A stretch of 64,000 nucleotides of DNA. Origin: Candidatus Latescibacterota bacterium. Its GTDB lineage: Bacteria; JAAXHH01. The translations under genes were made by a program, and so were the position numbers. This document shows positions 1 to 64,000 of the stretch, piece after piece. The stretch's first letter is position 1. Each line of letters opens with the position of its first letter. The stretch lies in NCBI GenBank assembly GCA_022821085.1, contig JAJEEG010000006.1, forward strand, positions 518,405-582,404, written 5' to 3'. The notes below the pieces were generated by a model, which was not told the origin of the DNA, did no database searches, and worked only from the letters and a program-made list of their open reading frames with translations.

Positions 1-1011
1 CAGGCCGTCCCGCAAGCCCGACGCGATGAAATAACTCATGGCGGCCAGCCGGACCGTGGGGAAGTTAAAGGGTCTCAGCCGGAAGAACAACCAGTCATGT
101 TCTTCCATGGGCCGGTTGGGTATGGATGGTCGGAAGGCTTCCCAGCGTTTCTCGATTTCCTTGACGTACGGGTCGTCCGGGACATCCCCGCCGTAGGAAA
201 GCCGCTGTGAGGGCAACAGTCCGGCTGCCCCCAGGAGCAAGGCCTGCAGATCGACGATACGATGGCCGCCCCCCGTGCCGATCAGGGCGCGGATCGTCGC
301 CAGCGGCAGGCGCCGGGCGAGCGCCTGGCAGGCATCGGTATTCTTCGTGTAACCCGCGGCCCGCATGGCGAACTCATATAGCGTCTGTTCCGCCGACACC
401 CGATTCATCCTCCGGGACATTTCCGCCGCCTTCTTCCGGAACCGGTCGGATCCTTTCCGGTCCAGCATGGCGTGAACGCGCTCGACCGACAGCCGCTTCA
501 TCAGGTCCTGGCAGGGGTAGCTGGCGGGAGCCGGGTCCTCCGTTTTACGCCGATATTCTTTACGTATCCGGTCCAGGCCGTGTCTGAGGTGCTCGGATAG
601 CACCAGCGTGGGGACGTACTGCCCGTTCTGCTTCCTGACGGCATGGAGCTTCTCGTCGTGCCACAGGACGACGTGCAGCATGACATTGTTGTAAAGCGGG
701 TCGCTCGTATGGCCGTGCCGCCTCCAGTCGTCGGGTCTGATATGGATTTCCACGTCACCCCTGAGGCGTTTGCCGGGTCCGAAGGACAGGACCGCCTGGA
801 GGAAATCGGGGCCACTGTCGGGATTCAGCGTGCCGGGATGATAGATCCTGAGCGTCCGGCCGTCGGTAAGCCGGAGCCTTCCGGTCTGACTGGTCCGACT
901 GGTCTGCCCGGCCCGCCCGGTCCGCCCGGTCCACCCCGTCCGCGACAGTCCTTTCTGCCACAGATGCCAGATGAGCGCTTCCGCGATATCCGAATCGGCG
1001 ATTTGAAGCAT
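1..1011 (-). CDS. DUF2851 family protein, 3' end cut by window edge
   Basis: The minus strand is open from an ATG at 1011 to the first base of the window, giving 337 codons without a stop, so the C-terminus lies outside. The start follows an AAAAGG ribosome-binding site. The product begins MLQIADSDIAEALIWHLWQK and contains the 'GPDFLQAVLSF' and 'GDVEIHIRPDDW' blocks typical of DUF2851 (PF11013), a family of unknown function common in Bacteroidetes and other FCB bacteria. The usual length is about 430 residues, so roughly three quarters is present. Residues 24-44 are a Thr-Gly-Arg-rich run encoded by a 9-bp tandem repeat that does not look like part of the domain. No function is known. Confidence 0.85.
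   Translation of the reverse strand, partial: MLQIADSDIAEALIWHLWQKGLSRTGWTGRTGRAGQTSRTSQTGRLRLTDGRTLRIYHPGTLNPDSGPDFLQAVLSFGPGKRLRGDVEIHIRPDDWRRHGHTSDPLYNNVMLHVVLWHDEKLHAVRKQNGQYVPTLVLSEHLRHGLDRIRKEYRRKTEDPAPASYPCQDLMKRLSVERVHAMLDRKGSDRFRKKAAEMSRRMNRVSAEQTLYEFAMRAAGYTKNTDACQALARRLPLATIRALIGTGGGHRIVDLQALLLGAAGLLPSQRLSYGGDVPDDPYVKEIEKRWEAFRPSIPNRPMEEHDWLFFRLRPFNFPTVRLAAMSYFIASGLRDGL
883..945. repeat. 9-bp tandem repeat inside the DUF2851 gene
   Basis: Seven consecutive 9-bp units (GGTCYGCCC and variants such as GGTCCGACT) run from 883 to 945. The period is a multiple of three, so the reading frame is kept and the protein gains a TGR-like tripeptide run. The same unit occurs elsewhere in the window. 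Confidence 0.85.
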
Positions 1012-1138
1012 ATTACCTTTTCAGCATGTTCCTTCGTGCCTGCTCTCTAATGCAATAGTCGGAAGAGAACATCCAATCTCGCGTGTCGCAGTTCGAAGGC
1101 GATGCGCGGCCGTTCGGTTGTCCGGGGACCCCAGGTAA

Positions 1139-1173
1139 TTGACACTGGTTTTTTTTGACGATTGGGTTATAAT
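1139..1173 (+). promoter_or_regulatory. Probable promoter of the plsC-like gene
   Basis: A perfect TATAAT is at 1168-1173. A perfect TTGACA at 1139-1144 lies 23 bases upstream, too far for a standard spacer; the hexamer at the right distance is CTGGTT (1145-1150). A run of eight T lies between. The -10 is convincing, the -35 assignment is not. Confidence 0.4.
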
Positions 1174-1231
1174 CCGGGTAAAAGCCGGCAGGCGCCCACG
1201 TTCATCTGAATCTCACGAGTCCGGTGACCGA

Positions 1232-1951
1232 GTGACCGCAGCATATTCCATCCTGCAGATCATCAGCGTGCTGGTCTTCACCCTGTTGTTCGGGCTGTCG
1301 GCCATGTTGCTGTCCCCGTTCAATCCTTCGGGCCGCCTGGTACACTGGTTTGCACGCTGGTGGGCGCGAACCCTGCTTTGGGTGGGCCGCATACCGGTCC
1401 GCCTTGAAGGGCTGGACAATATCCCCGGCGGGCAGCCTTGCGTACTGGTATCCAATCATGCGAGCGCGGCGGACATACCCATCCTGTTCGGCTCGCTGCC
1501 CATCCAGTTCAGGATCATCGCCAAGGACTCCCTCTTCCACATACCGATACTGGGATGGTGCATGCGGCTGGCCGGCTACATCAGCATCAACCGCACCAAC
1601 CCGAAGAAAGCCATGCGGAGTCTCAAGAAGGCGGCCCGGCAGATCAGGGAAGGATTTCCCGCGGTGGTCTTCCCGGAAGGCACGAGGACACGGACAGGCG
1701 AACTGCAGCCGTTCAAGGCCGGCGCTTTCCTGCTGGCCATAGAATCCGGCGTGCCCGTCGTACCCGTGGGGATTTCCGGAAGCTTCGACATCCTCGTGCG
1801 CGGGAGTATGAGAATACGCCCGGACGCGCGGGTCGCCGTGCGCATCGGCAAGCCTATCGTGACCGAAGGCTTTACGACGAAGGACCGACGCGGGTTGGCC
1901 GAGCGGGCGCGGGAAGCCGTCGAGGAATGCCTGCGGCGGGAAGGCCGGTAG
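1232..1951 (+). CDS. plsC: 1-acyl-sn-glycerol-3-phosphate acyltransferase (PlsC family)
   Basis: Lysophospholipid acyltransferase that would transfer an acyl chain to lysophosphatidic acid at the inner membrane. The catalytic NHxSxxD block is present as NHASAAD at about residues 73-79, and the second family block as FPEGTRTRTG near residue 148. An N-terminal hydrophobic segment (about residues 4-30) fits a membrane anchor. The reading frame extends upstream to a TTG at 1139, but that codon is part of a promoter-like sequence; the GTG at 1232 gives a normal-length 239-residue protein. The HAD gene starts two bases after its stop codon, so the two are probably co-translated. Confidence 0.87.
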   Translation: MTAAYSILQIISVLVFTLLFGLSAMLLSPFNPSGRLVHWFARWWARTLLWVGRIPVRLEGLDNIPGGQPCVLVSNHASAADIPILFGSLPIQFRIIAKDSLFHIPILGWCMRLAGYISINRTNPKKAMRSLKKAARQIREGFPAVVFPEGTRTRTGELQPFKAGAFLLAIESGVPVVPVGISGSFDILVRGSMRIRPDARVAVRIGKPIVTEGFTTKDRRGLAERAREAVEECLRREGR

Positions 1952-1953
1952 GG

Positions 1954-2706
1954 ATGGCGCTCCCGGCGGGTTCGGTTTTCAAAGCAGGCAACGCGGTCCT
2001 CTTCGATCTCGATGACACCCTGGCCGACCGCGATCTGGCGCGAGACCGGTTCTTTGCGTTTCTGCTGAATACGTACTTCCCGGACCTGAAGCCGGAAGGA
2101 GCCGTCTGGTCCGAGCGCATGGACACCCTGTGCGGACTCGATCGGGCGGGCCGCGGCAGCAAAACCGCGATCCACGACTATCTGTTCGGTGAGCGCCCGG
2201 TCCGCCCGGTCCGCCCGGTCCGCCCGGTCCGCCCGGTCCGCCCGGTCATGCCGGCTACGGCCTTTGTCGAGCTGATGCGCAGCAGGATTGCAACCTACAC
2301 TTCCTGGGCGGATGGCGCCGAGTCGCTGTTGAGATGCCTTCAGGCCAGAAAGCACCCCATGGCCGTGGTCACCAATGGTTCAAAGTTCCAGCGAGACAAA
2401 ATCGAAGCCCTGGGAGCGTCGAGGTATTTCGAAGCGGAGCTCGTTTCCGGGGAAGTGGGCATCGCCAAGCCGGATCCCCGCATATTCCGGCAGGCGCTGT
2501 CCCGGCTGAACACCGCGCCCGATCGGTCCGTTTACGTGGGGGACAGCATGGAACACGATATAGCCGGCGCCAGGAACGTCGGGATGATGACGGTTTACAT
2601 CAGGAAGGGAAAAGCAGAAAATGCCGATGACGCCCTGTGTGACCTGGTCGTTGCTGATCTCAGGGAGTTATCGGACCTGGTCATCGGTCTTGTCGAGGTT
2701 AATTAA
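1954..2706 (+). CDS. HAD-superfamily hydrolase with a repeat-encoded insert
   Basis: Haloacid dehalogenase-type phosphatase of subfamily IA. Motif I is FDLDDTLAD with the nucleophile Asp, motif II is VVTNGS, the Lys is in AKPDPR, and motif IV is VGDSMEHD. The ATG at 1954 directly follows the acyltransferase stop. The substrate cannot be read from the sequence; coupling to plsC makes a phospholipid-precursor or glycerol-phosphate substrate possible. Between the cap helices, about residues 83-98, is a run of Arg-Pro-Val tripeptides encoded by a perfect 9-bp tandem repeat, which is not a family feature. Confidence 0.87.
   Translation: MALPAGSVFKAGNAVLFDLDDTLADRDLARDRFFAFLLNTYFPDLKPEGAVWSERMDTLCGLDRAGRGSKTAIHDYLFGERPVRPVRPVRPVRPVRPVMPATAFVELMRSRIATYTSWADGAESLLRCLQARKHPMAVVTNGSKFQRDKIEALGASRYFEAELVSGEVGIAKPDPRIFRQALSRLNTAPDRSVYVGDSMEHDIAGARNVGMMTVYIRKGKAENADDALCDLVVADLRELSDLVIGLVEVN
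2190..2252. repeat. 9-bp tandem repeat inside the HAD gene
   Basis: Five perfect GGTCCGCCC units occupy 2199-2243, with partial units on either side. They encode an Arg-Pro-Val repeat in frame within the cap region of the hydrolase. Confidence 0.9.
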
Positions 2707-2733
2707 CTCACCTTAGCGAGGAGCTTATTTTAA

Positions 2734-3294
2734 ATGAGACGATCAACCCTGACCTGGACACTGGCCCTGTACATCGTCCTCTTCTTCTCCGGTTGCGCGG
2801 AAAACACCCCTACCTCCGATGAGGCGGCGCCTGCCCCGGATGCGGGCGAGACTGCCCCGGATGCGGGCGCGGCGTCCGTCACGGCGGGAGATGGCCTGCT
2901 GTCGGATCACATGGCCGCCGAAGCCATGCTGACGGCGCACTTCGTGGCGGCCGCGGTAAAGGCGGACATGAGCACGGAGGAGATAAACGGCGCGCTGGCG
3001 TCGGTCGCCGATGGGTCCGCCATCAGCGAATTCTGGGTAAGCGACGAGACCGGCCGGGTGGTGTACACGAATGTCCCCGGAGTGGAGTTCGCCTTCCCCA
3101 CCGACCCGGCCGAAGATTCCCAGGCGGCGCCGTTCGCGGCGTTGCTGACCGGTGACCAGGCGGTCGTCGATCAGGATTTCATGCCCCGCGAACTGGACGG
3201 TATGGTCTTCAAGTACGTAGGCGCGGCCGGCGTGGACCAGGCGCGCATCGTGCAGGTGGGCGTGGCGGCACCGACGGATTCGGCCGCGCCCTGA
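2734..3294 (+). CDS. Putative lipoprotein, unknown function
   Basis: The 186-residue product has a lipoprotein signal ending in the lipobox FSGC at residues 18-21, followed by an Asp/Ala/Pro-rich linker that contains a short PDAGETAPDAG repeat. The C-terminal part (about residues 60-180) has a pattern resembling a sensory Cache/PAS-like fold ('FWVSDETGRVVYTN'), which is only a suggestion. The ATG at 2734 has a GCGAGGAGC ribosome-binding site. It is likely anchored at the outer face of a membrane. I do not recognise the family. Confidence 0.7.
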   Translation: MRRSTLTWTLALYIVLFFSGCAENTPTSDEAAPAPDAGETAPDAGAASVTAGDGLLSDHMAAEAMLTAHFVAAAVKADMSTEEINGALASVADGSAISEFWVSDETGRVVYTNVPGVEFAFPTDPAEDSQAAPFAALLTGDQAVVDQDFMPRELDGMVFKYVGAAGVDQARIVQVGVAAPTDSAAP

Positions 3295-3366
3295 TCTTTT
3301 GGTCGCGCTTCCTGCGTCGCAGCCGACTGGGGATTGACCGGGATCCCGTCCATGACGACGGCCCGG

Positions 3367-3420
3367 CTGTCCGTGCTGTCCGTGCTGTCCGTGCTGTCCG
3401 TGTTGTCCGGTTTGTCAGTG
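3367..3420. repeat. 9-bp tandem repeat, intergenic
   Basis: Four perfect CTGTCCGTG units (3367-3402) are followed by two degenerate ones. It fills the gap between the lipoprotein gene and the next plus-strand gene; nothing else is visible in that 170-base gap. Confidence 0.85.
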
Positions 3421-3464
3421 GCGTCAATGGCGTTATTCCCTCACCGTAATGAACGGAGCCATTA

Positions 3465-5399
3465 TTGCACACCGTAACGGCAAGCGTCCACTACGAGATC
3501 ACGCCGCCGTGGGCGATCCTCGAACGCAAACTCATCGACACGATAGACGAAGCGGTCCATCCCTACATCGAGAAGTACACCCGCCCGGATGGTTCGCTGA
3601 TCTGGGCGGACACGTGGTCCGGAAGCCGGGACGGGATGGATGATTTCTACGAAGCCTTCACCAATTTCGCCCAGTACTACAGCCTGGGTGGCGGCGACCA
3701 TCTGCTGGAGGCGGCGGACCGGCACTGGGACGCCATCACCCGGCAACTGACCCGCTTCGGGCGGATCTATCGGGAGTATGAACGGGGATACGACCAGTTT
3801 CACCAGAGCGAAAGCTACATCTACTTCTATCATCTCTGCCTTGCCGATCCCGCCAATCCCAAGCTGAACGACCGCGCCCGGCGATTCGCCGGCTTCTACC
3901 TGAACGAATTCCCCGACGCGCCGAACTACGATCCGGTGCATCGCATCATCCGGGCGCCCCACAACGGCAGCGGCGGACCCGCCTGGGGGATGAGCGAGGA
4001 TGACAGCCGGCTGACGTACAATCCCGGTTCCGGCGGCATGCGGGTGTACGGCCTGCCGCTGAGCGACGTCCCGGGGATCACGCACGTGGACGATCTCCAG
4101 GACCCCGCGAAGGCGCGGGCCATGGGCAGGGCGATGGCCGAGCGGTTCCGCGAGGGCGACGTGGGGAACAATCTGAATGTCAACGGACTCATCATGAACG
4201 CCTATCTGATGACCGGCGACGAAAAGTACCGGGACTGGCTGCTGGAGTATACCGGGGCCTGGCTGGACCGCGCCGGGGAAAACGGCGGGCTTATGCCGGA
4301 CAACGTGGGGTTGGACGGACGCGTGGGGGCCCTGCATAATGGGAAATGGTACGGCGGCCTCTACGGCTGGACCTGGCCCCACGGGTTCTACAACCTGGGT
4401 TTCGCCGCCATTACCGCGGCCAATAATGCCTACCTGCTCTCCGGGGACGCGGGCTGGTTCGATCTGCCGCGGGGCATGATCGACCGCGTGCTGGAGGAAG
4501 GAATCGACGCGGATTTCGACGAAATGGCGGGCCAGATCAGCATACGGGATCACTACATCGGCGTCGACCGCAGCCTCGGTCCGGACCGGCGGACCTTCCT
4601 CACGCCGTACCGCTACGGCGACCAGGGCTGGATGGACTACCAACCCATGCCCGTGACCTATCCCCTGAACGTGTGGAACGTGTCGGAGGCCGACGAGGAC
4701 CGGGCGCGCATGGATTACCTGCGCGAACGCAGCGGCCATGACTGGTCGGCCGTCGTGCCCTTCAGGGACAAGGGCGACATGCATCACGACGAGCCCTGGC
4801 TGCTCTACCTGCGGGGAGAGAATCCGGACTACCCGGAACGGATGCTGGGGGCCGCTCACGCCCAGGTCTGCCACCGGCTGGCGCAGATCCGCGCCGATGA
4901 TTCGGACCTGGAAGCCGGACCGGGCATTCATCTGTGGCAGCAGGTACAACCCGTGACCACCGAGGCGCTCGTGCAGCTCACCATGGGATGTCCCCAGGTC
5001 ATCTACTACGGCGGCATTCCCAACGCCCGCCTACGCTACTACGACGCCGACCGCAAGCGTCCGGGACTGCCGGCCGACACGGCCGCCCTCGTCGACCGGA
5101 TCGAACCGTCCCGCGTGGGCGTGCACCTGGTCAACCTGCACCATGCGGAAACGAGGCGGGTCATCCTGCAGGCCGGCGCCCTGTCCGAGCACGCGTTTCG
5201 CGGCATTTCCTACGATGCGACAGACACACCGTACCCCGGCGCCACCGGCGCCTACGTGGCGCCGAAGGCCACGGTGCGGACCGAGTCCGTGCGGGTCGAC
5301 GATTCGCGCCTGTGCGTGCTGCTGCCGCCGGCCACCCGCATCCACCTTGACCTGGAAATGGCACGTTTCGTCAACCGGCCGCGGTACGTGACTGCCTGA
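3465..5399 (+). CDS. Hypothetical protein, probable alpha/alpha-toroid carbohydrate-active protein
   Basis: A 644-residue protein without a visible signal peptide, rich in Trp, Tyr and His and in regularly spaced helical segments such as 'QSESYIYFYHLCLADP' and 'GWTWPHGFYNLGF'. This pattern resembles six-hairpin (alpha/alpha)6 glycosidases and lyases, but I cannot name a family or a catalytic residue. The start is taken as TTG at 3465 because a GGAG lies seven bases upstream and no ATG is available at the N-terminus. It converges with a GH5-like glycosidase 13 bases downstream, which supports a role in carbohydrate handling. Confidence 0.7.
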   Translation: MHTVTASVHYEITPPWAILERKLIDTIDEAVHPYIEKYTRPDGSLIWADTWSGSRDGMDDFYEAFTNFAQYYSLGGGDHLLEAADRHWDAITRQLTRFGRIYREYERGYDQFHQSESYIYFYHLCLADPANPKLNDRARRFAGFYLNEFPDAPNYDPVHRIIRAPHNGSGGPAWGMSEDDSRLTYNPGSGGMRVYGLPLSDVPGITHVDDLQDPAKARAMGRAMAERFREGDVGNNLNVNGLIMNAYLMTGDEKYRDWLLEYTGAWLDRAGENGGLMPDNVGLDGRVGALHNGKWYGGLYGWTWPHGFYNLGFAAITAANNAYLLSGDAGWFDLPRGMIDRVLEEGIDADFDEMAGQISIRDHYIGVDRSLGPDRRTFLTPYRYGDQGWMDYQPMPVTYPLNVWNVSEADEDRARMDYLRERSGHDWSAVVPFRDKGDMHHDEPWLLYLRGENPDYPERMLGAAHAQVCHRLAQIRADDSDLEAGPGIHLWQQVQPVTTEALVQLTMGCPQVIYYGGIPNARLRYYDADRKRPGLPADTAALVDRIEPSRVGVHLVNLHHAETRRVILQAGALSEHAFRGISYDATDTPYPGATGAYVAPKATVRTESVRVDDSRLCVLLPPATRIHLDLEMARFVNRPRYVTA

Positions 5400-5412
5400 G
5401 TGGGATCAGCGA

Positions 5413-6405
5413 TCATCCGGCGAATTCGAACCGCCGGATGAGGTCCAGCTCCCGGGGGTCGAGCGGGGTGCCGTCGGGATGCATCATGTCGTGTTGCCAG
5501 ACCGCCGGGGTGGGATCGCCCTGCTTCGACTCCCAGGCCAGGTAGGTCTGCGTCCTCCCCGCCACGAGCCCCCAGTTGTACCATCCGATCCGGTTTTCCG
5601 CGAAAACGGGGAGCATGTCCGCGAAGGTGTTGCCGTGGTGCCGCCGCAGCCACTCGGTGCAGATCACGGGCCGGCCGTGCGCATTGCACCGGGCGAGGCT
5701 GGGGCCGATGTCCCCGGCCGCCCCGTAGTAGTGGAAGGTGACGATATCGGACAACTCGAACAGCAATGCGGAGAGGTCGTCTTCGAAGGCGTTCCAGGTC
5801 CACGGCCCCGTGGTGAGCGGCTGCATGGGATCGACGGAACGCGCCCATGCGAACGTGTCCTCCACCAGCGGTTGGCTCCGCAGGTCGTCGTCCGGTTCGT
5901 TGTACAGGTCCCACACCAGCACGCGCGGGTCAGATCCGAAGCGGCCGACAATGTCCTTCACGTAGCGCTCGAGCCCAGGCCAGGCATCCGGGTCGGCCAG
6001 GCGATCGAACCCCGGACTCGGCACCCACTGGCTGTTGTGCACGCCGGGCACGGGGCCGTCCTGGGGACCCGGGTAGGGGTCGCGTCCCCCGAAGAAGCAA
6101 TCGCAGAAGAGGATGACCATGGTGCTGACGCCGTGCCGCGACGCAATGGCCAGGAATCGGTCCATCCGCTCTTTCAGGCCCTCGGGGTCGTCTTCCCAGA
6201 CCAGGTACTGCACGAAAATCCGCACGCTGTTGTAGCCCGCGGCGGCGGCCCAGCCCAGTTCCTGGTCGATGGTTTCCGGGTCGAAAGTGGGCGCTTGCCA
6301 CATCTCGGTCATGTTCACGGCTGTGCGAGGCAGGTAGTTGCAGCCGCGGATCACGCCTGTGTCGCGGTACCATGCGTGGACTTTTTCTGCGGTCCATCTG
6401 GTCAT
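5413..6405 (-). CDS. Cellulase-like glycoside hydrolase (GH5-type TIM barrel)
   Basis: The 330-residue protein has the clan GH-A layout: an acid/base Glu in 'LVWDLYNEPD' (about residue 170) and a nucleophile Glu in 'PVICTEWL' (about residue 250), with 'GYNSVRIFV' on an early beta strand. Enzymes of this type hydrolyse beta-linked polysaccharides or oligosaccharides; the substrate cannot be predicted. No signal peptide is seen, so it may act on imported oligosaccharides. It is the last gene of the minus-strand run ptsN-like/rph/rdgB, 40 bases after rdgB. Confidence 0.8.
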   Translation of the reverse strand: MTRWTAEKVHAWYRDTGVIRGCNYLPRTAVNMTEMWQAPTFDPETIDQELGWAAAAGYNSVRIFVQYLVWEDDPEGLKERMDRFLAIASRHGVSTMVILFCDCFFGGRDPYPGPQDGPVPGVHNSQWVPSPGFDRLADPDAWPGLERYVKDIVGRFGSDPRVLVWDLYNEPDDDLRSQPLVEDTFAWARSVDPMQPLTTGPWTWNAFEDDLSALLFELSDIVTFHYYGAAGDIGPSLARCNAHGRPVICTEWLRRHHGNTFADMLPVFAENRIGWYNWGLVAGRTQTYLAWESKQGDPTPAVWQHDMMHPDGTPLDPRELDLIRRFEFAG

Positions 6406-6445
6406 GGTGTCCTGGTCCTTTGATCATGAAACTGCAGAATCCAGT

Positions 6446-7042
6446 TTATTCACGTATATCGGGCAGCGCCTTCAGCACATCCGCGATCCGTCCGAGCGCC
6501 AGGGCCCGGTGGCTGATCCGGTTTTTCACCCCCGCGTCCAGTTCGGCGAAGGTGTTTTCGTAACCCGCGGGCACGAACAGCGGATCGTAGCCGAATCCTC
6601 CGTCGCCCCGCGGCGTCTGCAGGATGCGGCCCTCGCAGGTCCCTTCCGCGGTCCAGGTGCGCCCGTCGGGAACCACGACCGCCACGACACATCGGAACCG
6701 GGCCGTGCGGCCGCCGTCGGAAATCCCGTCCAGGGCGTCGAGCAAACGCCTGATGTTGTCCTGGTCGGTGGCGTCCGTTCCGGCATACCGTGCCGAGTGG
6801 ACGCCGGGTGCCCCATCCAGGGCGTCCACCTCCAGGCCCGAATCATCCGCCAGCGCGGTCTTTCCGGTGTACCGCGAGACGGCCCGCGCCTTGATGAGGG
6901 CGTTCTCCTCGAAAGTGCGGCCCGTCTCATCCGGCTCGGGACAGCCGGCAAATGAGGCAGCCGCCGTGACCGGCACACTGGGAAGCAGCGCCTTGATTTC
7001 GGCGATCTTACCCGGATTGCGCGTGGCCAGGACAAGGGTCAT
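6446..7042 (-). CDS. rdgB: dITP/XTP pyrophosphatase (RdgB/HAM1)
   Basis: House-cleaning nucleotide pyrophosphatase that hydrolyses dITP, ITP and XTP to monophosphates and so keeps deaminated purines out of DNA and RNA. The family N-terminus 'LVLATRNPGKIAEIKALL', the 'ADDSGLEVDALDGAPGVHSARYAG' region (Asp general base), and 'GFGYDPLFVP' are all present. Length 198 residues is normal. It starts 9 bases after rph, an arrangement found in many bacteria. Confidence 0.95.
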   Translation of the reverse strand: MTLVLATRNPGKIAEIKALLPSVPVTAAASFAGCPEPDETGRTFEENALIKARAVSRYTGKTALADDSGLEVDALDGAPGVHSARYAGTDATDQDNIRRLLDALDGISDGGRTARFRCVVAVVVPDGRTWTAEGTCEGRILQTPRGDGGFGYDPLFVPAGYENTFAELDAGVKNRISHRALALGRIADVLKALPDIRE

Positions 7043-7051
7043 GATCGTGGC

Positions 7052-7783
7052 CTAGCCCCGGGCCAGCGCCTGTTTCTGAAGGTCGATCAACCGGTTAATG
7101 CCCAGTTTGCCGAGGTCGAGCATGGCGGCCAGCTGATCCGTTGAGAAGGGGTGGTGTTCGGCGGTACCCTGGATTTCCACCAGGTCGCCCTCGCCGGTCA
7201 TGACGAGGTTCATGTCCACGTCCGCCGTGGAGTCCTCGTCGTAGCACAGATCGAGCATGGGCACGCCGCCGATGATGCCCACGCTGATGGCGGCGACCGC
7301 GTCCCGGACCGGATCGCGATCGATTAGTCCCTGCCGCGAAAGCCAGGACACCGCGTCGCGAAGCGCCACGTAACTGCCCGTGATCGACGCGGTCCGGGTT
7401 CCCCCATCGGCTTCGATTACGTCGCAATCGATGAGGATGGACCGTTCGCCCAGGCTGTCCAGGTCGAAAACGGCGCGGAGCGACCGCCCGATCAGCCGCT
7501 GGATCTCCTGAGTGCGACCGGATACGCTGCCGCGCCGGCCGTCGCGGGACACCCGCGTGTTCGTGCTACGCGGCAGCATGCCGTATTCCGCCGTGACCCA
7601 GCCCTTGCCGCTCCCTTTCAGAAAAGGCGGTACGCTCTCGTCCACGCTCGCCGAACAGAGCACGGTCGTGCCGCCCATGGAAATCAGCGCGGATCCTTCC
7701 GCGTGGCGCAGGTAGTTGCGCCGGATCTCGACAGGACGCAACTGGTCGGTCTCCCGGCCATCGATCCTGGACACAGGCGTCAA
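7052..7783 (-). CDS. rph: Ribonuclease PH
   Basis: Phosphorolytic 3'-to-5' exoribonuclease that trims tRNA precursors. Hallmarks are '[17 protein letters not shown]', '[16 protein letters not shown]', '[19 protein letters not shown]' and the C-terminal 'EIQGTAE', all in the expected order. Length 243 residues is typical. The phosphate-binding Arg in the [13 protein letters not shown] segment is retained. It lies between the PTS IIA-like gene and rdgB on the same strand. Confidence 0.96.
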
Positions 7784-7857
7784 TGCTTCATCCTTTGTTT
7801 TTAGTTGAACTCATCGGACGGTATCGGAGCACGAAGACCGCGAGCACGAAGAACGCG

Positions 7858-8319
7858 CTACATGTTCTCTTCTTCTTCCGCGATGAGCGCGAGGGCGTCG
7901 CGAGGGTCTTCCGTGGCGATCAGCCGTTTTCGCAGGTTGTCGTGCCGAAGCAGGCGGGAAATGTGGGCGAGCGCCCGGATATGGGGACCGGAGACGTTCA
8001 GGGGCGACACGAGCAGGAAGAAGAGATAGACCGGCTGTTCGTCGAGGGACTGGAAATCCACCCCCTCCTTCTTGATCCCGAGCACTCCGACCAGCCTGTC
8101 GACGGCCTTGCACTTGCCGTGGGGAATGGCGACGCCCTTCCCGATCCCGGTGCTCATGATCTTCTCGCGTTCCAGGACGGCCTGGAGCACTTCCCGGTTG
8201 TCGTTGATCCGGCCGGACGCGGTCAGTGCCGCGGCCAGTTCCTCGATCACTTCCTGTTTCTGTGTGGCCTTTAGGTTGACCAGGATAGCGTTTTCGTCCA
8301 ACAGTTCCGTCAAGCTCAT
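7858..8319 (-). CDS. PTS EIIA type-2 domain protein (PtsN-like)
   Basis: A stand-alone 153-residue EIIA domain of the fructose/nitrogen-PTS type. The phosphorylatable His is residue 67 in 'GVAIPHGKC'. No EIIB, EIIC or HPr gene is nearby, so a regulatory role as in PtsN is more likely than sugar transport. It heads the minus-strand transcript into rph and rdgB and has a good promoter upstream (8379-8407). Confidence 0.88.
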   Translation of the reverse strand: MSLTELLDENAILVNLKATQKQEVIEELAAALTASGRINDNREVLQAVLEREKIMSTGIGKGVAIPHGKCKAVDRLVGVLGIKKEGVDFQSLDEQPVYLFFLLVSPLNVSGPHIRALAHISRLLRHDNLRKRLIATEDPRDALALIAEEEENM

Positions 8320-8378
8320 GCCGTGCTCCTGTATCCCGATCCATCCTGAAAAACGGAATCGCTACAAAATCCTGTGTG

Positions 8379-8407
8379 ATTCTATGTATCTGCCCTGAAA
8401 TTGTCAA
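8379..8407 (-). promoter_or_regulatory. Promoter of the ptsN-like/rph/rdgB run
   Basis: On the minus strand TTGACA (8407-8402) is followed after exactly 17 bases by TAGAAT (8384-8379). Transcription would start near 8372, leaving a leader of about 50 bases before the ptsN-like ATG. Confidence 0.6.
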
Positions 8408-8451
8408 TAACGATTTGGACGGTTTCCCGGCCCGGCGGTATGGCGGACATT

Positions 8452-8491
8452 AGAAAAGCCGCCTGACCACGTCGTCAGACGGCTTCTTGTT
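8452..8491 (-). terminator. Rho-independent terminator of the DUF4398-like gene
   Basis: The arms 8456-8467 (AAGCCGCCTGAC) and 8474-8485 (GTCAGACGGCTT) pair with one mismatch around a 6-base loop. Read on the minus strand the hairpin is followed by TTTTCT. It sits about 40 bases after the stop of the lipoprotein gene at 8529. Confidence 0.75.
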
Positions 8492-8528
8492 CCCTGGCAA
8501 TCTTCGGCAAGGCGCCGGTTCAGCCGGT

Positions 8529-9071
8529 TCAGCCGCCGGCCCGTTCCGCGAAACCGTCGGCCGTCATGTTGGCTGATTCGAGCAGCATTTTGAGATCATG
8601 CCATTTCTCGGCCGTATTCAGTTCATTCAGTTGCACTGTCAGCGAATCGGCGAATGCGGAGGCTTCCTGGGCGAGTGCACGGGCGGCCTGGCCGCGTCCC
8701 TGCTCGATGCTGCCCGAAATCTCCCCCCAGCGTTCCAGGAAGGCCGGCAGGGCTTCACCGACCTCGCGTCTGGTCAACTCCTTCTGTACCACGGATTCCT
8801 GGCTGGCCGATTCGACGAGCGCAATGGTGTTCTCGGCGGCGGTTTTCGCGTCGCCGTACTCCTCCGCGGCCATGTGCGTCCGGGCCATTTCGAGCTCGGC
8901 GGCGGCCGCTTCATATTCGGCCGGAGCGTACTTGTCGACTTCGGCTTCCATGGCGGCGGTAATTGCCCGCTCCGCCTCGTCCATGGCCTCGGTGGGCGGT
9001 CCCGCGCATGCAGCGGCCACGAAGAGGCATGCGACGACGCACAAAGCGGTCAGAAAGGCCTGCTTGGACAT
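8529..9071 (-). CDS. DUF4398-like lipoprotein
   Basis: A 180-residue lipoprotein. The start at 9071 has an ideal AGGAGG site and gives a signal peptide ending in 'FVAAAC' (lipobox Cys about residue 21); the frame stays open upstream to 9170, but that extension would bury the signal. The mature part is Ala/Glu-rich and wholly helical, with a 'YAPAEYEAAAAELEMARTHM' segment like DUF4398, a domain often found in envelope lipoproteins. It is probably a periplasmic helical scaffold. It stands alone, with its own terminator. Confidence 0.8.
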   Translation of the reverse strand: MSKQAFLTALCVVACLFVAAACAGPPTEAMDEAERAITAAMEAEVDKYAPAEYEAAAAELEMARTHMAAEEYGDAKTAAENTIALVESASQESVVQKELTRREVGEALPAFLERWGEISGSIEQGRGQAARALAQEASAFADSLTVQLNELNTAEKWHDLKMLLESANMTADGFAERAGG

Positions 9072-9436
9072 GATAGAACCTCCTGTTCGAACCTGTAAAT
9101 GAAGTATGTCGGATCGCTTGAATCGGTATCGAATGACCGGGAAAGGCAATACTTCAGCAGTATAACTCAAATATAATAGAACGGTTCGAAAACGTGTCCA
9201 GCAAAAAAGGTGTCAGGCACAAAAAACATGCCCTGCCGCGGGGGCGTAACCAGCGGTCGGGGTCCGGGTATGTTCGGTTCGCCGAACGGCTGAACGGGGC
9301 CGTGATTACCCTTGACTTTCCGGCTTCCTGACCTTAGTGTGAAGGGTTCGATCCGGTATTCGATTCGGAAGCGGTTTCGTCTCGATGGCCGGACCGTTGC
9401 GCACCCGTCCATACACCGAAAGGACCAACGCGAAGC
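9072..9436. other. 365-base intergenic region
   Basis: This gap separates the divergent lipoprotein gene and purC. It holds an AT-rich stretch at about 9160-9182 that probably contains the minus-strand promoter of the lipoprotein gene and, on the plus strand, the purC promoter candidate at 9312-9341. No coding sequence is supported. Confidence 0.6.
9312..9341 (+). promoter_or_regulatory. Candidate purC promoter
   Basis: TTGACT (9312-9317), a 17-base spacer, then TAGTGTG (9335-9341). The -35 is strong and the -10 weak. A start near 9348 would leave about 90 bases of leader. Confidence 0.42.
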
Positions 9437-10396
9437 ATGGTGTCTGAAGACCTCCTCAGGAAGCAATTGGAATTCGTGCTGCACGATACCAGTTTCGACC
9501 TGGGTGAGAAATTCGAAGGCAAGGTCCGGGACAACTACCGCCTCAACGGGAAACGGATCATCGTAACCACCGATCGGATTTCGGCCTTCGACCGGGTGCT
9601 TTGCGCGCTTCCCTTCAAGGGCCAGGTCATCAACCAGACCGCGGTCTACTGGTTCGAACGGACCCGGCATATCATTGAAAACCACCTGATCGACGTGCCC
9701 GATCCGAACGTGCTCGTGGCCCGGGAATGCCGGTTGATTCCGGTCGAGATGGTCGTCCGGGGGTACCTGACCGGCGTGACCACGACGTCCGCCTGGTACC
9801 ACTATTCACGGGGAAGCCGCGACTTCTGCGGCAATGCGCTGCCGGACGGCATGAAAAAGAACCAGGCCTTCGACCGGCCCATCATTACCCCTTCGACGAA
9901 GCCGGAGAAAGGGGCGCACGACGAGTCCATTTCGGCGGAAGAGGTGCTTCGCAGGGGCCTCGTGAACGAAGGTGCGTACCGGGAGATGGAAAGGGCGGCC
10001 CTGGCGCTTTTCGCGTTCGGGACAGAGTTGGCGGCCGCCAACAACCTGATCCTGGTGGACACCAAGTACGAATTCGGCCTTTTCGGGGACCGGGTCGTGT
10101 TGATCGACGAGATCCACACGCCCGATTCTTCCAGATTCTGGATCAGGGATACGTACGAAGATCGTTTCCGCCGCGGAGAGGAACCGGAAAAGATGGACAA
10201 GGAGTTCGTCCGCGGATGGCTCGCGGACCGAGGTTTTCGCGGCGACGGTCCCATCCCGCACATCCCGGACGAGATCAGGATCGAAGCCGCCCGTCGTTAC
10301 ATTACAGCCTACGAGATGATCACCGCCAGGTCTTTCGAAGCCCGGAACGAGGACGTGTTGCAGCGGATCACCCACCGGCTGCGGAACCCCATGTAG
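9437..10396 (+). CDS. purC: Phosphoribosylaminoimidazole-succinocarboxamide synthase
   Basis: SAICAR synthase joins CAIR and aspartate with ATP in step 8 of purine synthesis. Family blocks present are 'FEGKVRDNYRL', 'TTDRISAFDR', 'ECRLIPVEMVVRGYLTG', 'PIITPSTK' and 'LVDTKYEFGL' followed by 'LIDEIHTPDSSRFW'. At 319 residues it belongs to the longer form of the enzyme (as in yeast and many FCB bacteria) rather than the 237-residue E. coli type. mfd begins 16 bases downstream. Confidence 0.96.
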   Translation: MVSEDLLRKQLEFVLHDTSFDLGEKFEGKVRDNYRLNGKRIIVTTDRISAFDRVLCALPFKGQVINQTAVYWFERTRHIIENHLIDVPDPNVLVARECRLIPVEMVVRGYLTGVTTTSAWYHYSRGSRDFCGNALPDGMKKNQAFDRPIITPSTKPEKGAHDESISAEEVLRRGLVNEGAYREMERAALALFAFGTELAAANNLILVDTKYEFGLFGDRVVLIDEIHTPDSSRFWIRDTYEDRFRRGEEPEKMDKEFVRGWLADRGFRGDGPIPHIPDEIRIEAARRYITAYEMITARSFEARNEDVLQRITHRLRNPM

Positions 10397-10411
10397 CCGA
10401 ACCGCTCTCGT

Positions 10412-13400
10412 ATGCGCCTGTCAACCCTCCTGGACATCACGGAAGCATCCCCCGTCGTACAGCGCTATCTCGCGTTGGCCGCCGATGACGCCCGCACCGC
10501 GCAGGTGTCGGGACTCGCGGGCTCTTCTCGGTCCCTGCTGCTCGCCCAGGCGCACCGGAAACGGGGCGGCGCGACGCTGGTCATCGTGGAGGACACGGAC
10601 TCCGCCGAGGAGATGTACGAGGATGTCTCCAGTCTGCTGGACCCCGATGACGTGGCGTTGTTTCCCCCCTGGGAGGTGCTGCCCTACGACCAGGTGTCGC
10701 CGCCGGGCGACCTTTCGGGACGCCGCCTGGGCGCGCTGCACGCCCTGATGAACAACCGGCCGCTGTTCGTCGTCGCGACGGTTCGGGCCGTCATGCAGCG
10801 CACCATGCCGCCGGCCGTGCTCGCCGGCGCCGTCCTCCGGGTCGTAACGGGCGCCACTATCCCCTTGGGCGAACTTACCGCGCGGTGCAACCGGCTCGGT
10901 TACGAGCGGACGGACATGGTGCAGGCGCCGGGGCATTTCAGCGTACGGGGCGGTATCGTCGACGTCTATCCCCACGGGATGGAACAGCCGTGCAGAATCG
11001 AGTTCTTCGGCGACGAAGTGGAATCGATCCGCCTGTTCGATATCTACACCCAGCGGTCTTCGCGGAACATCGAAGAGATGACGGTCCTCCCGAACCGGGA
11101 AATGATCGACGATCCGGAAACGCGCGACGACGTGGTACAGCGGGTAATGCGGGCGGGCGAATCGCTGTCGGTCGACGCGTCCGAGCTGGTGGCGCATATC
11201 GAGGACGGCGGCCTGTTCGAAGGGAGTGAACGCTACCTTCCCTACTTCCACCCCTCCGCAGCGACCATCATGAACTACTTGCCGGACCACACGCTGATCG
11301 TCCGCTGCGAACCTGACGAGCTGGCGCGCGAAGCCGAGTCATTCGCGGAGGAATACGAAGACACCCACCTGCGGAGAACCGAGGCGGACGACCTGGTTCC
11401 CGGACCGGAAGAAGCGATCCTGCGCTGGCCCAGTGTCATGGAAGAGTCGGCCTATTACGGCACGATGGACATGGTGCGCGGCACGCGAGCGGCCGATGGA
11501 TGGCTCGCGGTCGGCGCCGAAGCCTCCGGCGTGTACCAGGGGGCGATGGACGTGCTGAAGTCCCGGCTGGCGGAATGGAAAGCGGCTGGCGCCCGTGTCG
11601 TGGTGGTCTGCGACAACGAAGGACAGGCGGAGCGGCTGCGCGAGATCCTGGGTCCGGACGCCCCGGAGATCGACATGGCGGTCGGACCGATGCACGCCGG
11701 GTTCATGCTGCCGGACCTGCCGCTCGTCGTGCTGACCGACGCGGAGATCTTCAACCGGTACCGGAGACGCCGCCGCAAGGTCTTCAAGGAAGGCGTGGTG
11801 ATCGAGGATTTCACCAGCCTCAAAGAGGGGGACTACGTCGTCCATATCGACCACGGCATCGGCCGGTACGTCGGGCTGAAGCGCATCGCCGTGGACGATC
11901 GGGAAAGGGACTGCCTGACCCTGATCTACGCCGGAGACGACCGGGTCTTCATCCCCATCGAGCAGTTGCACAGGGTCCAGAAGTACGTCGGTTCCGACGG
12001 CGAGGCGCCCACGCTGTCGAAACTGGGCGGGAGAGCCTGGGAACAGGCCAAGAAGCGTACCCGCAAGGCGGTCCGGGAGATCGCCGAAGACCTGGTCAAG
12101 CTCTATGCGGCCCGGCAGGCCAGCCCGGGGTTCGCCTTTTCGGCCGACACCCCCTGGCAGCGGGAAATGGAAGACTCCTTCATCTACGTGGATACGCCGG
12201 ACCAGGAGCAGGCTTCCTCGGACGTGAAGTCGGACATGGAGAAGGCCGTGCCCATGGACCGGCTGATCTGCGGCGACGTGGGTTACGGGAAGACCGAAGT
12301 GGCGATCCGCGCCGCATTCAAGGCGGTGCTGGACGGGAAACAGGTCGCGGTGCTGGCGCCGACCACCATCCTGGCGCAACAGCACCTGACTACCTTCACC
12401 GAACGGCTCGCGGACTACCCGGTGAACATCCGCATGCTGAGCCGGTTCGTCCCGCCGAAGGAACAGAAGGCCGTTGTCGCGGGGCTCAGGAAAGGCGAAG
12501 TGGACATCGTCATCGGTACGCATCGTCTCATATCCGGCGACATCGACTTCAGCGACATGGGCCTGCTCGTGGTCGATGAAGAACAGCGTTTCGGCGTGGT
12601 CCACAAGGAACGGCTCAAGCAGCTGAAGACCTCCGTGGACGTCATGACCATGACCGCCACGCCCATCCCGCGGACGCTTCACATGTCCCTGGTCACCGCC
12701 CGCGACATGTCCCTCATCACCACCCCGCCCAGGGACCGGCTGCCGGTGCACACCGAGGTGGTGCGTTTCAACGAGGAGGTGATCTGTGAGGCGATCATGC
12801 GGGAGGTGGACCGCGGCGGACAGGTCTTCTTCGTCCACAACCGGGTCCAGTCCATCGAGGCGGTCGCCGAATTCCTCCGGCGCCTCCTGCCCCAGGTGTC
12901 TTTCGTCGTGGGCCACGGACAGATGCAGGAACGGGAACTGGAACAGGTGATGATCGATTTCCTGGACCGCAAGTACGACTGCCTCGTGTCCACCATGATC
13001 ATCGAGTCCGGACTGGACATCCCCAGCGTGAACACCATCCTGGTGAACCGCGCGGACCGGTTCGGCCTGGCCCAGTTGTACCAGCTCCGCGGGCGCGTGG
13101 GACGGTCCAACCACCGGGCCTACGCCTACCTGATGATTCCCGCCGCAGGCACGGTGACTCCCGACGCACGCAAGCGGCTGGCCGTGATCGCCGAGTACAC
13201 CGCGCTCGGATCGGGATTCCACATCGCCATGCGGGACCTGGAGATCCGGGGCGCGGGCAACCTGCTGGGCACCGAGCAGCACGGGTTCATCTCCTCCATC
13301 GGTTTCGATCTGTACTGCCGCCTGTTGAAAGAGGCGATGCAGGACCTCAAGGGCGAGACGAGGGAAGAAGAGACGCCCGAAGCCGAAGTCGAACTGCAGG

Positions 13401-13816
13401 TAGGCGCTTTCATCCCCGATGACTATATTGCGGACCGGAAGCTCAAGGTCGGTTTCTACCAGCGGCTTTCCCGGGTGGAAGACGAGCAGGAAGTCGCCTC
13501 GCTGCGTGAAGAGATGGAGGACCGGTTCGGCCGGTTGCCCGATCCGGTGCGCGTCCTCTTCGACCTGGTTTCCATACGTCAGATCGCGGCGAGGATTGGA
13601 TTGCAGCAGCTCACGGTGCGCGGGAACGAAATGAACGTGGCCTACCGGAACGGTCAATATCCGTCCAGGGACCGTATCGCCCGCGTGACGGAAGATCCCG
13701 CGCTGGACATCGAATTCCCCCACGGGGACGGTTTCCGGATCAGGGCGGGACTGACCGGAGAAACGGAAGCCGAACGGGTCGATTTGGCCAAAAACCTGTT
13801 GCTCAAACTGCTGTAA
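10412..13816 (+). CDS. mfd: Transcription-repair coupling factor
   Basis: ATP-driven translocase that removes stalled RNA polymerase from damaged DNA and recruits UvrA. Visible domains in order: UvrB-like N-terminal domain, RNA polymerase interaction domain ('YVVHIDHGIGRYVGLKR', about residue 475), helicase motor with Walker A 'GDVGYGKTEVA', Walker B 'VVDEEQRFGV', 'TATPIPRT' and the TRG region with 'GRVGRSN', and the C-terminal D7 domain. Length 1134 residues matches the family. uvrC is also in the window, at 57.6-59.5 kb. Confidence 0.97.
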   Translation: MRLSTLLDITEASPVVQRYLALAADDARTAQVSGLAGSSRSLLLAQAHRKRGGATLVIVEDTDSAEEMYEDVSSLLDPDDVALFPPWEVLPYDQVSPPGDLSGRRLGALHALMNNRPLFVVATVRAVMQRTMPPAVLAGAVLRVVTGATIPLGELTARCNRLGYERTDMVQAPGHFSVRGGIVDVYPHGMEQPCRIEFFGDEVESIRLFDIYTQRSSRNIEEMTVLPNREMIDDPETRDDVVQRVMRAGESLSVDASELVAHIEDGGLFEGSERYLPYFHPSAATIMNYLPDHTLIVRCEPDELAREAESFAEEYEDTHLRRTEADDLVPGPEEAILRWPSVMEESAYYGTMDMVRGTRAADGWLAVGAEASGVYQGAMDVLKSRLAEWKAAGARVVVVCDNEGQAERLREILGPDAPEIDMAVGPMHAGFMLPDLPLVVLTDAEIFNRYRRRRRKVFKEGVVIEDFTSLKEGDYVVHIDHGIGRYVGLKRIAVDDRERDCLTLIYAGDDRVFIPIEQLHRVQKYVGSDGEAPTLSKLGGRAWEQAKKRTRKAVREIAEDLVKLYAARQASPGFAFSADTPWQREMEDSFIYVDTPDQEQASSDVKSDMEKAVPMDRLICGDVGYGKTEVAIRAAFKAVLDGKQVAVLAPTTILAQQHLTTFTERLADYPVNIRMLSRFVPPKEQKAVVAGLRKGEVDIVIGTHRLISGDIDFSDMGLLVVDEEQRFGVVHKERLKQLKTSVDVMTMTATPIPRTLHMSLVTARDMSLITTPPRDRLPVHTEVVRFNEEVICEAIMREVDRGGQVFFVHNRVQSIEAVAEFLRRLLPQVSFVVGHGQMQERELEQVMIDFLDRKYDCLVSTMIIESGLDIPSVNTILVNRADRFGLAQLYQLRGRVGRSNHRAYAYLMIPAAGTVTPDARKRLAVIAEYTALGSGFHIAMRDLEIRGAGNLLGTEQHGFISSIGFDLYCRLLKEAMQDLKGETREEETPEAEVELQVGAFIPDDYIADRKLKVGFYQRLSRVEDEQEVASLREEMEDRFGRLPDPVRVLFDLVSIRQIAARIGLQQLTVRGNEMNVAYRNGQYPSRDRIARVTEDPALDIEFPHGDGFRIRAGLTGETEAERVDLAKNLLLKLL

Positions 13817-13867
13817 TGGGTTAATGATACATGCCCGGTTGCCGAAGTTTGACCTGCCTGCTGGAGT

Positions 13868-14746
13868 ATGAAGATCAGCATGAAATCCGTGGTCTGTTAT
13901 GCCGTTATGCTGAACGTGGCGCTTGTATTGACACTGTGCCGGTGCAGCTCGATACCGGAAGACTCCGATTCGGTTGTCGCAAGGGTGAACCAGTCCACGC
14001 TGACGGTCGATGAACTGGATGCCGAACTGGAAGCCGCGGCTTTGTTCGCCCCCACCCTCCAGATGAGAAAGGACCGGGTGTCTGACTGGATCCGGACCGA
14101 GTTGCTCTACCAGGAAGCCCTGCGGCTGAACCTGGACGGCGACGTAAAGACCGTCCGGGACCTGGACAGGATGCGGAGGGAGCACCTGGCCAATGTCGTA
14201 CTGGAAAACATGGCCGCCGATTCGGCGATCGTGGTGCCCGACGCAGAGGTCGAGGCCTACTTCGAGGCCAATCGGCAGGATTTCGTTTACCTCGAACCGG
14301 AACTCAGGGTCTCGGTGATCGTTCTACCGGACGAGACCACGGCCCGGCAGGTCCGTAATCAGTTGTCGCGCCGGAGCGCTACCTTCGAGGAACTGGCGCG
14401 AACGCGGTCCATTCACGCTTCATCGGTCGATGGCGGGGACCTGGGGCTCCTGAAAAGGGCGGATATCAGCGACGTTTCGGTGCAGGAAATCGTCTTTTCC
14501 CTGAGTGCCGGCCAGGTTTCGCGGCCCGTACTTTCCGAAAACGGTTCGTTTATATTCAGGGTCGTGGAGCGTCGCGAGGCCGGCACGCTGCCGCCGCTGG
14601 ACGAGGTCCGCGGCGAGATCGTCAACAGGATACTGCGGGAAAAGCGTCGCGAATTGGTCCGACGGTACGTCGATGTATTGCGTCAATCGGCCGACGTGGA
14701 AATCCATGACGGAAACCTGGTGCGACCGGAACCCGGCGCGCCGTAG
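13868..14746 (+). CDS. Parvulin-type PPIase lipoprotein (PpiC/PrsA-like)
   Basis: A 292-residue exported peptidyl-prolyl isomerase. The N-terminus carries a signal with a probable lipidated Cys in 'TLCRCSS' (about residues 23-29), then a SurA-N-like chaperone region, then one parvulin domain around 'VSVIVLPDETTARQV' and 'VDGGDLGLLKRADIS' (about residues 140-235). It lies immediately before a second PPIase of the SurA type, 31 bases apart, so the pair probably forms an outer-membrane-protein folding unit. Confidence 0.82.
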   Translation: MKISMKSVVCYAVMLNVALVLTLCRCSSIPEDSDSVVARVNQSTLTVDELDAELEAAALFAPTLQMRKDRVSDWIRTELLYQEALRLNLDGDVKTVRDLDRMRREHLANVVLENMAADSAIVVPDAEVEAYFEANRQDFVYLEPELRVSVIVLPDETTARQVRNQLSRRSATFEELARTRSIHASSVDGGDLGLLKRADISDVSVQEIVFSLSAGQVSRPVLSENGSFIFRVVERREAGTLPPLDEVRGEIVNRILREKRRELVRRYVDVLRQSADVEIHDGNLVRPEPGAP

Positions 14747-14777
14747 GCAGGGCGCCGCAGACCGGCACAGGAGGAGC

Positions 14778-16094
14778 ATGACCTTCCAATCGATCACCCG
14801 GCATATCCCGCTGCTGCTGTTGCTGGCCGCGGTCCTGGCGGGACGTCCGGTCCAGGGCCAGCAATTGGTGGACTACGTCGTCGCCGTCGTGGACAACGAG
14901 ATCATCCTCTACTCCGACGTCGCCGAAGCAGTGAAGATGTACCGTATGCAAGAGAATGAGCAGGAGCCGGAAGACCTCCCGAGCCAGTTGTTGAAGGACA
15001 TGATCGACATGCGCGTAGTGCTCGCGTACGCGCGCAGGGACAGCGTGCGGGTACCCGCCGAGCAGGTAAACGGCGCGGTGCGCCAGATCATCGACCAGTA
15101 CACGGAAAGGCTTGGCTCCGAGGAAGCCCTGGAACAGCTGGTGATGAATTCGGGCATGACCATGCGGGACTGGAACCGGCTGCTCCGGCGCCAGAAGGAA
15201 GAGGAACTGCTGCAGCGCAGGCTAGAGGAAGACCGCTTCGGTGAAGTACGCGTTACCGGCCTGGAAGTGGCCCGGTACTATGAGACCCACTACGAAAGCA
15301 TACCGTCGAACCCCGTCCAACTCGACCTGAGCCATATCATGATCGCGTCCCGCCCGGACCCGGAAGTCGTGGCCGCCATGAACGCACGGATCGAGGAGAT
15401 CCGGCGCCGCATAGCAGATGGTGAGGATTTCGGCGAGATGGCGCGGCGGTATTCGGAAGATCTGAACAGCGCCAGAAACGGCGGAGACCTGGGATTCTTC
15501 AGCCGCGGCACGTTTATGGCCGATTTCGAAGAAGCGGCTTTCGCCCTGGAAACGGGTGGCGTCAGCCCCGCGGTGCAGACGGACGTGGGCCTGCATATCA
15601 TCAAGCTGGAGGAACGAAGGGACGACCAGATCCGCGTGCGGCACATCCTTGTCCAGATCCCGAAGACGGATGACGACGATCATAGGGCGCTGGAGACGAT
15701 TTCCATGCTGCGCCAGCGGATACTCGACGGCGACGAGACTTTTTCCGATGCCGCCGCGAAGTATTCGGAAGACCTCGCCTCCGCTTCCGACGGCGGGCAC
15801 ATCGGCGAGTTCATGCTCGACCAGTTGCTGCCCGAGTACCAGGACGCCCTCAACGCCGTATCCATCGACGAGATGACCGAACCTATCAAAGTCGTGGACC
15901 AGGGCGCGGTCTCCTATCACATCATGAGGCTGAACGACAGGACCGGGGGCGACAAGTTCACCCTGGACGACCACTTTCAGGAAATCACGAATCTGGCCAA
16001 ATTCGCCAAGTGGAACGAGGAGAGGGAACGGTGGCTTTTGGACCTGCGCCGCGAGTTGTATATTGACGAGCGCGGCCTGGACGCCCTGCCCTGA
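14778..16094 (+). CDS. surA: SurA-like periplasmic chaperone with two parvulin domains
   Basis: A 438-residue periplasmic chaperone and peptidyl-prolyl isomerase for outer-membrane proteins. It has a cleavable signal peptide (about residues 1-26), a SurA_N region containing 'VAVVDNEIILYSD', and two PPIase domains around 'LDLSHIMIASRPD' and 'IRVRHILVQIPK', each followed by the 'NGGDLGFFSRG' / 'DGGHIGEFM' block. The ATG at 14778 has a GAGGAG site six bases upstream. The presence of such a gene implies a diderm envelope. Confidence 0.88.
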   Translation: MTFQSITRHIPLLLLLAAVLAGRPVQGQQLVDYVVAVVDNEIILYSDVAEAVKMYRMQENEQEPEDLPSQLLKDMIDMRVVLAYARRDSVRVPAEQVNGAVRQIIDQYTERLGSEEALEQLVMNSGMTMRDWNRLLRRQKEEELLQRRLEEDRFGEVRVTGLEVARYYETHYESIPSNPVQLDLSHIMIASRPDPEVVAAMNARIEEIRRRIADGEDFGEMARRYSEDLNSARNGGDLGFFSRGTFMADFEEAAFALETGGVSPAVQTDVGLHIIKLEERRDDQIRVRHILVQIPKTDDDDHRALETISMLRQRILDGDETFSDAAAKYSEDLASASDGGHIGEFMLDQLLPEYQDALNAVSIDEMTEPIKVVDQGAVSYHIMRLNDRTGGDKFTLDDHFQEITNLAKFAKWNEERERWLLDLRRELYIDERGLDALP

Positions 16095-16170
16095 ACCCTC
16101 TGTCCTGACCGCCCAGTCATGGACGCCCAGTCCCGGACGCCGGTCCTGAACGCCCTGCCCTGAACTGAGA
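16085..16170. repeat. Degenerate GC-rich repeat after surA
   Basis: Imperfect copies of a unit like GCCCAGTCC/GCCCTGCCC TGAAC occur between 16085 and 16165, including two copies of CGCCCTGCCCTGAAC-like sequence at the two ends. The gap holds no gene. Confidence 0.55.
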
Positions 16171-16217
16171 TCCGCAACGCGCTTCTAACGATTGACTTAC
16201 GCGTGACAACCTGTGAG

Positions 16218-16505
16218 ATGAGAATAGACCTCTTTCTGAAACGGTCGCGCATCATCAAACAGCGGGACGCCGCCAAGAAAGCCTGCGACCGGGGTATGGT
16301 GACCATTTCCGGAAGGTCCGCGAAACCCGGCCACCAGGTCGCGGCGAAGGACGTCGTCGTCGTGGCGTGGCCCGACAGAAGGCTGGAGTTCGAAGTGCTG
16401 GACGTCCCGGAAGGAAACGTCTCGAAAGACCGGGCACAATCCATGTACCTCGTCCTCAGCGACGAACACCTGAGCGATGACGATTCAGATTTCGAAGCTC
16501 GATGA
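16218..16505 (+). CDS. Small S4-domain RNA-binding protein (RqcP/Hsp15-like)
   Basis: The product is a 95-residue S4 domain, starting MRIDLFLKRSRIIKQRDAAK, close in layout to RqcP (YlmH-neighbour type) and Hsp15 proteins, which bind stalled large ribosomal subunits. A GTG at 16203 in frame is an alternative start, but the ATG at 16218 matches the usual 'MRLDKFLK' beginning. The C-terminal 25 residues are acidic. It lies between surA and a methyltransferase gene. Confidence 0.78.
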   Translation: MRIDLFLKRSRIIKQRDAAKKACDRGMVTISGRSAKPGHQVAAKDVVVVAWPDRRLEFEVLDVPEGNVSKDRAQSMYLVLSDEHLSDDDSDFEAR

Positions 16506-16535
16506 ACACCCGCCAGATCGCGAGATCCCCTGAAC

Positions 16536-17312
16536 ATGCGCCACAGCAAAACCCACCCGGCCGATCCTGAGCTTCCCTACAGCCAGTTGGCCCCGATATA
16601 CGATCACGTGATGCGTCACGTGGACTATGACCGGTGGGCAGACTACATTCAGTCGATATTCGAACGGTTCGGTGCCACGCCGAAGGACATCCTTGAACTG
16701 GCCTGCGGTACCGGCGTCATGGCGTGTATTCTCGATGACCGCGGATACCGGATGACGGGTATGGACCGATCGGAGAGCATGATCGCCGTCGCCAGGCAGA
16801 AAGCCCTGGACGGCCGCCGGTCCATCGCGTTTCAGGCCGGCGACATGGTGGGCATGCCCGTATCGGGAAGCTACGACGCGGTGTTGTGCCTGTACGACAG
16901 CATCAACTACATCATGGATGAAGCGGACATCGCCGCCATGATGATTGGGTTGCACGGGGTGCTGAACGCCGGCGGCCTGTTTGTATTCGACGTCTGCACG
17001 GAAATCAATTCGCGCCGGTACTTCCATAACCAGGTCGATCAGGAAAGCAACGGGGATTACTCCTATGTCCGGCGCTGCGAGTATGTCCCCGAGTCACGCG
17101 TGCAGGTCAATGAATTCCAGTTAACCTTCCACCGAGGCGGTAAGCGGTATGCCACCCGGGAACGCCACGAACAGCGGATCTATCCCGTGGCCCGGCTGGC
17201 GGAGATATGCCGCCAATCGGGCTATCGCGTACTCGGCGCGTTCGACGGCTTCAGTTTCCAGGAAGCGTCGGAGCGATCCAACAGGGTCCATTACGTGGTC
17301 CGCCCCGCCTGA
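16536..17312 (+). CDS. Class I SAM-dependent methyltransferase
   Basis: A 258-residue methyltransferase with the SAM-binding motif I 'ILELACGTGVMA' (about residues 50-61), the acidic 'GMDRSESM' after beta 2, and 'YDAVLCLYDSINYI' for motif post-I/II. The N-terminal 'YSQLAPIYDHVM' is typical of the YjiC/UbiE-like small-molecule group. The substrate is unknown. holB follows after 12 bases. Confidence 0.83.
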   Translation: MRHSKTHPADPELPYSQLAPIYDHVMRHVDYDRWADYIQSIFERFGATPKDILELACGTGVMACILDDRGYRMTGMDRSESMIAVARQKALDGRRSIAFQAGDMVGMPVSGSYDAVLCLYDSINYIMDEADIAAMMIGLHGVLNAGGLFVFDVCTEINSRRYFHNQVDQESNGDYSYVRRCEYVPESRVQVNEFQLTFHRGGKRYATRERHEQRIYPVARLAEICRQSGYRVLGAFDGFSFQEASERSNRVHYVVRPA

Positions 17313-17324
17313 CGAACCGTTACT

Positions 17325-18638
17325 ATGGCTTTCGATCAGATTATAGGTCACGTGCAGCAGCGGCAGCGGCTCATGGAGGCCGTAAAGCAGGACCGCCTGG
17401 CCCACGGGTACCTGTTCTGCGGGCCGTCCGGCGTGGGCGCCGAGGCGCTGGCCATCGAGCTCGCCTGCGCGGTCAACTGCGAAAACGGACCCGGAGAGCC
17501 CTGCGGCCGGCCTGGCCACCATAGTCATCCAGGCCAGCATAGCCAGCCTGGTCCGCAAGATCAGCCTGGTCCACACGGCCCGTGCCGCCATTGCCGTCGG
17601 ATTCGCGCGCTTCAGCACCCTGACCTGCACCTCCTGGTCCCCTCTTCATCCGCCCCGCCTCCGGATCGTTCGTCCGGCCGCGGTGAGGGCTCGTCCAGCC
17701 GCGGTGAGGGCTCCTCCCGCGCTAACGCCCGGGAGGAGCGCAGGCAGGGCCTGGCCGTCCGGCTGGCCGAAGACCCGTACGAAGCCCCGCCCTTCGGAAT
17801 GAACGACATGGTTTCGGTGGAGGACGTCCGGTCGCTGCGAAGGGAGGCATCGGCCAAGCCTTACGAAGGACGGAGGAAGGTCGCGATCATCGTCGCGGCG
17901 GACCGCATGAACGCCGCGGCCTCGAACGCGCTGCTCAAGACGCTCGAAGAGCCTCCGGGATCCTTGATGCTCATCCTGACCGCGTCCCGCGCGGGGAGAT
18001 TGCTGCCGACCATCGTGTCCCGCTGCCAACCCGTTTTTCTATCGCGCCTGCGGGAGGACGAGGTGAAATCGGCGCTGATCGAGCGATATGAAGTTTCCCC
18101 GGAAGAAGCCGGGGAACTCGCGCGCAGGTCCGAAGGCCGTCTTTCCGAAGCGATGGCGGCCGGTTCGGAGCGGGGTTCGAAGATTCGTGAAGACGCCTTC
18201 GCCTTGCTTGAATGTATATACAACGGGACACCTCTGAGCCTGTTCGAGCAGGTGGAAACCCTCTCCGCGTCTCACCGCGAAGAACCGGTCGCGGAAAAGA
18301 TCCTCGACCATCTGCTATCCCTGTACCGCGACCTGTTCGTGCTATCCTCGGCGAGCGGTATCCCCACGCTTTCCAACGCGGACCGCACGGCGCCGCTGCG
18401 GGAACGGGCAACCGGGATGGACGTGGAGGAAATCGAAAAGGGCATCGCCGCCATCGAGGAAGCCAGGCGGGACATAGCGCACAACGCCCATGTCCAACTG
18501 GCCCTCCTTGTACTCGTCCTCAGACTCAGAATAAACCGTAGATACGCGGGTCCTCGGCAGACGCCTACCACTCAAGCGCCATCCCGCGAGAGACCATCCG
18601 GTGAAACATCGTCCCACAGCCTGCCCGCCGCCGATTGA
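17325..18638 (+). CDS. holB: DNA polymerase III delta-prime subunit with repeat-encoded inserts
   Basis: Clamp-loader subunit of the replicative polymerase. The N-terminus 'FDQIIGHVQQRQRLMEAV', the non-functional P-loop 'GPSGVGAEAL' (no Lys, as in other delta-prime proteins), the Cys-rich zinc region, and 'NALLKTLEEPP' with 'TIVSRCQPV' identify it. At 437 residues it is about 100 longer than E. coli HolB. Two low-complexity inserts explain much of this: a His/Gln/Pro/Gly run (about residues 63-87) that splits the zinc module between 'GEPCG' and 'CRHC', and a Ser/Gly/Arg run near residues 110-130. The C-terminal tail is also low-complexity. Confidence 0.87.
   Translation: MAFDQIIGHVQQRQRLMEAVKQDRLAHGYLFCGPSGVGAEALAIELACAVNCENGPGEPCGRPGHHSHPGQHSQPGPQDQPGPHGPCRHCRRIRALQHPDLHLLVPSSSAPPPDRSSGRGEGSSSRGEGSSRANAREERRQGLAVRLAEDPYEAPPFGMNDMVSVEDVRSLRREASAKPYEGRRKVAIIVAADRMNAAASNALLKTLEEPPGSLMLILTASRAGRLLPTIVSRCQPVFLSRLREDEVKSALIERYEVSPEEAGELARRSEGRLSEAMAAGSERGSKIREDAFALLECIYNGTPLSLFEQVETLSASHREEPVAEKILDHLLSLYRDLFVLSSASGIPTLSNADRTAPLRERATGMDVEEIEKGIAAIEEARRDIAHNAHVQLALLVLVLRLRINRRYAGPRQTPTTQAPSRERPSGETSSHSLPAAD
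17505..17585. repeat. Degenerate 9-bp repeat inside holB zinc module
   Basis: Copies related to CAGCCTGGT and CAGCATAGC run from about 17505 to 17585 and encode the His/Gln/Pro/Gly insert. The frame is kept. Confidence 0.7.
17668..17716. repeat. 21-bp tandem repeat inside holB
   Basis: Two near-identical copies of a 21-bp unit containing CCGCGGTGAGGGCTCGTCC are followed by a partial third. They encode the SSGRGEGSSSRGEGSS run. Confidence 0.8.
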
Positions 18639-18642
18639 TCCG

Positions 18643-18672
18643 TTGACAAACCCCCTTCCACACCCTATTCTG
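18643..18672 (+). promoter_or_regulatory. metG promoter
   Basis: TTGACA (18643-18648), 17-base spacer, TATTCTG (18666-18672). It lies just beyond the holB stop codon. The expected start point near 18679 leaves a 50-base leader before metG. Confidence 0.65.
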
Positions 18673-18728
18673 ATGCTGGAACAAAACCGGTCCGCCAGGA
18701 ATGATCCACCCGCGTCCGAGAGGTTGTC

Positions 18729-20792
18729 GTGGCAGAGAAAATACTCGTTACAGACGCGTTGCCCTACGCGAACGGCAAGCTGCATATCGGCCATATCGCA
18801 GGCGTCCATCTGCCCGGTAACATCTACGTGCGCTACCAGCGGCTGAAAGGCCGGGACGTCGTGCATGTCAGCGGATCGGACGACCACGGCGTGGCCATCA
18901 CCCTGGCCGCCGAAAAGCAGGGGATCACGCCCAAGGAACTGGTGGACAAGTACTATCCCGTCATCCGGGGCGCTCTCGAAGACTTCGGCATCGTCTACGA
19001 CAATTTCTCTCAGACCTCCCGCCCTGTCCACCACGAGACGGCCCGGGACTATTTCCGCCGCCTGGATGAGAAGGGCTGTTTCGACGTGCGCGAGGTCGAC
19101 CAGATCTACTGTCCGGCTAACGGCCGCTTTCTGCCCGACCGCTACGTGGAGGGCACCTGTCCCCACTGCGGTTCCGACCGGGCCCGGGGAGATCAGTGCG
19201 AGGCCTGCGGCACCATCCTGGACGCCACGCAGCTGATCGATCCCCACAGCGATGTCTGCAACGGGCCCCTCGAAGTAAGACCGGCCAACCACTGGTACTT
19301 CAAGCTCGCCCGCATGTCCGACCGGCTGCAGGCCTGGATCGATACGAAAACGCACTGGAAGGTCAACGTGCGCAATTACTGCCAGGGCTGGTTCAACGAG
19401 GGGCTGTCCGACCGGCCCATCTCCCGCGACCTGGACTGGGGCGTGGCGCTGCCGATCGAGGATGCGCCGGGCAAGGTCATGTACGTCTGGTTCGAGAACA
19501 CGCTGGGCTACGTGTCGTCCACCCGGGAGTGGGCGGTGGCGCAGGGGGACCCGGACCGGTGGAAGGACTACTGGCTGAACCCGGACTGCAAGCTCGTCAA
19601 TTTCCTGGGTAAGGACAATATCGTCTTCCACGCGATCCTCTGGCCGGCCATGATCATGGAACACGGGGATTTCGTACTGCCATCGGAGATTCCGGCCAAC
19701 GAGTTTCTCAACATCGAGGGCCAGAAGCTGTCCACGAGCCGGAACTGGGCGGTCTGGCTGGACGAATACCTCGAGGACTTCCCGCCCGATCCGATGCGTT
19801 ACTGCCTGGCGTCGATTTCGCCCGAGACCAAGGACTCCGACTTTACGTGGAAGGACTTTCAGGCGCGCAACAACAACGAACTGGCCGATATCTTCGGCAA
19901 TTTCGTAAACCGGACGCTGACCTTCATCAACCGGTATTTCGACGGCGCGATCCCGGAACCGGGGACTTTCTCGCCGGAGGACCGGGAGATGCTGTCGACC
20001 GTGGCCGGTGCCCCGGACCGTGTGGGCGCTTGTTTCGAATCGTTCCAGGTGCGGGGTGCCGTACGGGAGCTGATCGCCCTGGGAAACCAGTGCAACCGGT
20101 ACTTCAACGACCAGGCGCCCTGGAACACGCGCAAGACCGACCGGGCGCGTTGCGCCGCCACGCTCCACGTGTGCGTGCAGGCGGTGAGGGTCCTCGCCGT
20201 GGTCATGTCTCCCATCCTGCCGTTCAGCGCCGAGAGACTGTGGAAGATGGCGGGCCTGGAAGGACGCGTCGATGAGCAGATTTGGGACGAAATCGAGATC
20301 GATGCGTCGCTGTCCGGCCGTCCCATCGGAGAAATCGAAATCCTGTTCCACAAGATCGAGGACGACGCGATCGACGCGCAGATCGCGAGACTGGGCCGTT
20401 CCGATGACCGGGGAGACGACGGATCTGAATCCGAGGAAGCGGAACCGGAAGGGTCGGAGCGAAACGAACTTATATCGATCGAAGATTTCCGTCAGATCGA
20501 TTTACGCATCGCGGACGTCGTGGCGGCGGAACCAGTACCCGGAACGGACCGGCTGCTCAGGTTACAGCTGCGCATCGGCGCGGAGGAACGGCAAATCGTT
20601 TCCGGGATCGCCCCCGGATACACGCCGGAGAAACTGGTCGGCCGGCAGATCGTGGTGGTAGCGAACCTGGAGCCCGCGACTATCCGCGGCGTGGAATCCA
20701 GGGGCATGCTGCTCGCGGCCGAAGACGACGGCGGCGCCCCCATACTCCTCGGTCCGGACGCTCGCGTCAAATCCGGTTCTTCGGTTACCTGA
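18729..20792 (+). CDS. metG: Methionyl-tRNA synthetase with fused tRNA-binding domain
   Basis: Charges tRNA-Met. The class I motif HIGH is at about residues 18-21 ('KLHIGH'); the second signature is KLSTS instead of KMSKS, at about residue 335. A four-Cys zinc knuckle is visible ('CPHC' and 'CEAC'), placing it in the MetRS2/two-knuckle type region. The C-terminal 110 residues ('IDLRIADVVAAEPVPGTDRL') are the OB-fold tRNA-binding domain (Trbp111/EMAP-II type) that makes the enzyme a dimer. The GTG start at 18729 has a GAGAGG site. Length 687 residues is normal. Confidence 0.95.
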   Translation: MAEKILVTDALPYANGKLHIGHIAGVHLPGNIYVRYQRLKGRDVVHVSGSDDHGVAITLAAEKQGITPKELVDKYYPVIRGALEDFGIVYDNFSQTSRPVHHETARDYFRRLDEKGCFDVREVDQIYCPANGRFLPDRYVEGTCPHCGSDRARGDQCEACGTILDATQLIDPHSDVCNGPLEVRPANHWYFKLARMSDRLQAWIDTKTHWKVNVRNYCQGWFNEGLSDRPISRDLDWGVALPIEDAPGKVMYVWFENTLGYVSSTREWAVAQGDPDRWKDYWLNPDCKLVNFLGKDNIVFHAILWPAMIMEHGDFVLPSEIPANEFLNIEGQKLSTSRNWAVWLDEYLEDFPPDPMRYCLASISPETKDSDFTWKDFQARNNNELADIFGNFVNRTLTFINRYFDGAIPEPGTFSPEDREMLSTVAGAPDRVGACFESFQVRGAVRELIALGNQCNRYFNDQAPWNTRKTDRARCAATLHVCVQAVRVLAVVMSPILPFSAERLWKMAGLEGRVDEQIWDEIEIDASLSGRPIGEIEILFHKIEDDAIDAQIARLGRSDDRGDDGSESEEAEPEGSERNELISIEDFRQIDLRIADVVAAEPVPGTDRLLRLQLRIGAEERQIVSGIAPGYTPEKLVGRQIVVVANLEPATIRGVESRGMLLAAEDDGGAPILLGPDARVKSGSSVT

Positions 20793-20795
20793 AAG

Positions 20796-20880
20796 CCGGC
20801 ATGCCGGCCCGGTCAGGCTATGCCGGTCAGGTCAGGCCCGGCCCGGTCAGGCTATGCCGGCCCGGTCAGGCCCGGCCACA
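20796..20880. repeat. GC-rich tandem repeat between metG and tatD
   Basis: Repeated blocks of CCCGGTCAGGCTATGCCGG and CCCGGTCAGGCCCGG fill the gap after metG. If the upstream ATG of the next gene were used, the array would be translated as a Gly/Pro/Arg-rich N-terminus. Confidence 0.8.
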
Positions 20881-20921
20881 CGGAACGTACGTCATACGAT
20901 CACCCGCACCCATTCGCTGCC

Positions 20922-21686
20922 TTGCTGTTTGATACGCATACCCATCTCACGGACGAAGCATTCGACGATGACCGCGCCGAGGTGATCCAACGGGCGCTGG
21001 ACGCGGGCGTGGAACGCATGGTTGCCGTAGGGTACGATCTGAAGAGCAGCAGGGCCGCCGTGGCGCTCGCCGAAGACCGGGATTCGGTGTACGCCGCCGC
21101 GGGCATCCACCCCTGCCACGTCCACGAAGCCCGCGAAGAGGACTACCGGGAAATCGAGAAACTGCTCGAACATCCTTCCGTCATCGCCGTAGGCGAAACC
21201 GGCATCGACCTGCATTACGACCGGTCCACCTACCCGCTGCAGGAAACCTCGTTCAGAAGACACATGGAGTGGGGCGGAAGCACGGGATTGCCGGTTATCG
21301 TGCACGACCGGGACGCCCACGCCGAGGTCATGGCCATGCTGGACGAGTTTCCCGGCGAGGAAACGACCGCGATCCTGCACTGCTTTACCGGGGACGCCGC
21401 CATGGCCGAAAGGGCCGTTTCCATGGGATGCTTCCTGGGATTCGGCGGCATCGCGACATTCAAGAACTCGACGGTGGGCGAGGTGGTCTCCGGGTTGCCG
21501 CCGGAATGCATCCTTGTCGAAACGGACGCACCCTATCTCGCGCCCGTTCCCCACCGCGGACGCCGGAACGAACCATCATACATCGTAAGCACGGCCGAAG
21601 CGGTCGCCCGTCACCGGGCCGTTTCCGTGGATGAACTGGCACGGACCACAACCCAGAACGCGAACAAGGTGTTTCGAATCCATTGA
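20922..21686 (+). CDS. tatD: TatD family metal-dependent DNase
   Basis: Amidohydrolase-fold 3'-5' exonuclease/deoxyribonuclease. Metal ligands are in 'FDTHTHL', 'GETGIDLHYD', 'LHCFTG' and 'ETDAPYLAP', in the usual order. The start is uncertain: an in-frame ATG at 20820 would add 34 residues encoded by the repeat array, which the family lacks. TTG at 20922 gives the usual N-terminus 'LLFDTHTH'. It overlaps rsmA by four bases, so the two are translationally coupled. Confidence 0.9.
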   Translation: MLFDTHTHLTDEAFDDDRAEVIQRALDAGVERMVAVGYDLKSSRAAVALAEDRDSVYAAAGIHPCHVHEAREEDYREIEKLLEHPSVIAVGETGIDLHYDRSTYPLQETSFRRHMEWGGSTGLPVIVHDRDAHAEVMAMLDEFPGEETTAILHCFTGDAAMAERAVSMGCFLGFGGIATFKNSTVGEVVSGLPPECILVETDAPYLAPVPHRGRRNEPSYIVSTAEAVARHRAVSVDELARTTTQNANKVFRIH

Positions 21687-22555
21687 GTACGGTGCTCGAT
21701 CCTCCTGAAGACCTGCTGGCCGGCCTGCGCCGATCGGATTTTCGTCCATCCAGATCGAAGGGTCAGCACTTCCTGAACGATACGTCCGTCGCACGCCGCA
21801 TCATCGAATCGGCGGGCATAACGAAGGATACGGCCGTACTTGAAATCGGTCCGGGGGCCGGCGCGTTGACCCGTCACCTCGTCACCCTGGCCGGCGGCGT
21901 GACCGCCGTGGAAATCGATACCAGGCTGGCAGGAGTCCTCCAGGAAGCCTACGGCCGGTACGACCACCTGACCATCGTGAACGGGGACGTGCTCGATCTG
22001 GACCTGTCCGACCTGATGGGGAAGTACGGCGAAACCGGGTACGTGCTTGTGGCCAATCTGCCCTACGGGATAACAGGACCCGTCCTCGACCGGCTGATCG
22101 CCCATCGCGGGAAGATAAGGGGCGCGGTCATCATGGTTCAGCACGAAGTGGGCGGACGCCTGACGGCGCGTCCGGGTACGAAAGCCTACGGCGCGATAAC
22201 CGCCATCATGGCGTACCATTACCACGTGGAATCGCTGTTCCGGGTGGGCGGCGACCGGTTCGTTCCCCGTCCGGCGGTGGATTCGGTCGTACTCCGGTTG
22301 ACGCCCCATGAACGGCCGCCCGTTACGGTCAGGGATGCCGGCCTGTTGAACGTCGTGATCAAGTCGGCCTTTCAACACCGGCGCAAGATGCTGCACCACG
22401 CGATGAATCGCCTGGTTCCCGGTTCAGCCGGTTATCTTTCGGATCATACAGGCATCGACCTGAAACGACGCGGTGAAACACTGGACCTGAACGAGTTCGC
22501 GGTGCTTGCCGACGCGCTACTGGCGTTCCGGGACCACTATCAGGACGACTGCTGA
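21683..22555 (+). CDS. rsmA: 16S rRNA dimethyladenosine transferase (KsgA)
   Basis: Dimethylates A1518 and A1519 of 16S rRNA during 30S maturation. The family N-terminus 'KGQHFLND', SAM motif 'LEIGPGAGALTRHL', 'VANLPYGITGP' (catalytic NLPY) and 'FVPRPAVDSVVLRL' are all present. The start is a TTG that overlaps the tatD stop (TTGA). Length 290 residues is normal. Confidence 0.95.
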   Translation: MSTVLDPPEDLLAGLRRSDFRPSRSKGQHFLNDTSVARRIIESAGITKDTAVLEIGPGAGALTRHLVTLAGGVTAVEIDTRLAGVLQEAYGRYDHLTIVNGDVLDLDLSDLMGKYGETGYVLVANLPYGITGPVLDRLIAHRGKIRGAVIMVQHEVGGRLTARPGTKAYGAITAIMAYHYHVESLFRVGGDRFVPRPAVDSVVLRLTPHERPPVTVRDAGLLNVVIKSAFQHRRKMLHHAMNRLVPGSAGYLSDHTGIDLKRRGETLDLNEFAVLADALLAFRDHYQDDC

Positions 22556-22566
22556 CGGACCGCGAT

Positions 22567-23823
22567 ATGCGCTTCCGCTATACACATTCGGCCAGAACGC
22601 GAATGGCGATCAGAAAGAGCCAGCGCCGGTCGTACGCCCGGTACGCCCTCCTTGGAACGGCCGCGGTCGTGCTGCTGGCCCTCGCCGTGTGGATCATGCT
22701 TTATCAAGACCAGGCCAGGAAGGTCGTGGACTGGCTGCTGGATCGGCCCAACCCGGTTGCCGTGCCCGAACTCGAACGGACGTCCGCCTGGAAAACGGAC
22801 CAGGAGGCGTTTCACGCAATGGAAGCGGCCCTGTACGGTGCGTTCATGAATCTGCAGGTCACACCGGGCAGGATACGGGACACCGCGCCACGCACCGCGA
22901 CGGCCACGGGCCGTTGGAGACCACTGGAACGAAGCATCATCGTTTCGGGTGCTTATTCGCTTGCCGAATGCAATCTCGAGATCGCCAGGGCGGTCGTCCG
23001 CGCGGGCGGCAAGGTATCCCGTGCGGAGGAACGGACCAGGACCGGGGTGTTGCTGCTCGACATTACCTACGATGACGACGTAACCCATCGCCTCAATATA
23101 ACCCGCGACCCGGCAATCCGGCGAAAAACGGGTCGTCTTGCCGTCGTGATTGCGTATACGGACGGCGATCAGCGGGCCGTGGTCGAGGGACTTTCCGATT
23201 TCACCCGGCCCCTCACTTTCGCCTTGTTTCCCTGGGCCGACGGCGTAAACGAAATGGCCGGCGAACTCATGCGCGGCGATCACGAGGTGATGGCGCTGCT
23301 GCCCGTTCGACCGGCGTCAGACACCGCCGGTCTGCCGCGCAGGAGATCCGTGTCGACCACCCATTCGGAGCTGACCAACCGCCGCGTCGTGGAAGACGCC
23401 CTTTCCACGCTACCCGGGGCCCAGGGCGTACTTCGGTATCCTGCCGGCCGCATGGACAATGAAGCCGCGGTGCTGGCCCCCGTGCTGGACGAACTGGGCA
23501 AGCGGAACCTGTACTACCTGGACAACCCGGGCGGGCCCGGCGGGGCAGGAGGGCCACGTGGTTCGGGCGGGCCCGGCAGGCCGGAGGACCGGGGCGGGGA
23601 ATACGGCCCGCTTCGGGCCTGGGGTGTGCTCGATCCCTTGTACAACCCCGTAATCATATCCATGAACCTGGACCGCGCGTCGCTATCCGCCCTTGAAGAC
23701 ACCCGCGCCATCGTCATCGCCGATGCCAGGCCCCATACGCTTCAAGTACTGATGAACCGGATGAGATATCTTGAAATCAGAGGAATCGAGTTCGTACGGG
23801 TTTCCGACCTCGTGGACAACTGA
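22567..23823 (+). CDS. Divergent polysaccharide deacetylase-like protein (YibQ/DUF610), catalytic residues lost
   Basis: A membrane-anchored protein (one TM segment at about residues 28-50). From about residue 190 it follows PF04748: 'RLAVVIAYTDGD', 'RPLTFALFPWADG', 'HEVMALLPVRP' and 'LYYLDNP'. In the family these are VIDD, tlAvlP, HEVllHLPM and flD. Here the Asp-Asp is Ala-Tyr, the His of HLP is Leu, and the NHMGS His block reads 'LRYPAGRMDN'. Enzymatic activity is therefore unlikely. A Gly/Pro-rich insert at about residues 319-345 is repeat-encoded. The gene starts 11 bases after rsmA. Confidence 0.72.
   Translation: MRFRYTHSARTRMAIRKSQRRSYARYALLGTAAVVLLALAVWIMLYQDQARKVVDWLLDRPNPVAVPELERTSAWKTDQEAFHAMEAALYGAFMNLQVTPGRIRDTAPRTATATGRWRPLERSIIVSGAYSLAECNLEIARAVVRAGGKVSRAEERTRTGVLLLDITYDDDVTHRLNITRDPAIRRKTGRLAVVIAYTDGDQRAVVEGLSDFTRPLTFALFPWADGVNEMAGELMRGDHEVMALLPVRPASDTAGLPRRRSVSTTHSELTNRRVVEDALSTLPGAQGVLRYPAGRMDNEAAVLAPVLDELGKRNLYYLDNPGGPGGAGGPRGSGGPGRPEDRGGEYGPLRAWGVLDPLYNPVIISMNLDRASLSALEDTRAIVIADARPHTLQVLMNRMRYLEIRGIEFVRVSDLVDN
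23526..23600. repeat. Gly/Pro-encoding GC-rich repeat
   Basis: Repeated GGCGGGCCCGGCGGG-like units encode a Gly/Pro/Arg run within the deacetylase-like protein, in frame. Confidence 0.7.
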
Positions 23824-23838
23824 CACCGGAGATCACCC

Positions 23839-24597
23839 ATGGTAAAACTGAGTGTATGCGTAGACCAGGTCGCCGCCCTGCGGAATATCGCGAAACGGGG
23901 GGAACCCGATCCAATGACCGCGGTCATGATGTCCCAGGTGAGTGGGGCGGACGCCGTAACGATTTCGTGGGCCGCCGACGATTCGCTTTATCTCGGCGGA
24001 GAATATGACATTATCCGGCAGCTCGTGCACACGCACCTTAACGTGATCGTGCCGCCGGTCCAGGAAGCCCTGCGTAGTATCTTGACGATTTCGCCGGATA
24101 TGGTTACCCTTGTTCCCGAGGGCTACGGGTACGCCGGACTGAACAACGATTGGTCCGATACGCCATGGCCCGAAGGCGATTCCCTGGAACGGCCGGTGGA
24201 ACGCATGCTGAAGGCCCTGCAGGATAAAGGGATCCTGACGAGCATATTGATTACGCCCACCGCGTCGCATGTCAGGCAATGCGCCGAACTAAAGGCCGAC
24301 TACGTCCATCTTGACGCAAGCCGGTTCGTGCAGGCCGCCGGTCCCGAAGAGAAGGGCCGGATGTTCCAGGAAATCGCCGGTACGGCCCGGACCGCGGCAC
24401 GGTTGAACATGGGCGTTTCCCTGGGACGCGGCGTCGATTACCGGACGGCGGCGGACCTGGCGGGTATCGCCGAGGTGGAGGAAATGGTGGTGGGCTATGC
24501 CGTGGCCGTGCGTGCGATGACCATCGGGTTCGAGCAAGCCGTCCGCGACATGGTCGGCATCATCCGCCACGCGCCGAGGTCCCAGGCAGACTGGTAA
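23839..24597 (+). CDS. PdxJ-like protein lacking active-site residues
   Basis: Aligns end to end with pyridoxine 5'-phosphate synthase (252 residues): 'LSVCVDQVAALRNIAKRG', 'MVTLVPEGYGYAGLNND', and a C-terminal half matching the 'VNAGHGLxYHN ... LNIGHAIIGRA' region. The catalytic parts are replaced: the HLREDRRHI block reads 'ISWAADDSLYL', the His after IDH is Gln, the 'EMA' Glu is absent, and AGHGL reads 'LGRGV'. It cannot be a normal PdxJ. The TIM-barrel core and some phosphate-site Gly residues remain. It is the second gene of a four-gene unit. Confidence 0.72.
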   Translation: MVKLSVCVDQVAALRNIAKRGEPDPMTAVMMSQVSGADAVTISWAADDSLYLGGEYDIIRQLVHTHLNVIVPPVQEALRSILTISPDMVTLVPEGYGYAGLNNDWSDTPWPEGDSLERPVERMLKALQDKGILTSILITPTASHVRQCAELKADYVHLDASRFVQAAGPEEKGRMFQEIAGTARTAARLNMGVSLGRGVDYRTAADLAGIAEVEEMVVGYAVAVRAMTIGFEQAVRDMVGIIRHAPRSQADW

Positions 24598-24646
24598 CCC
24601 GTCCAGCCGCGCCGCACGCAGAAGCGGCGCCGAAAGGAACAGCACT

Positions 24647-26266
24647 ATTTACAAGCGCATTTCATTCCTGGCGTTTCTCGCCGTCACCCTGCTAGGCGCG
24701 GTCCTTGTCTCCCCGACCATCAGGCTGTGGTTTTCGTCTCCCGAGTCCATCGAAGCGCTTTCGCCGGAAGAAAAGAAAGTGCTATACGGCCAGTCCACGG
24801 TACCGGGCATCGACCTGGCCGGCGGTTATCGTCTGGTTGCAGGCATGGACCTGTCCCGGTACACGGAACGGGGCAGGGCACGGGCGGTGGAAGGCCTGGT
24901 CGAGAACTGGCGGCGGCGCCTTAACGCCTTCGGGATCTCCGAACCGGTCATTACCGTGCGGGAGAACGACACGTTCGAAATCGTCGTGCCCCGGAGCGCG
25001 GACACCGGTCTCGTAAGCAGGATAATCCGGGAATCCGGCGAGATCACACTGCATTTGTTCAAGGACGGCGCGGAAGTACAGGCGTTGCGGCAACGTATTG
25101 ACGATGCCCTGAGTGAGCGCGCCTCGGCCGTCGCGGCATCGGCTGCCGCAGCCTCGGACGGACCTGGAGCATTCAGCGCGTTGCTTGCACGCATTACGGT
25201 GGAGGAAGGGATCGGAGACATCGCGGTCCGGGAAGACAACCTGGATACCGTAAAGGCCATACTGGCCGATTCAACGGTACAGGCCGGCATTCGGGCCTTC
25301 AACCTGGCCAATCCACCCGCCGGCGCCTTCGCATGGGCTTCCGAACCGGTGGAACGCGGAGGCAGGCTGTTCCATCCGCTCTACTTCATCAACCAGGATA
25401 TAGACCTAAACGTGCAGCCGGTGGCATCGGCCGTGGTCAGCGACGCCTCGGTAACGGCGAACCGGGGCGCATACGCGGTACGCCTGTTTCTGCAGGACGA
25501 GGGCAGAGAGAGTCTGGCCAACCTGTCCAGCGCCAACGCGGGAAACCGCGTGGCCATCAAGATGAACGGCCAGGTGTACGTGACGTTGAATATACAGGGC
25601 AGAATACCTGACGGTCGGATTGAAGTGCCTGGAGGAGACTCGCTGGAAGAGGCCCGCGCCCTGGCGGTCATCCTGGAATCCGCGTCGCCGGCGCTGGACG
25701 TAACGCTGCCGGATCAGGCGGTGGAGGCGCCTTCCCCGCTCGGTGAAGGGGCCGTGGTCAGCGCGGCCGGCGCCGGCGCGATCGGTCTCGGATTGCTTTG
25801 CGCAATGTTCGTTATCCGCTACCGGGCCGCCGGCCTGCTCTTCGTCACGGGGATGCTGCACTATCTGATCATGACCGGAGCGGTGCTGAGGCTGTGGAAC
25901 ATCGCCGGGATTGCGCCCTATTTCACCCTCGCCGGCGCAGTGGGATTACTCGGAGCGGCCCTCGTCTTCGTCTCCGTGCATCTCTGGATCTTCGAATACC
26001 TCCGCGCGGAATCCGGAACGGAGTCTTCGGTCCGGCAGGACGTCATGGCCTCGCTCGAGAAGATCAGGCCCGTCCTGGTCTGGACGCATATCATGCTGCT
26101 GCTCGTATCGGTGAGCCTGGTCGTAGTCGGCACCGACGCCGTCGTCAATTTCGGCCTCGTGCTGTTTTCCGGCGCGGCCGGCAGCCTGCTCACCTGCATG
26201 TGCTGGACGAACATGCTGCTGTCCTCCCTGGTGGCGGACTGGCAAATCAGGAAGTTGAGCGTATGA
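24647..26266 (+). CDS. SecD-like protein, apparent ATT start
   Basis: A 539-residue SecD homologue. With a start at ATT (24647) it begins IYKRISFLAFLAV, giving the expected first TM segment, and has GAAAGGA 8 bases upstream. No ATG, GTG or TTG occurs in this frame between the stop at 24518-24520 and GTG 24779; starting there would delete TM1. The P1 region 'FGISEPVITVRENDTFEIVVP' and the C-terminal five TM segments follow. The SecD motif 'AVDANVLIFERIREE' reads 'FVSVHLWIFEYLRAE', losing the Asp needed for proton-driven export. Confidence 0.72.
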   Translation: MYKRISFLAFLAVTLLGAVLVSPTIRLWFSSPESIEALSPEEKKVLYGQSTVPGIDLAGGYRLVAGMDLSRYTERGRARAVEGLVENWRRRLNAFGISEPVITVRENDTFEIVVPRSADTGLVSRIIRESGEITLHLFKDGAEVQALRQRIDDALSERASAVAASAAAASDGPGAFSALLARITVEEGIGDIAVREDNLDTVKAILADSTVQAGIRAFNLANPPAGAFAWASEPVERGGRLFHPLYFINQDIDLNVQPVASAVVSDASVTANRGAYAVRLFLQDEGRESLANLSSANAGNRVAIKMNGQVYVTLNIQGRIPDGRIEVPGGDSLEEARALAVILESASPALDVTLPDQAVEAPSPLGEGAVVSAAGAGAIGLGLLCAMFVIRYRAAGLLFVTGMLHYLIMTGAVLRLWNIAGIAPYFTLAGAVGLLGAALVFVSVHLWIFEYLRAESGTESSVRQDVMASLEKIRPVLVWTHIMLLLVSVSLVVVGTDAVVNFGLVLFSGAAGSLLTCMCWTNMLLSSLVADWQIRKLSV

Positions 26267-27114
26267 TGGGAAACGGCCTCGCCGCATTGTATGGCAAACT
26301 GATCGACCGACCGGGGGGCGTTTACACCTTCGCCGCCATACTGGCCGCGGCGGGGATTGCCGCAACGGCGATGAAGACGGAACATGCCGTCGACGACGGC
26401 CTGGTGGCGCTGCTCATGTCCGGCGACCTGCTCTTCGGCCTCTTCGTGACCATGCTGATCGTGCTGGTCATCGTCGGCGCCCGGATCGACGACCGGCCGG
26501 GCAAAAGCATCGCGTTGACCCTCGGCGTACTGGCGGCCGGAAGTATCGTGCGGATGCTGCTGCCGTTTGCCCGTTCGGTCGACTGGCTGGCAGAATGGAA
26601 CGGGGCCATGCTCGGCATCATGATCATCACCCTCTACCTGTCCCTCCGCATAGGCGCCCGTTTTGCCGTGGCGGCCATGGGTTGCGCGCTTTACACGATG
26701 TTCGTCACGGCGGGGATAACCCTTGGCCTGGCAGATCGGATTACGGTGCCGGGCATACTGACGCTTACGTCCGCGGGGGCCCTGGCAGTGGTAATGGCCT
26801 TCCTGGGTTACAGCCTGGTCAGAAGCCGGATTGAAACCGCGCGGCGAGAACCGGTCAGCCATTCCGTGCGTACCGGCATGGTGCAGTCCATGCCCTTTCT
26901 GGTGCTGGCCGGCCTGGCCGTGCTGTTGATCGCCGCCCCGCTGGCTGTCGTTACGGACGGTTACCTGAGTGATCTCGGTCTGTACCTGATGGTCGGCGGT
27001 CCCGTTGGCGCCTGCGCCGTGTTGATGTCGGCGATTCCGCTCGCCGCGATGACCCAAAACGTCCATTTCGAGGCCGGCGCACCCCCGCGGCGTGGAGGCC
27101 GCCGGCAACGGTAG
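26263..27114 (+). CDS. SecF-like membrane protein, diverged
   Basis: A 283-residue protein with about six TM segments whose ATG overlaps the SecD-like stop (ATGA). The segment 'LYLSLRIGARFAVAAMGCALYTMFVTAG' matches the SecF '[27 protein letters not shown]' region, and 'FLGYSLVRSRIETAR' stands where SecF has 'IGYSLNDTVVVFDRIRE'. The conserved HD and NDT residues are missing and the periplasmic P4 domain looks short. With the preceding gene it forms a degenerate SecDF pair. Confidence 0.65.
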   Translation: MMGNGLAALYGKLIDRPGGVYTFAAILAAAGIAATAMKTEHAVDDGLVALLMSGDLLFGLFVTMLIVLVIVGARIDDRPGKSIALTLGVLAAGSIVRMLLPFARSVDWLAEWNGAMLGIMIITLYLSLRIGARFAVAAMGCALYTMFVTAGITLGLADRITVPGILTLTSAGALAVVMAFLGYSLVRSRIETARREPVSHSVRTGMVQSMPFLVLAGLAVLLIAAPLAVVTDGYLSDLGLYLMVGGPVGACAVLMSAIPLAAMTQNVHFEAGAPPRRGGRRQR

Positions 27115-27162
27115 CGGCAAGGGGCCGCCGCGAGACCGTCTCCCCGGGACGCCTGGAGTATC

Positions 27163-28680
27163 ATGGCCGACCAGCCCAACATCCTCCTTATCCTGTCCGA
27201 CCAGATGGTCGCCGCGTTGACCGGCGCCTATGGTCATCCCGTCGTACGGACCCCCAACCTGGACCGCATGGTTGAGACCGGTGTGCGTTACGATGCCGCC
27301 TACACCGCCTTTCCCCTTTGCGCGCCCGGCCGGGCCTGTCTGATGACGGGAAGGCACGCTTCGGAGATCGGCGCATGGGACAACGGCGCATTGCTGGCCG
27401 CCGACCAGCCGACCTTCGCCCACTACCTGGCCCGTGCCGGTTACGATACCGTGCTGTCCGGCAAGATGCACTTCATCGGTCCGGACCAGCTGCACGGTTT
27501 CAGGATGCGGCTGACCACCGACATCTACTCCTCGGATTTCGACTGGGTCAAGCCGGAGTGGATCCGCCTGAAGGAGACCGGAGGCGAGGACTGCGAGCGG
27601 GTGATGGCCGACCGGCCGGCCTACAACGCGGCGGGTTACACGGGCGACGGCGTGCGGATAGGCGTCTGGCACAACGCCCTCAGCTACGACGAGGAAACGC
27701 ATTTCCGCGCGGTCGAATACCTGCGGTCCAGGAAGCCGGGCGGCGGAGAAGAACCGTTCCTGCTTTGCGCGTCTTACCACCATCCCCACGAACCGTTCTG
27801 GCCGCCCGAGTCTTACTGGGCGCGGTATGAAGGGGAGGAAATCGAACTGCCCGGATTTCCGGCCGACCTGGATGAACGCCATTCCATGATGGACCGGAAC
27901 CTGAACGCCTATCACGGTACCGGCCGTTACGACCTGCGGGACGAAGAGGGCCTCTACCGGCTTCGCCGCGCCTATTACGGGCTGGTGAGCTACATGGACG
28001 ACAAGGTCGGCGGCCTGCTGGACACCCTGGACGAGACCGGCCTGGCGGAAAACACGGTGGTGGTATTCGCCAGCGACCACGGCGACATGTTGTGCGAACG
28101 AGGCATGGTGCAGAAACGATGTTTCTACGAGTGGTCCTGCCGGGTGCCCCTCATCGTCCGCTATCCGGACGGTTGGCGGGCGGGGACGGCCTGTGCCCAT
28201 CCCGTGTCCCTGATCGATCTGCTGCCGACCTTCTGCGATCTCGCGGGCGTCGAGGACCGGCTTCCCCACGACGGCGAGAGCCTGGTATCCTCCTCCTCGG
28301 ACGAAACGGACCGCGTGGTCTTCGCCCAGGCCCACGAGGCCGTGGGCATGCCCTGCATCATGGCGAGGCAGGGACGGTACAAGTACCAGTACATCCACGG
28401 GTACGCGCCGCGCCTATTCGATTTGGACGACGATCCGGGCGAATGGCATGATCTCTCGGGCGATGACGCGCACCGCCAGGTGGCAGCCCGGCTTCGCGAC
28501 TGCATCCTCGACCGGTTCGATCCGGATGCCATCGCGGAAGCAAACCTGTCCAGCCTGTACCGGCGGCGCCTGATCCGGGACACCATGGCGCGCCACGGAC
28601 GGACGTGGAGCCATGAGCCGGAATTCGATCATCGTCGCGGCGCCTTGAACCAGTACGTGCCGCCATCCGGAAAACAGTAA
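27163..28680 (+). CDS. Choline-sulfatase-like sulfatase
   Basis: Type I sulfatase. The formylglycine signature is 'LCAPGRACLMTGR' (C-x-P-x-R, about residues 50-62); metal ligands include the N-terminal 'LILSDQ' Asp and 'FASDHGDM'. The blocks 'SGKMHFIGPDQLHGF' and 'LTTDIYSSDFDW' are characteristic of choline-sulfatase (BetC)-type enzymes, so choline-O-sulfate or a related small sulfate ester is the most likely substrate. No signal peptide is seen, so it is probably cytoplasmic. The last ten residues are encoded by a direct repeat that is duplicated just after the stop codon. Confidence 0.87.
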   Translation: MADQPNILLILSDQMVAALTGAYGHPVVRTPNLDRMVETGVRYDAAYTAFPLCAPGRACLMTGRHASEIGAWDNGALLAADQPTFAHYLARAGYDTVLSGKMHFIGPDQLHGFRMRLTTDIYSSDFDWVKPEWIRLKETGGEDCERVMADRPAYNAAGYTGDGVRIGVWHNALSYDEETHFRAVEYLRSRKPGGGEEPFLLCASYHHPHEPFWPPESYWARYEGEEIELPGFPADLDERHSMMDRNLNAYHGTGRYDLRDEEGLYRLRRAYYGLVSYMDDKVGGLLDTLDETGLAENTVVVFASDHGDMLCERGMVQKRCFYEWSCRVPLIVRYPDGWRAGTACAHPVSLIDLLPTFCDLAGVEDRLPHDGESLVSSSSDETDRVVFAQAHEAVGMPCIMARQGRYKYQYIHGYAPRLFDLDDDPGEWHDLSGDDAHRQVAARLRDCILDRFDPDAIAEANLSSLYRRRLIRDTMARHGRTWSHEPEFDHRRGALNQYVPPSGKQ

Positions 28681-28730
28681 AACCAGTACGTGCCGCAGTC
28701 CGCACGTCAGTCAAACCAGTATCCGGCCCG
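28648..28730. repeat. Direct repeats across the sulfatase stop codon
   Basis: AACCAGTACGTGCCGC occurs at 28648-28663 inside the sulfatase gene and again at 28681-28696 beyond the stop, with a partial third copy near 28713. The same region carries repeated CCGGAA-type words. Confidence 0.75.
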
Positions 28731-28765
28731 CGACCGGAAGGCGGGCATACCCAGGGAGGCCGACC

Positions 28766-29719
28766 ATGCTGCGCGCAGGCTTTATCGGTGCCGGGGGACG
28801 TTCCCAGAGCGCCCACTATCCGGCGGTCGCCCGGTTGCCGGACGTCGAGATGACCGCCGTGTGCGAGCTGGACGAGACGCGCCTGGCGCAGGTAACCGAA
28901 AACTACGACTTTCCCCATGTCTATACCGACCACCGCGCCATGCTGGCGGAAGTGGAACTGGACGTGATCTATTGCGTCATGCACGAGAAGTGGCTGCTCC
29001 AGCCCGCCATGGACTGTCTGCACGCGGGAAAGCACATTTTCATCGAGAAACCCCCCGGGAAGAACAGCGATGAAACGCGCCGGCTGCTGGACGCGGCCGT
29101 GGAACGGGACGTGTATGCCATGGTAGGCTATCAACGGCGGTACACCACGGTGGTCCGCGAGGCCATGCGCCGCGTGCGCGCAAAGGGACCGGTCTCCCAC
29201 GCCGTGACGACCTTCAATAAGAAAATGCTCATGGACAAGCAGCCGTACTCCACGACCCTGTGGGACGACGTGACCCACGTGGTGGACCTGCTGCGGTACA
29301 TGGTGGGCAGCGAACCCGTCGAGGTAACCCGCTACCGCGACAAGTTCGACTCCGTCAGCTGGAATCACTACACCGCGCTGGTCCGCTTCGCCAGCGGGGC
29401 CACCGGCGTCGTATTCGGAAACCGGGCCTCCGGCGGCCGGGTGATAAGCGCGGAACTGCACGGCGTGGGCATCGGCTGCTACATGAAGCTGCCCGAGGAG
29501 ATCGACGTTCGCGAGGACGATCGGCAGACCGTACTCCAGGGCTGGGAGATCAACGGCGACGACCCGGAAGATACGCCCCGTTACGAGGGTGCGCTCGCCA
29601 TGCACGAGCATTTTGTGGAATCCGTACGTAACCAGACCATCCCCTACAGCGATCTTCGGGACGTCATACATACCATCCGGCTCGTGGACTGGATCGAAAC
29701 GGGAGAGTGCCCCGACTAG
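28766..29719 (+). CDS. Gfo/Idh/MocA family oxidoreductase
   Basis: NAD(P)-dependent sugar or inositol dehydrogenase fold. The Rossmann motif is 'AGFIGAGGRSQSAHYPAV', the catalytic Lys is in 'FIEKPPG' (about residue 97), and 'LWDDVTHVVDLLRYM' carries the D-x-x-x-H pair (about residue 170). Length 317 residues is normal. It lies 85 bases after the sulfatase and may act on the same substrate. The exact reaction cannot be predicted. Confidence 0.86.
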   Translation: MLRAGFIGAGGRSQSAHYPAVARLPDVEMTAVCELDETRLAQVTENYDFPHVYTDHRAMLAEVELDVIYCVMHEKWLLQPAMDCLHAGKHIFIEKPPGKNSDETRRLLDAAVERDVYAMVGYQRRYTTVVREAMRRVRAKGPVSHAVTTFNKKMLMDKQPYSTTLWDDVTHVVDLLRYMVGSEPVEVTRYRDKFDSVSWNHYTALVRFASGATGVVFGNRASGGRVISAELHGVGIGCYMKLPEEIDVREDDRQTVLQGWEINGDDPEDTPRYEGALAMHEHFVESVRNQTIPYSDLRDVIHTIRLVDWIETGECPD

Positions 29720-29825
29720 GCACCGTCGCGGCCAGGCGCCCCGGCCGGGATTGCCGGTCCGGCGAGGCATCTCGGCCAGGCACCTCGGTCAAGATCGCTG
29801 TCCCCGGGCACCGGCCGACTTCATC
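29720..29825. repeat. Degenerate GC-rich repeat in a gene gap
   Basis: Imperfect units like CTCGGCCAGGCACC and CCGGCCGGGATTG occupy the 106 bases between the oxidoreductase and the next gene. No gene or promoter is visible. Confidence 0.5.
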
Positions 29826-30284
29826 ATGGAACGGCTCAATTTCCCGGAATACGGATTCGAAATCGATTCTGACGAAGCGGGTCGCAAGGTCATTTTAGAC
29901 CCGATCCGGCGCAGGTTCGTGCGACTGACGCCGGAGGAGTGGGTCCGGCAGCACCTGGTGCGGTACCTGGTAGAGGACCGGGGCTTTCCCGCGGGCTTTG
30001 CCGCTGTGGAAAAAGGATTCCAGTATGCCGGAACGGCGGTTCGCGCCGACGTGATCATGCACGATCTGAGTGGCCGGCCGGTGCTCATGGGCGAGTGCAA
30101 GGCGCCGGACGTCCGGGTGACCGAAGCGGTGTTCGAGCAACTGGCCCGGTACAATTCGGTCATCAACGCCCGGTTCCTGGTAGCCACCAACGGCAAGACG
30201 CACTTCTGCTGCGAGCACAAGGCCGGCGGGGGATATGCCTTTCTTCCGGAACTGCCCGAGTTCGAGCGAGACCAAGGAACCTGA
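29826..30284 (+). CDS. Stand-alone HsdR N-terminal-like nuclease domain
   Basis: A 152-residue protein matching the N-terminal nuclease domain of type I restriction HsdR (PF13588). The PD-(D/E)xK residues are visible: Asp in 'VRADVIMHDL' (about residue 75) and 'GECKAPD' (E-x-K, about residue 89). There is no helicase part and no hsdM or hsdS nearby. Solo proteins of this kind are common in FCB genomes and their function is unknown. The PhyH gene begins two bases after its stop. Confidence 0.82.
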   Translation: MERLNFPEYGFEIDSDEAGRKVILDPIRRRFVRLTPEEWVRQHLVRYLVEDRGFPAGFAAVEKGFQYAGTAVRADVIMHDLSGRPVLMGECKAPDVRVTEAVFEQLARYNSVINARFLVATNGKTHFCCEHKAGGGYAFLPELPEFERDQGT

Positions 30285-30286
30285 CG

Positions 30287-31090
30287 ATGGCGGACTGCCT
30301 GGATCTGGTGGCGCGGAAGACGCTGGAACAGCGGGTCGAAGCCCTGAAGGGGGACGGCTACGTCTATTTCCCGGAGGCGCTCTCAGCAGAGGAAGTCGGC
30401 GCACTGCGCAATGTCATGGACCGGCTCGAAGCCTGTCCCGATGAATTCGACCGGCACACCGACCCCTCGTCCCGCGGCTTTCTCAACAAGTCCATCAACA
30501 ACGTGTTCAACCGCGACCCGGTCTTCCTTTCCCATCTGGACCATCCGGAGGTCATCGACGTGGTCGAAGCCGTACACGGCTCCGATTGCCACGTCATTGG
30601 CATGACGGCATGGATGACGGGTCCCGGCCGGCCGGACCAGGGCGTCCACGTGGACTGGCAGCCGCTGGAGCTGCCGGAGGACGTCATGGACGATCCGCGG
30701 GTCGAGCTGCCGGTGTACATCACCACGGTCCATTACTATCTCGACGATATTTACGAGGAACTGGGGCCCACGCAGTTCATCCCCGGCAGCCACCGCGCCG
30801 GTCGCGGCCCGTCCAATGGCGAGTCCTCCTGGCGCGGAGTCGAACCGCGGAGCATCCTGTGTTCGGGCGGCGACGCCGTTCTCTTCCGCTGCGAAGTCTG
30901 GCACCGCGGAACGGCGAACACGAGCGGCCAGGTACGGTACCTGCTGCAGGTCCACTACGCCCAGCGGATGATCACCCAGAAGTTTCCGCCCTACCTGAAC
31001 CGGTTTCAGTTCGAACCGGCCATCCTGTCCCGGGCGACAGCTCGACAGCGGCGGCTGCTCGGAGAGCATGTGCAGAGTAATTACGACTGA
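30287..31090 (+). CDS. Phytanoyl-CoA dioxygenase (PhyH) family protein
   Basis: Fe(II)/2-oxoglutarate-dependent oxygenase. The 2-His-1-carboxylate triad is in 'GVHVDWQP' (H-x-D, about residues 122-124) and 'EVWHRGTAN' (about residue 205); the 2-oxoglutarate Arg is likely in 'GQVRYLLQ'. Length 267 residues is typical. Bacterial PhyH proteins hydroxylate varied small molecules, so the substrate is unknown. It is translationally close to the HsdR-N gene. Confidence 0.86.
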   Translation: MADCLDLVARKTLEQRVEALKGDGYVYFPEALSAEEVGALRNVMDRLEACPDEFDRHTDPSSRGFLNKSINNVFNRDPVFLSHLDHPEVIDVVEAVHGSDCHVIGMTAWMTGPGRPDQGVHVDWQPLELPEDVMDDPRVELPVYITTVHYYLDDIYEELGPTQFIPGSHRAGRGPSNGESSWRGVEPRSILCSGGDAVLFRCEVWHRGTANTSGQVRYLLQVHYAQRMITQKFPPYLNRFQFEPAILSRATARQRRLLGEHVQSNYD

Positions 31091-31172
31091 TATACTGGAA
31101 ACTATCCGATACATTCACAATTGGCTTCCCTGGGATAAGCCCAACCCGTCAAACCATTCAGGAGGTACTCTC

Positions 31173-32159
31173 ATGAGAATCGACAGGTTTGCCCTCGTAT
31201 TCCTGCTTGCTGCCGTTTTCGCTCTCCCGGCCGCCTCGCAGACGCGTGAAGAAGGTCCGTGGTGGCCCCATCCCATCTGGGGCAAGGACGATCAGGCCGG
31301 AGGCTCCAACTGGATTACGCCCGAGAAAGTGTTGAAGTCGCTTACGCTGGTCAAGACGGGGCAAATCTACGAAATCGGCCAGGTGTACACTGCCGACATG
31401 CCCCTCTTCGGCCAGCGGACCTATTCCATGGTCATCCCCGGTTCTCCCTCTGGAGCGCCCATGGGTTCCAACAACCTGATCTACTACGACGAGTTCCTGG
31501 TCGCCGAGATCGGCCAGGTGGGCACCCAGTTCGACGGGCCCGGCCACATCGGTGAGCGGCTCAAGATGGCGGACGGCTCGGAGAAGGACGTCTTCTACAA
31601 CGGGTTTACCAATGAAGAGATCAAGGGCCCCTACGGCCTCGTACAGCTGGGCGTAGAGCACGTCAAGCCCTTCTTGACCCGCGGCATCCTCGTGGACGTG
31701 GCCGCGTACAAAGGCGTGGAGTCTCTCGACCACAGCTACGAGGTAACAGTGGAGGACGTCCGGGGTGCCCTCGCGCGGCAGGGCATCGCGGAAGAAAGTC
31801 TCGAGCCCGGAGACGCCTACTTCTTCCGCTACGGCTGGGCGCGGCACTGGAGCGACCCCGCCAAGTACAACGCCGCCCCGCCCGGCATCGGGATGGCCGT
31901 CGCCCGGTGGGTGGTCGAGAAGAAGGCTTCCATGATCGGATCGGACCAGTGGACCACCGAGGTAGTGCCCAATCCCGATATGAGCCAGGCCTTCCCGGTA
32001 CACCAGGAGTTGATTACCCGGAATGGCGTCTGGAACCTCGAGAACATGAACCTGGACGAACTCTCCGGGGACGGCGTTTACGAGTTCCTGTTCATACACA
32101 CGCCCATACGGTTCAAGGGGGCGACAGGGTCGCCGGCCCGGCCGATCGCCATCCGGTAA
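31173..32159 (+). CDS. Secreted cyclase-family hydrolase (kynurenine-formamidase-like fold)
   Basis: A 328-residue protein with a signal peptide (about residues 1-21, ending 'PAASQT'). It belongs to the cyclase family PF04199; the 'HTGTHLDAPSH' metal motif appears as 'GQVGTQFDGPGHIG' (about residues 115-128), where the first His is replaced. The ATG at 31173 has an AGGAGG site. It is likely periplasmic. The family includes enzymes that hydrolyse lactams or formamides; the role here is unknown. Confidence 0.78.
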   Translation: MRIDRFALVFLLAAVFALPAASQTREEGPWWPHPIWGKDDQAGGSNWITPEKVLKSLTLVKTGQIYEIGQVYTADMPLFGQRTYSMVIPGSPSGAPMGSNNLIYYDEFLVAEIGQVGTQFDGPGHIGERLKMADGSEKDVFYNGFTNEEIKGPYGLVQLGVEHVKPFLTRGILVDVAAYKGVESLDHSYEVTVEDVRGALARQGIAEESLEPGDAYFFRYGWARHWSDPAKYNAAPPGIGMAVARWVVEKKASMIGSDQWTTEVVPNPDMSQAFPVHQELITRNGVWNLENMNLDELSGDGVYEFLFIHTPIRFKGATGSPARPIAIR

Positions 32160-32264
32160 TTGACGACGATGATGACGAGTGATGGACCTACATGGCGAGT
32201 ATGGTCGCAACGCGGACCGGCATGTCCAAGGTGCATATCTTGGCAGTAGACGTTACGTTCAGGT

Positions 32265-33131
32265 TTACCTCAAGTCGAGTTCTTTCAACCAAGCGTCAAC
32301 CTGTCCGAAGGCGTCCTGCTGCCATTGATCCGCCGTGCGATCGCCAAGTAGGTGGGACCCTTCCACGAACCTTCTGACGCATGTCGGACCGTAGTCTTCT
32401 ACGAACCGGAACTTGTCGGAGATCAGGCAGTAGCCTTGCCGGGCAGATTGAACCTTGAGTAGTGGCCGGGTTGCTTCTACAAGCGCGTCGATCCCGTCTG
32501 AAAAAATACGTACGGAATAGTAGATGTCGTAGGCATCCTTGTACTTTCTGCGCTTGGTGATGGCATAGCCCTTCATGGCCAGGAGGGCTGGAATCGACGC
32601 AACGGCGATACGAACGCGATTCCTTCCCCCTCCGGGCATGTCTCCGTCGATGGCGACCGTCTGATTGAATTTGAGTGCGAGCTCAGCGCCGTCGGCACGC
32701 TGGACTGCAAAATCGCTGAGAAGCGGTGGCCTGTTCTTTGCAATTTGCGCGGCTCGCGGCATCAGGAAGTCTACTAAGACATGGATATCGTTTCCGCCGT
32801 CCCCGGCAGGTACGGTGCGCACGAGTTGAAAGCGTGGCCTATTTTCCTGTTTATGGTAGCCATGTACCAGGAGGGCTTCAATAAGGCGGACATATTCTCC
32901 GTCGCCCAGGGCGGACGGATCGAGACTTAGGTCGACATCGATGGTTCCGCTGTGGGGCATGTCGGCGTCGCTTAGCAACAGCCAGGGAACGGCGCCGCCG
33001 ATAACCGCAAACTTGCCATCGAAACTGCCGAGAATCTGGCCGATCTCGATTAATACTGATTTTAATGCTGTTGTCGTCCGGTCATCGTAGTCGCCGGCGA
33101 ATTGAGGTTCTTTCATAACCATGGAAAGCAC
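32265..33131 (-). CDS. AbiEii-like nucleotidyltransferase toxin
   Basis: Nucleotidyltransferase of the AbiEii/MenT type (288 residues), the toxin half of a type IV-like system. The GG motif ('AVIGGAVPWLLL', about residue 43) is followed by 'GTIDVDLSLDP' carrying the metal-binding Asp pair, and the C-terminal block 'LLAMKGYAITKRRKYKDAYDIYY' has the family Lys/Asp residues. Such toxins modify tRNA or other acceptors with nucleotides; abortive phage defence is the known context. It overlaps the antitoxin gene by 19 bases. Base composition is visibly lower in GC than the flanks, suggesting recent gain. Confidence 0.83.
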   Translation of the reverse strand: MLSMVMKEPQFAGDYDDRTTTALKSVLIEIGQILGSFDGKFAVIGGAVPWLLLSDADMPHSGTIDVDLSLDPSALGDGEYVRLIEALLVHGYHKQENRPRFQLVRTVPAGDGGNDIHVLVDFLMPRAAQIAKNRPPLLSDFAVQRADGAELALKFNQTVAIDGDMPGGGRNRVRIAVASIPALLAMKGYAITKRRKYKDAYDIYYSVRIFSDGIDALVEATRPLLKVQSARQGYCLISDKFRFVEDYGPTCVRRFVEGSHLLGDRTADQWQQDAFGQVDAWLKELDLR

Positions 33132-34219
33132 TCCGAGGCCAGATGGTCGGCGGCCTCACGATCCCGATCGTTACCATTCCAAAGATCGAGGTACGTGACG
33201 ATCGGACTGGCGCAAAAGACGCCCGGCACCGGCTGAACGGCGTCCTCGAACAGACCCTCATCCTTGGGGATGTGCAGGATGACATTTGCGCCCTTCGCAG
33301 CATGAGTCAGCTTCAATGTCTCCTCCAGCATACCAGCGCCAGATTCGTCGGCGTAGAAGCTGTGTGTGCCATCACGGGAAAAGGGCGCTATCCATTGAGC
33401 GGCCGAGTTGGACGCGAAAATGGCGCGGGGATGCCGTGGCTCCGCATTCAGCTTTCCCGACAACCGTTTCGTGAGTTGATCGCCGTGAAAAACCGTGTAT
33501 CTGTTGACGCGCCGATCGGCCGGCTGGCGGTAGTTCTCGCGCCATGTACTCAACAGGGCATCCGGCTGGACAAGGATGATGCCAGCGTCTTGTTTTTCGA
33601 TCCATTCCCGCTCGTACAGTGCTTTGCGCACGTTGCTTACGTGACCAAGGCTTGCATTGGCCGCTTCCGCCAGGTCCGCGACGAGCCACGCCCTTTCAGG
33701 ATCGCGAAGGAGGACCCGCAAGATTGCGGCCGCTTTTGGGGTGAATATCGACCTCAGAGAGCGAGTTTCGGACTTGGGCCTTTCTGCAACCGCTCGATCG
33801 ATATAAACATTGTCGAAGGCGAGATGCGCGTTCCCAACCAGATCCAGGAAGGCGACATCATGATCTGAGCAGATCGACCGAGACTCGGGAGACAGGTAGG
33901 GACTCACGATCATTGGTATCAAGCTTCGGCCTGGATCTACGTGACCAGACTGACGGGCATGTGCCATGTAGCCCATGAGTTGATAGACCGCAGACCGAAC
34001 AAAACGGGGAGCACCGTTCGACGTGACTTCGATGATGAGCGCGTATGTGCCATCGCCGTGTTCGAACTCGATCCATCCGTCTATGCTCAGATTGCTTCCT
34101 AGCAACCGCCCATGGCGTACCGAACTGACCACCAGACTCGGCACGTGGTCTAGCAGATCGCGGACCGCATTCATGCCTTTGGTCTCAAGTTCGTTTCCTA
34201 ATGTGTTCATTTTCATCAT
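33113..34219 (-). CDS. AbiEi-like antitoxin with an N-terminal nuclease-like domain
   Basis: A 368-residue partner of the toxin. The middle part (about residues 160-235) is a winged helix, 'SIFTPKAAAILRVLLRD ... LADLAEAANASLGHVSNVRKALYE', as in AbiEi antitoxins that also repress their own promoter. The first 150 residues have a nuclease-like pattern ('DGWIEF', 'YALIIEVTSNGAP') in which the E-x-K Lys is absent. The C-terminal 130 residues resemble the AbiEi effector region. Its own promoter ends almost at the start codon, so the mRNA may be leaderless; ATGs at 34219, 34216 and 34210 are all possible. Confidence 0.8.
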   Translation of the reverse strand: MMKMNTLGNELETKGMNAVRDLLDHVPSLVVSSVRHGRLLGSNLSIDGWIEFEHGDGTYALIIEVTSNGAPRFVRSAVYQLMGYMAHARQSGHVDPGRSLIPMIVSPYLSPESRSICSDHDVAFLDLVGNAHLAFDNVYIDRAVAERPKSETRSLRSIFTPKAAAILRVLLRDPERAWLVADLAEAANASLGHVSNVRKALYEREWIEKQDAGIILVQPDALLSTWRENYRQPADRRVNRYTVFHGDQLTKRLSGKLNAEPRHPRAIFASNSAAQWIAPFSRDGTHSFYADESGAGMLEETLKLTHAAKGANVILHIPKDEGLFEDAVQPVPGVFCASPIVTYLDLWNGNDRDREAADHLASECFPWL

Positions 34220-34225
34220 ACGCTG

Positions 34226-34254
34226 AAATTAACAGTTATAGTGAAAAATGTCAA
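34226..34254 (-). promoter_or_regulatory. Promoter of the toxin-antitoxin operon
   Basis: On the minus strand TTGACA (34254-34249), a 17-base spacer, then TAATTT (34231-34226). The expected start point is at or beside the antitoxin ATG at 34219. Confidence 0.65.
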
Positions 34255-34265
34255 ATATTTTCACT
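34240..34265. promoter_or_regulatory. Probable operator of the toxin-antitoxin operon
   Basis: A perfect 8-bp inverted repeat, AGTGAAAA (34240-34247) and TTTTCACT (34258-34265), spaced by 10 bases. It overlaps the -35 box and part of the spacer, as expected for autorepression by the winged-helix antitoxin. Confidence 0.6.
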
Positions 34266-34532
34266 TAATCGAGGTTTTCAGCGGATACTGATAACGCCTT
34301 TATGGGTGAAAATCGTGTGTACGTCGGCTTCAGCGAAGGCGGCCCGAGAGGCCCTTGCCGGGAGGACGGTCTTTGGGCTTGGTTTACCCGGAGATGGGGG
34401 GTAGATTCTTTACGCTAACCGTTCTTGGATCATTTAGGGAATAAGGTGGATTTCATGGGGTTTTGTATGTCGCCTAGGAAACTTGGGTATACCATTTCAA
34501 TTTTGGATTGATAGTACATACAGGAGGTCGTT

Positions 34533-35321
34533 ATGACGGGAAACTCAGGTGAATTCGAAGGTAAAGTGGTCATCGTCACCGGCGGCGCCAAGGGCATCGG
34601 CGGGGGTATCGTCCGCGCCTTTGCCGGTGAGGGCGCCCATGTCCTGTGCGCCGACATTGACGATGACGCCGGCGCGGAGATCGCCGCCGAGAACTACAAC
34701 ATCCGCTACATCCATGCGGACGTGACCACGAGCGACGTGTGCCGGACCCTGGTGGAAACGGCCACGGAAGCCTGGGGAGGTGTCGATATCCTCTGCAACA
34801 ACGTGGGGATCCAGCCCACCTCGAGCTATCTGCCCGCCCATGAGCTCTCAGAGGAACAGTGGGACCGGATCATCGACGTGAACCTCAAGAGCCGGTTTCT
34901 GATGGTGAAGTACTGCGTGCCCGTGATGAAGGCGCGGGGAGGCGGCGTAATTATCAACACGGCCAGCGTGCAGGGACTGCAGTCGGCCAAGGGCATCTCG
35001 GCTTACGCGGCGAGCAAGGGAGGCGACCTGTCGCTGGTGCGCCAGCTGGCCCTGGATTACGCCGAGGACAACATCCGCGTGGTGGCGGTCAACCCGGGCA
35101 CCATCGAAACGCCGCTTCTGCAGGAAGCCATCGACTCGATCGGTGGCGACGAGGACGAAATCCGGACGGACATGGCATCCAGGCACGCCGTGAACCGCCT
35201 GGGGAGTCCGGAGGATATCGCCAACGCGGTGCTCTTCCTCGCGAGCGACCGGGCTTCCTTCATCACGGGTGAATTCGTGAATGTAGACGGAGGTCTGATG
35301 GCCCGGGGGGCATGGGCCTAG
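34533..35321 (+). CDS. Short-chain dehydrogenase/reductase
   Basis: Classical SDR of 262 residues: cofactor motif 'TGGAKGIG' (about residues 16-23), 'NNVG' (about 86-89), catalytic 'YAASK' (about residue 160) and 'NPGTIETPL'. The acidic 'CADIDD' after beta 2 suggests NAD(H) preference. The start has an AGGAGGT site. The substrate is unknown; it faces sdhB and is next to a toxin-antitoxin pair, so context gives little help. Confidence 0.87.
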   Translation: MTGNSGEFEGKVVIVTGGAKGIGGGIVRAFAGEGAHVLCADIDDDAGAEIAAENYNIRYIHADVTTSDVCRTLVETATEAWGGVDILCNNVGIQPTSSYLPAHELSEEQWDRIIDVNLKSRFLMVKYCVPVMKARGGGVIINTASVQGLQSAKGISAYAASKGGDLSLVRQLALDYAEDNIRVVAVNPGTIETPLLQEAIDSIGGDEDEIRTDMASRHAVNRLGSPEDIANAVLFLASDRASFITGEFVNVDGGLMARGAWA

Positions 35322-35507
35322 ACGGCCGTCGCAGGCAAAATCCCGATCTCTCACCAGGTCTGCTTATTTCATACGATATGCCCGCAGATGATTGCGACTA
35401 TAGCAAATGTAGTAGTCGATTCAGATGCGGACGTGAAACCACGATCTTGAGGGTCGTGATCGTTTCGACCGTATGATAAACACGCCTGAACGCCGGGAGG
35501 ATTTAAA

Positions 35508-35702
35508 ATGAGCGTCGAGTTGATCGGGATTATCAGTGTAGGTGTTGCACTTGCCGGACTTATTCTGGCGTCAAAGCGGGAGATCAATCTTCGTCTTGTC
35601 GCATTGGAACAGGGTCAGGCAGACCTGAGAGAACGCATGGCAAGGGTTGAGGGAATCCTTGAAGGCCTGGTCTTGCGCCGATCAGACAAGACCGAAAGCT
35701 AG
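35508..35702 (+). CDS. Small membrane-anchored coiled-coil protein (64 residues)
   Basis: One N-terminal TM segment (about residues 4-22, 'IGIISVGVALAGLILAS') is followed by a heptad-like helix with 'DLRERMARVEGILEGL'. A GGGAGGA site precedes the ATG. Small proteins with this layout and a similar RMAR-EG-LEGL tail are widespread, but I know of no assigned function. The stop codon overlaps the sdhB stop by four bases, tail to tail. Confidence 0.7.
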   Translation: MSVELIGIISVGVALAGLILASKREINLRLVALEQGQADLRERMARVEGILEGLVLRRSDKTES

Positions 35703-36460
35703 GCCGGCTCGTTGCTGTCCTTCGACTTGAAGATGCGAAGCAGCCGGTTGAGCGGATCGTAGTATTCGCCGACGACCCGTTCCTTCAGGGGAATGATGGC
35801 GTTGTCCGTGATGGTGATTTCTTCGGGGCAGACGTGGGTGCAGCACTTGGTGATGTTGCAGTAGCCGATGCCCTGGTCCTCCTTGAGGTCGCCGAGCCGG
35901 TCCTCGGTGTCGAGGGGATGCATCTCCAGGGCGGCGTTGTGCACCATGAGGCGCGGCCCGATGAACTCCTCGTGCAGGTCGTGTTCCCGCAGCACGTGGC
36001 AGACGTCCTGGCAGAGGAAGCACTCGATGCACTTGCGGAACTCCTGTACCCGCTCGATATCGTCCTGGTCCATGCGCCAGGTGCCGTCCTCGGAATCGGG
36101 CTTGCGGGGCCTGAAGGGCTTGATCTTCATCTTGGCTTCGAAGTTCCAGGAAACATCCGTCACCAGGTCGCGGATGGTCGGGAAGGCCTTCATCGGCTCG
36201 ATGGTAATGGTTTCGTCCTCGGGCAGGTCGCTCATGCGCGTCATGCACATCAGTTTTGGATTGCCGTTGACTTCGGCGGAGCAGGAGCCGCATTTGCCGG
36301 CCTTGCAGTTCCACCGCACCGCGAGGTCGGGTGCCGACTCGGCCTGGATCTGGTGCACCGCGTCCAGCACCACCATGCCCTCGTCAATCTCGGTGGAATA
36401 GTCTTCGAACCCGCCGCTCTCGCCATCGCCCCGCCAGATTCGGAAGTTGGCCGTCGCCAT
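35699..36460 (-). CDS. sdhB: Succinate dehydrogenase/fumarate reductase iron-sulfur subunit
   Basis: Electron-transfer subunit of complex II. Ligands for [2Fe-2S] are in 'CKAGKCGSC' plus the later 'LMCM', for [4Fe-4S] in 'CIECFLCQDVC', and for [3Fe-4S] in 'CNITKCCTHVCP'. Length 253 residues is normal. The ATG overlaps the sdhA stop by one base (TAATG). Confidence 0.95.
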   Translation of the reverse strand: MATANFRIWRGDGESGGFEDYSTEIDEGMVVLDAVHQIQAESAPDLAVRWNCKAGKCGSCSAEVNGNPKLMCMTRMSDLPEDETITIEPMKAFPTIRDLVTDVSWNFEAKMKIKPFRPRKPDSEDGTWRMDQDDIERVQEFRKCIECFLCQDVCHVLREHDLHEEFIGPRLMVHNAALEMHPLDTEDRLGDLKEDQGIGYCNITKCCTHVCPEEITITDNAIIPLKERVVGEYYDPLNRLLRIFKSKDSNEPA

Positions 36461-38274
36461 TATCTATTCTCCTCGATGATCGCGGCCAGGTCCTCCCGGA
36501 GCGGTGTGACCGGAACGCGATTGATCACCATTTCGCCGTCGGCGCCTTTGTGCTGGGTGATGTTGATACCGCCGAATGTTTCGTCCTTGTCCTCGAAATC
36601 CTCGCGGAAGTGTGCGCCGCGGCTCTCCTTCCTTTCCAGTGCGGCCCGGGCCACCGCCTCCGATACGATCAGCAGGAACTTCAGATCCAGCGCGGTGTGC
36701 CATCCCGGATTGAACTCACGGTTCCCTATCACGGAAACCTTGCCGGCCCGTTGACGCAGTGCTTCGATGACCTCGAGGGCCCGCTGCATATCGCCCTCGT
36801 TACGCACGATGCCGACGAGTTCCTGCATCCGGTCCTGCAGTTCGTACTGGATGTCGAAGGGATTCTCGCCGCTGTTTTCGCGGTCGAAGGGCGCCAGGAT
36901 CTCGTCCACGGCCGATTCGACCTGGCCGTCGTCTATAGCGCCGTTACCGTTCTCGCGTGCGAACTCCGCGGCGTACTTGCCGGCGCGCTGGCCGAAGACC
37001 AGCAGGTCGGAAAGGGAATTGCCGCCGAGACGGTTTGCCCCATGAAGGCCCGCCGCACATTCACCTGCGGCGAAGAGCCCGGGTACCGTCGACATCTGTG
37101 TGTCGGCGTCCACGAGCACGCCGCCCATCACATAGTGGGTGGTCGGTCCTACTTCCATGGATTCCTTCGTAATGTCGATGTCGGCGAGCTGCTTGAACTG
37201 GTGGTACATGCTCGGCAGTTTGCGCTTGATGTGCTCTTCGGCGTTGGAGAGTTTTTCCTTGATCCACGAGATGTCGAGGTAGACCCCGTCGTGGGGCGAT
37301 CCGCGGCCTTCCCGGATTTCCCGTACGATACAGCGGGCCACGTGGTCTCTCGTCAACAGTTCGGGCGGCCGTCGGGCTTCCTTGTCCCCCTGCGTATAGA
37401 TCCAGCCCTCTTCGGGGCTGTCCGCCGTCGAGTTCTTGTAGAGGTCGGGAATGTCGTCGAACATGAACCGGTTGCCTTCACTGTTGGTCAGGACCCCGCC
37501 CTCGCCGCGGACGCCCTCCGTGACCAGGATGCCCCGCACGCTCGGCGGCCAGACCATGCCCGTGGGATGGAATTGCACGAATTCCATGTCCAGCAGCGCG
37601 GCCCCGGCGTCGTAGGCCAGGCCGTGGCCGTCCCCGGTATATTCCCAGCTGTTGCTCGTGATCTTGAAAGCCCGCCCGATACCACCCGTGGCCAGGACGA
37701 CCGCTTTCGCGCGAAACACGCGGAAACGTCCCCGTTCCCGGTCGTAGCCGAAGGCGCCCACTACCCGGTCGCCGTCCTTCAACAGGGCCACGATGGCGTG
37801 TTCCATGTACACTTCCATGCCCTGGTGGATCCCGTAGTCCTGGAGGGTACGGATCATTTCCAGACCGGTGCGGTCGCCCACGTGGGCGAGACGGGGATAC
37901 TTGTGTCCGCCGAAGTTGCGCTGCAGGATGCGCCCGTCGGTCGTCCGGTCGAACAGGGCGCCCCAGGCTTCCAGCTCACGTACGCGGTCCGGCGCTTCCC
38001 GGGCGTGCAGCTCGGCCATGCGCCAGTTGCTCAGGTACTGGCCGCCCCGCATCGTGTCGGCGAAATGGACGCTCCAGCCGTCCCGGTCGTCCACGTTGGC
38101 CAGCGCCGCCGCGACGCCGCCTTCGGCCATGACCGTATGGGCCTTGCCCAGCAGGGACTTGCACACCAGTCCCACCGATACACCGGCGGCCGAGGCTTCG
38201 ATGGCTGCCCGGAGTCCTGCGCCGCCGGCGCCGATCACGAGCACATCATGTTCGTGGCGCTGGTATTCCGCCAT
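36460..38274 (-). CDS. sdhA: Succinate dehydrogenase/fumarate reductase flavoprotein subunit
   Basis: Catalytic FAD subunit of complex II, interconverting succinate and fumarate. The N-terminal dinucleotide motif is 'VLVIGAGGAGLRAAIEA', the FAD-linked His is in 'KAHTVMAEGGVAAAL', and 'GANRLGGNSLSDLLVFG' is the substrate-side block. The frame stays open upstream to 38391, but ATG 38274 gives the usual N-terminus and overlaps the sdhC stop (TAATG). Length 604 residues is normal. Confidence 0.95.
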   Translation of the reverse strand: MAEYQRHEHDVLVIGAGGAGLRAAIEASAAGVSVGLVCKSLLGKAHTVMAEGGVAAALANVDDRDGWSVHFADTMRGGQYLSNWRMAELHAREAPDRVRELEAWGALFDRTTDGRILQRNFGGHKYPRLAHVGDRTGLEMIRTLQDYGIHQGMEVYMEHAIVALLKDGDRVVGAFGYDRERGRFRVFRAKAVVLATGGIGRAFKITSNSWEYTGDGHGLAYDAGAALLDMEFVQFHPTGMVWPPSVRGILVTEGVRGEGGVLTNSEGNRFMFDDIPDLYKNSTADSPEEGWIYTQGDKEARRPPELLTRDHVARCIVREIREGRGSPHDGVYLDISWIKEKLSNAEEHIKRKLPSMYHQFKQLADIDITKESMEVGPTTHYVMGGVLVDADTQMSTVPGLFAAGECAAGLHGANRLGGNSLSDLLVFGQRAGKYAAEFARENGNGAIDDGQVESAVDEILAPFDRENSGENPFDIQYELQDRMQELVGIVRNEGDMQRALEVIEALRQRAGKVSVIGNREFNPGWHTALDLKFLLIVSEAVARAALERKESRGAHFREDFEDKDETFGGINITQHKGADGEMVINRVPVTPLREDLAAIIEENR

Positions 38275-39077
38275 TACAGAATTCTCCAATCCGTCCACAC
38301 GCCCATGGCCACCAGGCGTACGTAGATATCCGTAAAACCGACCCATACCAGGCTGAGCCAGGCCCAGGTCATGTGTCCTCTGTTCAGGCACGAAACGCAG
38401 TTATAACTCGCATGCCGCACAGGCGCTTTCGAAAGCAGGTCCAGGTTCCCGCCGATCAGGTGGCGCAGGGAGTGGCAGCCGAACTGGTAGCCGCCCAGCA
38501 GGACGACGTTCAAGATCAGCACAAGGGTTCCGACGCCGATGCCGAAGGTGGTTTCACCCGTCGCCGCGTCCGCGAACCACAGAGCCTTCCAGGCGTCCTG
38601 GACCAGGAAGATCCAGATGATGAATACCAGGTAGAGAAAGTAGCGGTGAATGTTCTGGAGTATGAGCGGAAAGGATTGCTCTCCCCGGTACTTCTTTCTT
38701 GGCTCGGAAACGCTGCAGGAAGGCGGGTCGGCCCAGAAGGCCTTGTAGTAGGCGCCCCGGTAGTAGTAGCAGGTGATCCGGAATCCGGCCGGCGCCCAGA
38801 GTATCAGGAAGGCCGGCGAGAACGGGAGCAAGGCCGGCCACCATTCGGGCTTGGGACCGAACAGGGCATGGGACGAGCTACCGAAAATCTCCGGAGAATA
38901 AAAGGGCGAAAGATAGGGCCCCCAGGCATAGAACTCACCTTGAAAGGCCGCCCACGTGGAGTAGACGACAAAGGCGGAGAACACACCGAACGTCACCAGT
39001 TGCTGCACCCACCAGGCATCTCTGCGGCGCGTCTGGCCGAAACCGCTGGTCTTCAGTGAAACGCCGGTTGTCGACAT
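38274..39077 (-). CDS. sdhC: Succinate dehydrogenase membrane subunit, five-TM type
   Basis: A 267-residue protein with five TM segments, positioned as the membrane anchor of complex II. It has several His residues on TM segments ('IHRYFLYLVF', 'GCHSLRHLIGG') that could bind two b-type hemes, and resembles the single five-helix anchor found in some actinobacterial and anaerobic complex II enzymes. No separate sdhD is present, in line with this type. Gene order is sdhC-sdhA-sdhB, with one-base overlaps throughout. Confidence 0.85.
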   Translation of the reverse strand: MSTTGVSLKTSGFGQTRRRDAWWVQQLVTFGVFSAFVVYSTWAAFQGEFYAWGPYLSPFYSPEIFGSSSHALFGPKPEWWPALLPFSPAFLILWAPAGFRITCYYYRGAYYKAFWADPPSCSVSEPRKKYRGEQSFPLILQNIHRYFLYLVFIIWIFLVQDAWKALWFADAATGETTFGIGVGTLVLILNVVLLGGYQFGCHSLRHLIGGNLDLLSKAPVRHASYNCVSCLNRGHMTWAWLSLVWVGFTDIYVRLVAMGVWTDWRIL

Positions 39078-39139
39078 AGGTTATCCTCTTGAAACCAGAA
39101 CGTGAATCGGCCGGATTTCACAGACAAAACACATTAGCG

Positions 39140-39169
39140 CAAATTAGAGGATGAGCGGCCGCAAGGCAA
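39140..39169 (-). promoter_or_regulatory. sdhCAB promoter
   Basis: On the minus strand TTGCCT (39169-39164), 17-base spacer, TAATTTG (39146-39140). The predicted leader before sdhC is about 57 bases. Confidence 0.55.
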
Positions 39170-39308
39170 TAGAAAAAAACGGGTCTGCATGCCGGGGTCG
39201 CGAGACCCATCCCGGCGGTTCTGGCCCGCGGGTTCCGGCATAAAACAATAGCCGAAAACGGCGGTACGGGGATATATTGAAAACCCGTATCCGAGACGCC
39301 GTTCCTGC

Positions 39309-41315
39309 ATGCCAAGCGTACCGATTCACCCGCAGAGTTGGAATCAACGTCCCCAGATGCCGACCGATTCAAACCAGGTTTCATCCACCATTCAAACCTC
39401 GAACAGCCTGACCCCCAGGGTGCTCATCCTGGGCAGCGTGCTCGCCGTGTTCATCGCGATCTGGACGCCCCACACCAATTACGTCATGCACGGCCCGAGG
39501 CTCACGCTGAGCCATCTCTCGATCGCGGCGCTGGTTTCCTTTCTCGTCGTGATCTTCTGTATCCAGATCCCCCTGCGCAGGTGGCGGCCCGAACGGGCGT
39601 TTTCGGCGGGTGAACTGTCCGTGCTCTTCGTCTTCTGCCTGGTCTCGTCGACGGTTCCGGGCAAGGCCTTCGTGGACTACTTCGTCGGCATCCTGGCGTC
39701 GCCGTTCTACTACGCCACGCCGGAGAACCGGTGGGCGGACACCTTCTTCCCCCATCTGCCGGGCTGGCTGGTCGTCCGGGACGACCTCGGGGCCGCGACG
39801 GGGTTCTACGAAGGCGCCAGCCAGAGCGTCCTGCTGTGGGTCGACTGGATCGTTCCCCTCTTCTGGTGGATGTGCATGCTGGCGGCGCTGTTCCTGGTCA
39901 TGGCCTGCATTACGGTGGTTTTCCGCCGGCAGTGGGTCGAGCACGAGCGGCTGTCCTTTCCCGCGGTACAGATACCCTCGATGCTGATCGCGGGGACGAC
40001 CCGGGGCGGACTGGTGCCGGCATTCATGGCGAACAGGTACTTCCAGGTGGGATTCGGGCTCACTTTCGCCCTGCTGGCCTGGAACTGTCTGGCCTATTTC
40101 GGTTACGTACCGGCCATTCCCGTCGGTGCGCCCTTCCGAACGCAGATTCAACTGGCACAGTCCGTGCCCGAGACCCAGGTGCAGTTCAACATCTTCATGA
40201 TGTGTTTCGCCTACTTCGCCGACCTCAAGGTGCTCTTCAGCATATGGTTCTTTCACCTCCTCGCGTTGCTGGAAATCAGCCTGCTTAACCAGCTTGGCGT
40301 ATCGGCGTCCGGCATGGCGGGCGGCTCCGGGTTCATCGTAAAGACCCAGCACTTCGGCGGATTCTGGGTGTTCGTGCTCTGGGGCCTGTGGATCGGCAGA
40401 AACCATCTGAAAGCGGTCTGGCGCAAGGCCCTGGGCCGGGCGCCGGGACTCGACGATTCCAGGGAACTGCTTTCCTACCGTACGGCATTGCTGGGACTGG
40501 CAGGCGGGGTGTGCTACCTGCTGTTCTGGCTGAACCGCATGGGCATGTCGGTCGACGTGGCGGTACTCTTCCTCGCGATTACCCTTGCGCTGTACATCGG
40601 CGTCACCCGCATCGTCGCCGAGACCGGGCTGGTCTTTCTCGACCTCCCGGTCAATTCAAATGAAATGACGGTGGGCGTCATCGGGTCGACCAACCTGTCG
40701 CCCTCGAACCTCACGGCCCTGGGACTTACCCACGCCATCTCCCACAACCACCGGGGTATCGGTCTTTCGTCATTGATACACGGCCTGAAGGTCTCCGAAG
40801 GGTTTACCCGGTCCAGGAAGGGCCTGTTCGCCGCGGTGGGCGCGGTGCTGGTGCTGACCTTCATCGTCACGAATGGTTATACGATCTACGCCGGGGCATC
40901 CGGGACGGGCGCCCATGATTTCGCGCCGCTCCGGGCCGAGGGGTTCTACGACCAGTTGGCTACGTGGTTCAACAATCCCTATACCCTGTCCTACGAGGAG
41001 ATCTATTTCCTCTTCCTGGGCGCCGGGATCACCACGGGGCTCCTGTTCATGCAATACCGCTTCCCGGGGTGGCCCCTCCATCCCATCGGCTACGTCGTAG
41101 CCTTCGCGGACATCATCAACTTCGAAATCACGTCGATCTTCACGATCTGGCTGATCAAGGTGCTGCTGCTGCGCCTGGGCGGGTTCGAAATGTACCGGAG
41201 GATGCAGCCGGCCGTGATCGGCGTGCTGCTGGGCTACGCGGCGGGCGTGACCCTCTCCCTGGTCGTCGATGTCATCTGGTTTCCGGGCCAGGGACACAAC
41301 GTGCACAACTGGTAG
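39309..41315 (+). CDS. DUF6785-family polytopic membrane protein (A)
   Basis: A 668-residue protein with at least 12 predicted TM segments, of the DUF6785/DUF6784 family, distantly like oligopeptide transporters. Family blocks include 'WVEHERLSFP', 'SIWFFHLLALLE' and 'LPVNSNEMTVGVIGSTNLSPS'. An internal ATG at 39357 is an alternative start. These proteins are frequent in genomes with many sulfatases and PhyH genes and are probably transporters, but none has a known substrate. A homologous gene lies on the other strand immediately downstream, tail to tail. Confidence 0.78.
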   Translation: MPSVPIHPQSWNQRPQMPTDSNQVSSTIQTSNSLTPRVLILGSVLAVFIAIWTPHTNYVMHGPRLTLSHLSIAALVSFLVVIFCIQIPLRRWRPERAFSAGELSVLFVFCLVSSTVPGKAFVDYFVGILASPFYYATPENRWADTFFPHLPGWLVVRDDLGAATGFYEGASQSVLLWVDWIVPLFWWMCMLAALFLVMACITVVFRRQWVEHERLSFPAVQIPSMLIAGTTRGGLVPAFMANRYFQVGFGLTFALLAWNCLAYFGYVPAIPVGAPFRTQIQLAQSVPETQVQFNIFMMCFAYFADLKVLFSIWFFHLLALLEISLLNQLGVSASGMAGGSGFIVKTQHFGGFWVFVLWGLWIGRNHLKAVWRKALGRAPGLDDSRELLSYRTALLGLAGGVCYLLFWLNRMGMSVDVAVLFLAITLALYIGVTRIVAETGLVFLDLPVNSNEMTVGVIGSTNLSPSNLTALGLTHAISHNHRGIGLSSLIHGLKVSEGFTRSRKGLFAAVGAVLVLTFIVTNGYTIYAGASGTGAHDFAPLRAEGFYDQLATWFNNPYTLSYEEIYFLFLGAGITTGLLFMQYRFPGWPLHPIGYVVAFADIINFEITSIFTIWLIKVLLLRLGGFEMYRRMQPAVIGVLLGYAAGVTLSLVVDVIWFPGQGHNVHNW

Positions 41316-41381
41316 GCCTGGCGCGGTCTGGGCGGTCCGGGCGGTCCGGGCGGCCCGGGCGGTCCGGGCGGCCCTGGCGGC
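41316..41381. repeat. 9-bp tandem repeat between two homologous genes
   Basis: About six units of GGGCGGTCC/GGGCGGCCC separate the stop codons of the facing DUF6785 genes. The strand-symmetric, very GC-rich array could also form RNA structure at both transcript ends. Confidence 0.85.
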
Positions 41382-43322
41382 CTAGAAGATCTCGGTGATA
41401 TGCGGCGTATCCGGGAAGTAGATCGTATCGACGATGTAGGCGGCCAGGACCCCGGCCACGTAACCGACGAGGATGCCCAGGAAAAGCGGTTGCACTTTCC
41501 GGTACAGCCGGACGCCGCCGATGCGGAGCAGGATGACCTGCACGAGCCATGCGACGAAGAGTGTGAAGGTAAGCCCCCGAATGGGCGCCGAGGCCCCGAT
41601 GGCGAACCCGATGGGATTAAGCGGCCACCAGTAGAAGAGGTACCTGCCAAGGGCAAGCAGGCTGCTTACGGCCATTCCTGCCGTTAGAAACAAGATCTCG
41701 AGGGCGGTGATCTGCGTGGCGTTCTTCATCCACTTCACCACCAGGTCGAAGAACAGGTTCCCGGTGTTCCTCAGATTGATGTGCAGATTGTCCGCCCCCT
41801 CCGCGTAACCGGAGTGAACGACGTATCCCGTCGAGATCGCCGTCCCGCAGACAAACGCGAGCATCACGAGCAGAAACAGCCGTCCCCGGTTCTCCCCGAG
41901 ATAGTTCCGCCAGAAGGCGACGTGCGAAAGACCGACCATCGTGAAGGTGCGCCAGTTCCGCGCGAAGGCGTTGGTCAGTCCGAGACCGGTCAGCGTCGAT
42001 CCCGACAGGTTGGCCGAGCCCACCATCCCCACCGTGAAGGCATGGGCGTTGATCGGCAGATCGAGATTGATCAGGCCTGCTTCGGCGAGGATACGCGCGA
42101 TGCCGAAATAGAACACCAGCAAGAGGAACAGGAAGAGCAGGGCGACGGGGACGGAGAATCCGATGGCGTGCAGCCACGCGGTCATGAAGAGCACGCCCAG
42201 TACCAGGCCGATGACCGCCGTGCGGTAGGAGAACATTTCGTGCTCGTCGCGCAGGTCGCTTTCCCTGCCTAGAGACTTTCGAAGCACGTTCCTGATGTGT
42301 TTCCGGGCCATCCAGACGCTGATCAGGGCGAACATGATCAGTCCGCCGCAGAACTGGATGGACACCAGGCCGCGGGGCACGATCGTCTCGGCAGGAGAAA
42401 CCACGCCGAAACGGTTGAGCAGGCCGGTTTCCAGTATGCCCAGCATCTGGAAGAACCAGACGCTGAAGAGGATCTCGACGTTGACGAAAAAAGCGAAACA
42501 CAGGACGTAGGGCACGAGCCGGATGGCGATGGGCGGGTAGGCCGGGTCGATGACCACGTTGAATACCGGACCGGGAAGGGGGATGTGGGGCAGCACGCCC
42601 CAAAAGCCGATGATGTTCCAGGACATGACGGCCAGGCTGGCCGCGAAGCCGACCTGGAACAGCCGGTTTCCGAAGAGGGCCGGCCACCTCCCGGATGCGC
42701 CTTGATCGGTCTCGAGCAGGCGGAGCACCACCTCGCCCATGGGAAACTGAAGCCGTTCGTGTTCCACCCACTGCTTCCGGAAGATCACGACGAGGCAGGC
42801 GCCGATGAAGAGCAGCGCGCCAAGGGCCGACATCCACCAGAAAAGCGGGATGACCCAATCCCGCCAGGGTATCGGCAGACCGGAAGGCCGTCCCGCGAAG
42901 AAATCCGACACCTGCCCCTTGTCATTGGGGATGACCGCCCATTCCGGCAGGTAGGCGAAGAAGTGCGCCTCCCACTGGTTCTCCGGACTGGCGAAGTAGT
43001 GCGGCGCGGTGATGACGCTGATGAGGTAGCGGACCATGCCCCAGTCGGGCACCATGGCCGCGATCAGCCCCATGGCGAAGATGACCAGGAGTTCCGGCCT
43101 CGTGAGCGCGGCGTCCCGGTTTATGGCGCGGATCAGCGTGTTTGGAAGGAGGACCAGGAAGACAAAGGGAATGACCAGACACAACGGCATCTGGGGGAAG
43201 GTCAGATAGTTGTAGTTCAACTGCGCGGAGGCGTACTGTCCCCAGAAGGCGACGCAGCAGGCGAAGCCCAGACCCAGGACGGCGGTTTTGAGAGAAATGG
43301 GTTTCGTGGTCAGCTTGGTCAT
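41382..43322 (-). CDS. DUF6785-family polytopic membrane protein (B)
   Basis: A 646-residue relative of the plus-strand neighbour, with the same blocks: 'WVEHERLQFP', 'SVWFFQMLGILETGLLNRFGV', 'LPINAHAFTVGMVGSANLSGS'. It is the last gene of a minus-strand run sulfatase, TIM-barrel isomerase, SDR, DUF6785. Its position makes it the probable transporter for that run's substrate. The TM pattern is similar to copy A, with about 12-14 segments. Confidence 0.78.
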   Translation of the reverse strand: MTKLTTKPISLKTAVLGLGFACCVAFWGQYASAQLNYNYLTFPQMPLCLVIPFVFLVLLPNTLIRAINRDAALTRPELLVIFAMGLIAAMVPDWGMVRYLISVITAPHYFASPENQWEAHFFAYLPEWAVIPNDKGQVSDFFAGRPSGLPIPWRDWVIPLFWWMSALGALLFIGACLVVIFRKQWVEHERLQFPMGEVVLRLLETDQGASGRWPALFGNRLFQVGFAASLAVMSWNIIGFWGVLPHIPLPGPVFNVVIDPAYPPIAIRLVPYVLCFAFFVNVEILFSVWFFQMLGILETGLLNRFGVVSPAETIVPRGLVSIQFCGGLIMFALISVWMARKHIRNVLRKSLGRESDLRDEHEMFSYRTAVIGLVLGVLFMTAWLHAIGFSVPVALLFLFLLLVFYFGIARILAEAGLINLDLPINAHAFTVGMVGSANLSGSTLTGLGLTNAFARNWRTFTMVGLSHVAFWRNYLGENRGRLFLLVMLAFVCGTAISTGYVVHSGYAEGADNLHINLRNTGNLFFDLVVKWMKNATQITALEILFLTAGMAVSSLLALGRYLFYWWPLNPIGFAIGASAPIRGLTFTLFVAWLVQVILLRIGGVRLYRKVQPLFLGILVGYVAGVLAAYIVDTIYFPDTPHITEIF

Positions 43323-43350
43323 GCCTGGTCAAGCCCGGCCGGGCCGGGAG

Positions 43351-44130
43351 TCACTCCTTGATGGAGGCCGTACCGCGCTTGAGCCAGAATCCTCCGTCTA
43401 CGCGTAGGACTTCCCCTGTGATGTAGTCCGCGGCGTCGGAACAAAGAAAAGTGGCGGCCTTGCCGAGGTCCTCGATGGTACCCATCCGGCCCCAGGGAAG
43501 CCGCCTGCCGCCCTCCTCGAGTTCCTGCTCGGTGGAGTACTGCCGCTCGCCCGGCGTGTCGGTCCAGCCGGGTTCAATCACGTTCACGCGGATGCGGTGC
43601 TCCAGCAGTTCCAGTGCGATGATGGCCGCCATGTGGTTCATGCCGGCCTTGGCCGAAGAGTAGGCGAGCGACGTGGGGAATGGCAGGAAGGACATGACCG
43701 AACTGATGAAGAGGATGCTGCCGCCCTTCCCTTCGGCGGCCATCTTCCGGGCGCCGGCCTGGGCGACGTGGAAGGCGCCGAAGAGGCTGACATCGTAGGT
43801 TTTCCGCAATTCATCCACGTCCATGTCGAGAAAGGGCTCCCGCGTGGAATAGTAGGCATTGGCCACGACGATATCGGGCCCGCCGAGTTCTTCCGCGGTC
43901 TGATCCACCATGCCGTCCACCGCGGACCGGTCCGACGCGTCCGCGCCGATGACGACCGCCCGGCGCCCCATGGCCCGGATTTCGTCCGCGACGGCCTCGC
44001 CGTCGTCCCGGTGGCGGAAGTAGTTGACGGCCACGTCTGCCCCGGCACGCGCCATTTCCAACGCGATGCCTTTGCCGATCCCGCGGGAGGAACCGCTGAT
44101 CAGCGCCGTCTTGCCTGAAAGGTCGATCAT
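43351..44130 (-). CDS. Short-chain dehydrogenase/reductase
   Basis: A 259-residue SDR with cofactor motif 'GSSRGIG' (about residues 13-19), 'VANAYYS' in place of NNAG, Ser in 'ISSVMS' and catalytic 'YSSAK' (about residue 157). 'NYFRHRDD' after beta 2 suggests NADP(H). The start is 41 bases after the isomerase gene. It likely oxidises or reduces a sugar or sugar-derived compound in the same pathway. Confidence 0.86.
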   Translation of the reverse strand: MIDLSGKTALISGSSRGIGKGIALEMARAGADVAVNYFRHRDDGEAVADEIRAMGRRAVVIGADASDRSAVDGMVDQTAEELGGPDIVVANAYYSTREPFLDMDVDELRKTYDVSLFGAFHVAQAGARKMAAEGKGGSILFISSVMSFLPFPTSLAYSSAKAGMNHMAAIIALELLEHRIRVNVIEPGWTDTPGERQYSTEQELEEGGRRLPWGRMGTIEDLGKAATFLCSDAADYITGEVLRVDGGFWLKRGTASIKE

Positions 44131-44170
44131 GGTATCCTCGCGTAGATATACGTGGTGACCTGAAGGACTT

Positions 44171-44932
44171 TCACAGTCCCATGGCGTTCATGTTGCGGTA
44201 ACTGATGGCGATGCTGTCGAAGGGATCGCCGGCGCAGGTGTCCTGCTCGACGACGTACCACTGGGCTCCAGCGGTTTCGCAGGCGGCGACGATGCCTTCC
44301 CAGTTCATGTTCCCCTCGCCGATCTCGGCCATCGTCTGTTCCCTGCCCGACACACCCAGGTCCTTGAAGTGGATGACCGGGCACCGGTTGCTGACCCGTT
44401 CGATCCAGTGGATCGGATCGCCCCCGCCGTACTGGATCCAGTAGGTATCGATCTCGAAGCACAGCGCGTCGTCGCTGTCCTCCACCAGGATGGCCAGGCC
44501 CGTCCGGTCGCCCACACGCACGAGTTCCGTATGGTGATTGTGATAGCTGAAGGACATGCCGGCTTTCTTCAGCCTGAGCGCCACGACCGACGCGTCCGCC
44601 GCGAACCGGGAGAACCCGTCCGGATCGTCCCAGTAGGACCGCGGCATGGACCCGACGGCGATATGCTCGCATCCCCAGAGGTGGTGTTCCTCGATGACTT
44701 TGTTCGGTTCGTTCTGAAGCCGCTCGAAGGGCACGTGCGTGGCGCAGACGTGCAGGCCGGCGTCCCGGATCATGCTGCCGAGCTCCGCGGGGTCGACGGG
44801 ACCGAGGGCCGAAAGCTGAATATGATCGTAGCCGATGGACTTGACTTTCTCCAGGGTGTCCGCGATGTCGGCCGGTGTCTGCACGAAGTCGCGCAACGTA
44901 TAGAGCGTAACGGCGATTTTGCTGGCAGCCAT
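44171..44932 (-). CDS. Sugar phosphate isomerase/epimerase-like TIM barrel
   Basis: Xylose-isomerase-like protein (AP endonuclease 2 family), 253 residues from ATG 44932, which has a GAAGGAG site; a GTG at 44947 would add five residues. Metal ligands are visible in 'SYHNHHTEL', 'FEIDTYWIQ', 'VIHFKDL' and 'VVEQDTC'. Enzymes of this fold isomerise or epimerise keto sugars. The next gene upstream is a sulfatase, ending 12 bases away. Confidence 0.85.
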   Translation of the reverse strand: MAASKIAVTLYTLRDFVQTPADIADTLEKVKSIGYDHIQLSALGPVDPAELGSMIRDAGLHVCATHVPFERLQNEPNKVIEEHHLWGCEHIAVGSMPRSYWDDPDGFSRFAADASVVALRLKKAGMSFSYHNHHTELVRVGDRTGLAILVEDSDDALCFEIDTYWIQYGGGDPIHWIERVSNRCPVIHFKDLGVSGREQTMAEIGEGNMNWEGIVAACETAGAQWYVVEQDTCAGDPFDSIAISYRNMNAMGL

Positions 44933-44943
44933 CAAGGTCTCCT

Positions 44944-46368
44944 TCACGATTTCAGTTGTTCGAAAGCCGGCGAGTCATCATCCCATTCGCCGCCGACGGG
45001 TCGCAGCTGGCCGGCGCCGGAGACCGGTCTGCCGCGGCCGTCACGCGCCGGTTCGGCATAGCGCTCGAACCAGCCCTCCAACTCGCCGCGCAGCGCCCGG
45101 CGCCTGCCGGAGTATCCGGCATCGTCCGCGAGGTTGGCCCGTTCGTCGGGATCGTTCTCCAGGTCGTACAGTTCGTTGGGTCCGTCGGGATACCGGTGCA
45201 CGTACTTCCACGATTCGGTGCGGATCATGCGGGTGCCGCCGTATTCGTCGAAAACCACGACGTGATCCCGGCCGGAATCGGGCGCTTCGCCCCGGGCCGA
45301 CCGTGCTGACTGGCACATCCAGGCGTCCAGGGCATTACGCCCCGGCAGGTTGCGGTCCCAGGGCACCGGCAGGTCCAGGTAGGACAGGAGCGTGGGCATG
45401 AAATCGTAGGCGCTGATCATTGCCGGCTGCACGGCGCCTACGGGCAGGCGCCCGGGCTGACTGACGAGCGCGGGCACCAGGATGGAGTTCTCGTACATAT
45501 TCAACGGGCTGGTCCCGTTGCCCTTGCCCCAGAACCCGTGGTGTCCCAGGCTGAAACCGTTGTCGCTCAGGAAGACCACCAGGGTGTCTTCGCGGATGCC
45601 GTGATGATCGAGCCGGTCCAACAGCCGGCCGACGTCGAGGTCCATGGCCGTGACGGCCGCAAAGTAACCCTTCAGGCTTTCCCGGTCACCCATGCATTCC
45701 CGGGTCAGGCCGCCCGCCCAGGGGTGGACGGGTTCCTGGGGGCAGGAGTCGAATGGGCAGTCGTCGTAGGAATCGACGAGATCCTGCGGATGTCCCGTCC
45801 ACGGACTGTGCGGCGCAGTGTAGTGGACGCCCAGGCAGAACGGATCGTCCTGGTTGGCGTGGCGGTCGATGAAGGCCAGCGCGTCGTCGGTAATGACGTT
45901 CGTGACGTAACCCGGTTCGGTAACCGGGACGCCGTTGCGGACCATGGGCGCATCATTGTAGGGCCCGCCGCCGAACTGGTGGGTAAACCAGTGGGAGAAC
46001 CCGTGCTGGGGCAGGGTGCTGTTGCCCAGGTGCCACTTGCCGCTGAGGCCGCATCTCCAGCCGTGGGCCGCGAGCACATCGGTATACGCCGTTTCTCCTT
46101 CGAGATAGGATGCCGCGCCCTCACCGACGTTGCCTCCTTTGATCCAGTCGTGCACGCCGTGCTGGGAGGGGATCCGGCCGGTCAGCAGCGTCGCGCGGCT
46201 CGGGGAGCAGACGGGCGTGGCCACGAAGAACCGGTCGAAACGAACCCCGGTCTCCGCAATCCGGTCGATGTGTGGCGTGCGGATTTCCCCGTTGCCGTAA
46301 CAGCCCGCCGCCCAGACGCCCTGGTCGTCGGTAAGGATGCAGAGCACGTTCGGTCGCGATGTCGCCAT
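44944..46368 (-). CDS. Type I sulfatase
   Basis: A 474-residue sulfatase with the formylglycine signature 'VCSPSRATLLTGR' (about residues 53-65), the metal site 'ILTDDQG', 'SGKWHLGN' and 'FLSDNGFSLGHHGFWGKG'. No signal peptide is visible. Compared with the choline-sulfatase-like gene at 27-29 kb it looks more like sugar- or mucin-acting sulfatases, but the substrate is uncertain. It leads the four-gene run down to the DUF6785 gene. Confidence 0.88.
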   Translation of the reverse strand: MATSRPNVLCILTDDQGVWAAGCYGNGEIRTPHIDRIAETGVRFDRFFVATPVCSPSRATLLTGRIPSQHGVHDWIKGGNVGEGAASYLEGETAYTDVLAAHGWRCGLSGKWHLGNSTLPQHGFSHWFTHQFGGGPYNDAPMVRNGVPVTEPGYVTNVITDDALAFIDRHANQDDPFCLGVHYTAPHSPWTGHPQDLVDSYDDCPFDSCPQEPVHPWAGGLTRECMGDRESLKGYFAAVTAMDLDVGRLLDRLDHHGIREDTLVVFLSDNGFSLGHHGFWGKGNGTSPLNMYENSILVPALVSQPGRLPVGAVQPAMISAYDFMPTLLSYLDLPVPWDRNLPGRNALDAWMCQSARSARGEAPDSGRDHVVVFDEYGGTRMIRTESWKYVHRYPDGPNELYDLENDPDERANLADDAGYSGRRRALRGELEGWFERYAEPARDGRGRPVSGAGQLRPVGGEWDDDSPAFEQLKS

Positions 46369-46438
46369 GGACGGCCTCTGGATCGGGTGTTTCCCTGGCA
46401 GGAGATCGGAAGTTGCGGGTTGCAGACGGTTGAAACGG

Positions 46439-46468
46439 GAAATTAGTGCGCCACCGGTGGATTGTCAC
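46439..46468 (-). promoter_or_regulatory. Promoter of the sulfatase operon
   Basis: On the minus strand GTGACA (46468-46463), a 17-base spacer and TAATTTC (46445-46439). Leader of about 65 bases to the sulfatase ATG. Confidence 0.5.
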
Positions 46469-46494
46469 GGACATTATGCCCACCCAATTCGCGT

Positions 46495-46525
46495 TTGCCA
46501 TGCATCCGGCCCATCCCGTATATTG
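46495..46525 (+). promoter_or_regulatory. Candidate promoter of the oxidoreductase gene
   Basis: TTGCCA (46495-46500), 18-base spacer, TATATTG (46519-46525). The -10 lies at the beginning of the first copy of the 40-bp duplication. Confidence 0.4.
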
Positions 46526-46627
46526 TCCCCCGCATAGCCGGCGGGGCGGAGGCGCGGGAGGAACGTGTTGGGATCGCCCGTCGTCACATATTGTCCCCCG
46601 CATAGCGGCGGGGCGGAGGACGCGGGA
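46520..46627. repeat. Direct duplication of about 40 bp in the leader
   Basis: ATATTGTCCCCCGCATAG followed by a GGCGGGGCGGAGG-CGCGGGA block occurs at 46520-46559 and again at 46588-46627. The copies are almost identical and offset by 68 bases. Confidence 0.85.
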
Positions 46628-46681
46628 CGAGCGCGTGGGGAATGAGCCCGCGTGGTATGGGTGCGGGCGCGGAGAATCACC

Positions 46682-47713
46682 GTGATACGAACGGGCATCG
46701 TGGGCTACGGACTGGCGGGACGGCTTTTCCACGCCTACCTGGTTTCGCGGACCGAGGGGATGAAACTCGTCGCCGTTGCCAGCCGGGACCCTGAACGCCG
46801 GGCGCAGGCGCATCAGGACGGGTCCGTGGATACCTACAAGACCCTGACCGATCTCCTGGCGGACGACCGCATCCAGTTGATCATCCTGGCCACGCCTCAC
46901 CACACCCACGCGTCCCTGGCCATCGAGGCCATGGAGGCCGGGAGACACGTGGTCGTCGACAAGGTCATGTGCCTGTCGGCCGCCGAGGCCGAGGAAATGA
47001 TCGCGGTCGGCCGGCGGCGCGGAGTCATGCTGAGCGTTTTCCACAACCGCCGCTGGGATTGGGGCTATCTGACCGTGTGCAAGGCAGTGGAGGATGGCCT
47101 GCTTGGCGATCCCTTCCTGGTCGAAAGGGCGGTACACCGGTTCCGGGCTTCCAGGGGCTGGCGGACGAGCCGGGCGGACAGCGGCGGCCTGCTTTACGAC
47201 TGGGGCGCCCATCTGATCGACCAGGGGCTGCAGATGCTGGGCGGGCGTCCCGCAGCAGTCCACTGCAAAGGCCACAAACACCTGTGGGAAGGGGACATAG
47301 AAGATCATGTCACCTGCACGCTGTATTTCGAAACGGGCGCTGAATACCGGATGGAAATCAGCAATCTCTCGCATATTTCGAAGCCTCACTGGTACGTGCT
47401 GGGTACCCGGGGATCCCTCGTAAAGACGGGTCTCGACCCCCAGGAGGACTGGATGAAGAAGGGCAGGATCGAGGACGCGGTGGAGGCACCCGAAGACCGT
47501 GTCCGGGTGGCCGCTGACCGGGACGGGGCGGTAGAAGAGATAATCCTGGATCCGGTGAAAGGAAGTTGGGTGGACTACTATCGAAACATCGCGGCCGTGC
47601 TGACCGACGGCGCCGAACTGGCCGTCCAGCCCCGCGAGATGCTGGAGCTGATGAAGGTACTGAACGCCGCCACGGTGTCCCTGGAAACCGGCCAAGTGGT
47701 TTCGATGAGTTGA
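46682..47713 (+). CDS. Gfo/Idh/MocA family oxidoreductase
   Basis: A 343-residue protein with Rossmann motif 'GIVGYGLAGRLFH'. The usual EKP is 'DKVMCL' (about residue 97): the Lys is kept and Glu and Pro are changed. 'YDWGAHLIDQGLQML' provides the D-x-x-x-H pair. The GTG start at 46682 has a GGAG site; an earlier GTG in frame is possible. It is the first gene of a plus-strand run with DUF1611 and a HisD homologue. Confidence 0.85.
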   Translation: MIRTGIVGYGLAGRLFHAYLVSRTEGMKLVAVASRDPERRAQAHQDGSVDTYKTLTDLLADDRIQLIILATPHHTHASLAIEAMEAGRHVVVDKVMCLSAAEAEEMIAVGRRRGVMLSVFHNRRWDWGYLTVCKAVEDGLLGDPFLVERAVHRFRASRGWRTSRADSGGLLYDWGAHLIDQGLQMLGGRPAAVHCKGHKHLWEGDIEDHVTCTLYFETGAEYRMEISNLSHISKPHWYVLGTRGSLVKTGLDPQEDWMKKGRIEDAVEAPEDRVRVAADRDGAVEEIILDPVKGSWVDYYRNIAAVLTDGAELAVQPREMLELMKVLNAATVSLETGQVVSMS

Positions 47714-47747
47714 GGATCGGCGGGTATCTGCAACCCAGGCGAGTAAT

Positions 47748-48800
47748 ATGCAACCCAGGCGAATGGTAATTCTCACCGAGGGCCAGCTGGGCACGTTCTC
47801 TTCCAAGACGGCCGCGTCACTGGTCCGTTACAAGTCCGACGAGACCGTGGCGGTGCTCGACAGCGTGCACGCCGGCAGGCGGCTGGAAGACGTGCTCGAG
47901 GTGGGAACGGGTATCCCGATCGTGGCGACACTGAAAGAAGCGATGGCCTTTGAACCGACCTCGCTGGTCATCGGCATCGCGACGCCGGGGGGTGTATTGC
48001 CCGATGCCTGGCGGGAAGTCATCCACGAGGCCATCGAGCACGGGCTCGAGGTGGTGAACGGGCTCCATACTTTTCTCAACGAAGACGAAGCCTTCGCCCG
48101 GCATGCCGGGCAGAAAGGGGTGCGGCTGTGGGACGTGCGGCAGCCGCCCGGAGACATGGACGTGGGGCGGCACCAGGTCCACGGCCTCCCGAACCTGCGT
48201 GTACTGACCGTCGGCGCCGACTCCAGCATCGGCAAGAAGATCGCCGCGATCGAAATCGACCGCGCGGCCCGCGAGGCAGGCTGGGACGCGGAGTTCGTGG
48301 CCACCGGGCAGACCGGCATCATGATCGCCGGATCGGGCATCGCGGTGGATACGGTGGCGGCGGACTATGTATCGGGCGCGGTGGAAAGACTCGTGCTGGA
48401 ACGCAGGGACCGGGAACTGCTGGTCATCGAAGGGCAGGGTACGATTCTGCATCCTTCCTATTCGGGCGTTTCGCTCGGGTTGCTCCACGGCGCGGCGCCG
48501 CAGGCCCTGGTCCTGTGCCACCAGCCGGGGAGGGATGTGATGCGCAACCTCCCGGTGGCCGTGCCGTCCTACGCGGAGATGATCACAGCCCACGAGACCA
48601 TTGCCCGGCCCCTGTTCCCCTGCCGTGTCGTGGCCGTGTCGCTCAACTGTTTCGGCATGTCTCTGGACGATGCCAGGCGGGAAGTGGACCGGATCGAAGG
48701 AGAGACCGGGCTCCCGACGACGGACTGCGTGAAATTCGGTTGCGGTCCCATACTCGAAGCGCTTACGCCATTGAGGCACGCGACGAGGAATGCCCCATGA
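47748..48800 (+). CDS. DUF1611 family protein (DgcN-like)
   Basis: A 350-residue protein with a Rossmann-like N-terminal part and a P-loop-like C-terminal part, 'VLTVGADSSIGKKIAAIEI' (about residues 154-172), and 'LLVIEGQGTILHPSYSGV'. In marine bacteria the family includes DgcN, a D-glutamate N-acetyltransferase paired with an enolase-superfamily enzyme. An enolase-superfamily gene occurs here too, at 55 kb, but is not adjacent and looks like an acid-sugar dehydratase. The specific role is open. Confidence 0.78.
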   Translation: MQPRRMVILTEGQLGTFSSKTAASLVRYKSDETVAVLDSVHAGRRLEDVLEVGTGIPIVATLKEAMAFEPTSLVIGIATPGGVLPDAWREVIHEAIEHGLEVVNGLHTFLNEDEAFARHAGQKGVRLWDVRQPPGDMDVGRHQVHGLPNLRVLTVGADSSIGKKIAAIEIDRAAREAGWDAEFVATGQTGIMIAGSGIAVDTVAADYVSGAVERLVLERRDRELLVIEGQGTILHPSYSGVSLGLLHGAAPQALVLCHQPGRDVMRNLPVAVPSYAEMITAHETIARPLFPCRVVAVSLNCFGMSLDDARREVDRIEGETGLPTTDCVKFGCGPILEALTPLRHATRNAP

Positions 48801-48819
48801 TCAGACCAGTGAGGGGAAG

Positions 48820-50163
48820 ATGAACCTGAAGATACTGTCCGCCGAAGAGGCCGGGGCGGGCATCCTGCGGCGGCGGCCGCTGAACGAGGCCATGCACGCG
48901 CCGGAGATCGGAGCACGGAACAGGGAATTGTTCGGCGAGCCCCTGACGGCGGAACAGGCGGTAGCCAGGATCATCGGCGACGTCAGAGATAACGGGGATG
49001 ATGCGGTCAGGCAGTACGCCCGGCTGCTGGACGGAAGCGCCCCGGACGCCTTCGAGGTTCCCCGGTCCGAGATCGACGAGGCGGCGGCATCGCTGCCGTC
49101 CGGGTTGCACGATGCGCTGGAGACCGCGGCCGGCCGCATACGGGACTTCCACGAGCGGCAGCCGGCCGGGTCCTGGACGCACTGGGACGACGAGGGAGGC
49201 ACCGGCCAGATCGTCCGGCCGCTGGACCGGGTAGGCGTCTACGTGCCGGGTGGAGGGGCCGCCTACCCTTCCTCGCTGCTGATGGCCGTGATCCCCGCCC
49301 GGGTCGCGGGCGTACGGGAGGTCGTCGTGGCCACGCCGCCCGGGAGGGACGGCGCGGTGCCGCCTGCCGTGCTGGCCGCGGCTTCAGTGGCGGACGCGGA
49401 CGCGGTCTACCGCATCGGCGGCGCCCAGGCGATCGCGGCGATGGCCCATGGCACCGAAGCGGTTCCCCGGGTCGACAAGATCGTGGGGCCGGGAAACGTC
49501 TTCGTGACCCTGGCCAAGCGCCAGGTGTACGGAATCGTGGATATCGACCAGCTCGCAGGCCCCACCGAGACCCTGCTCATCGCCGACGAGACGGCCAGTC
49601 CGGACCTTGCGGCGGCCGACCTGCTGGCGCAGGCCGAGCACGATACGATGGCGAGCGCCATACTGATCACGCCGTCGTCCACGCTGGCCCTGGCGGTGCA
49701 ACAGGCCGTGGAGGAGCAACTGGCCGAGCTGGACCGGGCGGACACCATCCGTTCATCCCTGGCACGGCATGGAGGGATCGTGCTCGTTTCGGGCCTGGAA
49801 GAGGCGGTCGAACTGGCCAATGGATACGCACCGGAGCACCTGTGCCTGCTGGTGGCGGCTCCCTGGCCGCTGGTGGACCGGGTCCGGCACACGGGGGGGA
49901 TCTTCGTGGGCGAACATTCCTCCGAGGCCCTGGGCGACTACGTAACCGGTCCCAGCCACATCATGCCCACCGGGGGCAGCGCCCGGTTCCATTCCCCCTT
50001 GAGCGTCCGCGATTTCCTGAAGATCACCAGCCTGTTCGCCGTCAACGAAAAGGCGGAAAAACGGTTGGGACCGGCCGCGATCCGGCTTGCCGAGGCCGAA
50101 GGCCTGTCGGCCCACGCAATGGCCATTAGACGGCGGCTTTCGAAAGACCGGAACGGGGACTGA
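48820..50163 (+). CDS. hisD: Histidinol dehydrogenase family protein
   Basis: A 447-residue HisD homologue: 'RVGVYVPGGGAAYPSS', 'KIVGPGNVFVT', zinc and base residues in 'LAQAEHD', 'YAPEHL' (Glu-His pair) and 'GPSHIMPTGGSAR'. ATG 48820 has a GAGGGGA site. No other histidine genes are beside it. HisD relatives outside his operons include sulfopropanediol dehydrogenase (HpsN), and in a sulfatase- and aldolase-rich cluster that alternative deserves attention; the sequence alone does not decide. Confidence 0.85.
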   Translation: MNLKILSAEEAGAGILRRRPLNEAMHAPEIGARNRELFGEPLTAEQAVARIIGDVRDNGDDAVRQYARLLDGSAPDAFEVPRSEIDEAAASLPSGLHDALETAAGRIRDFHERQPAGSWTHWDDEGGTGQIVRPLDRVGVYVPGGGAAYPSSLLMAVIPARVAGVREVVVATPPGRDGAVPPAVLAAASVADADAVYRIGGAQAIAAMAHGTEAVPRVDKIVGPGNVFVTLAKRQVYGIVDIDQLAGPTETLLIADETASPDLAAADLLAQAEHDTMASAILITPSSTLALAVQQAVEEQLAELDRADTIRSSLARHGGIVLVSGLEEAVELANGYAPEHLCLLVAAPWPLVDRVRHTGGIFVGEHSSEALGDYVTGPSHIMPTGGSARFHSPLSVRDFLKITSLFAVNEKAEKRLGPAAIRLAEAEGLSAHAMAIRRRLSKDRNGD

Positions 50164-50234
50164 TCCGTCTGGAACGGGCACTGTTCCCCCGCCGGGTGGC
50201 CGATCCTTGCCCATCCTGCGGCCGATCATGACGG

Positions 50235-50990
50235 TTATCTTCCGACCTCGGCGAGTGCCGCGCGGGCCGCCTGGGCCAGGAACCCCATATCGGTTCCGAG
50301 GGTGATCCACTGGAAGCCTTCCGCGATCCGCTTCCGGTTGGTATCCTTCGAGATGAACGCGTATCCACCGGGCACGCCGAGTTCCTTTCCCCGATCCATG
50401 ATCCCCTTGACGATCTTCTCCATCTCCGGGTGCGTAGGCTGGCCCACGTAGCCATGGGAGGCCGCGAGGTCGTTCGGCCCGACCAGGAAAGCGTCGACGC
50501 CGGGCGTGGTGAGTATGTCGTCCAGGTTCTCCACGGCTTCGACGGTTTCGATCTGGACCATGATGAACGTTTCCTCGTTGGCGGTGCGGAGGTATTCGGC
50601 CAGATCCAGACCGGCGGTATTGAGGAAACGGGCGCCCATTCCGCGGATGCCCATGGGCGGATACTTGGCCGCGCGAACGGCGTACTCCGCCTGCTCCCGG
50701 TTGTTGACCCAGGGAATGATCAGGCCTTCCGCCCCGATGTCCAGCGCCTTCTTGATATGCACCATGTCGTTCCACGGCACGCGGACGAGCGGGGTGACGT
50801 CCCGGCCCCGGGTCGCCTGGATCATTGGATGAAGGATCTCGGCATTCAACGGACCGTGTTCGCCGTCGAACCAGATCCAGTCGAAGGCCAGGTTAGACGC
50901 CAGTTCCACGATGTCGTTACAGGGCGTGCCGACAGATATGCCGTAGGTCACTTCGCCGTTTCGCAGCTTCTCTTTCAGCTTGTTTTTCAT
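50235..50990 (-). CDS. HpcH/HpaI family aldolase
   Basis: Class II pyruvate aldolase, 251 residues from ATG 50990 (site GGGAGAA). Characteristic blocks are 'WIWFDGEHGPLN', 'TPLVRVPWND' (substrate Arg), 'GAEGLIIPWV', 'IMVQIETVEAVEN' (metal Glu) and 'AFLVGPNDLA' (metal Asp). Relatives such as RhmA and GarL cleave 2-keto-3-deoxy sugar acids to pyruvate and an aldehyde. Together with the enolase-superfamily enzyme at 55 kb this suggests a sugar-acid route. Confidence 0.9.
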   Translation of the reverse strand: MKNKLKEKLRNGEVTYGISVGTPCNDIVELASNLAFDWIWFDGEHGPLNAEILHPMIQATRGRDVTPLVRVPWNDMVHIKKALDIGAEGLIIPWVNNREQAEYAVRAAKYPPMGIRGMGARFLNTAGLDLAEYLRTANEETFIMVQIETVEAVENLDDILTTPGVDAFLVGPNDLAASHGYVGQPTHPEMEKIVKGIMDRGKELGVPGGYAFISKDTNRKRIAEGFQWITLGTDMGFLAQAARAALAEVGR

Positions 50991-51049
50991 GGGTTCTCCC
51001 GCGGGCCATCTCGCGATTGGTAAGGTGGTCTTCACGAAGGATTTCACGA

Positions 51050-51079
51050 TTGATTCACAATGCTTCGTTAAGTATATTG
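51050..51079 (+). promoter_or_regulatory. Candidate promoter of the dienelactone hydrolase gene
   Basis: TTGATT (51050-51055), 17-base spacer, TATATTG (51073-51079). Confidence 0.5.
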
Positions 51080-51111
51080 AAACCCGTCGTTCATGGAAAA
51101 CAGTAAATGCC

Positions 51112-51162
51112 CGCAGGCTCCCGGTCCGCCTCCCGGACCGGGGCCTCCTGGTGCGAAAGAAG
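51112..51162. repeat. GC-rich repeat at the start of the hydrolase gene
   Basis: Units related to GGTCCGCCT and GGACCGGGG occupy about 51119-51150 and would encode a Gly/Pro run if translation began at the ATG at 51093. Confidence 0.6.
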
Positions 51163-51164
51163 GG

Positions 51165-52028
51165 GTGAGAACCGTGGCCGGAAAACCATCCAGCAGGTAC
51201 TTTTCAGTGCCCGTCGTTTTCACTGCTTTCATCGTCCTTGCCGTTGCGGCACCGGCGTTCCACGCACAACAGATACCGTATGCGCCGACGTCCGAAGGCG
51301 AGATCCCCGAAGCCATTCTCGGCAAGGCCGGCGCGCCCCGCGGCGGCGACCTGGCCTATTTCGACGAAGATCCGGCCTCGAAAGGATACCTGGCCGAACC
51401 GGAAGGTCCGGGTCCCCGGGGCGCGGTCATCCTGATCCACGAATGGAACGGCCTGGTGGACCGCGTTCGGCAGGTGGCCGACGCGCTGGCCGCGGAGGGC
51501 TACGTCGCCCTGGCGGCCGATCTGTATTCGGGCCGGACGGGGAGCAATCGCGACGAGAACATGGCGCTCGTGCGGGAAACGCTGGACGACATGGACAAGA
51601 TCATCCGCAACCTGGACGCGGCGGCGGCCTACCTGAGATCGCGGCCGGACGTGAACGGAAAGATCGGGGCCATGGGCTGGTGCTACGGCGGCGGGGTCGC
51701 GCTGAGCTACGCCCTGGGCGGTGAGAACCATGACGCCACGGCCATCTTCTACGGACGCCTGCTCGACGATCCCGAGAGACTCGGCGCCATACATCACGAA
51801 ATCTACGGCACCTTCGCCGGGCTCGACCGCGGTCCCTCGCCCGAACAGGTGGAACGCTTCGTCGCCGCGCTCCGCGAGGCCGGCGTGGAGAACGACGTGC
51901 ATATCTACGACGACGTCAACCACGGATTCTGGCTGTACGTGGACCGCGACGCGAATAACGAGGAGCCCGCGCTGGACGCCTGGGAGCGGCTGAAGGCTTA
52001 TCTCAAGCGGACTATCGGGGCTGATTGA
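51165..52028 (+). CDS. Secreted dienelactone hydrolase family protein
   Basis: Alpha/beta hydrolase of the DLH family with a signal peptide (hydrophobic 'VVFTAFIVLAVAAPAF' then 'HAQQ'). The nucleophile Cys is in 'GWCYGGGVAL' and the catalytic His in 'DDVNHGFWL'. The start is uncertain: ATG 51093 lacks a ribosome-binding site and would add a repeat-encoded Gly/Pro N-terminus, so GTG 51165 or 51174 is preferred. The stop overlaps the start of the following PhyH gene (TGATG). Confidence 0.82.
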   Translation: MRTVAGKPSSRYFSVPVVFTAFIVLAVAAPAFHAQQIPYAPTSEGEIPEAILGKAGAPRGGDLAYFDEDPASKGYLAEPEGPGPRGAVILIHEWNGLVDRVRQVADALAAEGYVALAADLYSGRTGSNRDENMALVRETLDDMDKIIRNLDAAAAYLRSRPDVNGKIGAMGWCYGGGVALSYALGGENHDATAIFYGRLLDDPERLGAIHHEIYGTFAGLDRGPSPEQVERFVAALREAGVENDVHIYDDVNHGFWLYVDRDANNEEPALDAWERLKAYLKRTIGAD

Positions 52029-52774
52029 TGGATGCTTTCGAACAGGCCCTCGCCGAAATCGAGACCTTCGGCTTCACCCTGTTGCCGGATGTGCTGACGG
52101 CGTCCCAGATAGCCACGCTTCGTGAGGCGTTGACCCGCGTCGCTGCAGCGCACGGCGAGGCCGGTTACGAGAATCGCGGCGGCACGTCGCTGCTGGTGCG
52201 GAACCTGCCCACCCTGGACCCGGTGTTCCTCCAGATCGTCGATCACCCCGTCGTCCTGCCCATCCTCGAACAGTTGTTGGACAAGACCCTGGTGCTGGGC
52301 AGCCTGAGTTCCCGCATCGTCCGGCCGGGCGACGGTTACCAGGACTTCCACAGCGACATACCGCAGCACATGCTGAACCCGGTGTCCCCCGTGATGATGA
52401 ACACCATCTGGATGCTGGACGATTTCGACGCCGAGATCGGCGGTACGCGCATCGTCCCCGGTTCGCACAAGAGCGGGTGGGCCGGCCCGCCGGAGGGCAT
52501 GGAGGTGCCGCACGTCTACCAGCCGGAGGCTTCCGCGGGCAGCGTGCTGATCTTCAACGGACAGTGCTGGCACGGCGGCGGAGCGAATACCACCGACCGC
52601 AACCGGCACGCCCTGTTCGGGCATTACCGCAAGTCCATGCTCCTCTTCCAGCTCGATCCCCACGACGGTTTCCGGGACGAGTGGTTCGAAGGGCTTTCGC
52701 CCCGGCAGAAGCAGCTTATGCGCATGCAGAAGGGCGTCGGCGCCCGCCACGCGGCGGACGACCACTTGTTGTAA
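52028..52774 (+). CDS. Phytanoyl-CoA dioxygenase (PhyH) family protein
   Basis: Fe(II)/2-oxoglutarate oxygenase of 248 residues. Metal ligands are in 'DFHSDIPQHM' (H-x-D, about residues 107-109) and 'QCWHGGGANTT' (about residue 183). The ATG overlaps the stop of the hydrolase gene, so both are probably made together. The substrate is unknown. Confidence 0.87.
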   Translation: MDAFEQALAEIETFGFTLLPDVLTASQIATLREALTRVAAAHGEAGYENRGGTSLLVRNLPTLDPVFLQIVDHPVVLPILEQLLDKTLVLGSLSSRIVRPGDGYQDFHSDIPQHMLNPVSPVMMNTIWMLDDFDAEIGGTRIVPGSHKSGWAGPPEGMEVPHVYQPEASAGSVLIFNGQCWHGGGANTTDRNRHALFGHYRKSMLLFQLDPHDGFRDEWFEGLSPRQKQLMRMQKGVGARHAADDHLL

Positions 52775-52867
52775 TAGACCACTGGCGCAATCAACCTGGC
52801 CGCCAATCCCTGCGCCGCCCTTTCACAACCGCAATTTGTAGATACTTTGTAGACACTTGGAGAAATC

Positions 52868-53290
52868 ATGGCGAGTTCATTAGGTTCCGACCACCTGGAA
52901 GAGGGTTCGAAGGAATCCCTCGATTTCTCGAAACTCAGGCAGATCGCGGGTATCCAGGAGGACGTCCTGCCGGTCGTCGTGCAGGATTCGTCTACGCAGG
53001 AAGTGCTGATCCTGGCCTACATCAACCGCCTGGCCCTGGACGAATCCCTGAAGACCGGGATCGCCACGTTCTGGAGCACGTCGCGTAACGAGCTGTGGGT
53101 GAAGGGCGCCACGTCGGGAAACGCCCTCGGTATCGATGAAATCCGTGTGAACTGCGAGCAGAACTCGTTGGTCTTCCTCGTGACGCCCCGGGGCGGCGGA
53201 GCCTGTCACACGAAGGACGTCGACGGACAGTACCGGACCGGTTGCTACTATCGGTGCATCGACGACGCCGGCGGCCTGGAATTCATCTGA
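52868..53290 (+). CDS. HisI-like protein with an altered magnesium site
   Basis: Phosphoribosyl-AMP cyclohydrolase fold (140 residues): 'LPVVVQDSSTQEVLILAYIN', 'TFWSTSRNELWVKGATSGN' and the Cys residues of the zinc site ('ACHTK', 'GCYYR'). The family's D-C-D-x-D magnesium motif reads 'NCEQN', so all three Asp are changed, and an insert separates the last two Cys. It may be a distinct subfamily rather than the histidine enzyme. It stands alone between two PhyH genes. Confidence 0.78.
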   Translation: MASSLGSDHLEEGSKESLDFSKLRQIAGIQEDVLPVVVQDSSTQEVLILAYINRLALDESLKTGIATFWSTSRNELWVKGATSGNALGIDEIRVNCEQNSLVFLVTPRGGGACHTKDVDGQYRTGCYYRCIDDAGGLEFI

Positions 53291-53397
53291 CGGAACCTGA
53301 ATTGCAGCAGTTCTGAAGTATCAGAGACTGAAGCGACCTGGTTTTATGGTAAGCAAGGCAACCCCATTCCCGTAAGCATTCAGGGCGCGTTCCCCGC

Positions 53398-54138
53398 CTA
53401 CCCCCCGAAAGCGTCCATGAAAACCTTCGTCCGTTCGTTCAGTACGCCGTAGAAGGCCCGGGTCTCCGGGTCGTCGCTGTCCCGCCAGAGGGTGGCGGGA
53501 ATCCCCGAATCATTGGCCAGCGGATCCCGCTCCCGGTGGCCGTAATAGATCTGGGCGGTCTTCCGCACGGCCCGCGTGGGACGCGTGGTGGCCGTGTGGA
53601 GCACCGATACGTTAAACAGGGCGCAGGTGCCCGCGGGGCCGTGGAGATTATAGACGCCCCGTTCCAACTGCGCGCTGTTCTCCTTCAAGACGGGCTGGTC
53701 GATCCCTTCGGGCGAGATGGAGAAGCAGTGAGTGTCCTCGTCCACGTCGGTAAAATAGACCATGAGCTGGATGTAGTCCATGCGGAGGGGATGGTCGAGC
53801 CAGTGGGCCTTGTCGCGGTGCCATCGCTGGTGGAATTCGCCCTTGTACGGTCCCATGGACCGCAGCCCGATCTCTCCGAAACAGAGCGGACCGCCCATCA
53901 GTTCCTCGATGGTGCCGTAGACGGCGGGATGGCGGATCAGATCGTCGAAAGCCGGCGTGGTGACGAGGGCGTCGTAATTAGCCTCCTGGTGGTGGCCGTA
54001 GGGATGCCAGAAATAGGGGTACTTGCGGCGGTCCTCGTCGAATAGATTCAGAAAACGATCCACCTCTTCGTCCGCGAGGACCTTACCGAGGTTTATGAAT
54101 CCGTTCTGGCGAAAAAACGCCAGGTCGGCCTGTTCCAT
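53398..54138 (-). CDS. Phytanoyl-CoA dioxygenase (PhyH) family protein
   Basis: A 246-residue Fe(II)/2-oxoglutarate oxygenase with 'QRWHRDKAHW' (H-x-D, about residues 106-108), distal His in 'SVLHTATTRPTR' and a nearby Arg for 2-oxoglutarate. It starts 21 bases after an SDR gene on the same strand and is likely co-transcribed with it. It is the third PhyH protein in the window, and is not closely similar to the other two. Confidence 0.86.
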   Translation of the reverse strand: MEQADLAFFRQNGFINLGKVLADEEVDRFLNLFDEDRRKYPYFWHPYGHHQEANYDALVTTPAFDDLIRHPAVYGTIEELMGGPLCFGEIGLRSMGPYKGEFHQRWHRDKAHWLDHPLRMDYIQLMVYFTDVDEDTHCFSISPEGIDQPVLKENSAQLERGVYNLHGPAGTCALFNVSVLHTATTRPTRAVRKTAQIYYGHRERDPLANDSGIPATLWRDSDDPETRAFYGVLNERTKVFMDAFGG

Positions 54139-54159
54139 AATCTCCCCTGTCTGGATCGC

Positions 54160-54864
54160 TCAGACCGACCGCGTGATGCCTCCGTCGACGCGCAGGTTCT
54201 GCCCGGTGATATAGCCGGATCCCGGTGACAGCAGGAAAGCGGCCGTTTCCGCGATCTCTTCCACGGTGCCGTAGCGTCCCATGGGAATGCGCGACTTGAA
54301 GGCCTCCGATTCCGGGAGGCTGTTGATGAAACCCGGCAGGATGTTGTTCATCCGGATGTTGTCGCCGGCGTGGTTGTCGGCGTAGATCTTCGTATAACTT
54401 GCCAGGGCCGCCCGGAAGGCGGTCGACACGGGAAAGTAATGCTCTGGTTCGAAGGCGGCGTAGGTCGAGATGTTCACGATCGATCCACCGCCCTGGCCAA
54501 CCATGATCGGGGTGACGAGGCGCGCCATGCGGACCACGTTGAGGAACACGATGTCCAGGCCCTCGTGCCAATCCTCGTCCGGTATATCCAGGAGGCTGCC
54601 TTTGGGCGGATGCCCGGTGCTGTTTACGACGCCGTCGATGCGTCCGTGGGCTGCCATGGTCAGGTCCACCAGTTTCCGCAGGTCGGCTTCGTCCGTGACG
54701 GATCCGGTCACTCCGATCCCGCCCAATTCACCGGCGAGCGATTCCGCCGCGCCGGAGGGGGACAGCAGCGAAACGGCCCACCCCTGGCCGGCCAGGTTCC
54801 TCGCGATGGCCGCCCCCATGCCGCGTCCCGCTCCCGTAATGACTGCTACGCGTTGCGTGCTCAT
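54160..54864 (-). CDS. SDR-fold protein with altered catalytic pair
   Basis: A 234-residue SDR fold with cofactor motif 'GAGRGMG' and 'NSTG'. Where classical members have Y-x-x-x-K, this protein reads 'HYFPVSTAFRAAL': the Lys position is Thr and the Tyr position is Phe (or Tyr one place early). The C-terminal 'SGYITGQNLRVDGG' is normal. The fold should bind NAD(P), but standard dehydrogenase chemistry is doubtful. Confidence 0.78.
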   Translation of the reverse strand: MSTQRVAVITGAGRGMGAAIARNLAGQGWAVSLLSPSGAAESLAGELGGIGVTGSVTDEADLRKLVDLTMAAHGRIDGVVNSTGHPPKGSLLDIPDEDWHEGLDIVFLNVVRMARLVTPIMVGQGGGSIVNISTYAAFEPEHYFPVSTAFRAALASYTKIYADNHAGDNIRMNNILPGFINSLPESEAFKSRIPMGRYGTVEEIAETAAFLLSPGSGYITGQNLRVDGGITRSV

Positions 54865-54949
54865 GCCACTCCCTTCTTCGATTCGATGCGTTGTCCGCTG
54901 CCGAACCCCTGTCCGGAGATACGCTCCCAGGACGGCCCGGCCAGGGGGT

Positions 54950-54978
54950 TATATAAACAAATGCGTTGCCGCGATCAA
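54950..54978 (-). promoter_or_regulatory. Candidate promoter of the SDR/PhyH pair
   Basis: On the minus strand TTGATC (54978-54973), 17-base spacer, TATATA (54955-54950). Confidence 0.45.
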
Positions 54979-54994
54979 TGACAGAATGTAGCGT
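54966..54994 (+). promoter_or_regulatory. Candidate promoter of the enolase-superfamily gene
   Basis: TTGCCG (54966-54971), 17-base spacer, TAGCGT (54989-54994). It overlaps the divergent promoter on the other strand, so the two would compete for polymerase. Confidence 0.35.
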
Positions 54995-55021
54995 TAAACG
55001 AGGTGAACCGGAGGGCAGACC

Positions 55022-56122
55022 ATGAAGATAACCGGGCTGAAGACCCATGCCGTCCACGTGAACCACCGGGGAGACTGGACGTTCCTGGCGGTGCATACCG
55101 ACGAAGGGATCACCGGATACGGCGAGGTGAATCCAGGGGGCGCACGATCCGGGAGCGTGGACTTCCTGCAGCAGGCCGAACCTGTGCTTGCCGGCCGCGA
55201 CCCCGGCGCCATCGAACGCATCCTGGCCGAACTCCTTCCTTCGCCGGTGGACCGGTCGAAAGTGATGGCGCTGAGCGCCCTCGACCAGGCCCTGTGGGAT
55301 ATCAAGGGAAAGCTTCTGGGCGTACCGGTGGCCGATCTCATCGGGGGACGCTGCCGCGACGAGATCCCCCTCTACGCCAACATCAACCGGGCCACCACGG
55401 ACCGGACGCCCGCGGGATTCGCCCGGAACGCGGCCGCCGCGGTCGCGGATGGATTTGACGCGGTAAAGCTCGCGCCCTTCGACGGGATGCCTGCCGGCAT
55501 CGACCGGGCTTCGGACGCCCGGGAGGGCATCGCCTGCATGGAGGCGGTGCGCGCCGCGATCGGTCCCGACATATCCCTGCTGATCGACTGCCACAGCCAC
55601 TTCACCGCACGGGGCGGGTGCGAGGTCTTCGACGCATTGCGTGACCTGGACCTGTACTGGTACGAGGAACCCGTGCCCGACGAAGACCACGAGGGCTACC
55701 TGGCCATCAAGGATCACATCGACGTGCCGCTGGCCGGAGGCGAGAGTCGGATGTACCGGGAGGGGTTCTGGCCCGTCCTGGACCAGGGACTGATGGACGT
55801 CATCATGCCGGACGTTACGATCGTGGGCGGACTGTGGGAACTGAAGAAGGTCGCCGCCATGGCGGAGGGCCGGGGGATCCCCACCGCGCCGCACGGACCC
55901 TTCGGCCCATTGACCATCGCGGCGGGCGTACAGGCCATGGCCGCCCATCCCGGCTTTCAGATCCTGGAATACGCCTGGGGAGAGGTGCCGTGGAGACACG
56001 AACTGCTCGAACCGCAAGAAAGGATCGAAGGCGGCCGGATCCGTGTATCCGACCGGCCAGGCCTGGGCGTCTCGCTGAACATGGATGCGATTGAAACCTA
56101 CAGAGCGGACCGGGACCTGTAG
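55022..56122 (+). CDS. Enolase-superfamily protein, probable acid-sugar dehydratase
   Basis: Mandelate racemase/muconate lactonising enzyme fold, 366 residues. Metal ligands are Asp in 'LLIDCHSHF', Glu in 'YWYEEPV' and Glu in 'AGGES'; a catalytic His is in 'APHGPFG'. On the second strand 'AVKLAPF' keeps one Lys only, and the D-C-H pattern after the metal Asp is seen in acid-sugar dehydratases such as galactonate and mannonate dehydratase. A sugar-acid dehydratase is therefore the best guess. Start ATG 55022 has a GGAGGG site. Confidence 0.84.
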   Translation: MKITGLKTHAVHVNHRGDWTFLAVHTDEGITGYGEVNPGGARSGSVDFLQQAEPVLAGRDPGAIERILAELLPSPVDRSKVMALSALDQALWDIKGKLLGVPVADLIGGRCRDEIPLYANINRATTDRTPAGFARNAAAAVADGFDAVKLAPFDGMPAGIDRASDAREGIACMEAVRAAIGPDISLLIDCHSHFTARGGCEVFDALRDLDLYWYEEPVPDEDHEGYLAIKDHIDVPLAGGESRMYREGFWPVLDQGLMDVIMPDVTIVGGLWELKKVAAMAEGRGIPTAPHGPFGPLTIAAGVQAMAAHPGFQILEYAWGEVPWRHELLEPQERIEGGRIRVSDRPGLGVSLNMDAIETYRADRDL

Positions 56123-56205
56123 GCGGTCTCGTCGTCCCGTAGTCTTCCCCGGGGCGATGGCCCGCCTACTTCTTCGCCGGCGCGGTCCGGATCGACCAGG
56201 CCCGC

Positions 56206-56931
56206 TTACTTCTTCGCCAGCGCGGCCTTGATCGCGGCCTCGAAGGCGTCTTTCGTCTGGTTGTTGACGAACCGCTTCGATACGGTGCCTTCGCGATCGA
56301 CCACGAAGGTGTGCGGTATGGTTAGCACGTTGCCATACGCCTGGTAGGTCTTCCGGTCCGCTTCCACGATGGGATAGGACACGTTCAGCTTTTCCACAAA
56401 GGGTTTCGTGATGGGAAGCCCCTCTTCGTCAAGCGAAAGTCCGACCACCTCGACGCCCTGGTCTCTGTACGTCTCGTATAGTTCGTTCAGCACCGGCATC
56501 TCCACGAGGCAGGGCGGACACCAGGTGGCCCAGAAGTTCACCACGACCACCTTCCCTTTCAAGGCGGAAAGACTGGCCTCGCCGCCGCCCAGGACCGGCA
56601 GGGTGAAATCGGGTGCGGCGCTGCCTTCCTTCAGCATGAGCCGGGCCTCGATAGCCTTCAACTCGGCAACGACGGCCGCCCGGACGCGGGGAACCATGTT
56701 CGGCGTGACCTGGATCCCGAGCTCGTTGTATACGGCCATGGCCGTTTCCGGGCCGAAATTCGGCTTGCCGGCCTTGGATTCGGAGACCTGCTTCATGATG
56801 TAGGCGACGATCTTCTGCTCATCGTCGGTCAGGGGCTGCTCGCCCTGGTCCGCGGTCTGTGCCTGTGCGTTGGACAGGACGAACGCCGCGGCAAACATTG
56901 CACACAAAAACGTTGTGTATATCCGTCTCAC
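56206..56931 (-). CDS. TlpA/ResA-like thioredoxin-fold protein, exported
   Basis: A 241-residue periplasmic thiol-disulfide protein. The start is GTG 56931 with a GGAGGG site, giving a signal peptide ('FLCAMFAAAFVLSNAQAQ'). The N-terminal 100 residues are helical and unassigned; the C-terminal redoxin domain has 'VVNFWATWCPPCLVEMP' with the active CxxC, and cis-Pro in 'TIPHTFVVD'. It follows an AhpD-like gene on the same strand, so the two may act together against peroxide or in thiol redox balance. Confidence 0.87.
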   Translation of the reverse strand: MRRIYTTFLCAMFAAAFVLSNAQAQTADQGEQPLTDDEQKIVAYIMKQVSESKAGKPNFGPETAMAVYNELGIQVTPNMVPRVRAAVVAELKAIEARLMLKEGSAAPDFTLPVLGGGEASLSALKGKVVVVNFWATWCPPCLVEMPVLNELYETYRDQGVEVVGLSLDEEGLPITKPFVEKLNVSYPIVEADRKTYQAYGNVLTIPHTFVVDREGTVSKRFVNNQTKDAFEAAIKAALAKK

Positions 56932-57047
56932 ACTTTCCCTCCGTTCTTTATTCCGCTCCGCCAATTCCCTACGAAAATCAACATACCGGATCACCGCAAT
57001 CGAGCACCCTGCTCGGCGATTCCGACCCGGTTCCGGGCACCGGCATC

Positions 57048-57401
57048 TCAGGTCTTGCTGCCCGCCTTCTCCGCTTTGGCCGCTTTCTTGAGCAGTTCGT
57101 TGAAATTCATCTCGAAATTCGCCAGGTCGCTGCGGTCCACGATCGTGGCGGCCGCGACCCCCACGGCGATGGCCACGGCTTCCCGGATCTCCGCGCCTTC
57201 GGCGCCGTACTTCATGGCCTTCTTGAGATGGCCTTCCAGGCAGTTCTGGCATCCCGCGCTCAGCGAGGCGGCGATGGCGATCAGTTCCTTGGTCTTGTTG
57301 TCGAGCGCCGTGCCTTCCCGGTAGGTTTCCCGGTAGAAATCGAAGTAGATATCCTTCATGCGTTCTTCCAGCAACTCGTATGACCTCAGAACCTTGCCCA
57401 C
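57048..57401 (-). CDS. AhpD/carboxymuconolactone decarboxylase-like protein
   Basis: A 117-residue all-helical CMD-family protein with the redox motif 'GCQNCLEGHLKKAM' (C-x-x-C and His, about residues 50-60). Such proteins act as peroxidase partners or disulfide reductases. The GTG start has a GGAGGAT site. A perfect hairpin lies just upstream of that site. Confidence 0.85.
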   Translation of the reverse strand: MGKVLRSYELLEERMKDIYFDFYRETYREGTALDNKTKELIAIAASLSAGCQNCLEGHLKKAMKYGAEGAEIREAVAIAVGVAAATIVDRSDLANFEMNFNELLKKAAKAEKAGSKT

Positions 57402-57419
57402 GTATGTATCCTCCGGAAT

Positions 57420-57443
57420 CCGACGCCGATGCGAAGGCGTCGG
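57420..57443 (-). promoter_or_regulatory. Perfect hairpin upstream of the AhpD-like gene
   Basis: CCGACGCC (57420-57427) pairs with GGCGTCGG (57436-57443) around an 8-base loop, ending five bases before the ribosome-binding site. It could control translation or bind a regulator. Confidence 0.45.
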
Positions 57444-57636
57444 GAATCAGTCAAAGTATCCTTGCGATCCGGCTGCCAACCTGCCTGTCTGAACCCAATG
57501 AAGTATTCAAAACCGCGCCGGGATTATTCAAACTTAAACCCGGGCGCCGATACAGACAAGCTAAGCCGCTTCCACCTCCCGCGCAATCTGATTCCGCTCC
57601 ACACCGGGCCGCTTCCACCCGCCCGGCACGGACCAT

Positions 57637-59472
57637 TCAGGATACTTCCGGATGGAAATACCGGAACACCTTGCGCGCCGCGTCTTTGCCCACGCCCTGG
57701 ACCGTCCTCAGTTCCTCCTCGGAGCATTTCCGGATGTTCTCGACGGAACCGAGCGCCAGGATCAACTGCTGTTTCCGCTTCGGTCCCACCCCGGGTATGT
57801 TGTCCAGTTCCGAACGGATCATGCGCCTTCCCCGCTGCTGCCGGTGAAAGGTCACGGCGAAACGGTGGGCTTCGTCCCGGGCCTGCATGAGCATCTTCAG
57901 GGCCGGGGAGGACCGGGGAACGAGAATCGGTTCGGACTGCCCGGGCCGGAACACTTCCTCCAGGCGCTTTGCCAGGCCGACGACGGGCAGGTCGACCAGG
58001 CCCAGTTCGTTCAGGACCTGCCGGACGCTGGAGAGCTGTCCCTTTCCGCCGTCGATGAGCACGAGGTCCGGAAGGGGCTTGTTCTCGTCGATCAGCCGCC
58101 GGTACCGCCGGCCGACCACTTCCTGCATCATGGCGAAGTCATTGGGTCCGATCACGTCCCTGACCTTGAACTTTCGGTAGTCCGACTTGCGGGGCCGGCC
58201 GTCCACGAAGCAGACCATGGAGGCCACAGGGTCCGAACCCTGGATGTTGGAGATGTCGAAGGTCTCGACGCGTCTCGGCGGCGTCTCGAGACCGAGGATC
58301 TCCTGCAGGGATCCCACCGAGGCGGGCATGCTGCGGCGAACCCTGGCTTCGGCCCGTTTTAGCGCGTGGGTGTTCAGTTGCAGTTCGGCGTTCTGCACGG
58401 CAAGCCGGACCATGGCGGCCTTGTCGCCCCGGCGGGGCACGGCGATTTCGACCCTGGATCCACGTTGCCGGGCCATCCATTCCCGGAACGTCTCCATGCC
58501 GTCCGGTTCGCCGGCCAGCAGGATCTCGTCGGGCCAGAGCTGCGCGGCGAGGTAGTACTGGGTCAGGAACGCCCCCAGTGTCTCCGGTTCCGTCGACTCC
58601 TCCGGCGCCGTCAGGAAGAAATGCTCTTTGCCCAGCAGCTTCCCCTCCCGGACCTGCAGGACCGCCCCGCACACGTCGGTTCCGTTCCTGGCGAGTCCGA
58701 TGATGTCCCGGTCCACCTCCTTGTTCGAAATTGCCCGCTGGCGGATCGTCGTCTTCTCGATGGCGACGATCTGGTCGCGAATACGTCCCGCCAGTTCGAA
58801 CTGCAGTTGCTCCGACGCCCGCGCCATGCGTTCCTTCAGCTGATTCAGCAGGTCCTTCGTCCTTCCCGAGAGGAACTGGCACACCTGCTCGATGATTTCG
58901 CCGTAGCCATCCTCGCCGATGTGCCCCTTGCACGGTCCGGGACAGCGGTCGATGTAGTAGTCGAGGCAGGGCCGGTCCATGGACGGCCACGCATTCGCGC
59001 TGGGACAGGTGCGCAACGGGAAGACCTTCCGGACCAGGTCGATCGTCCTTCGCATGGCCTTCACGTTGGTGTAGGGGCCGAAGTACCGGGCGCCGTCCTG
59101 CCGGACGTTGCGCGTGACGACGACCCGCGGAAAGGCCTCGTTGGTCACCATGATGAAGGGAAAGGACTTGTCGTCGCGCAGCATCACGTTGTACTTCGGC
59201 TTGTGTTCCTTGATGAGATGGTCTTCGAGCAGCAGCGCGTCGACCTCGGATTCGGTGGCCACGTAGTCGAAGTCGCGGATCCGGCTGGCCAGGGCGACGG
59301 ACTTGGGCGCCGTGAGACGGGTATTCTGGAAATACGAGCGGATCCGCTGCCGCAGCGCGCGGGTCTTGCCCACGTAGATGATGCGCGACCGGGCGTCTTT
59401 CATCAGGTACACGCCCGGCTTGCCGGGGAGCGACCTGAGCTTCTTTTCGATTTCCGTCGGTTCGACAGCCAT
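57637..59472 (-). CDS. uvrC: Excinuclease ABC subunit C
   Basis: Dual-incision nuclease of nucleotide excision repair. The GIY-YIG domain ('GVYLMKD', 'IIYVGKTRALRQRIRSYF') is followed by the Cys-rich 'RPCLDYYIDRCPGPC', the UVR region, the RNase H-like domain with 'ETFDISNIQGSDPVASMV' and two helix-hairpin-helix repeats ('IPGVGPKRKQQLI', 'VQGVGKDAARKVF'). Length 611 residues is typical. The ATG directly abuts a 21-bp tandem duplication and no ribosome-binding site is visible. Confidence 0.96.
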   Translation of the reverse strand: MAVEPTEIEKKLRSLPGKPGVYLMKDARSRIIYVGKTRALRQRIRSYFQNTRLTAPKSVALASRIRDFDYVATESEVDALLLEDHLIKEHKPKYNVMLRDDKSFPFIMVTNEAFPRVVVTRNVRQDGARYFGPYTNVKAMRRTIDLVRKVFPLRTCPSANAWPSMDRPCLDYYIDRCPGPCKGHIGEDGYGEIIEQVCQFLSGRTKDLLNQLKERMARASEQLQFELAGRIRDQIVAIEKTTIRQRAISNKEVDRDIIGLARNGTDVCGAVLQVREGKLLGKEHFFLTAPEESTEPETLGAFLTQYYLAAQLWPDEILLAGEPDGMETFREWMARQRGSRVEIAVPRRGDKAAMVRLAVQNAELQLNTHALKRAEARVRRSMPASVGSLQEILGLETPPRRVETFDISNIQGSDPVASMVCFVDGRPRKSDYRKFKVRDVIGPNDFAMMQEVVGRRYRRLIDENKPLPDLVLIDGGKGQLSSVRQVLNELGLVDLPVVGLAKRLEEVFRPGQSEPILVPRSSPALKMLMQARDEAHRFAVTFHRQQRGRRMIRSELDNIPGVGPKRKQQLILALGSVENIRKCSEEELRTVQGVGKDAARKVFRYFHPEVS

Positions 59473-59514
59473 GGGAAGGGTCGTCCGTTACGTGGGAAGG
59501 GTCGTCCGTTACGT
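59473..59514. repeat. 21-bp tandem duplication at the uvrC start
   Basis: Two perfect copies of a 21-bp unit (59473-59493 and 59494-59514) touch the uvrC start codon. Confidence 0.9.
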
Positions 59515-59594
59515 GGATTCCAGGCTCCAAACACCGGCGTCGTCGACATCGGACGGCGTGCCCGGCCTCCCCTGGGCCAATCGGTCAATTTAAC

Positions 59595-59624
59595 CTTGAC
59601 ACGCAGCGGCTCGCCAGGTAATTT
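59595..59624 (+). promoter_or_regulatory. rpsT promoter
   Basis: TTGACA (59595-59600), 17-base spacer, TAATTTG (59618-59624). The predicted leader to rpsT is about 107 bases, long enough for autoregulation. Confidence 0.7.
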
Positions 59625-59737
59625 GGTGCTGGTTCCAACCGGACCTTGCGAGCCGAAGACAGGCCGCATCGCAGCGGGCGCGTCGCCGATGCGCCGTGCG
59701 GTGTTTTAACGATTCAGCGCATTTAAGGGAGTAAAAG

Positions 59738-59983
59738 TTGCCAACCCTCGTTTCATCCAAAAAGCGTTTGCGCCAGGAAAGCGTGCGACAGCGCCGTAAC
59801 GCCACGGTCAAGTCCGCCCTCCGAACCGCCATCAAGCGCCTGCGCGAGAACTCGGACGCCAAAGCCGCGCCCGGGCTCCTCGGCCAGGCCTATTCCAAGC
59901 TGGACAAGGCCGTCAAGCGCGGCGTGATGCACCGGCGGACCGCCGCCCGCATTAAATCCAGGTTGACGAAACAGGCCAACTGA
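59738..59983 (+). CDS. rpsT: 30S ribosomal protein S20
   Basis: An 81-residue, Lys/Arg-rich helical protein starting MPTLVSSKKRLRQESVRQRR and ending 'HRRTAARIKSRLTKQAN', the S20 pattern. The start is TTG at 59738 with GGGAG upstream. The E. coli rpsT gene also begins with UUG, which takes part in its feedback control, so the rare start may be functionally conserved. Confidence 0.93.
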   Translation: MPTLVSSKKRLRQESVRQRRNATVKSALRTAIKRLRENSDAKAAPGLLGQAYSKLDKAVKRGVMHRRTAARIKSRLTKQAN

Positions 59984-60043
59984 GCCTGTAGCCTGTTTCC
60001 GGGTACCTGCCACTCCTGACCGGACGCACGTCCAACTTCTAAG

Positions 60044-61828
60044 CTATTCCGCTTGCCCGGCCTCCATGGCCACCTGCCGGTTTTCCGCTGATTCCGCGTA
60101 CGTCAATGCTGCCTGGACCAGGCCTCTGAACAAGGGGTGAGGTCTGTAAGGACGGCTGGTCAACTCGGGGTGGAACTGGGTTCCTACGAAGAAGGGGTGC
60201 GTGGGGATTTCCAGGATCTGCATGATCTCCTCGTCGGGCGTCATGCCGGAGAACACCATGCCCTTGTGCTCGATGAGTTCCCGGTACTGGTTGTTGAACT
60301 CGTACCGGTGGCGAAACCGTTCGACGGCCGATTCCGATCCATAGCAGCGGTGGGCTTCCGTGCCGCCTTTCAGCTTCACCTCGTGTCCTCCAAGCCGCAT
60401 CGTGGCCCCCATGCCGGATAGTTTCCGCTGGTCGGGCAACAGGTAGATGACAGGTGTTTCCGCGTCCGCGTCGAATTCCGCGTGGGCGGCTTCCAGCATG
60501 CCGCACTGGTTGCGCGCGAACTCCACCACGGCCAGCTGGAATCCGTAGCACAGCCCCAGGAAGGGCAACCCGTTCTCCCTGGCGTACTGAATGAACCGGA
60601 TCTTGCCCTCGGCGCCCCGCTCGCCGAAACCGCCGGGTACGATGATTCCTGAAATCCCGTCCAGCATGCCCTCGTCCAGCGCCTGATCACTCGAGAAATC
60701 GGTCGTGTCAATCCATTCGGTGGCGATCTCCACCCCCACGCCGACCTTGCTGTGGTCCAGGGCGTTTAGGATGCTCACGTAGGAATCGTGGAGCGCCGTG
60801 TACTTGCCGGTGATGGCGATACGTATCTCAGGGTGGCTTCCCGAAAGGTACTTCAGGAAGATGTCGAACAACTGCGGACGCTGGTCCGTTCGCTGCGGGA
60901 GGTTGACGTTGAGCTTGTCGGCGACGATCTGCACCGTCTGCTGGCGGTCGAGCAGGGTCGGCACCCGGTAGATGGAATCGGTGTCCGGACTGCTGACCAC
61001 GCGGTCCTCGGCGATGTTGCAGAATAGGCTGATCTTCTGGCGGACGCTCTTGTTCAGGGGTATGGCCGAGCGGCACACCACGATATCGGGCTGGATGCCC
61101 AGCTGCAGCAGCGCCTTGACGCTGTGCTGCGTAGGCTTGGTCTTCAGTTCCCCGGCGGACTCGTTGTAGGGCACCTGCGTGACGTGGACCGACATGACGT
61201 TGTCGCGTCCCTCGTCGTACAGCATTTCCCGGGCGGCCTCGATGAAGTGGATGTTCTCGATATCGCCTACGGTGCCGCCGATTTCGACGACCAGGATGTC
61301 GTAAGGTCCTTCATGCGCCTTGGTCCGGATCAGGTTCTTGATCTCGCCCGTCACGTGGGGGACGACCTGCACGTCCCGTCCCAGGTACTCGCCCCGCCGT
61401 TCCTTGTCGAGGATGATCCGGTACACCCTGCCGGAGGTGATGTAATTGTTCCGGTTCAGGTTATCGTCGAGGAAGCGCTCGTAGGTGCCCAGGTCCATGT
61501 CGCACTCGGTGCCGTCCTCGAGCACGAACACTTCCCCGTGGCGGTAGGGGTTGATGGTGCCGGCATCCTGGTTCAGGTAGCCGTCGATCTTGATCTGGGA
61601 GACCGTGAAACCGTAATGCTTGAGCAGGTGTCCGAGGGAGGCGCTGAAGACGCCCTTGCCCACGCCGGACATGACGCCGCCGGTGACGAAGATGTACTTG
61701 GTCCGGCCGATGCGGTAATCGGTGGGGAAGAACTCGATGGCCTCGGACTCTACGGTCCTTGCGCTGTGGGCGTCCAGGTCGACTTCATCAAAAAACACAT
61801 CGTCGCTATAGTCCGGGGCGCTAGCCAA
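60044..61828 (-). CDS. pyrG: CTP synthase
   Basis: Makes CTP from UTP, ATP and glutamine. The synthase half has the P-loop-like 'VTGGVMSGVGKGVFSASLG' and 'QIKIDGYLNQDAGTINPY'; the class I glutamine amidotransferase half has the nucleophile Cys in 'GLCYGFQLAVV' and the His-Glu pair in 'QFHPELTSRP'. The start is TTG 61828 with an AAGGAG site. The first 40 residues are an acidic extension not found in the E. coli enzyme. Length 594 residues. Confidence 0.95.
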   Translation of the reverse strand: MASAPDYSDDVFFDEVDLDAHSARTVESEAIEFFPTDYRIGRTKYIFVTGGVMSGVGKGVFSASLGHLLKHYGFTVSQIKIDGYLNQDAGTINPYRHGEVFVLEDGTECDMDLGTYERFLDDNLNRNNYITSGRVYRIILDKERRGEYLGRDVQVVPHVTGEIKNLIRTKAHEGPYDILVVEIGGTVGDIENIHFIEAAREMLYDEGRDNVMSVHVTQVPYNESAGELKTKPTQHSVKALLQLGIQPDIVVCRSAIPLNKSVRQKISLFCNIAEDRVVSSPDTDSIYRVPTLLDRQQTVQIVADKLNVNLPQRTDQRPQLFDIFLKYLSGSHPEIRIAITGKYTALHDSYVSILNALDHSKVGVGVEIATEWIDTTDFSSDQALDEGMLDGISGIIVPGGFGERGAEGKIRFIQYARENGLPFLGLCYGFQLAVVEFARNQCGMLEAAHAEFDADAETPVIYLLPDQRKLSGMGATMRLGGHEVKLKGGTEAHRCYGSESAVERFRHRYEFNNQYRELIEHKGMVFSGMTPDEEIMQILEIPTHPFFVGTQFHPELTSRPYRPHPLFRGLVQAALTYAESAENRQVAMEAGQAE

Positions 61829-61874
61829 AGACCTGCTCCTTGTTCAGGATTTGGGATTTGAATAAGGCCGCACC

Positions 61875-61904
61875 TAAGATAGGGCGGGAAGGGCAATTTC
61901 GCAA
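61875..61904 (-). promoter_or_regulatory. Candidate pyrG promoter
   Basis: On the minus strand TTGCGA (61904-61899), 17-base spacer, TATCTTA (61881-61875). Confidence 0.5.
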
Positions 61905-61943
61905 TACAATAATATCGGATATTCCTGTACCGGTACTCCTCTG

Positions 61944-62741
61944 TCAGTATTCCCCGATCCACTTGCTCCTTAGCTCATCCAGCGTTCCCTTCTGCCGCAT
62001 CTGGTACAGCCAGAGGTTCAGGAAGTTGAGGAAGGGCTGGTCGCCGCGGACGGACATGTAGCCGAGGTCCTCGCGGGTCAGCGGTTTATCCGGATCGAGG
62101 GCGTAAAGCAGCGGATTCTGTCTCGCGTAGATCACCGCTTCCACGTTGTCCGTGAACATGACGTCCACGTCGCCCGACGCCACGGCCGGCTGGACGTCCA
62201 GGTTGTTCTCGAACATGACGATCGTGGCCTGACGGATGTTGGCGCGTACGTAGGCTTCGTTGGTCCCACCGTAATTGGCGCCGATCCGGACGCCGGGCCG
62301 GTCGATGTCCTGCAGGCTTTTGAAACGCTCGCGGTCGGCCTTTCTGATGAGCGGTGACTTTCCGATGGTGACGTACGGGTCGGTGAGGGCCAGATCTCTC
62401 TGCCGCTTCAGTGTCCGGGTAATTCCGCCCATGGCCAGGTCGAAACGGTCGTTCAGGGTATCTTCGGAGAGGTTGCTCCAGGTCGTGGGCACGAACCGGA
62501 CGCTGACGCCGAGGGCTTCGCCGAGCAGATGGGCCGCGTCGATGTCCATGCCCTCGTAAGTACCGGTCTCCAGATTCAAATAGGTGAACGGCTTGTAGTC
62601 GCCCGTCGTCCCGATCCGGATCTCGCCCCGTTCCCGGACCCGGTCCAGCAGGGAGGTCTGGGCGTGGACATGCACCGAAAGGGCACACAGGCAGGCAAGC
62701 AGAAGAAGCGATGGGATGGCGCGCATAGGGTTTGTGCTCAT
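61944..62741 (-). CDS. Periplasmic binding protein, cyclohexadienyl dehydratase (PheC)-like
   Basis: A 265-residue exported family-3 solute-binding fold with a signal peptide ending near 'HVHAQT'. The blocks 'DLAMGGITRTLKRQRD', 'GANYGGTNEAYVRANI' and 'DVMFTDNVEAV' are closer to PheC, a periplasmic enzyme converting arogenate or prephenate, than to amino-acid transporters; 'GGTNE' is shared with PheC. No ABC permease or ATPase gene is nearby, which fits an enzyme. Confidence 0.78.
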   Translation of the reverse strand: MSTNPMRAIPSLLLLACLCALSVHVHAQTSLLDRVRERGEIRIGTTGDYKPFTYLNLETGTYEGMDIDAAHLLGEALGVSVRFVPTTWSNLSEDTLNDRFDLAMGGITRTLKRQRDLALTDPYVTIGKSPLIRKADRERFKSLQDIDRPGVRIGANYGGTNEAYVRANIRQATIVMFENNLDVQPAVASGDVDVMFTDNVEAVIYARQNPLLYALDPDKPLTREDLGYMSVRGDQPFLNFLNLWLYQMRQKGTLDELRSKWIGEY

Positions 62742-62845
62742 TAATCACTCCGATAGCGTAAGATTCGATGTGGGAACTTTGATCGACCTGCGGATCAGGC
62801 TGTCGGTGAGTTTATAGTGCTTCCGGTCCTGCGTGTCAATGCATC

Positions 62846-62875
62846 TTGACAGGCCGGTGCCGGGCTTCTACCTTG
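62846..62875 (+). promoter_or_regulatory. Promoter of the VCBS-repeat gene
   Basis: TTGACA (62846-62851), 17-base spacer, TACCTTG (62869-62875). Leader of about 70 bases. Confidence 0.55.
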
Positions 62876-62952
62876 AATCGGCACCTGGACCATTCGGAAT
62901 ACACCTGTCATACCCGTCTGTCCACCCGCTGGATATCTTGTCCCTTCAGGCC

Positions 62953-64000
62953 ATGTCACCAGCCCCCTCCAGTGCAATACGGACATCGGCGACCACGCTG
63001 TTCATCATTCTGATCATTTCGCCCTTCTTCCTCGACCGTTGGCTGTCGCGCGAGACGGACGTACGCGAAACAGACGCCGCAAATCCGGGACGGTACGGTT
63101 TCCTGTTGACCGACGCGACTGTGGCGGCCGGCATTGACTTCGACCATGCGAAGCCGGAACTCGATCCGAAGCTCGACCCGATCATGCCCCATATCTCGGC
63201 CCTCGGGGCGTCCGTCTCGGTCGTGGATTTCGACAACGACGGGTGGCAGGACCTTTACGCGACCAGCAGCCGGAAGGGGACGCCGAATGCCCTGTACCGG
63301 AACCTGGGCGACGGAAGCTTCGCGGAGGTTGCCGGAGCGGCCGGCCTGGCCGATGTGAACGGAGAAGGCGGCGTATCCATGGGCTCGGTGTGGGGGGACT
63401 ACGACAACGACGGTTTCGAGGACGTTTTCATCTACATGTGGGGCCGCCAGCGCCTGTACAGGAACCAGGGAGACGGCACCTTCGAGGACGCGACCGGCGC
63501 GGCCGGGCTCGACCGGTGGATGAACGCCAACAGCGCGGTGTGGACGGACGTCGACCGGGACGGCCTGATCGATCTCTACGTGGGTGGATATTTCTCGGAA
63601 GTCCATGACCTGTGGCAGGTTACGACGACGCGGATCATGCAGGAAAGTTTCGAATACGCGGACAACGGCGGACACAACTACCTCTTCCTGAACCGGGGAA
63701 ACGGCCGTTTCGAGGACGTGACGGAAGCGTACGGCGCGGACTGCACGCGTTGGACCATGTCCGTCGGCGCGGCGGACCTGAACGGCGACGGCTGGCCCGA
63801 TCTGTACCTGGCCAACGACTACGGTCCCGAGGTGCTCTTCCTCAATATCGAAGGGAAGCGTTTCGAGCAACCCGCCGGGACCACGCTGGAGGAGACCTCC
63901 AAGAGCGGCATGAACGTGGCCTTCGGCGACCTGTACAATGACGGCCGCGCGGATGTCTACGTGACGAATATCTCAAAGCGCGGTTACCTGTTCCAGGGGA
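62953..64000 (+). CDS. FG-GAP/VCBS-repeat protein, 3' end cut by window edge
   Basis: The frame is open from ATG 62953 to the end of the window (349 codons). A membrane or signal segment (about residues 16-30) is followed by repeated calcium-binding 'VDFDNDGWQDLY', 'GDYDNDGFEDVF', 'TDVDRDGLIDLY' and 'ADLNGDGWPDLY' units, each with 'LYRNxGDGxFE' tails, about 50 residues apart. This is the CRTAC1/ASPIC-UnbV type beta-propeller of surface proteins. An ASPIC/UnbV C-terminus would be expected beyond the window. Confidence 0.9.
   Translation, partial: MSPAPSSAIRTSATTLFIILIISPFFLDRWLSRETDVRETDAANPGRYGFLLTDATVAAGIDFDHAKPELDPKLDPIMPHISALGASVSVVDFDNDGWQDLYATSSRKGTPNALYRNLGDGSFAEVAGAAGLADVNGEGGVSMGSVWGDYDNDGFEDVFIYMWGRQRLYRNQGDGTFEDATGAAGLDRWMNANSAVWTDVDRDGLIDLYVGGYFSEVHDLWQVTTTRIMQESFEYADNGGHNYLFLNRGNGRFEDVTEAYGADCTRWTMSVGAADLNGDGWPDLYLANDYGPEVLFLNIEGKRFEQPAGTTLEETSKSGMNVAFGDLYNDGRADVYVTNISKRGYLFQG

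Follow-up and report, generated by a model that had tools for sequence, protein, structure and literature searches.

Diverged deacetylase-, PdxJ-, SecD-, and SecF-like genes in an ancestral gene cluster of Candidatus Latescibacterota

RESULTS

Gene order at the locus

Within the window (the whole 64,000-nt stretch of DNA analyzed), a canonical rsmA (ksgA) is followed on its 3′ side by four open frames, designated deacL, pdxL, secDL, and secFL (Table 1). All four were intact, as a first-pass annotation had stated, and its description of deacetylase-, PdxJ-, SecD-, and SecF-like genes tightly packed after rsmA was confirmed: the gaps along rsmA-deacL-pdxL-secDL amount to 11, 15, and 49 nt, and secDL and secFL overlap by 4 nt. 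Pfam matches and residue checks likewise verified that the four genes of the window have kept their folds and lost their function-defining residues. None of the products reached an equivalog cutoff (NCBIfam).

The metG-tatD-rsmA anchor order is common to the phylum and to other phyla. The full order metG-tatD-rsmA-deac-pdxJ-secD-secF was found in other phyla, there with intact PdxJ and SecD, and is the ancestral one. The four genes are thus housekeeping homologues, as previously proposed, but they were not brought together; they occupy an ancestral cluster.

Table 1. Features of the locus (positions within the window)
Feature	Position	Strand	Description	Evidence or remark
rsmA (ksgA)	21683..22555	+	Canonical	TIGR00755, 233 bits (cutoff, 171); anchor of the metG-tatD-rsmA- order
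deacL	22567..23823	+	PF04748 (SddA/YibQ-type) divergent deacetylase, apparent N-terminal membrane anchor, no Zn ligands	PF04748 profile; residue check; dN/dS
pdxL	23839..24597	+	PdxJ-fold protein without the PdxJ active site	PF03740; PDB match; residue table; dN/dS 0.158
secDL initiation site	24633..24649	+	Shine-Dalgarno AAAGGAAC (24633-24640) and ATT start codon (24647-24649)	Conserved layout
secDL	24647..26266	+	SecD homologue, P1 head kept, AVDAN proton-path Asp absent, Asn position occupied by an invariant His	Profiles; residue table; tree; dN/dS 0.19
secFL	26263..27114	+	SecF homologue without periplasmic domain	Overlaps secDL by 4 nt (ATGA); PF02355; model; dN/dS 0.25

Stepwise loss of the deacetylase residues

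The deacL product matched the PF04748 family profile (86.3 bits; gathering cutoff, 27.5) and shares this family, as well as an apparent N-terminal export signal or anchor, with SddA/YibQ, the denuded-glycan deacetylase of E. coli. The deacetylase motifs VIDD, HLPMEP, and NNHMGS read VIAY, LLPVRP, and LRYPAGR, and the Zn-ligand positions D31, D32, H78, and H123 (taken from PMC12440217) were all changed. They were kept in a distant relative (G015), which has an intact deacetylase at the same locus. Degradation of the gene was partial in G014 and G001; only in the window's genus was it complete. The loss in deacL was therefore stepwise and later than the losses in pdxL, secDL, and secFL. The dN/dS of deacL (0.35) was also above those of the other three genes. 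A natural Zn-less PF04748 protein, ATU2773 of Agrobacterium, is kept beside envC (PMC12440217); DeacL likewise has no Zn ligands but adjoins pdxL and secDL, and its locus has an intact form in a relative.

PdxL and the canonical PdxJ

PdxL scored 140 bits against PF03740 (cutoff, 24.5) and 132 of the 190 bits set by the PdxJ equivalog NF003625. TIM-barrel elements were predicted, and the best PDB matches of the model (pLDDT 64) were all PdxJ, led by 3gk0 (E = 6.4e-17). In these respects, PdxL resembles PdxJ (pyridoxine 5′-phosphate synthase); however, 12 of 16 active-site or loop residues (H45, R47, E72, H193, and others) are changed, leaving 4/16 in the window, compared to 16/16 in most other PdxJs, and a separate canonical PdxJ is encoded elsewhere in the same genome (NF003626, 347 bits; cutoff, 222). 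The E. coli PdxJ reference row of this comparison agreed with the PDB chain sequence over residues 6 to 238. Ten canonical PdxJ columns were re-fixed in PdxL to other invariant residues, including H45 to S, E72 to I, E153 to H, and H193 to R; four catalytic positions of PdxJ carry such new invariant residues. The positions of R47, R50, and H52 vary among PdxL proteins, while the phosphate-binding-loop glycines were retained, with S43, H157, and R197 as new invariant polar residues. Loss of the known active-site residues does not prove that all catalysis is lost.

In the tree, PdxL formed one fully supported clade on a long stem (1.8), and its deep placement is uncertain. The phylum's own functional PdxJ grouped with G142, G076, and G077 of other phyla; the working PdxJ of most members belongs to another subtype, common to other phyla, and was probably acquired. 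Scanning genome contigs with the PdxL alignment returned matches only within the same phylum. Titles and abstracts of the literature on PdxJ and pseudoenzymes disclosed no bacterial PdxJ pseudoenzyme.

SecDL, SecFL, and the canonical SecDF

The P1 head domain is present in SecDL (SecDF_P1_head, PF22599, 50.6 bits; cutoff, 27), and the SecD equivalog TIGR01129 gave 138 of 244.4 bits. The motif VD[AG]N occurred in 48/48 comparison SecDs, whereas its Asp was absent from every SecDL; a new invariant His lies two residues from the lost Asp, and 41 of 62 conserved SecD columns vary. SecFL scored 29 bits against PF02355 (cutoff, 20.5) and 18.8 of 160 bits against the SecF equivalog TIGR00966, and the SecF motifs FHD and NDT are absent. 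The first-pass annotation had noted the loss of these HD and NDT residues; beyond point residues, however, the whole periplasmic domain between TM1 and TM2 is gone, as indicated by the alignment and by an all-helical model (pLDDT 79). Unlike SecF, SecFL has two predicted membrane helices (55-74 and 79-98) in its place. The best PDB matches of SecFL were SecDF and RND pumps (E = 9e-3). The pair thus resembles SecD/SecF and fused SecDF of the RND superfamily in its P1 head domain, SecD-SecF order, and homologous TM region but has lost both proton-path Asp positions and scores below the SecD and SecF equivalog cutoffs.

A canonical fused SecDF of 900 amino acids is encoded elsewhere in the same genome. 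SecDL was sister to the phylum's fused SecDF in the tree (96/94), on a long stem with uncertain deep placement. This grouping suggests duplication as the origin; transfer as the source of the canonical SecDF is not favored. Excerpts of a report on Streptomyces coelicolor (PMC4139356) describe a similar arrangement, with separated secD-secF at a conserved place and fused secDF elsewhere. They report no proton-path residue loss; at our locus, it is the separated copy that has diverged. In-lineage duplication, favored over transfer by our tree, is noted as a further difference from the pair described in those excerpts. In G015, secDL is split, and the candidate second copy (L057) is its other half (99-nt exact overlap) and not a canonical copy.

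A putative non-AUG start of secDL

A strong Shine-Dalgarno site was found 7 to 8 nt upstream of ATT or ATC at secDL in 14/15 genomes. In seven loci (L041, L044, L045, L049, L050, L051, and L054), the stretch from an in-frame stop farther upstream to this codon contains no in-frame ATG, GTG, or TTG. As a control, infC of the phylum showed the same layout with AUU or AUC in 14/14 cases. The secDL gene described in the first-pass annotation is thus real, but its start was corrected from GTG at 24779 to the non-AUG codon at 24647; the GTG was ruled out because a start there would leave out the first TM helix, which is encoded 5′ of it, and because the Shine-Dalgarno-ATT layout is conserved. From these features, we infer that secDL initiates at AUU/AUC. 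In Staphylococcus aureus, conserved non-AUG starts are known for cvfC1 (AUU) and ccpN (AUA), and AUU/AUA starts with a strong Shine-Dalgarno site yield about 10% of AUG expression (PMC13009471). The putative secDL start shares the AUU/AUC-type codon and strong Shine-Dalgarno site with infC (AUU), cvfC1, and ccpN; unlike these, secDL encodes a SecD paralogue and belongs to an operon, and its initiation is read from sequence only.

Conservation across the phylum

PdxL, SecDL, and SecFL are present across the phylum. The cluster stays together in G001 to G012 and G014, and pdxL-secDL synteny holds in 15/16 genomes, in support of the first-pass annotation. In G015, a SecF-like gene is retained but lies elsewhere, away from the cluster; G013, whose contig breaks off within secDL, yielded neither deacL nor pdxL. 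All frames were open in every genome with a complete locus. The dN/dS values of pdxL (0.158), secDL (0.19), and secFL (0.25) indicate purifying selection, and those of pdxL and secDL fall between metG (0.12) and rsmA (0.24). Because the residue-loss pattern recurs under purifying selection in genomes whose proteins are 32 to 97% identical, the loss is more than chance. The catalytic or proton-path residues of pdxL, secDL, and secFL were lost before the sampled genera of the phylum split. Simultaneous loss in all four genes, as originally claimed, was rejected on the basis of the intact deacetylase and the relocated SecF-like gene of G015 and the partly degraded forms in G014 and G001. In other lineages, the deacetylase or PdxJ also degrades separately.

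DISCUSSION

We consider it likely that a housekeeping cluster has remained in its old place while its residents diverged from their original activities and other copies do those jobs. The history of the cluster is well supported. Canonical second copies appear to do the old jobs of the pdxL-, secDL-, and secFL-type genes, and natural selection still keeps the four genes; therefore, they probably have a new job. The SecDF genes were likely duplicated, with the duplicate fusing and taking over export and SecDL as the resident remainder; the different PdxJ subtype was likely gained by acquisition.

The four residents may now act as a nonenzymatic set. In this view, DeacL would lie in the periplasm, anchored to the membrane, and bind glycans without metal; SecDL-SecFL would form a membrane complex of the RND type that has a periplasmic P1 arm and lacks proton drive; and PdxL, a cytosolic barrel whose pocket has been remodeled, would sense a ligand or serve as a scaffold. 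Given its putative AUU/AUC start, SecDL would be synthesized at a low level that responds to IF3, and in the window's genus, SecFL would follow through coupling at the ATGA overlap. We infer, in line with the first-pass annotation, that the four genes may form one new envelope module. Only tentatively do we extend this to a phylum-wide noncatalytic envelope module built from a retired operon, in which a deacetylase-fold protein without metal, a sensor with the PdxJ fold, and a SecDF-like complex uncoupled from protons cooperate and an infC-type AUU start gates the membrane part and links it to the IF3 level. The points counted against a joint set were the faster evolution of DeacL (0.35), the detached SecFL of G015, and the genes not found in G013.

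Each gene may instead be kept for its own reason, with adjacency as inherited operon order; this account shares the history given above and disputes only joint action, and we give it somewhat less than an even chance. It is probable that the four genes never formed a single functional unit in the ancestor, and their persistence at one place may therefore be operon inertia. The identical order where the genes are ordinary, the later loss in deacL, the detached secFL of G015, and separate degradation in other lineages agree with independent paths, but the changes in pdxL, secDL, and secFL all predate the divergence of the sampled genera, and G001 to G012 and G014 retain the cluster in one piece.

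It is unlikely that the products are still enzymes or transporters of altered specificity, with PdxL acting on another phosphorylated substrate and SecDL-SecFL energized via a substituted residue. The retained glycines and new invariant S43, H157, and R197 of PdxL and the invariant His of SecDL would suit such roles; however, the positions of PdxJ R47, R50, and H52 are variable, the Asp partner is lost from SecFL, and no Zn ligand is left in DeacL of the window's genus.

Slow decay of redundant, functionless copies is very improbable: functional copies do exist elsewhere, constraint on deacL is relaxed, and two-thirds of the conserved SecD columns (41/62) now vary, but pseudogene decay was rejected on the dN/dS of pdxL and secDL and the open frames, and the Shine-Dalgarno site and start of secDL are conserved. 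Ordinary divergence of the genome's only pdxJ and secDF, which the first-pass annotation had tied to intact relatives at the same locus and missing canonical copies, would fit the ancestral position, and such relatives exist, but it is refuted by the canonical PdxJ and SecDF present elsewhere and has a negligible probability.

Operon copies are usually lost after a second copy takes over. Here, the old pdxJ, secD, and secF copies had lost their known working residues by the time the sampled genera diverged, and purifying selection has maintained them ever since. Their new features are the SecFL helices replacing the periplasmic domain, the re-fixed PdxJ catalytic positions, and the conserved AUU/AUC codon at secDL; a conserved start of this kind outside infC, and in bacteria that are uncultured, would add to the few known, and automatic gene callers are expected to miss it. 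For annotation, the locus is a warning, as profile matches would label these genes pdxJ and secDF. The original state is still visible in outgroups, so the cluster allows the conversion of housekeeping genes into something else to be studied step by step.

Results

The window carries metG, tatD and rsmA upstream of deacL, pdxL, secDL and secFL, divergent homologues of a PF04748 deacetylase, PdxJ, SecD and SecF (see table). In profile scoring, none of the four reached an equivalog cut-off. Among the genomes seen, only those of the window's genus have the choline-sulfatase-like gene behind the cluster (TIGR03417, 441 bits; cut-off, 433).

Coordinates of the cluster, its secDL start region and related genes
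Feature	Position	Strand	Remarks
deacL	window 22567-23823	same as other three	PF04748 match
pdxL	window 23839-24597	same as other three	PF03740 match
secDL Shine-Dalgarno and start codon	window 24633-24649		other starts compared: L041-L054
secDL	window 24647-26266	same as other three	SecDF_P1_head match
secFL	window 26263-27114	same as other three	PF02355 match
choline-sulfatase-like gene	window 27163-28680
second PdxJ, window's genome (G000)	C1:2761889		NF003626, 347 bits (cut-off, 222)
fused SecDF, G000	C5:29037		900 aa; 442 bits (cut-off, 244)
detached SecF-like gene, L244	G015:C172, 6812-7747
second PF04748 gene, L186	G014:C186:594-1226
deacetylase-like gene, L101	G151, 6616-7710		no Zn ligands
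deacetylase-like gene, L107	G288, 2698-3771		no Zn ligands

The first-pass annotation had described the four as intact frames of recognizable family from which function-defining residues are missing. Frames, families and residues were all confirmed, and the named residues proved absent from each protein. All four positions of the window's DeacL that correspond to the Zn ligands of E. coli SddA (D31, D32, H78, and H123; PMC12440217) are altered. PdxL retains 4 of 16 active-site and loop residues, compared to 16/16 in most other PdxJs examined. The AVDAN Asp, present in 48/48 comparison SecDs, occurs in no SecDL, and the Asn position is an invariant His. SecFL has lost both FHD and NDT; in the alignment, a hydrophobic stretch, two helices in the AlphaFold2 model, takes the place of the entire periplasmic domain. 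This model (pLDDT 79) weakly matched the SecDF and RND membrane domain (E 9e-3), and the best structure matches of the PdxL model (pLDDT 64) were PdxJ (E 6.4e-17).

Canonical PdxJ has 40 conserved columns, of which PdxL keeps 14; another 16 are variable, and 10 have been re-fixed, with another residue now invariant. Four of the re-fixed columns are catalytic positions of PdxJ: E. coli H45 (to S), E72 (to I), E153 (to H) and H193 (to R). Their re-fixing would not be expected under decay and is a sign of new function. For SecDL, 15 of 62 conserved SecD columns are kept and 6 are re-fixed. Canonical copies of both, PdxJ with its catalytic residues and a fused SecDF, were found elsewhere in the window's genome.

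Among 16 genomes of the phylum (G000 to G015), SecDL and SecFL homologues were present in all and PdxL in 15. The order rsmA-deacL-pdxL-secDL-secFL is kept in G000 to G012 and G014. It is broken in G015, where an unrelated gene directly follows secDL and the SecF-like gene, which likewise lacks a periplasmic domain, is located on a different contig. That gene adjoins apparent transketolase halves. In G013 (99% complete), genome-wide searches for PF04748 and pdxL found neither deacL nor pdxL, and the contig (L053, G013:C337) ends inside secDL; the two genes may have been lost or may fall in an assembly gap. Pairwise Nei-Gojobori comparisons (pairs with dS 0.1-1.2) gave median dN/dS values, all below 1, of 0.158 for pdxL, 0.191 for secDL, 0.251 for secFL and 0.346 for deacL (metG, 0.121; tatD, 0.249; rsmA, 0.237; canonical pdxJ, 0.121). 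Thus, all four genes are under purifying selection, deacL being the least constrained.

The secDL frame offers no usable ATG, GTG or TTG start. A Shine-Dalgarno sequence (AAAGGAAC or a near variant; GGAGG in G001 and G014) lies 7-8 nt upstream of an ATT/ATC codon in 14/15 genomes, immediately before the first membrane helix. In several genomes, the frame is closed by a stop codon 5-19 codons before the ATT/ATC, and no standard start intervenes. In G015, an ATG lies four codons before this position. infC is autoregulated by IF3, and an ATT start behind a Shine-Dalgarno sequence is expected there; the phylum's infC served as a control and had ATT after a strong Shine-Dalgarno sequence in 14/14 genomes read. 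By this comparison the secDL start is of the same type, and we infer initiation at ATT/ATC. In Staphylococcus aureus, such non-AUG starts yield about 10% of AUG expression (PMC13009471). As secFL overlaps secDL by ATGA in the window's genus, both membrane genes would depend on the weak secDL start.

The order metG-tatD-rsmA-deac-pdxJ-secD-secF recurs in unrelated genomes (G354, G084, G225 and G222), and deac-pdxJ-secD-secF recurs in seven more (G151, G021, G288, G286, G081, G132 and G269). In these genomes, PdxJ has 15-16/16 residues and SecD has VDAN, which makes the four-gene unit an old housekeeping cluster rather than a new assembly. G151 and G288 combine intact pdxJ and secD with neighboring deacetylase-like genes that lack Zn ligands, which indicates that the deacetylase gene is readily lost. 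Degenerate PdxJ homologues also occur in seven other families (L098, G070; L126, G335; L120, G359; L178, G069; L162, G060; L168, G068; L169, G089), directly adjoining a PF04748 gene in three (G070, G335 and G069); no second PdxJ match was found for those covered by the search.

PdxL (four genera seen) and SecDL and SecFL (all five) are degenerate wherever found, whereas the Zn ligands of DeacL are all present in G015, partly lost in G014 and G001 and entirely lost in the window's genus; the losses were therefore stepwise. A second PF04748 gene, with a high score, is present in G014 besides its partly degraded cluster copy. In the tree, SecDL and the fused SecDF of the phylum lie on the same side of a branch (support, 96/94), which favors in-lineage duplication and subsequent fusion of the copy retaining the function. 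The canonical PdxJ of sampled f1 and f2 members groups with G142, G077 and G076 from other phyla (100% SH-aLRT), and that of G015 is a different subtype; the canonical PdxJ is likely a replacement acquired by transfer. G076 has two PdxJ subtypes (L160 and L161), of which one clusters with the canonical PdxJ of the phylum. Because stems are long, the deep placement of PdxL and SecDL is less certain than gene order.

Discussion

The sequences show that the cluster is ancestral, that second copies exist, that residues were lost, that the genes are under selection and that a non-AUG start is conserved. The history of the cluster is well supported. The first-pass annotation had interpreted the genes as one new envelope or membrane module whose members lost function together. 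This interpretation is partly supported: the genes are constrained and canonical copies exist elsewhere, but the losses were not simultaneous.

The four proteins would have lost their original activities. SecDL-SecFL may form a low-abundance, proton-uncoupled SecDF-like membrane complex, DeacL could be a metal-free, anchored glycan-binding protein, and PdxL a PdxJ-fold sensor or scaffold. That the four might act jointly is the weakest step, because the genes inherited their adjacency and, in one genome, secFL lies apart from the others. The cluster would be a set of paralogues repurposed in place.
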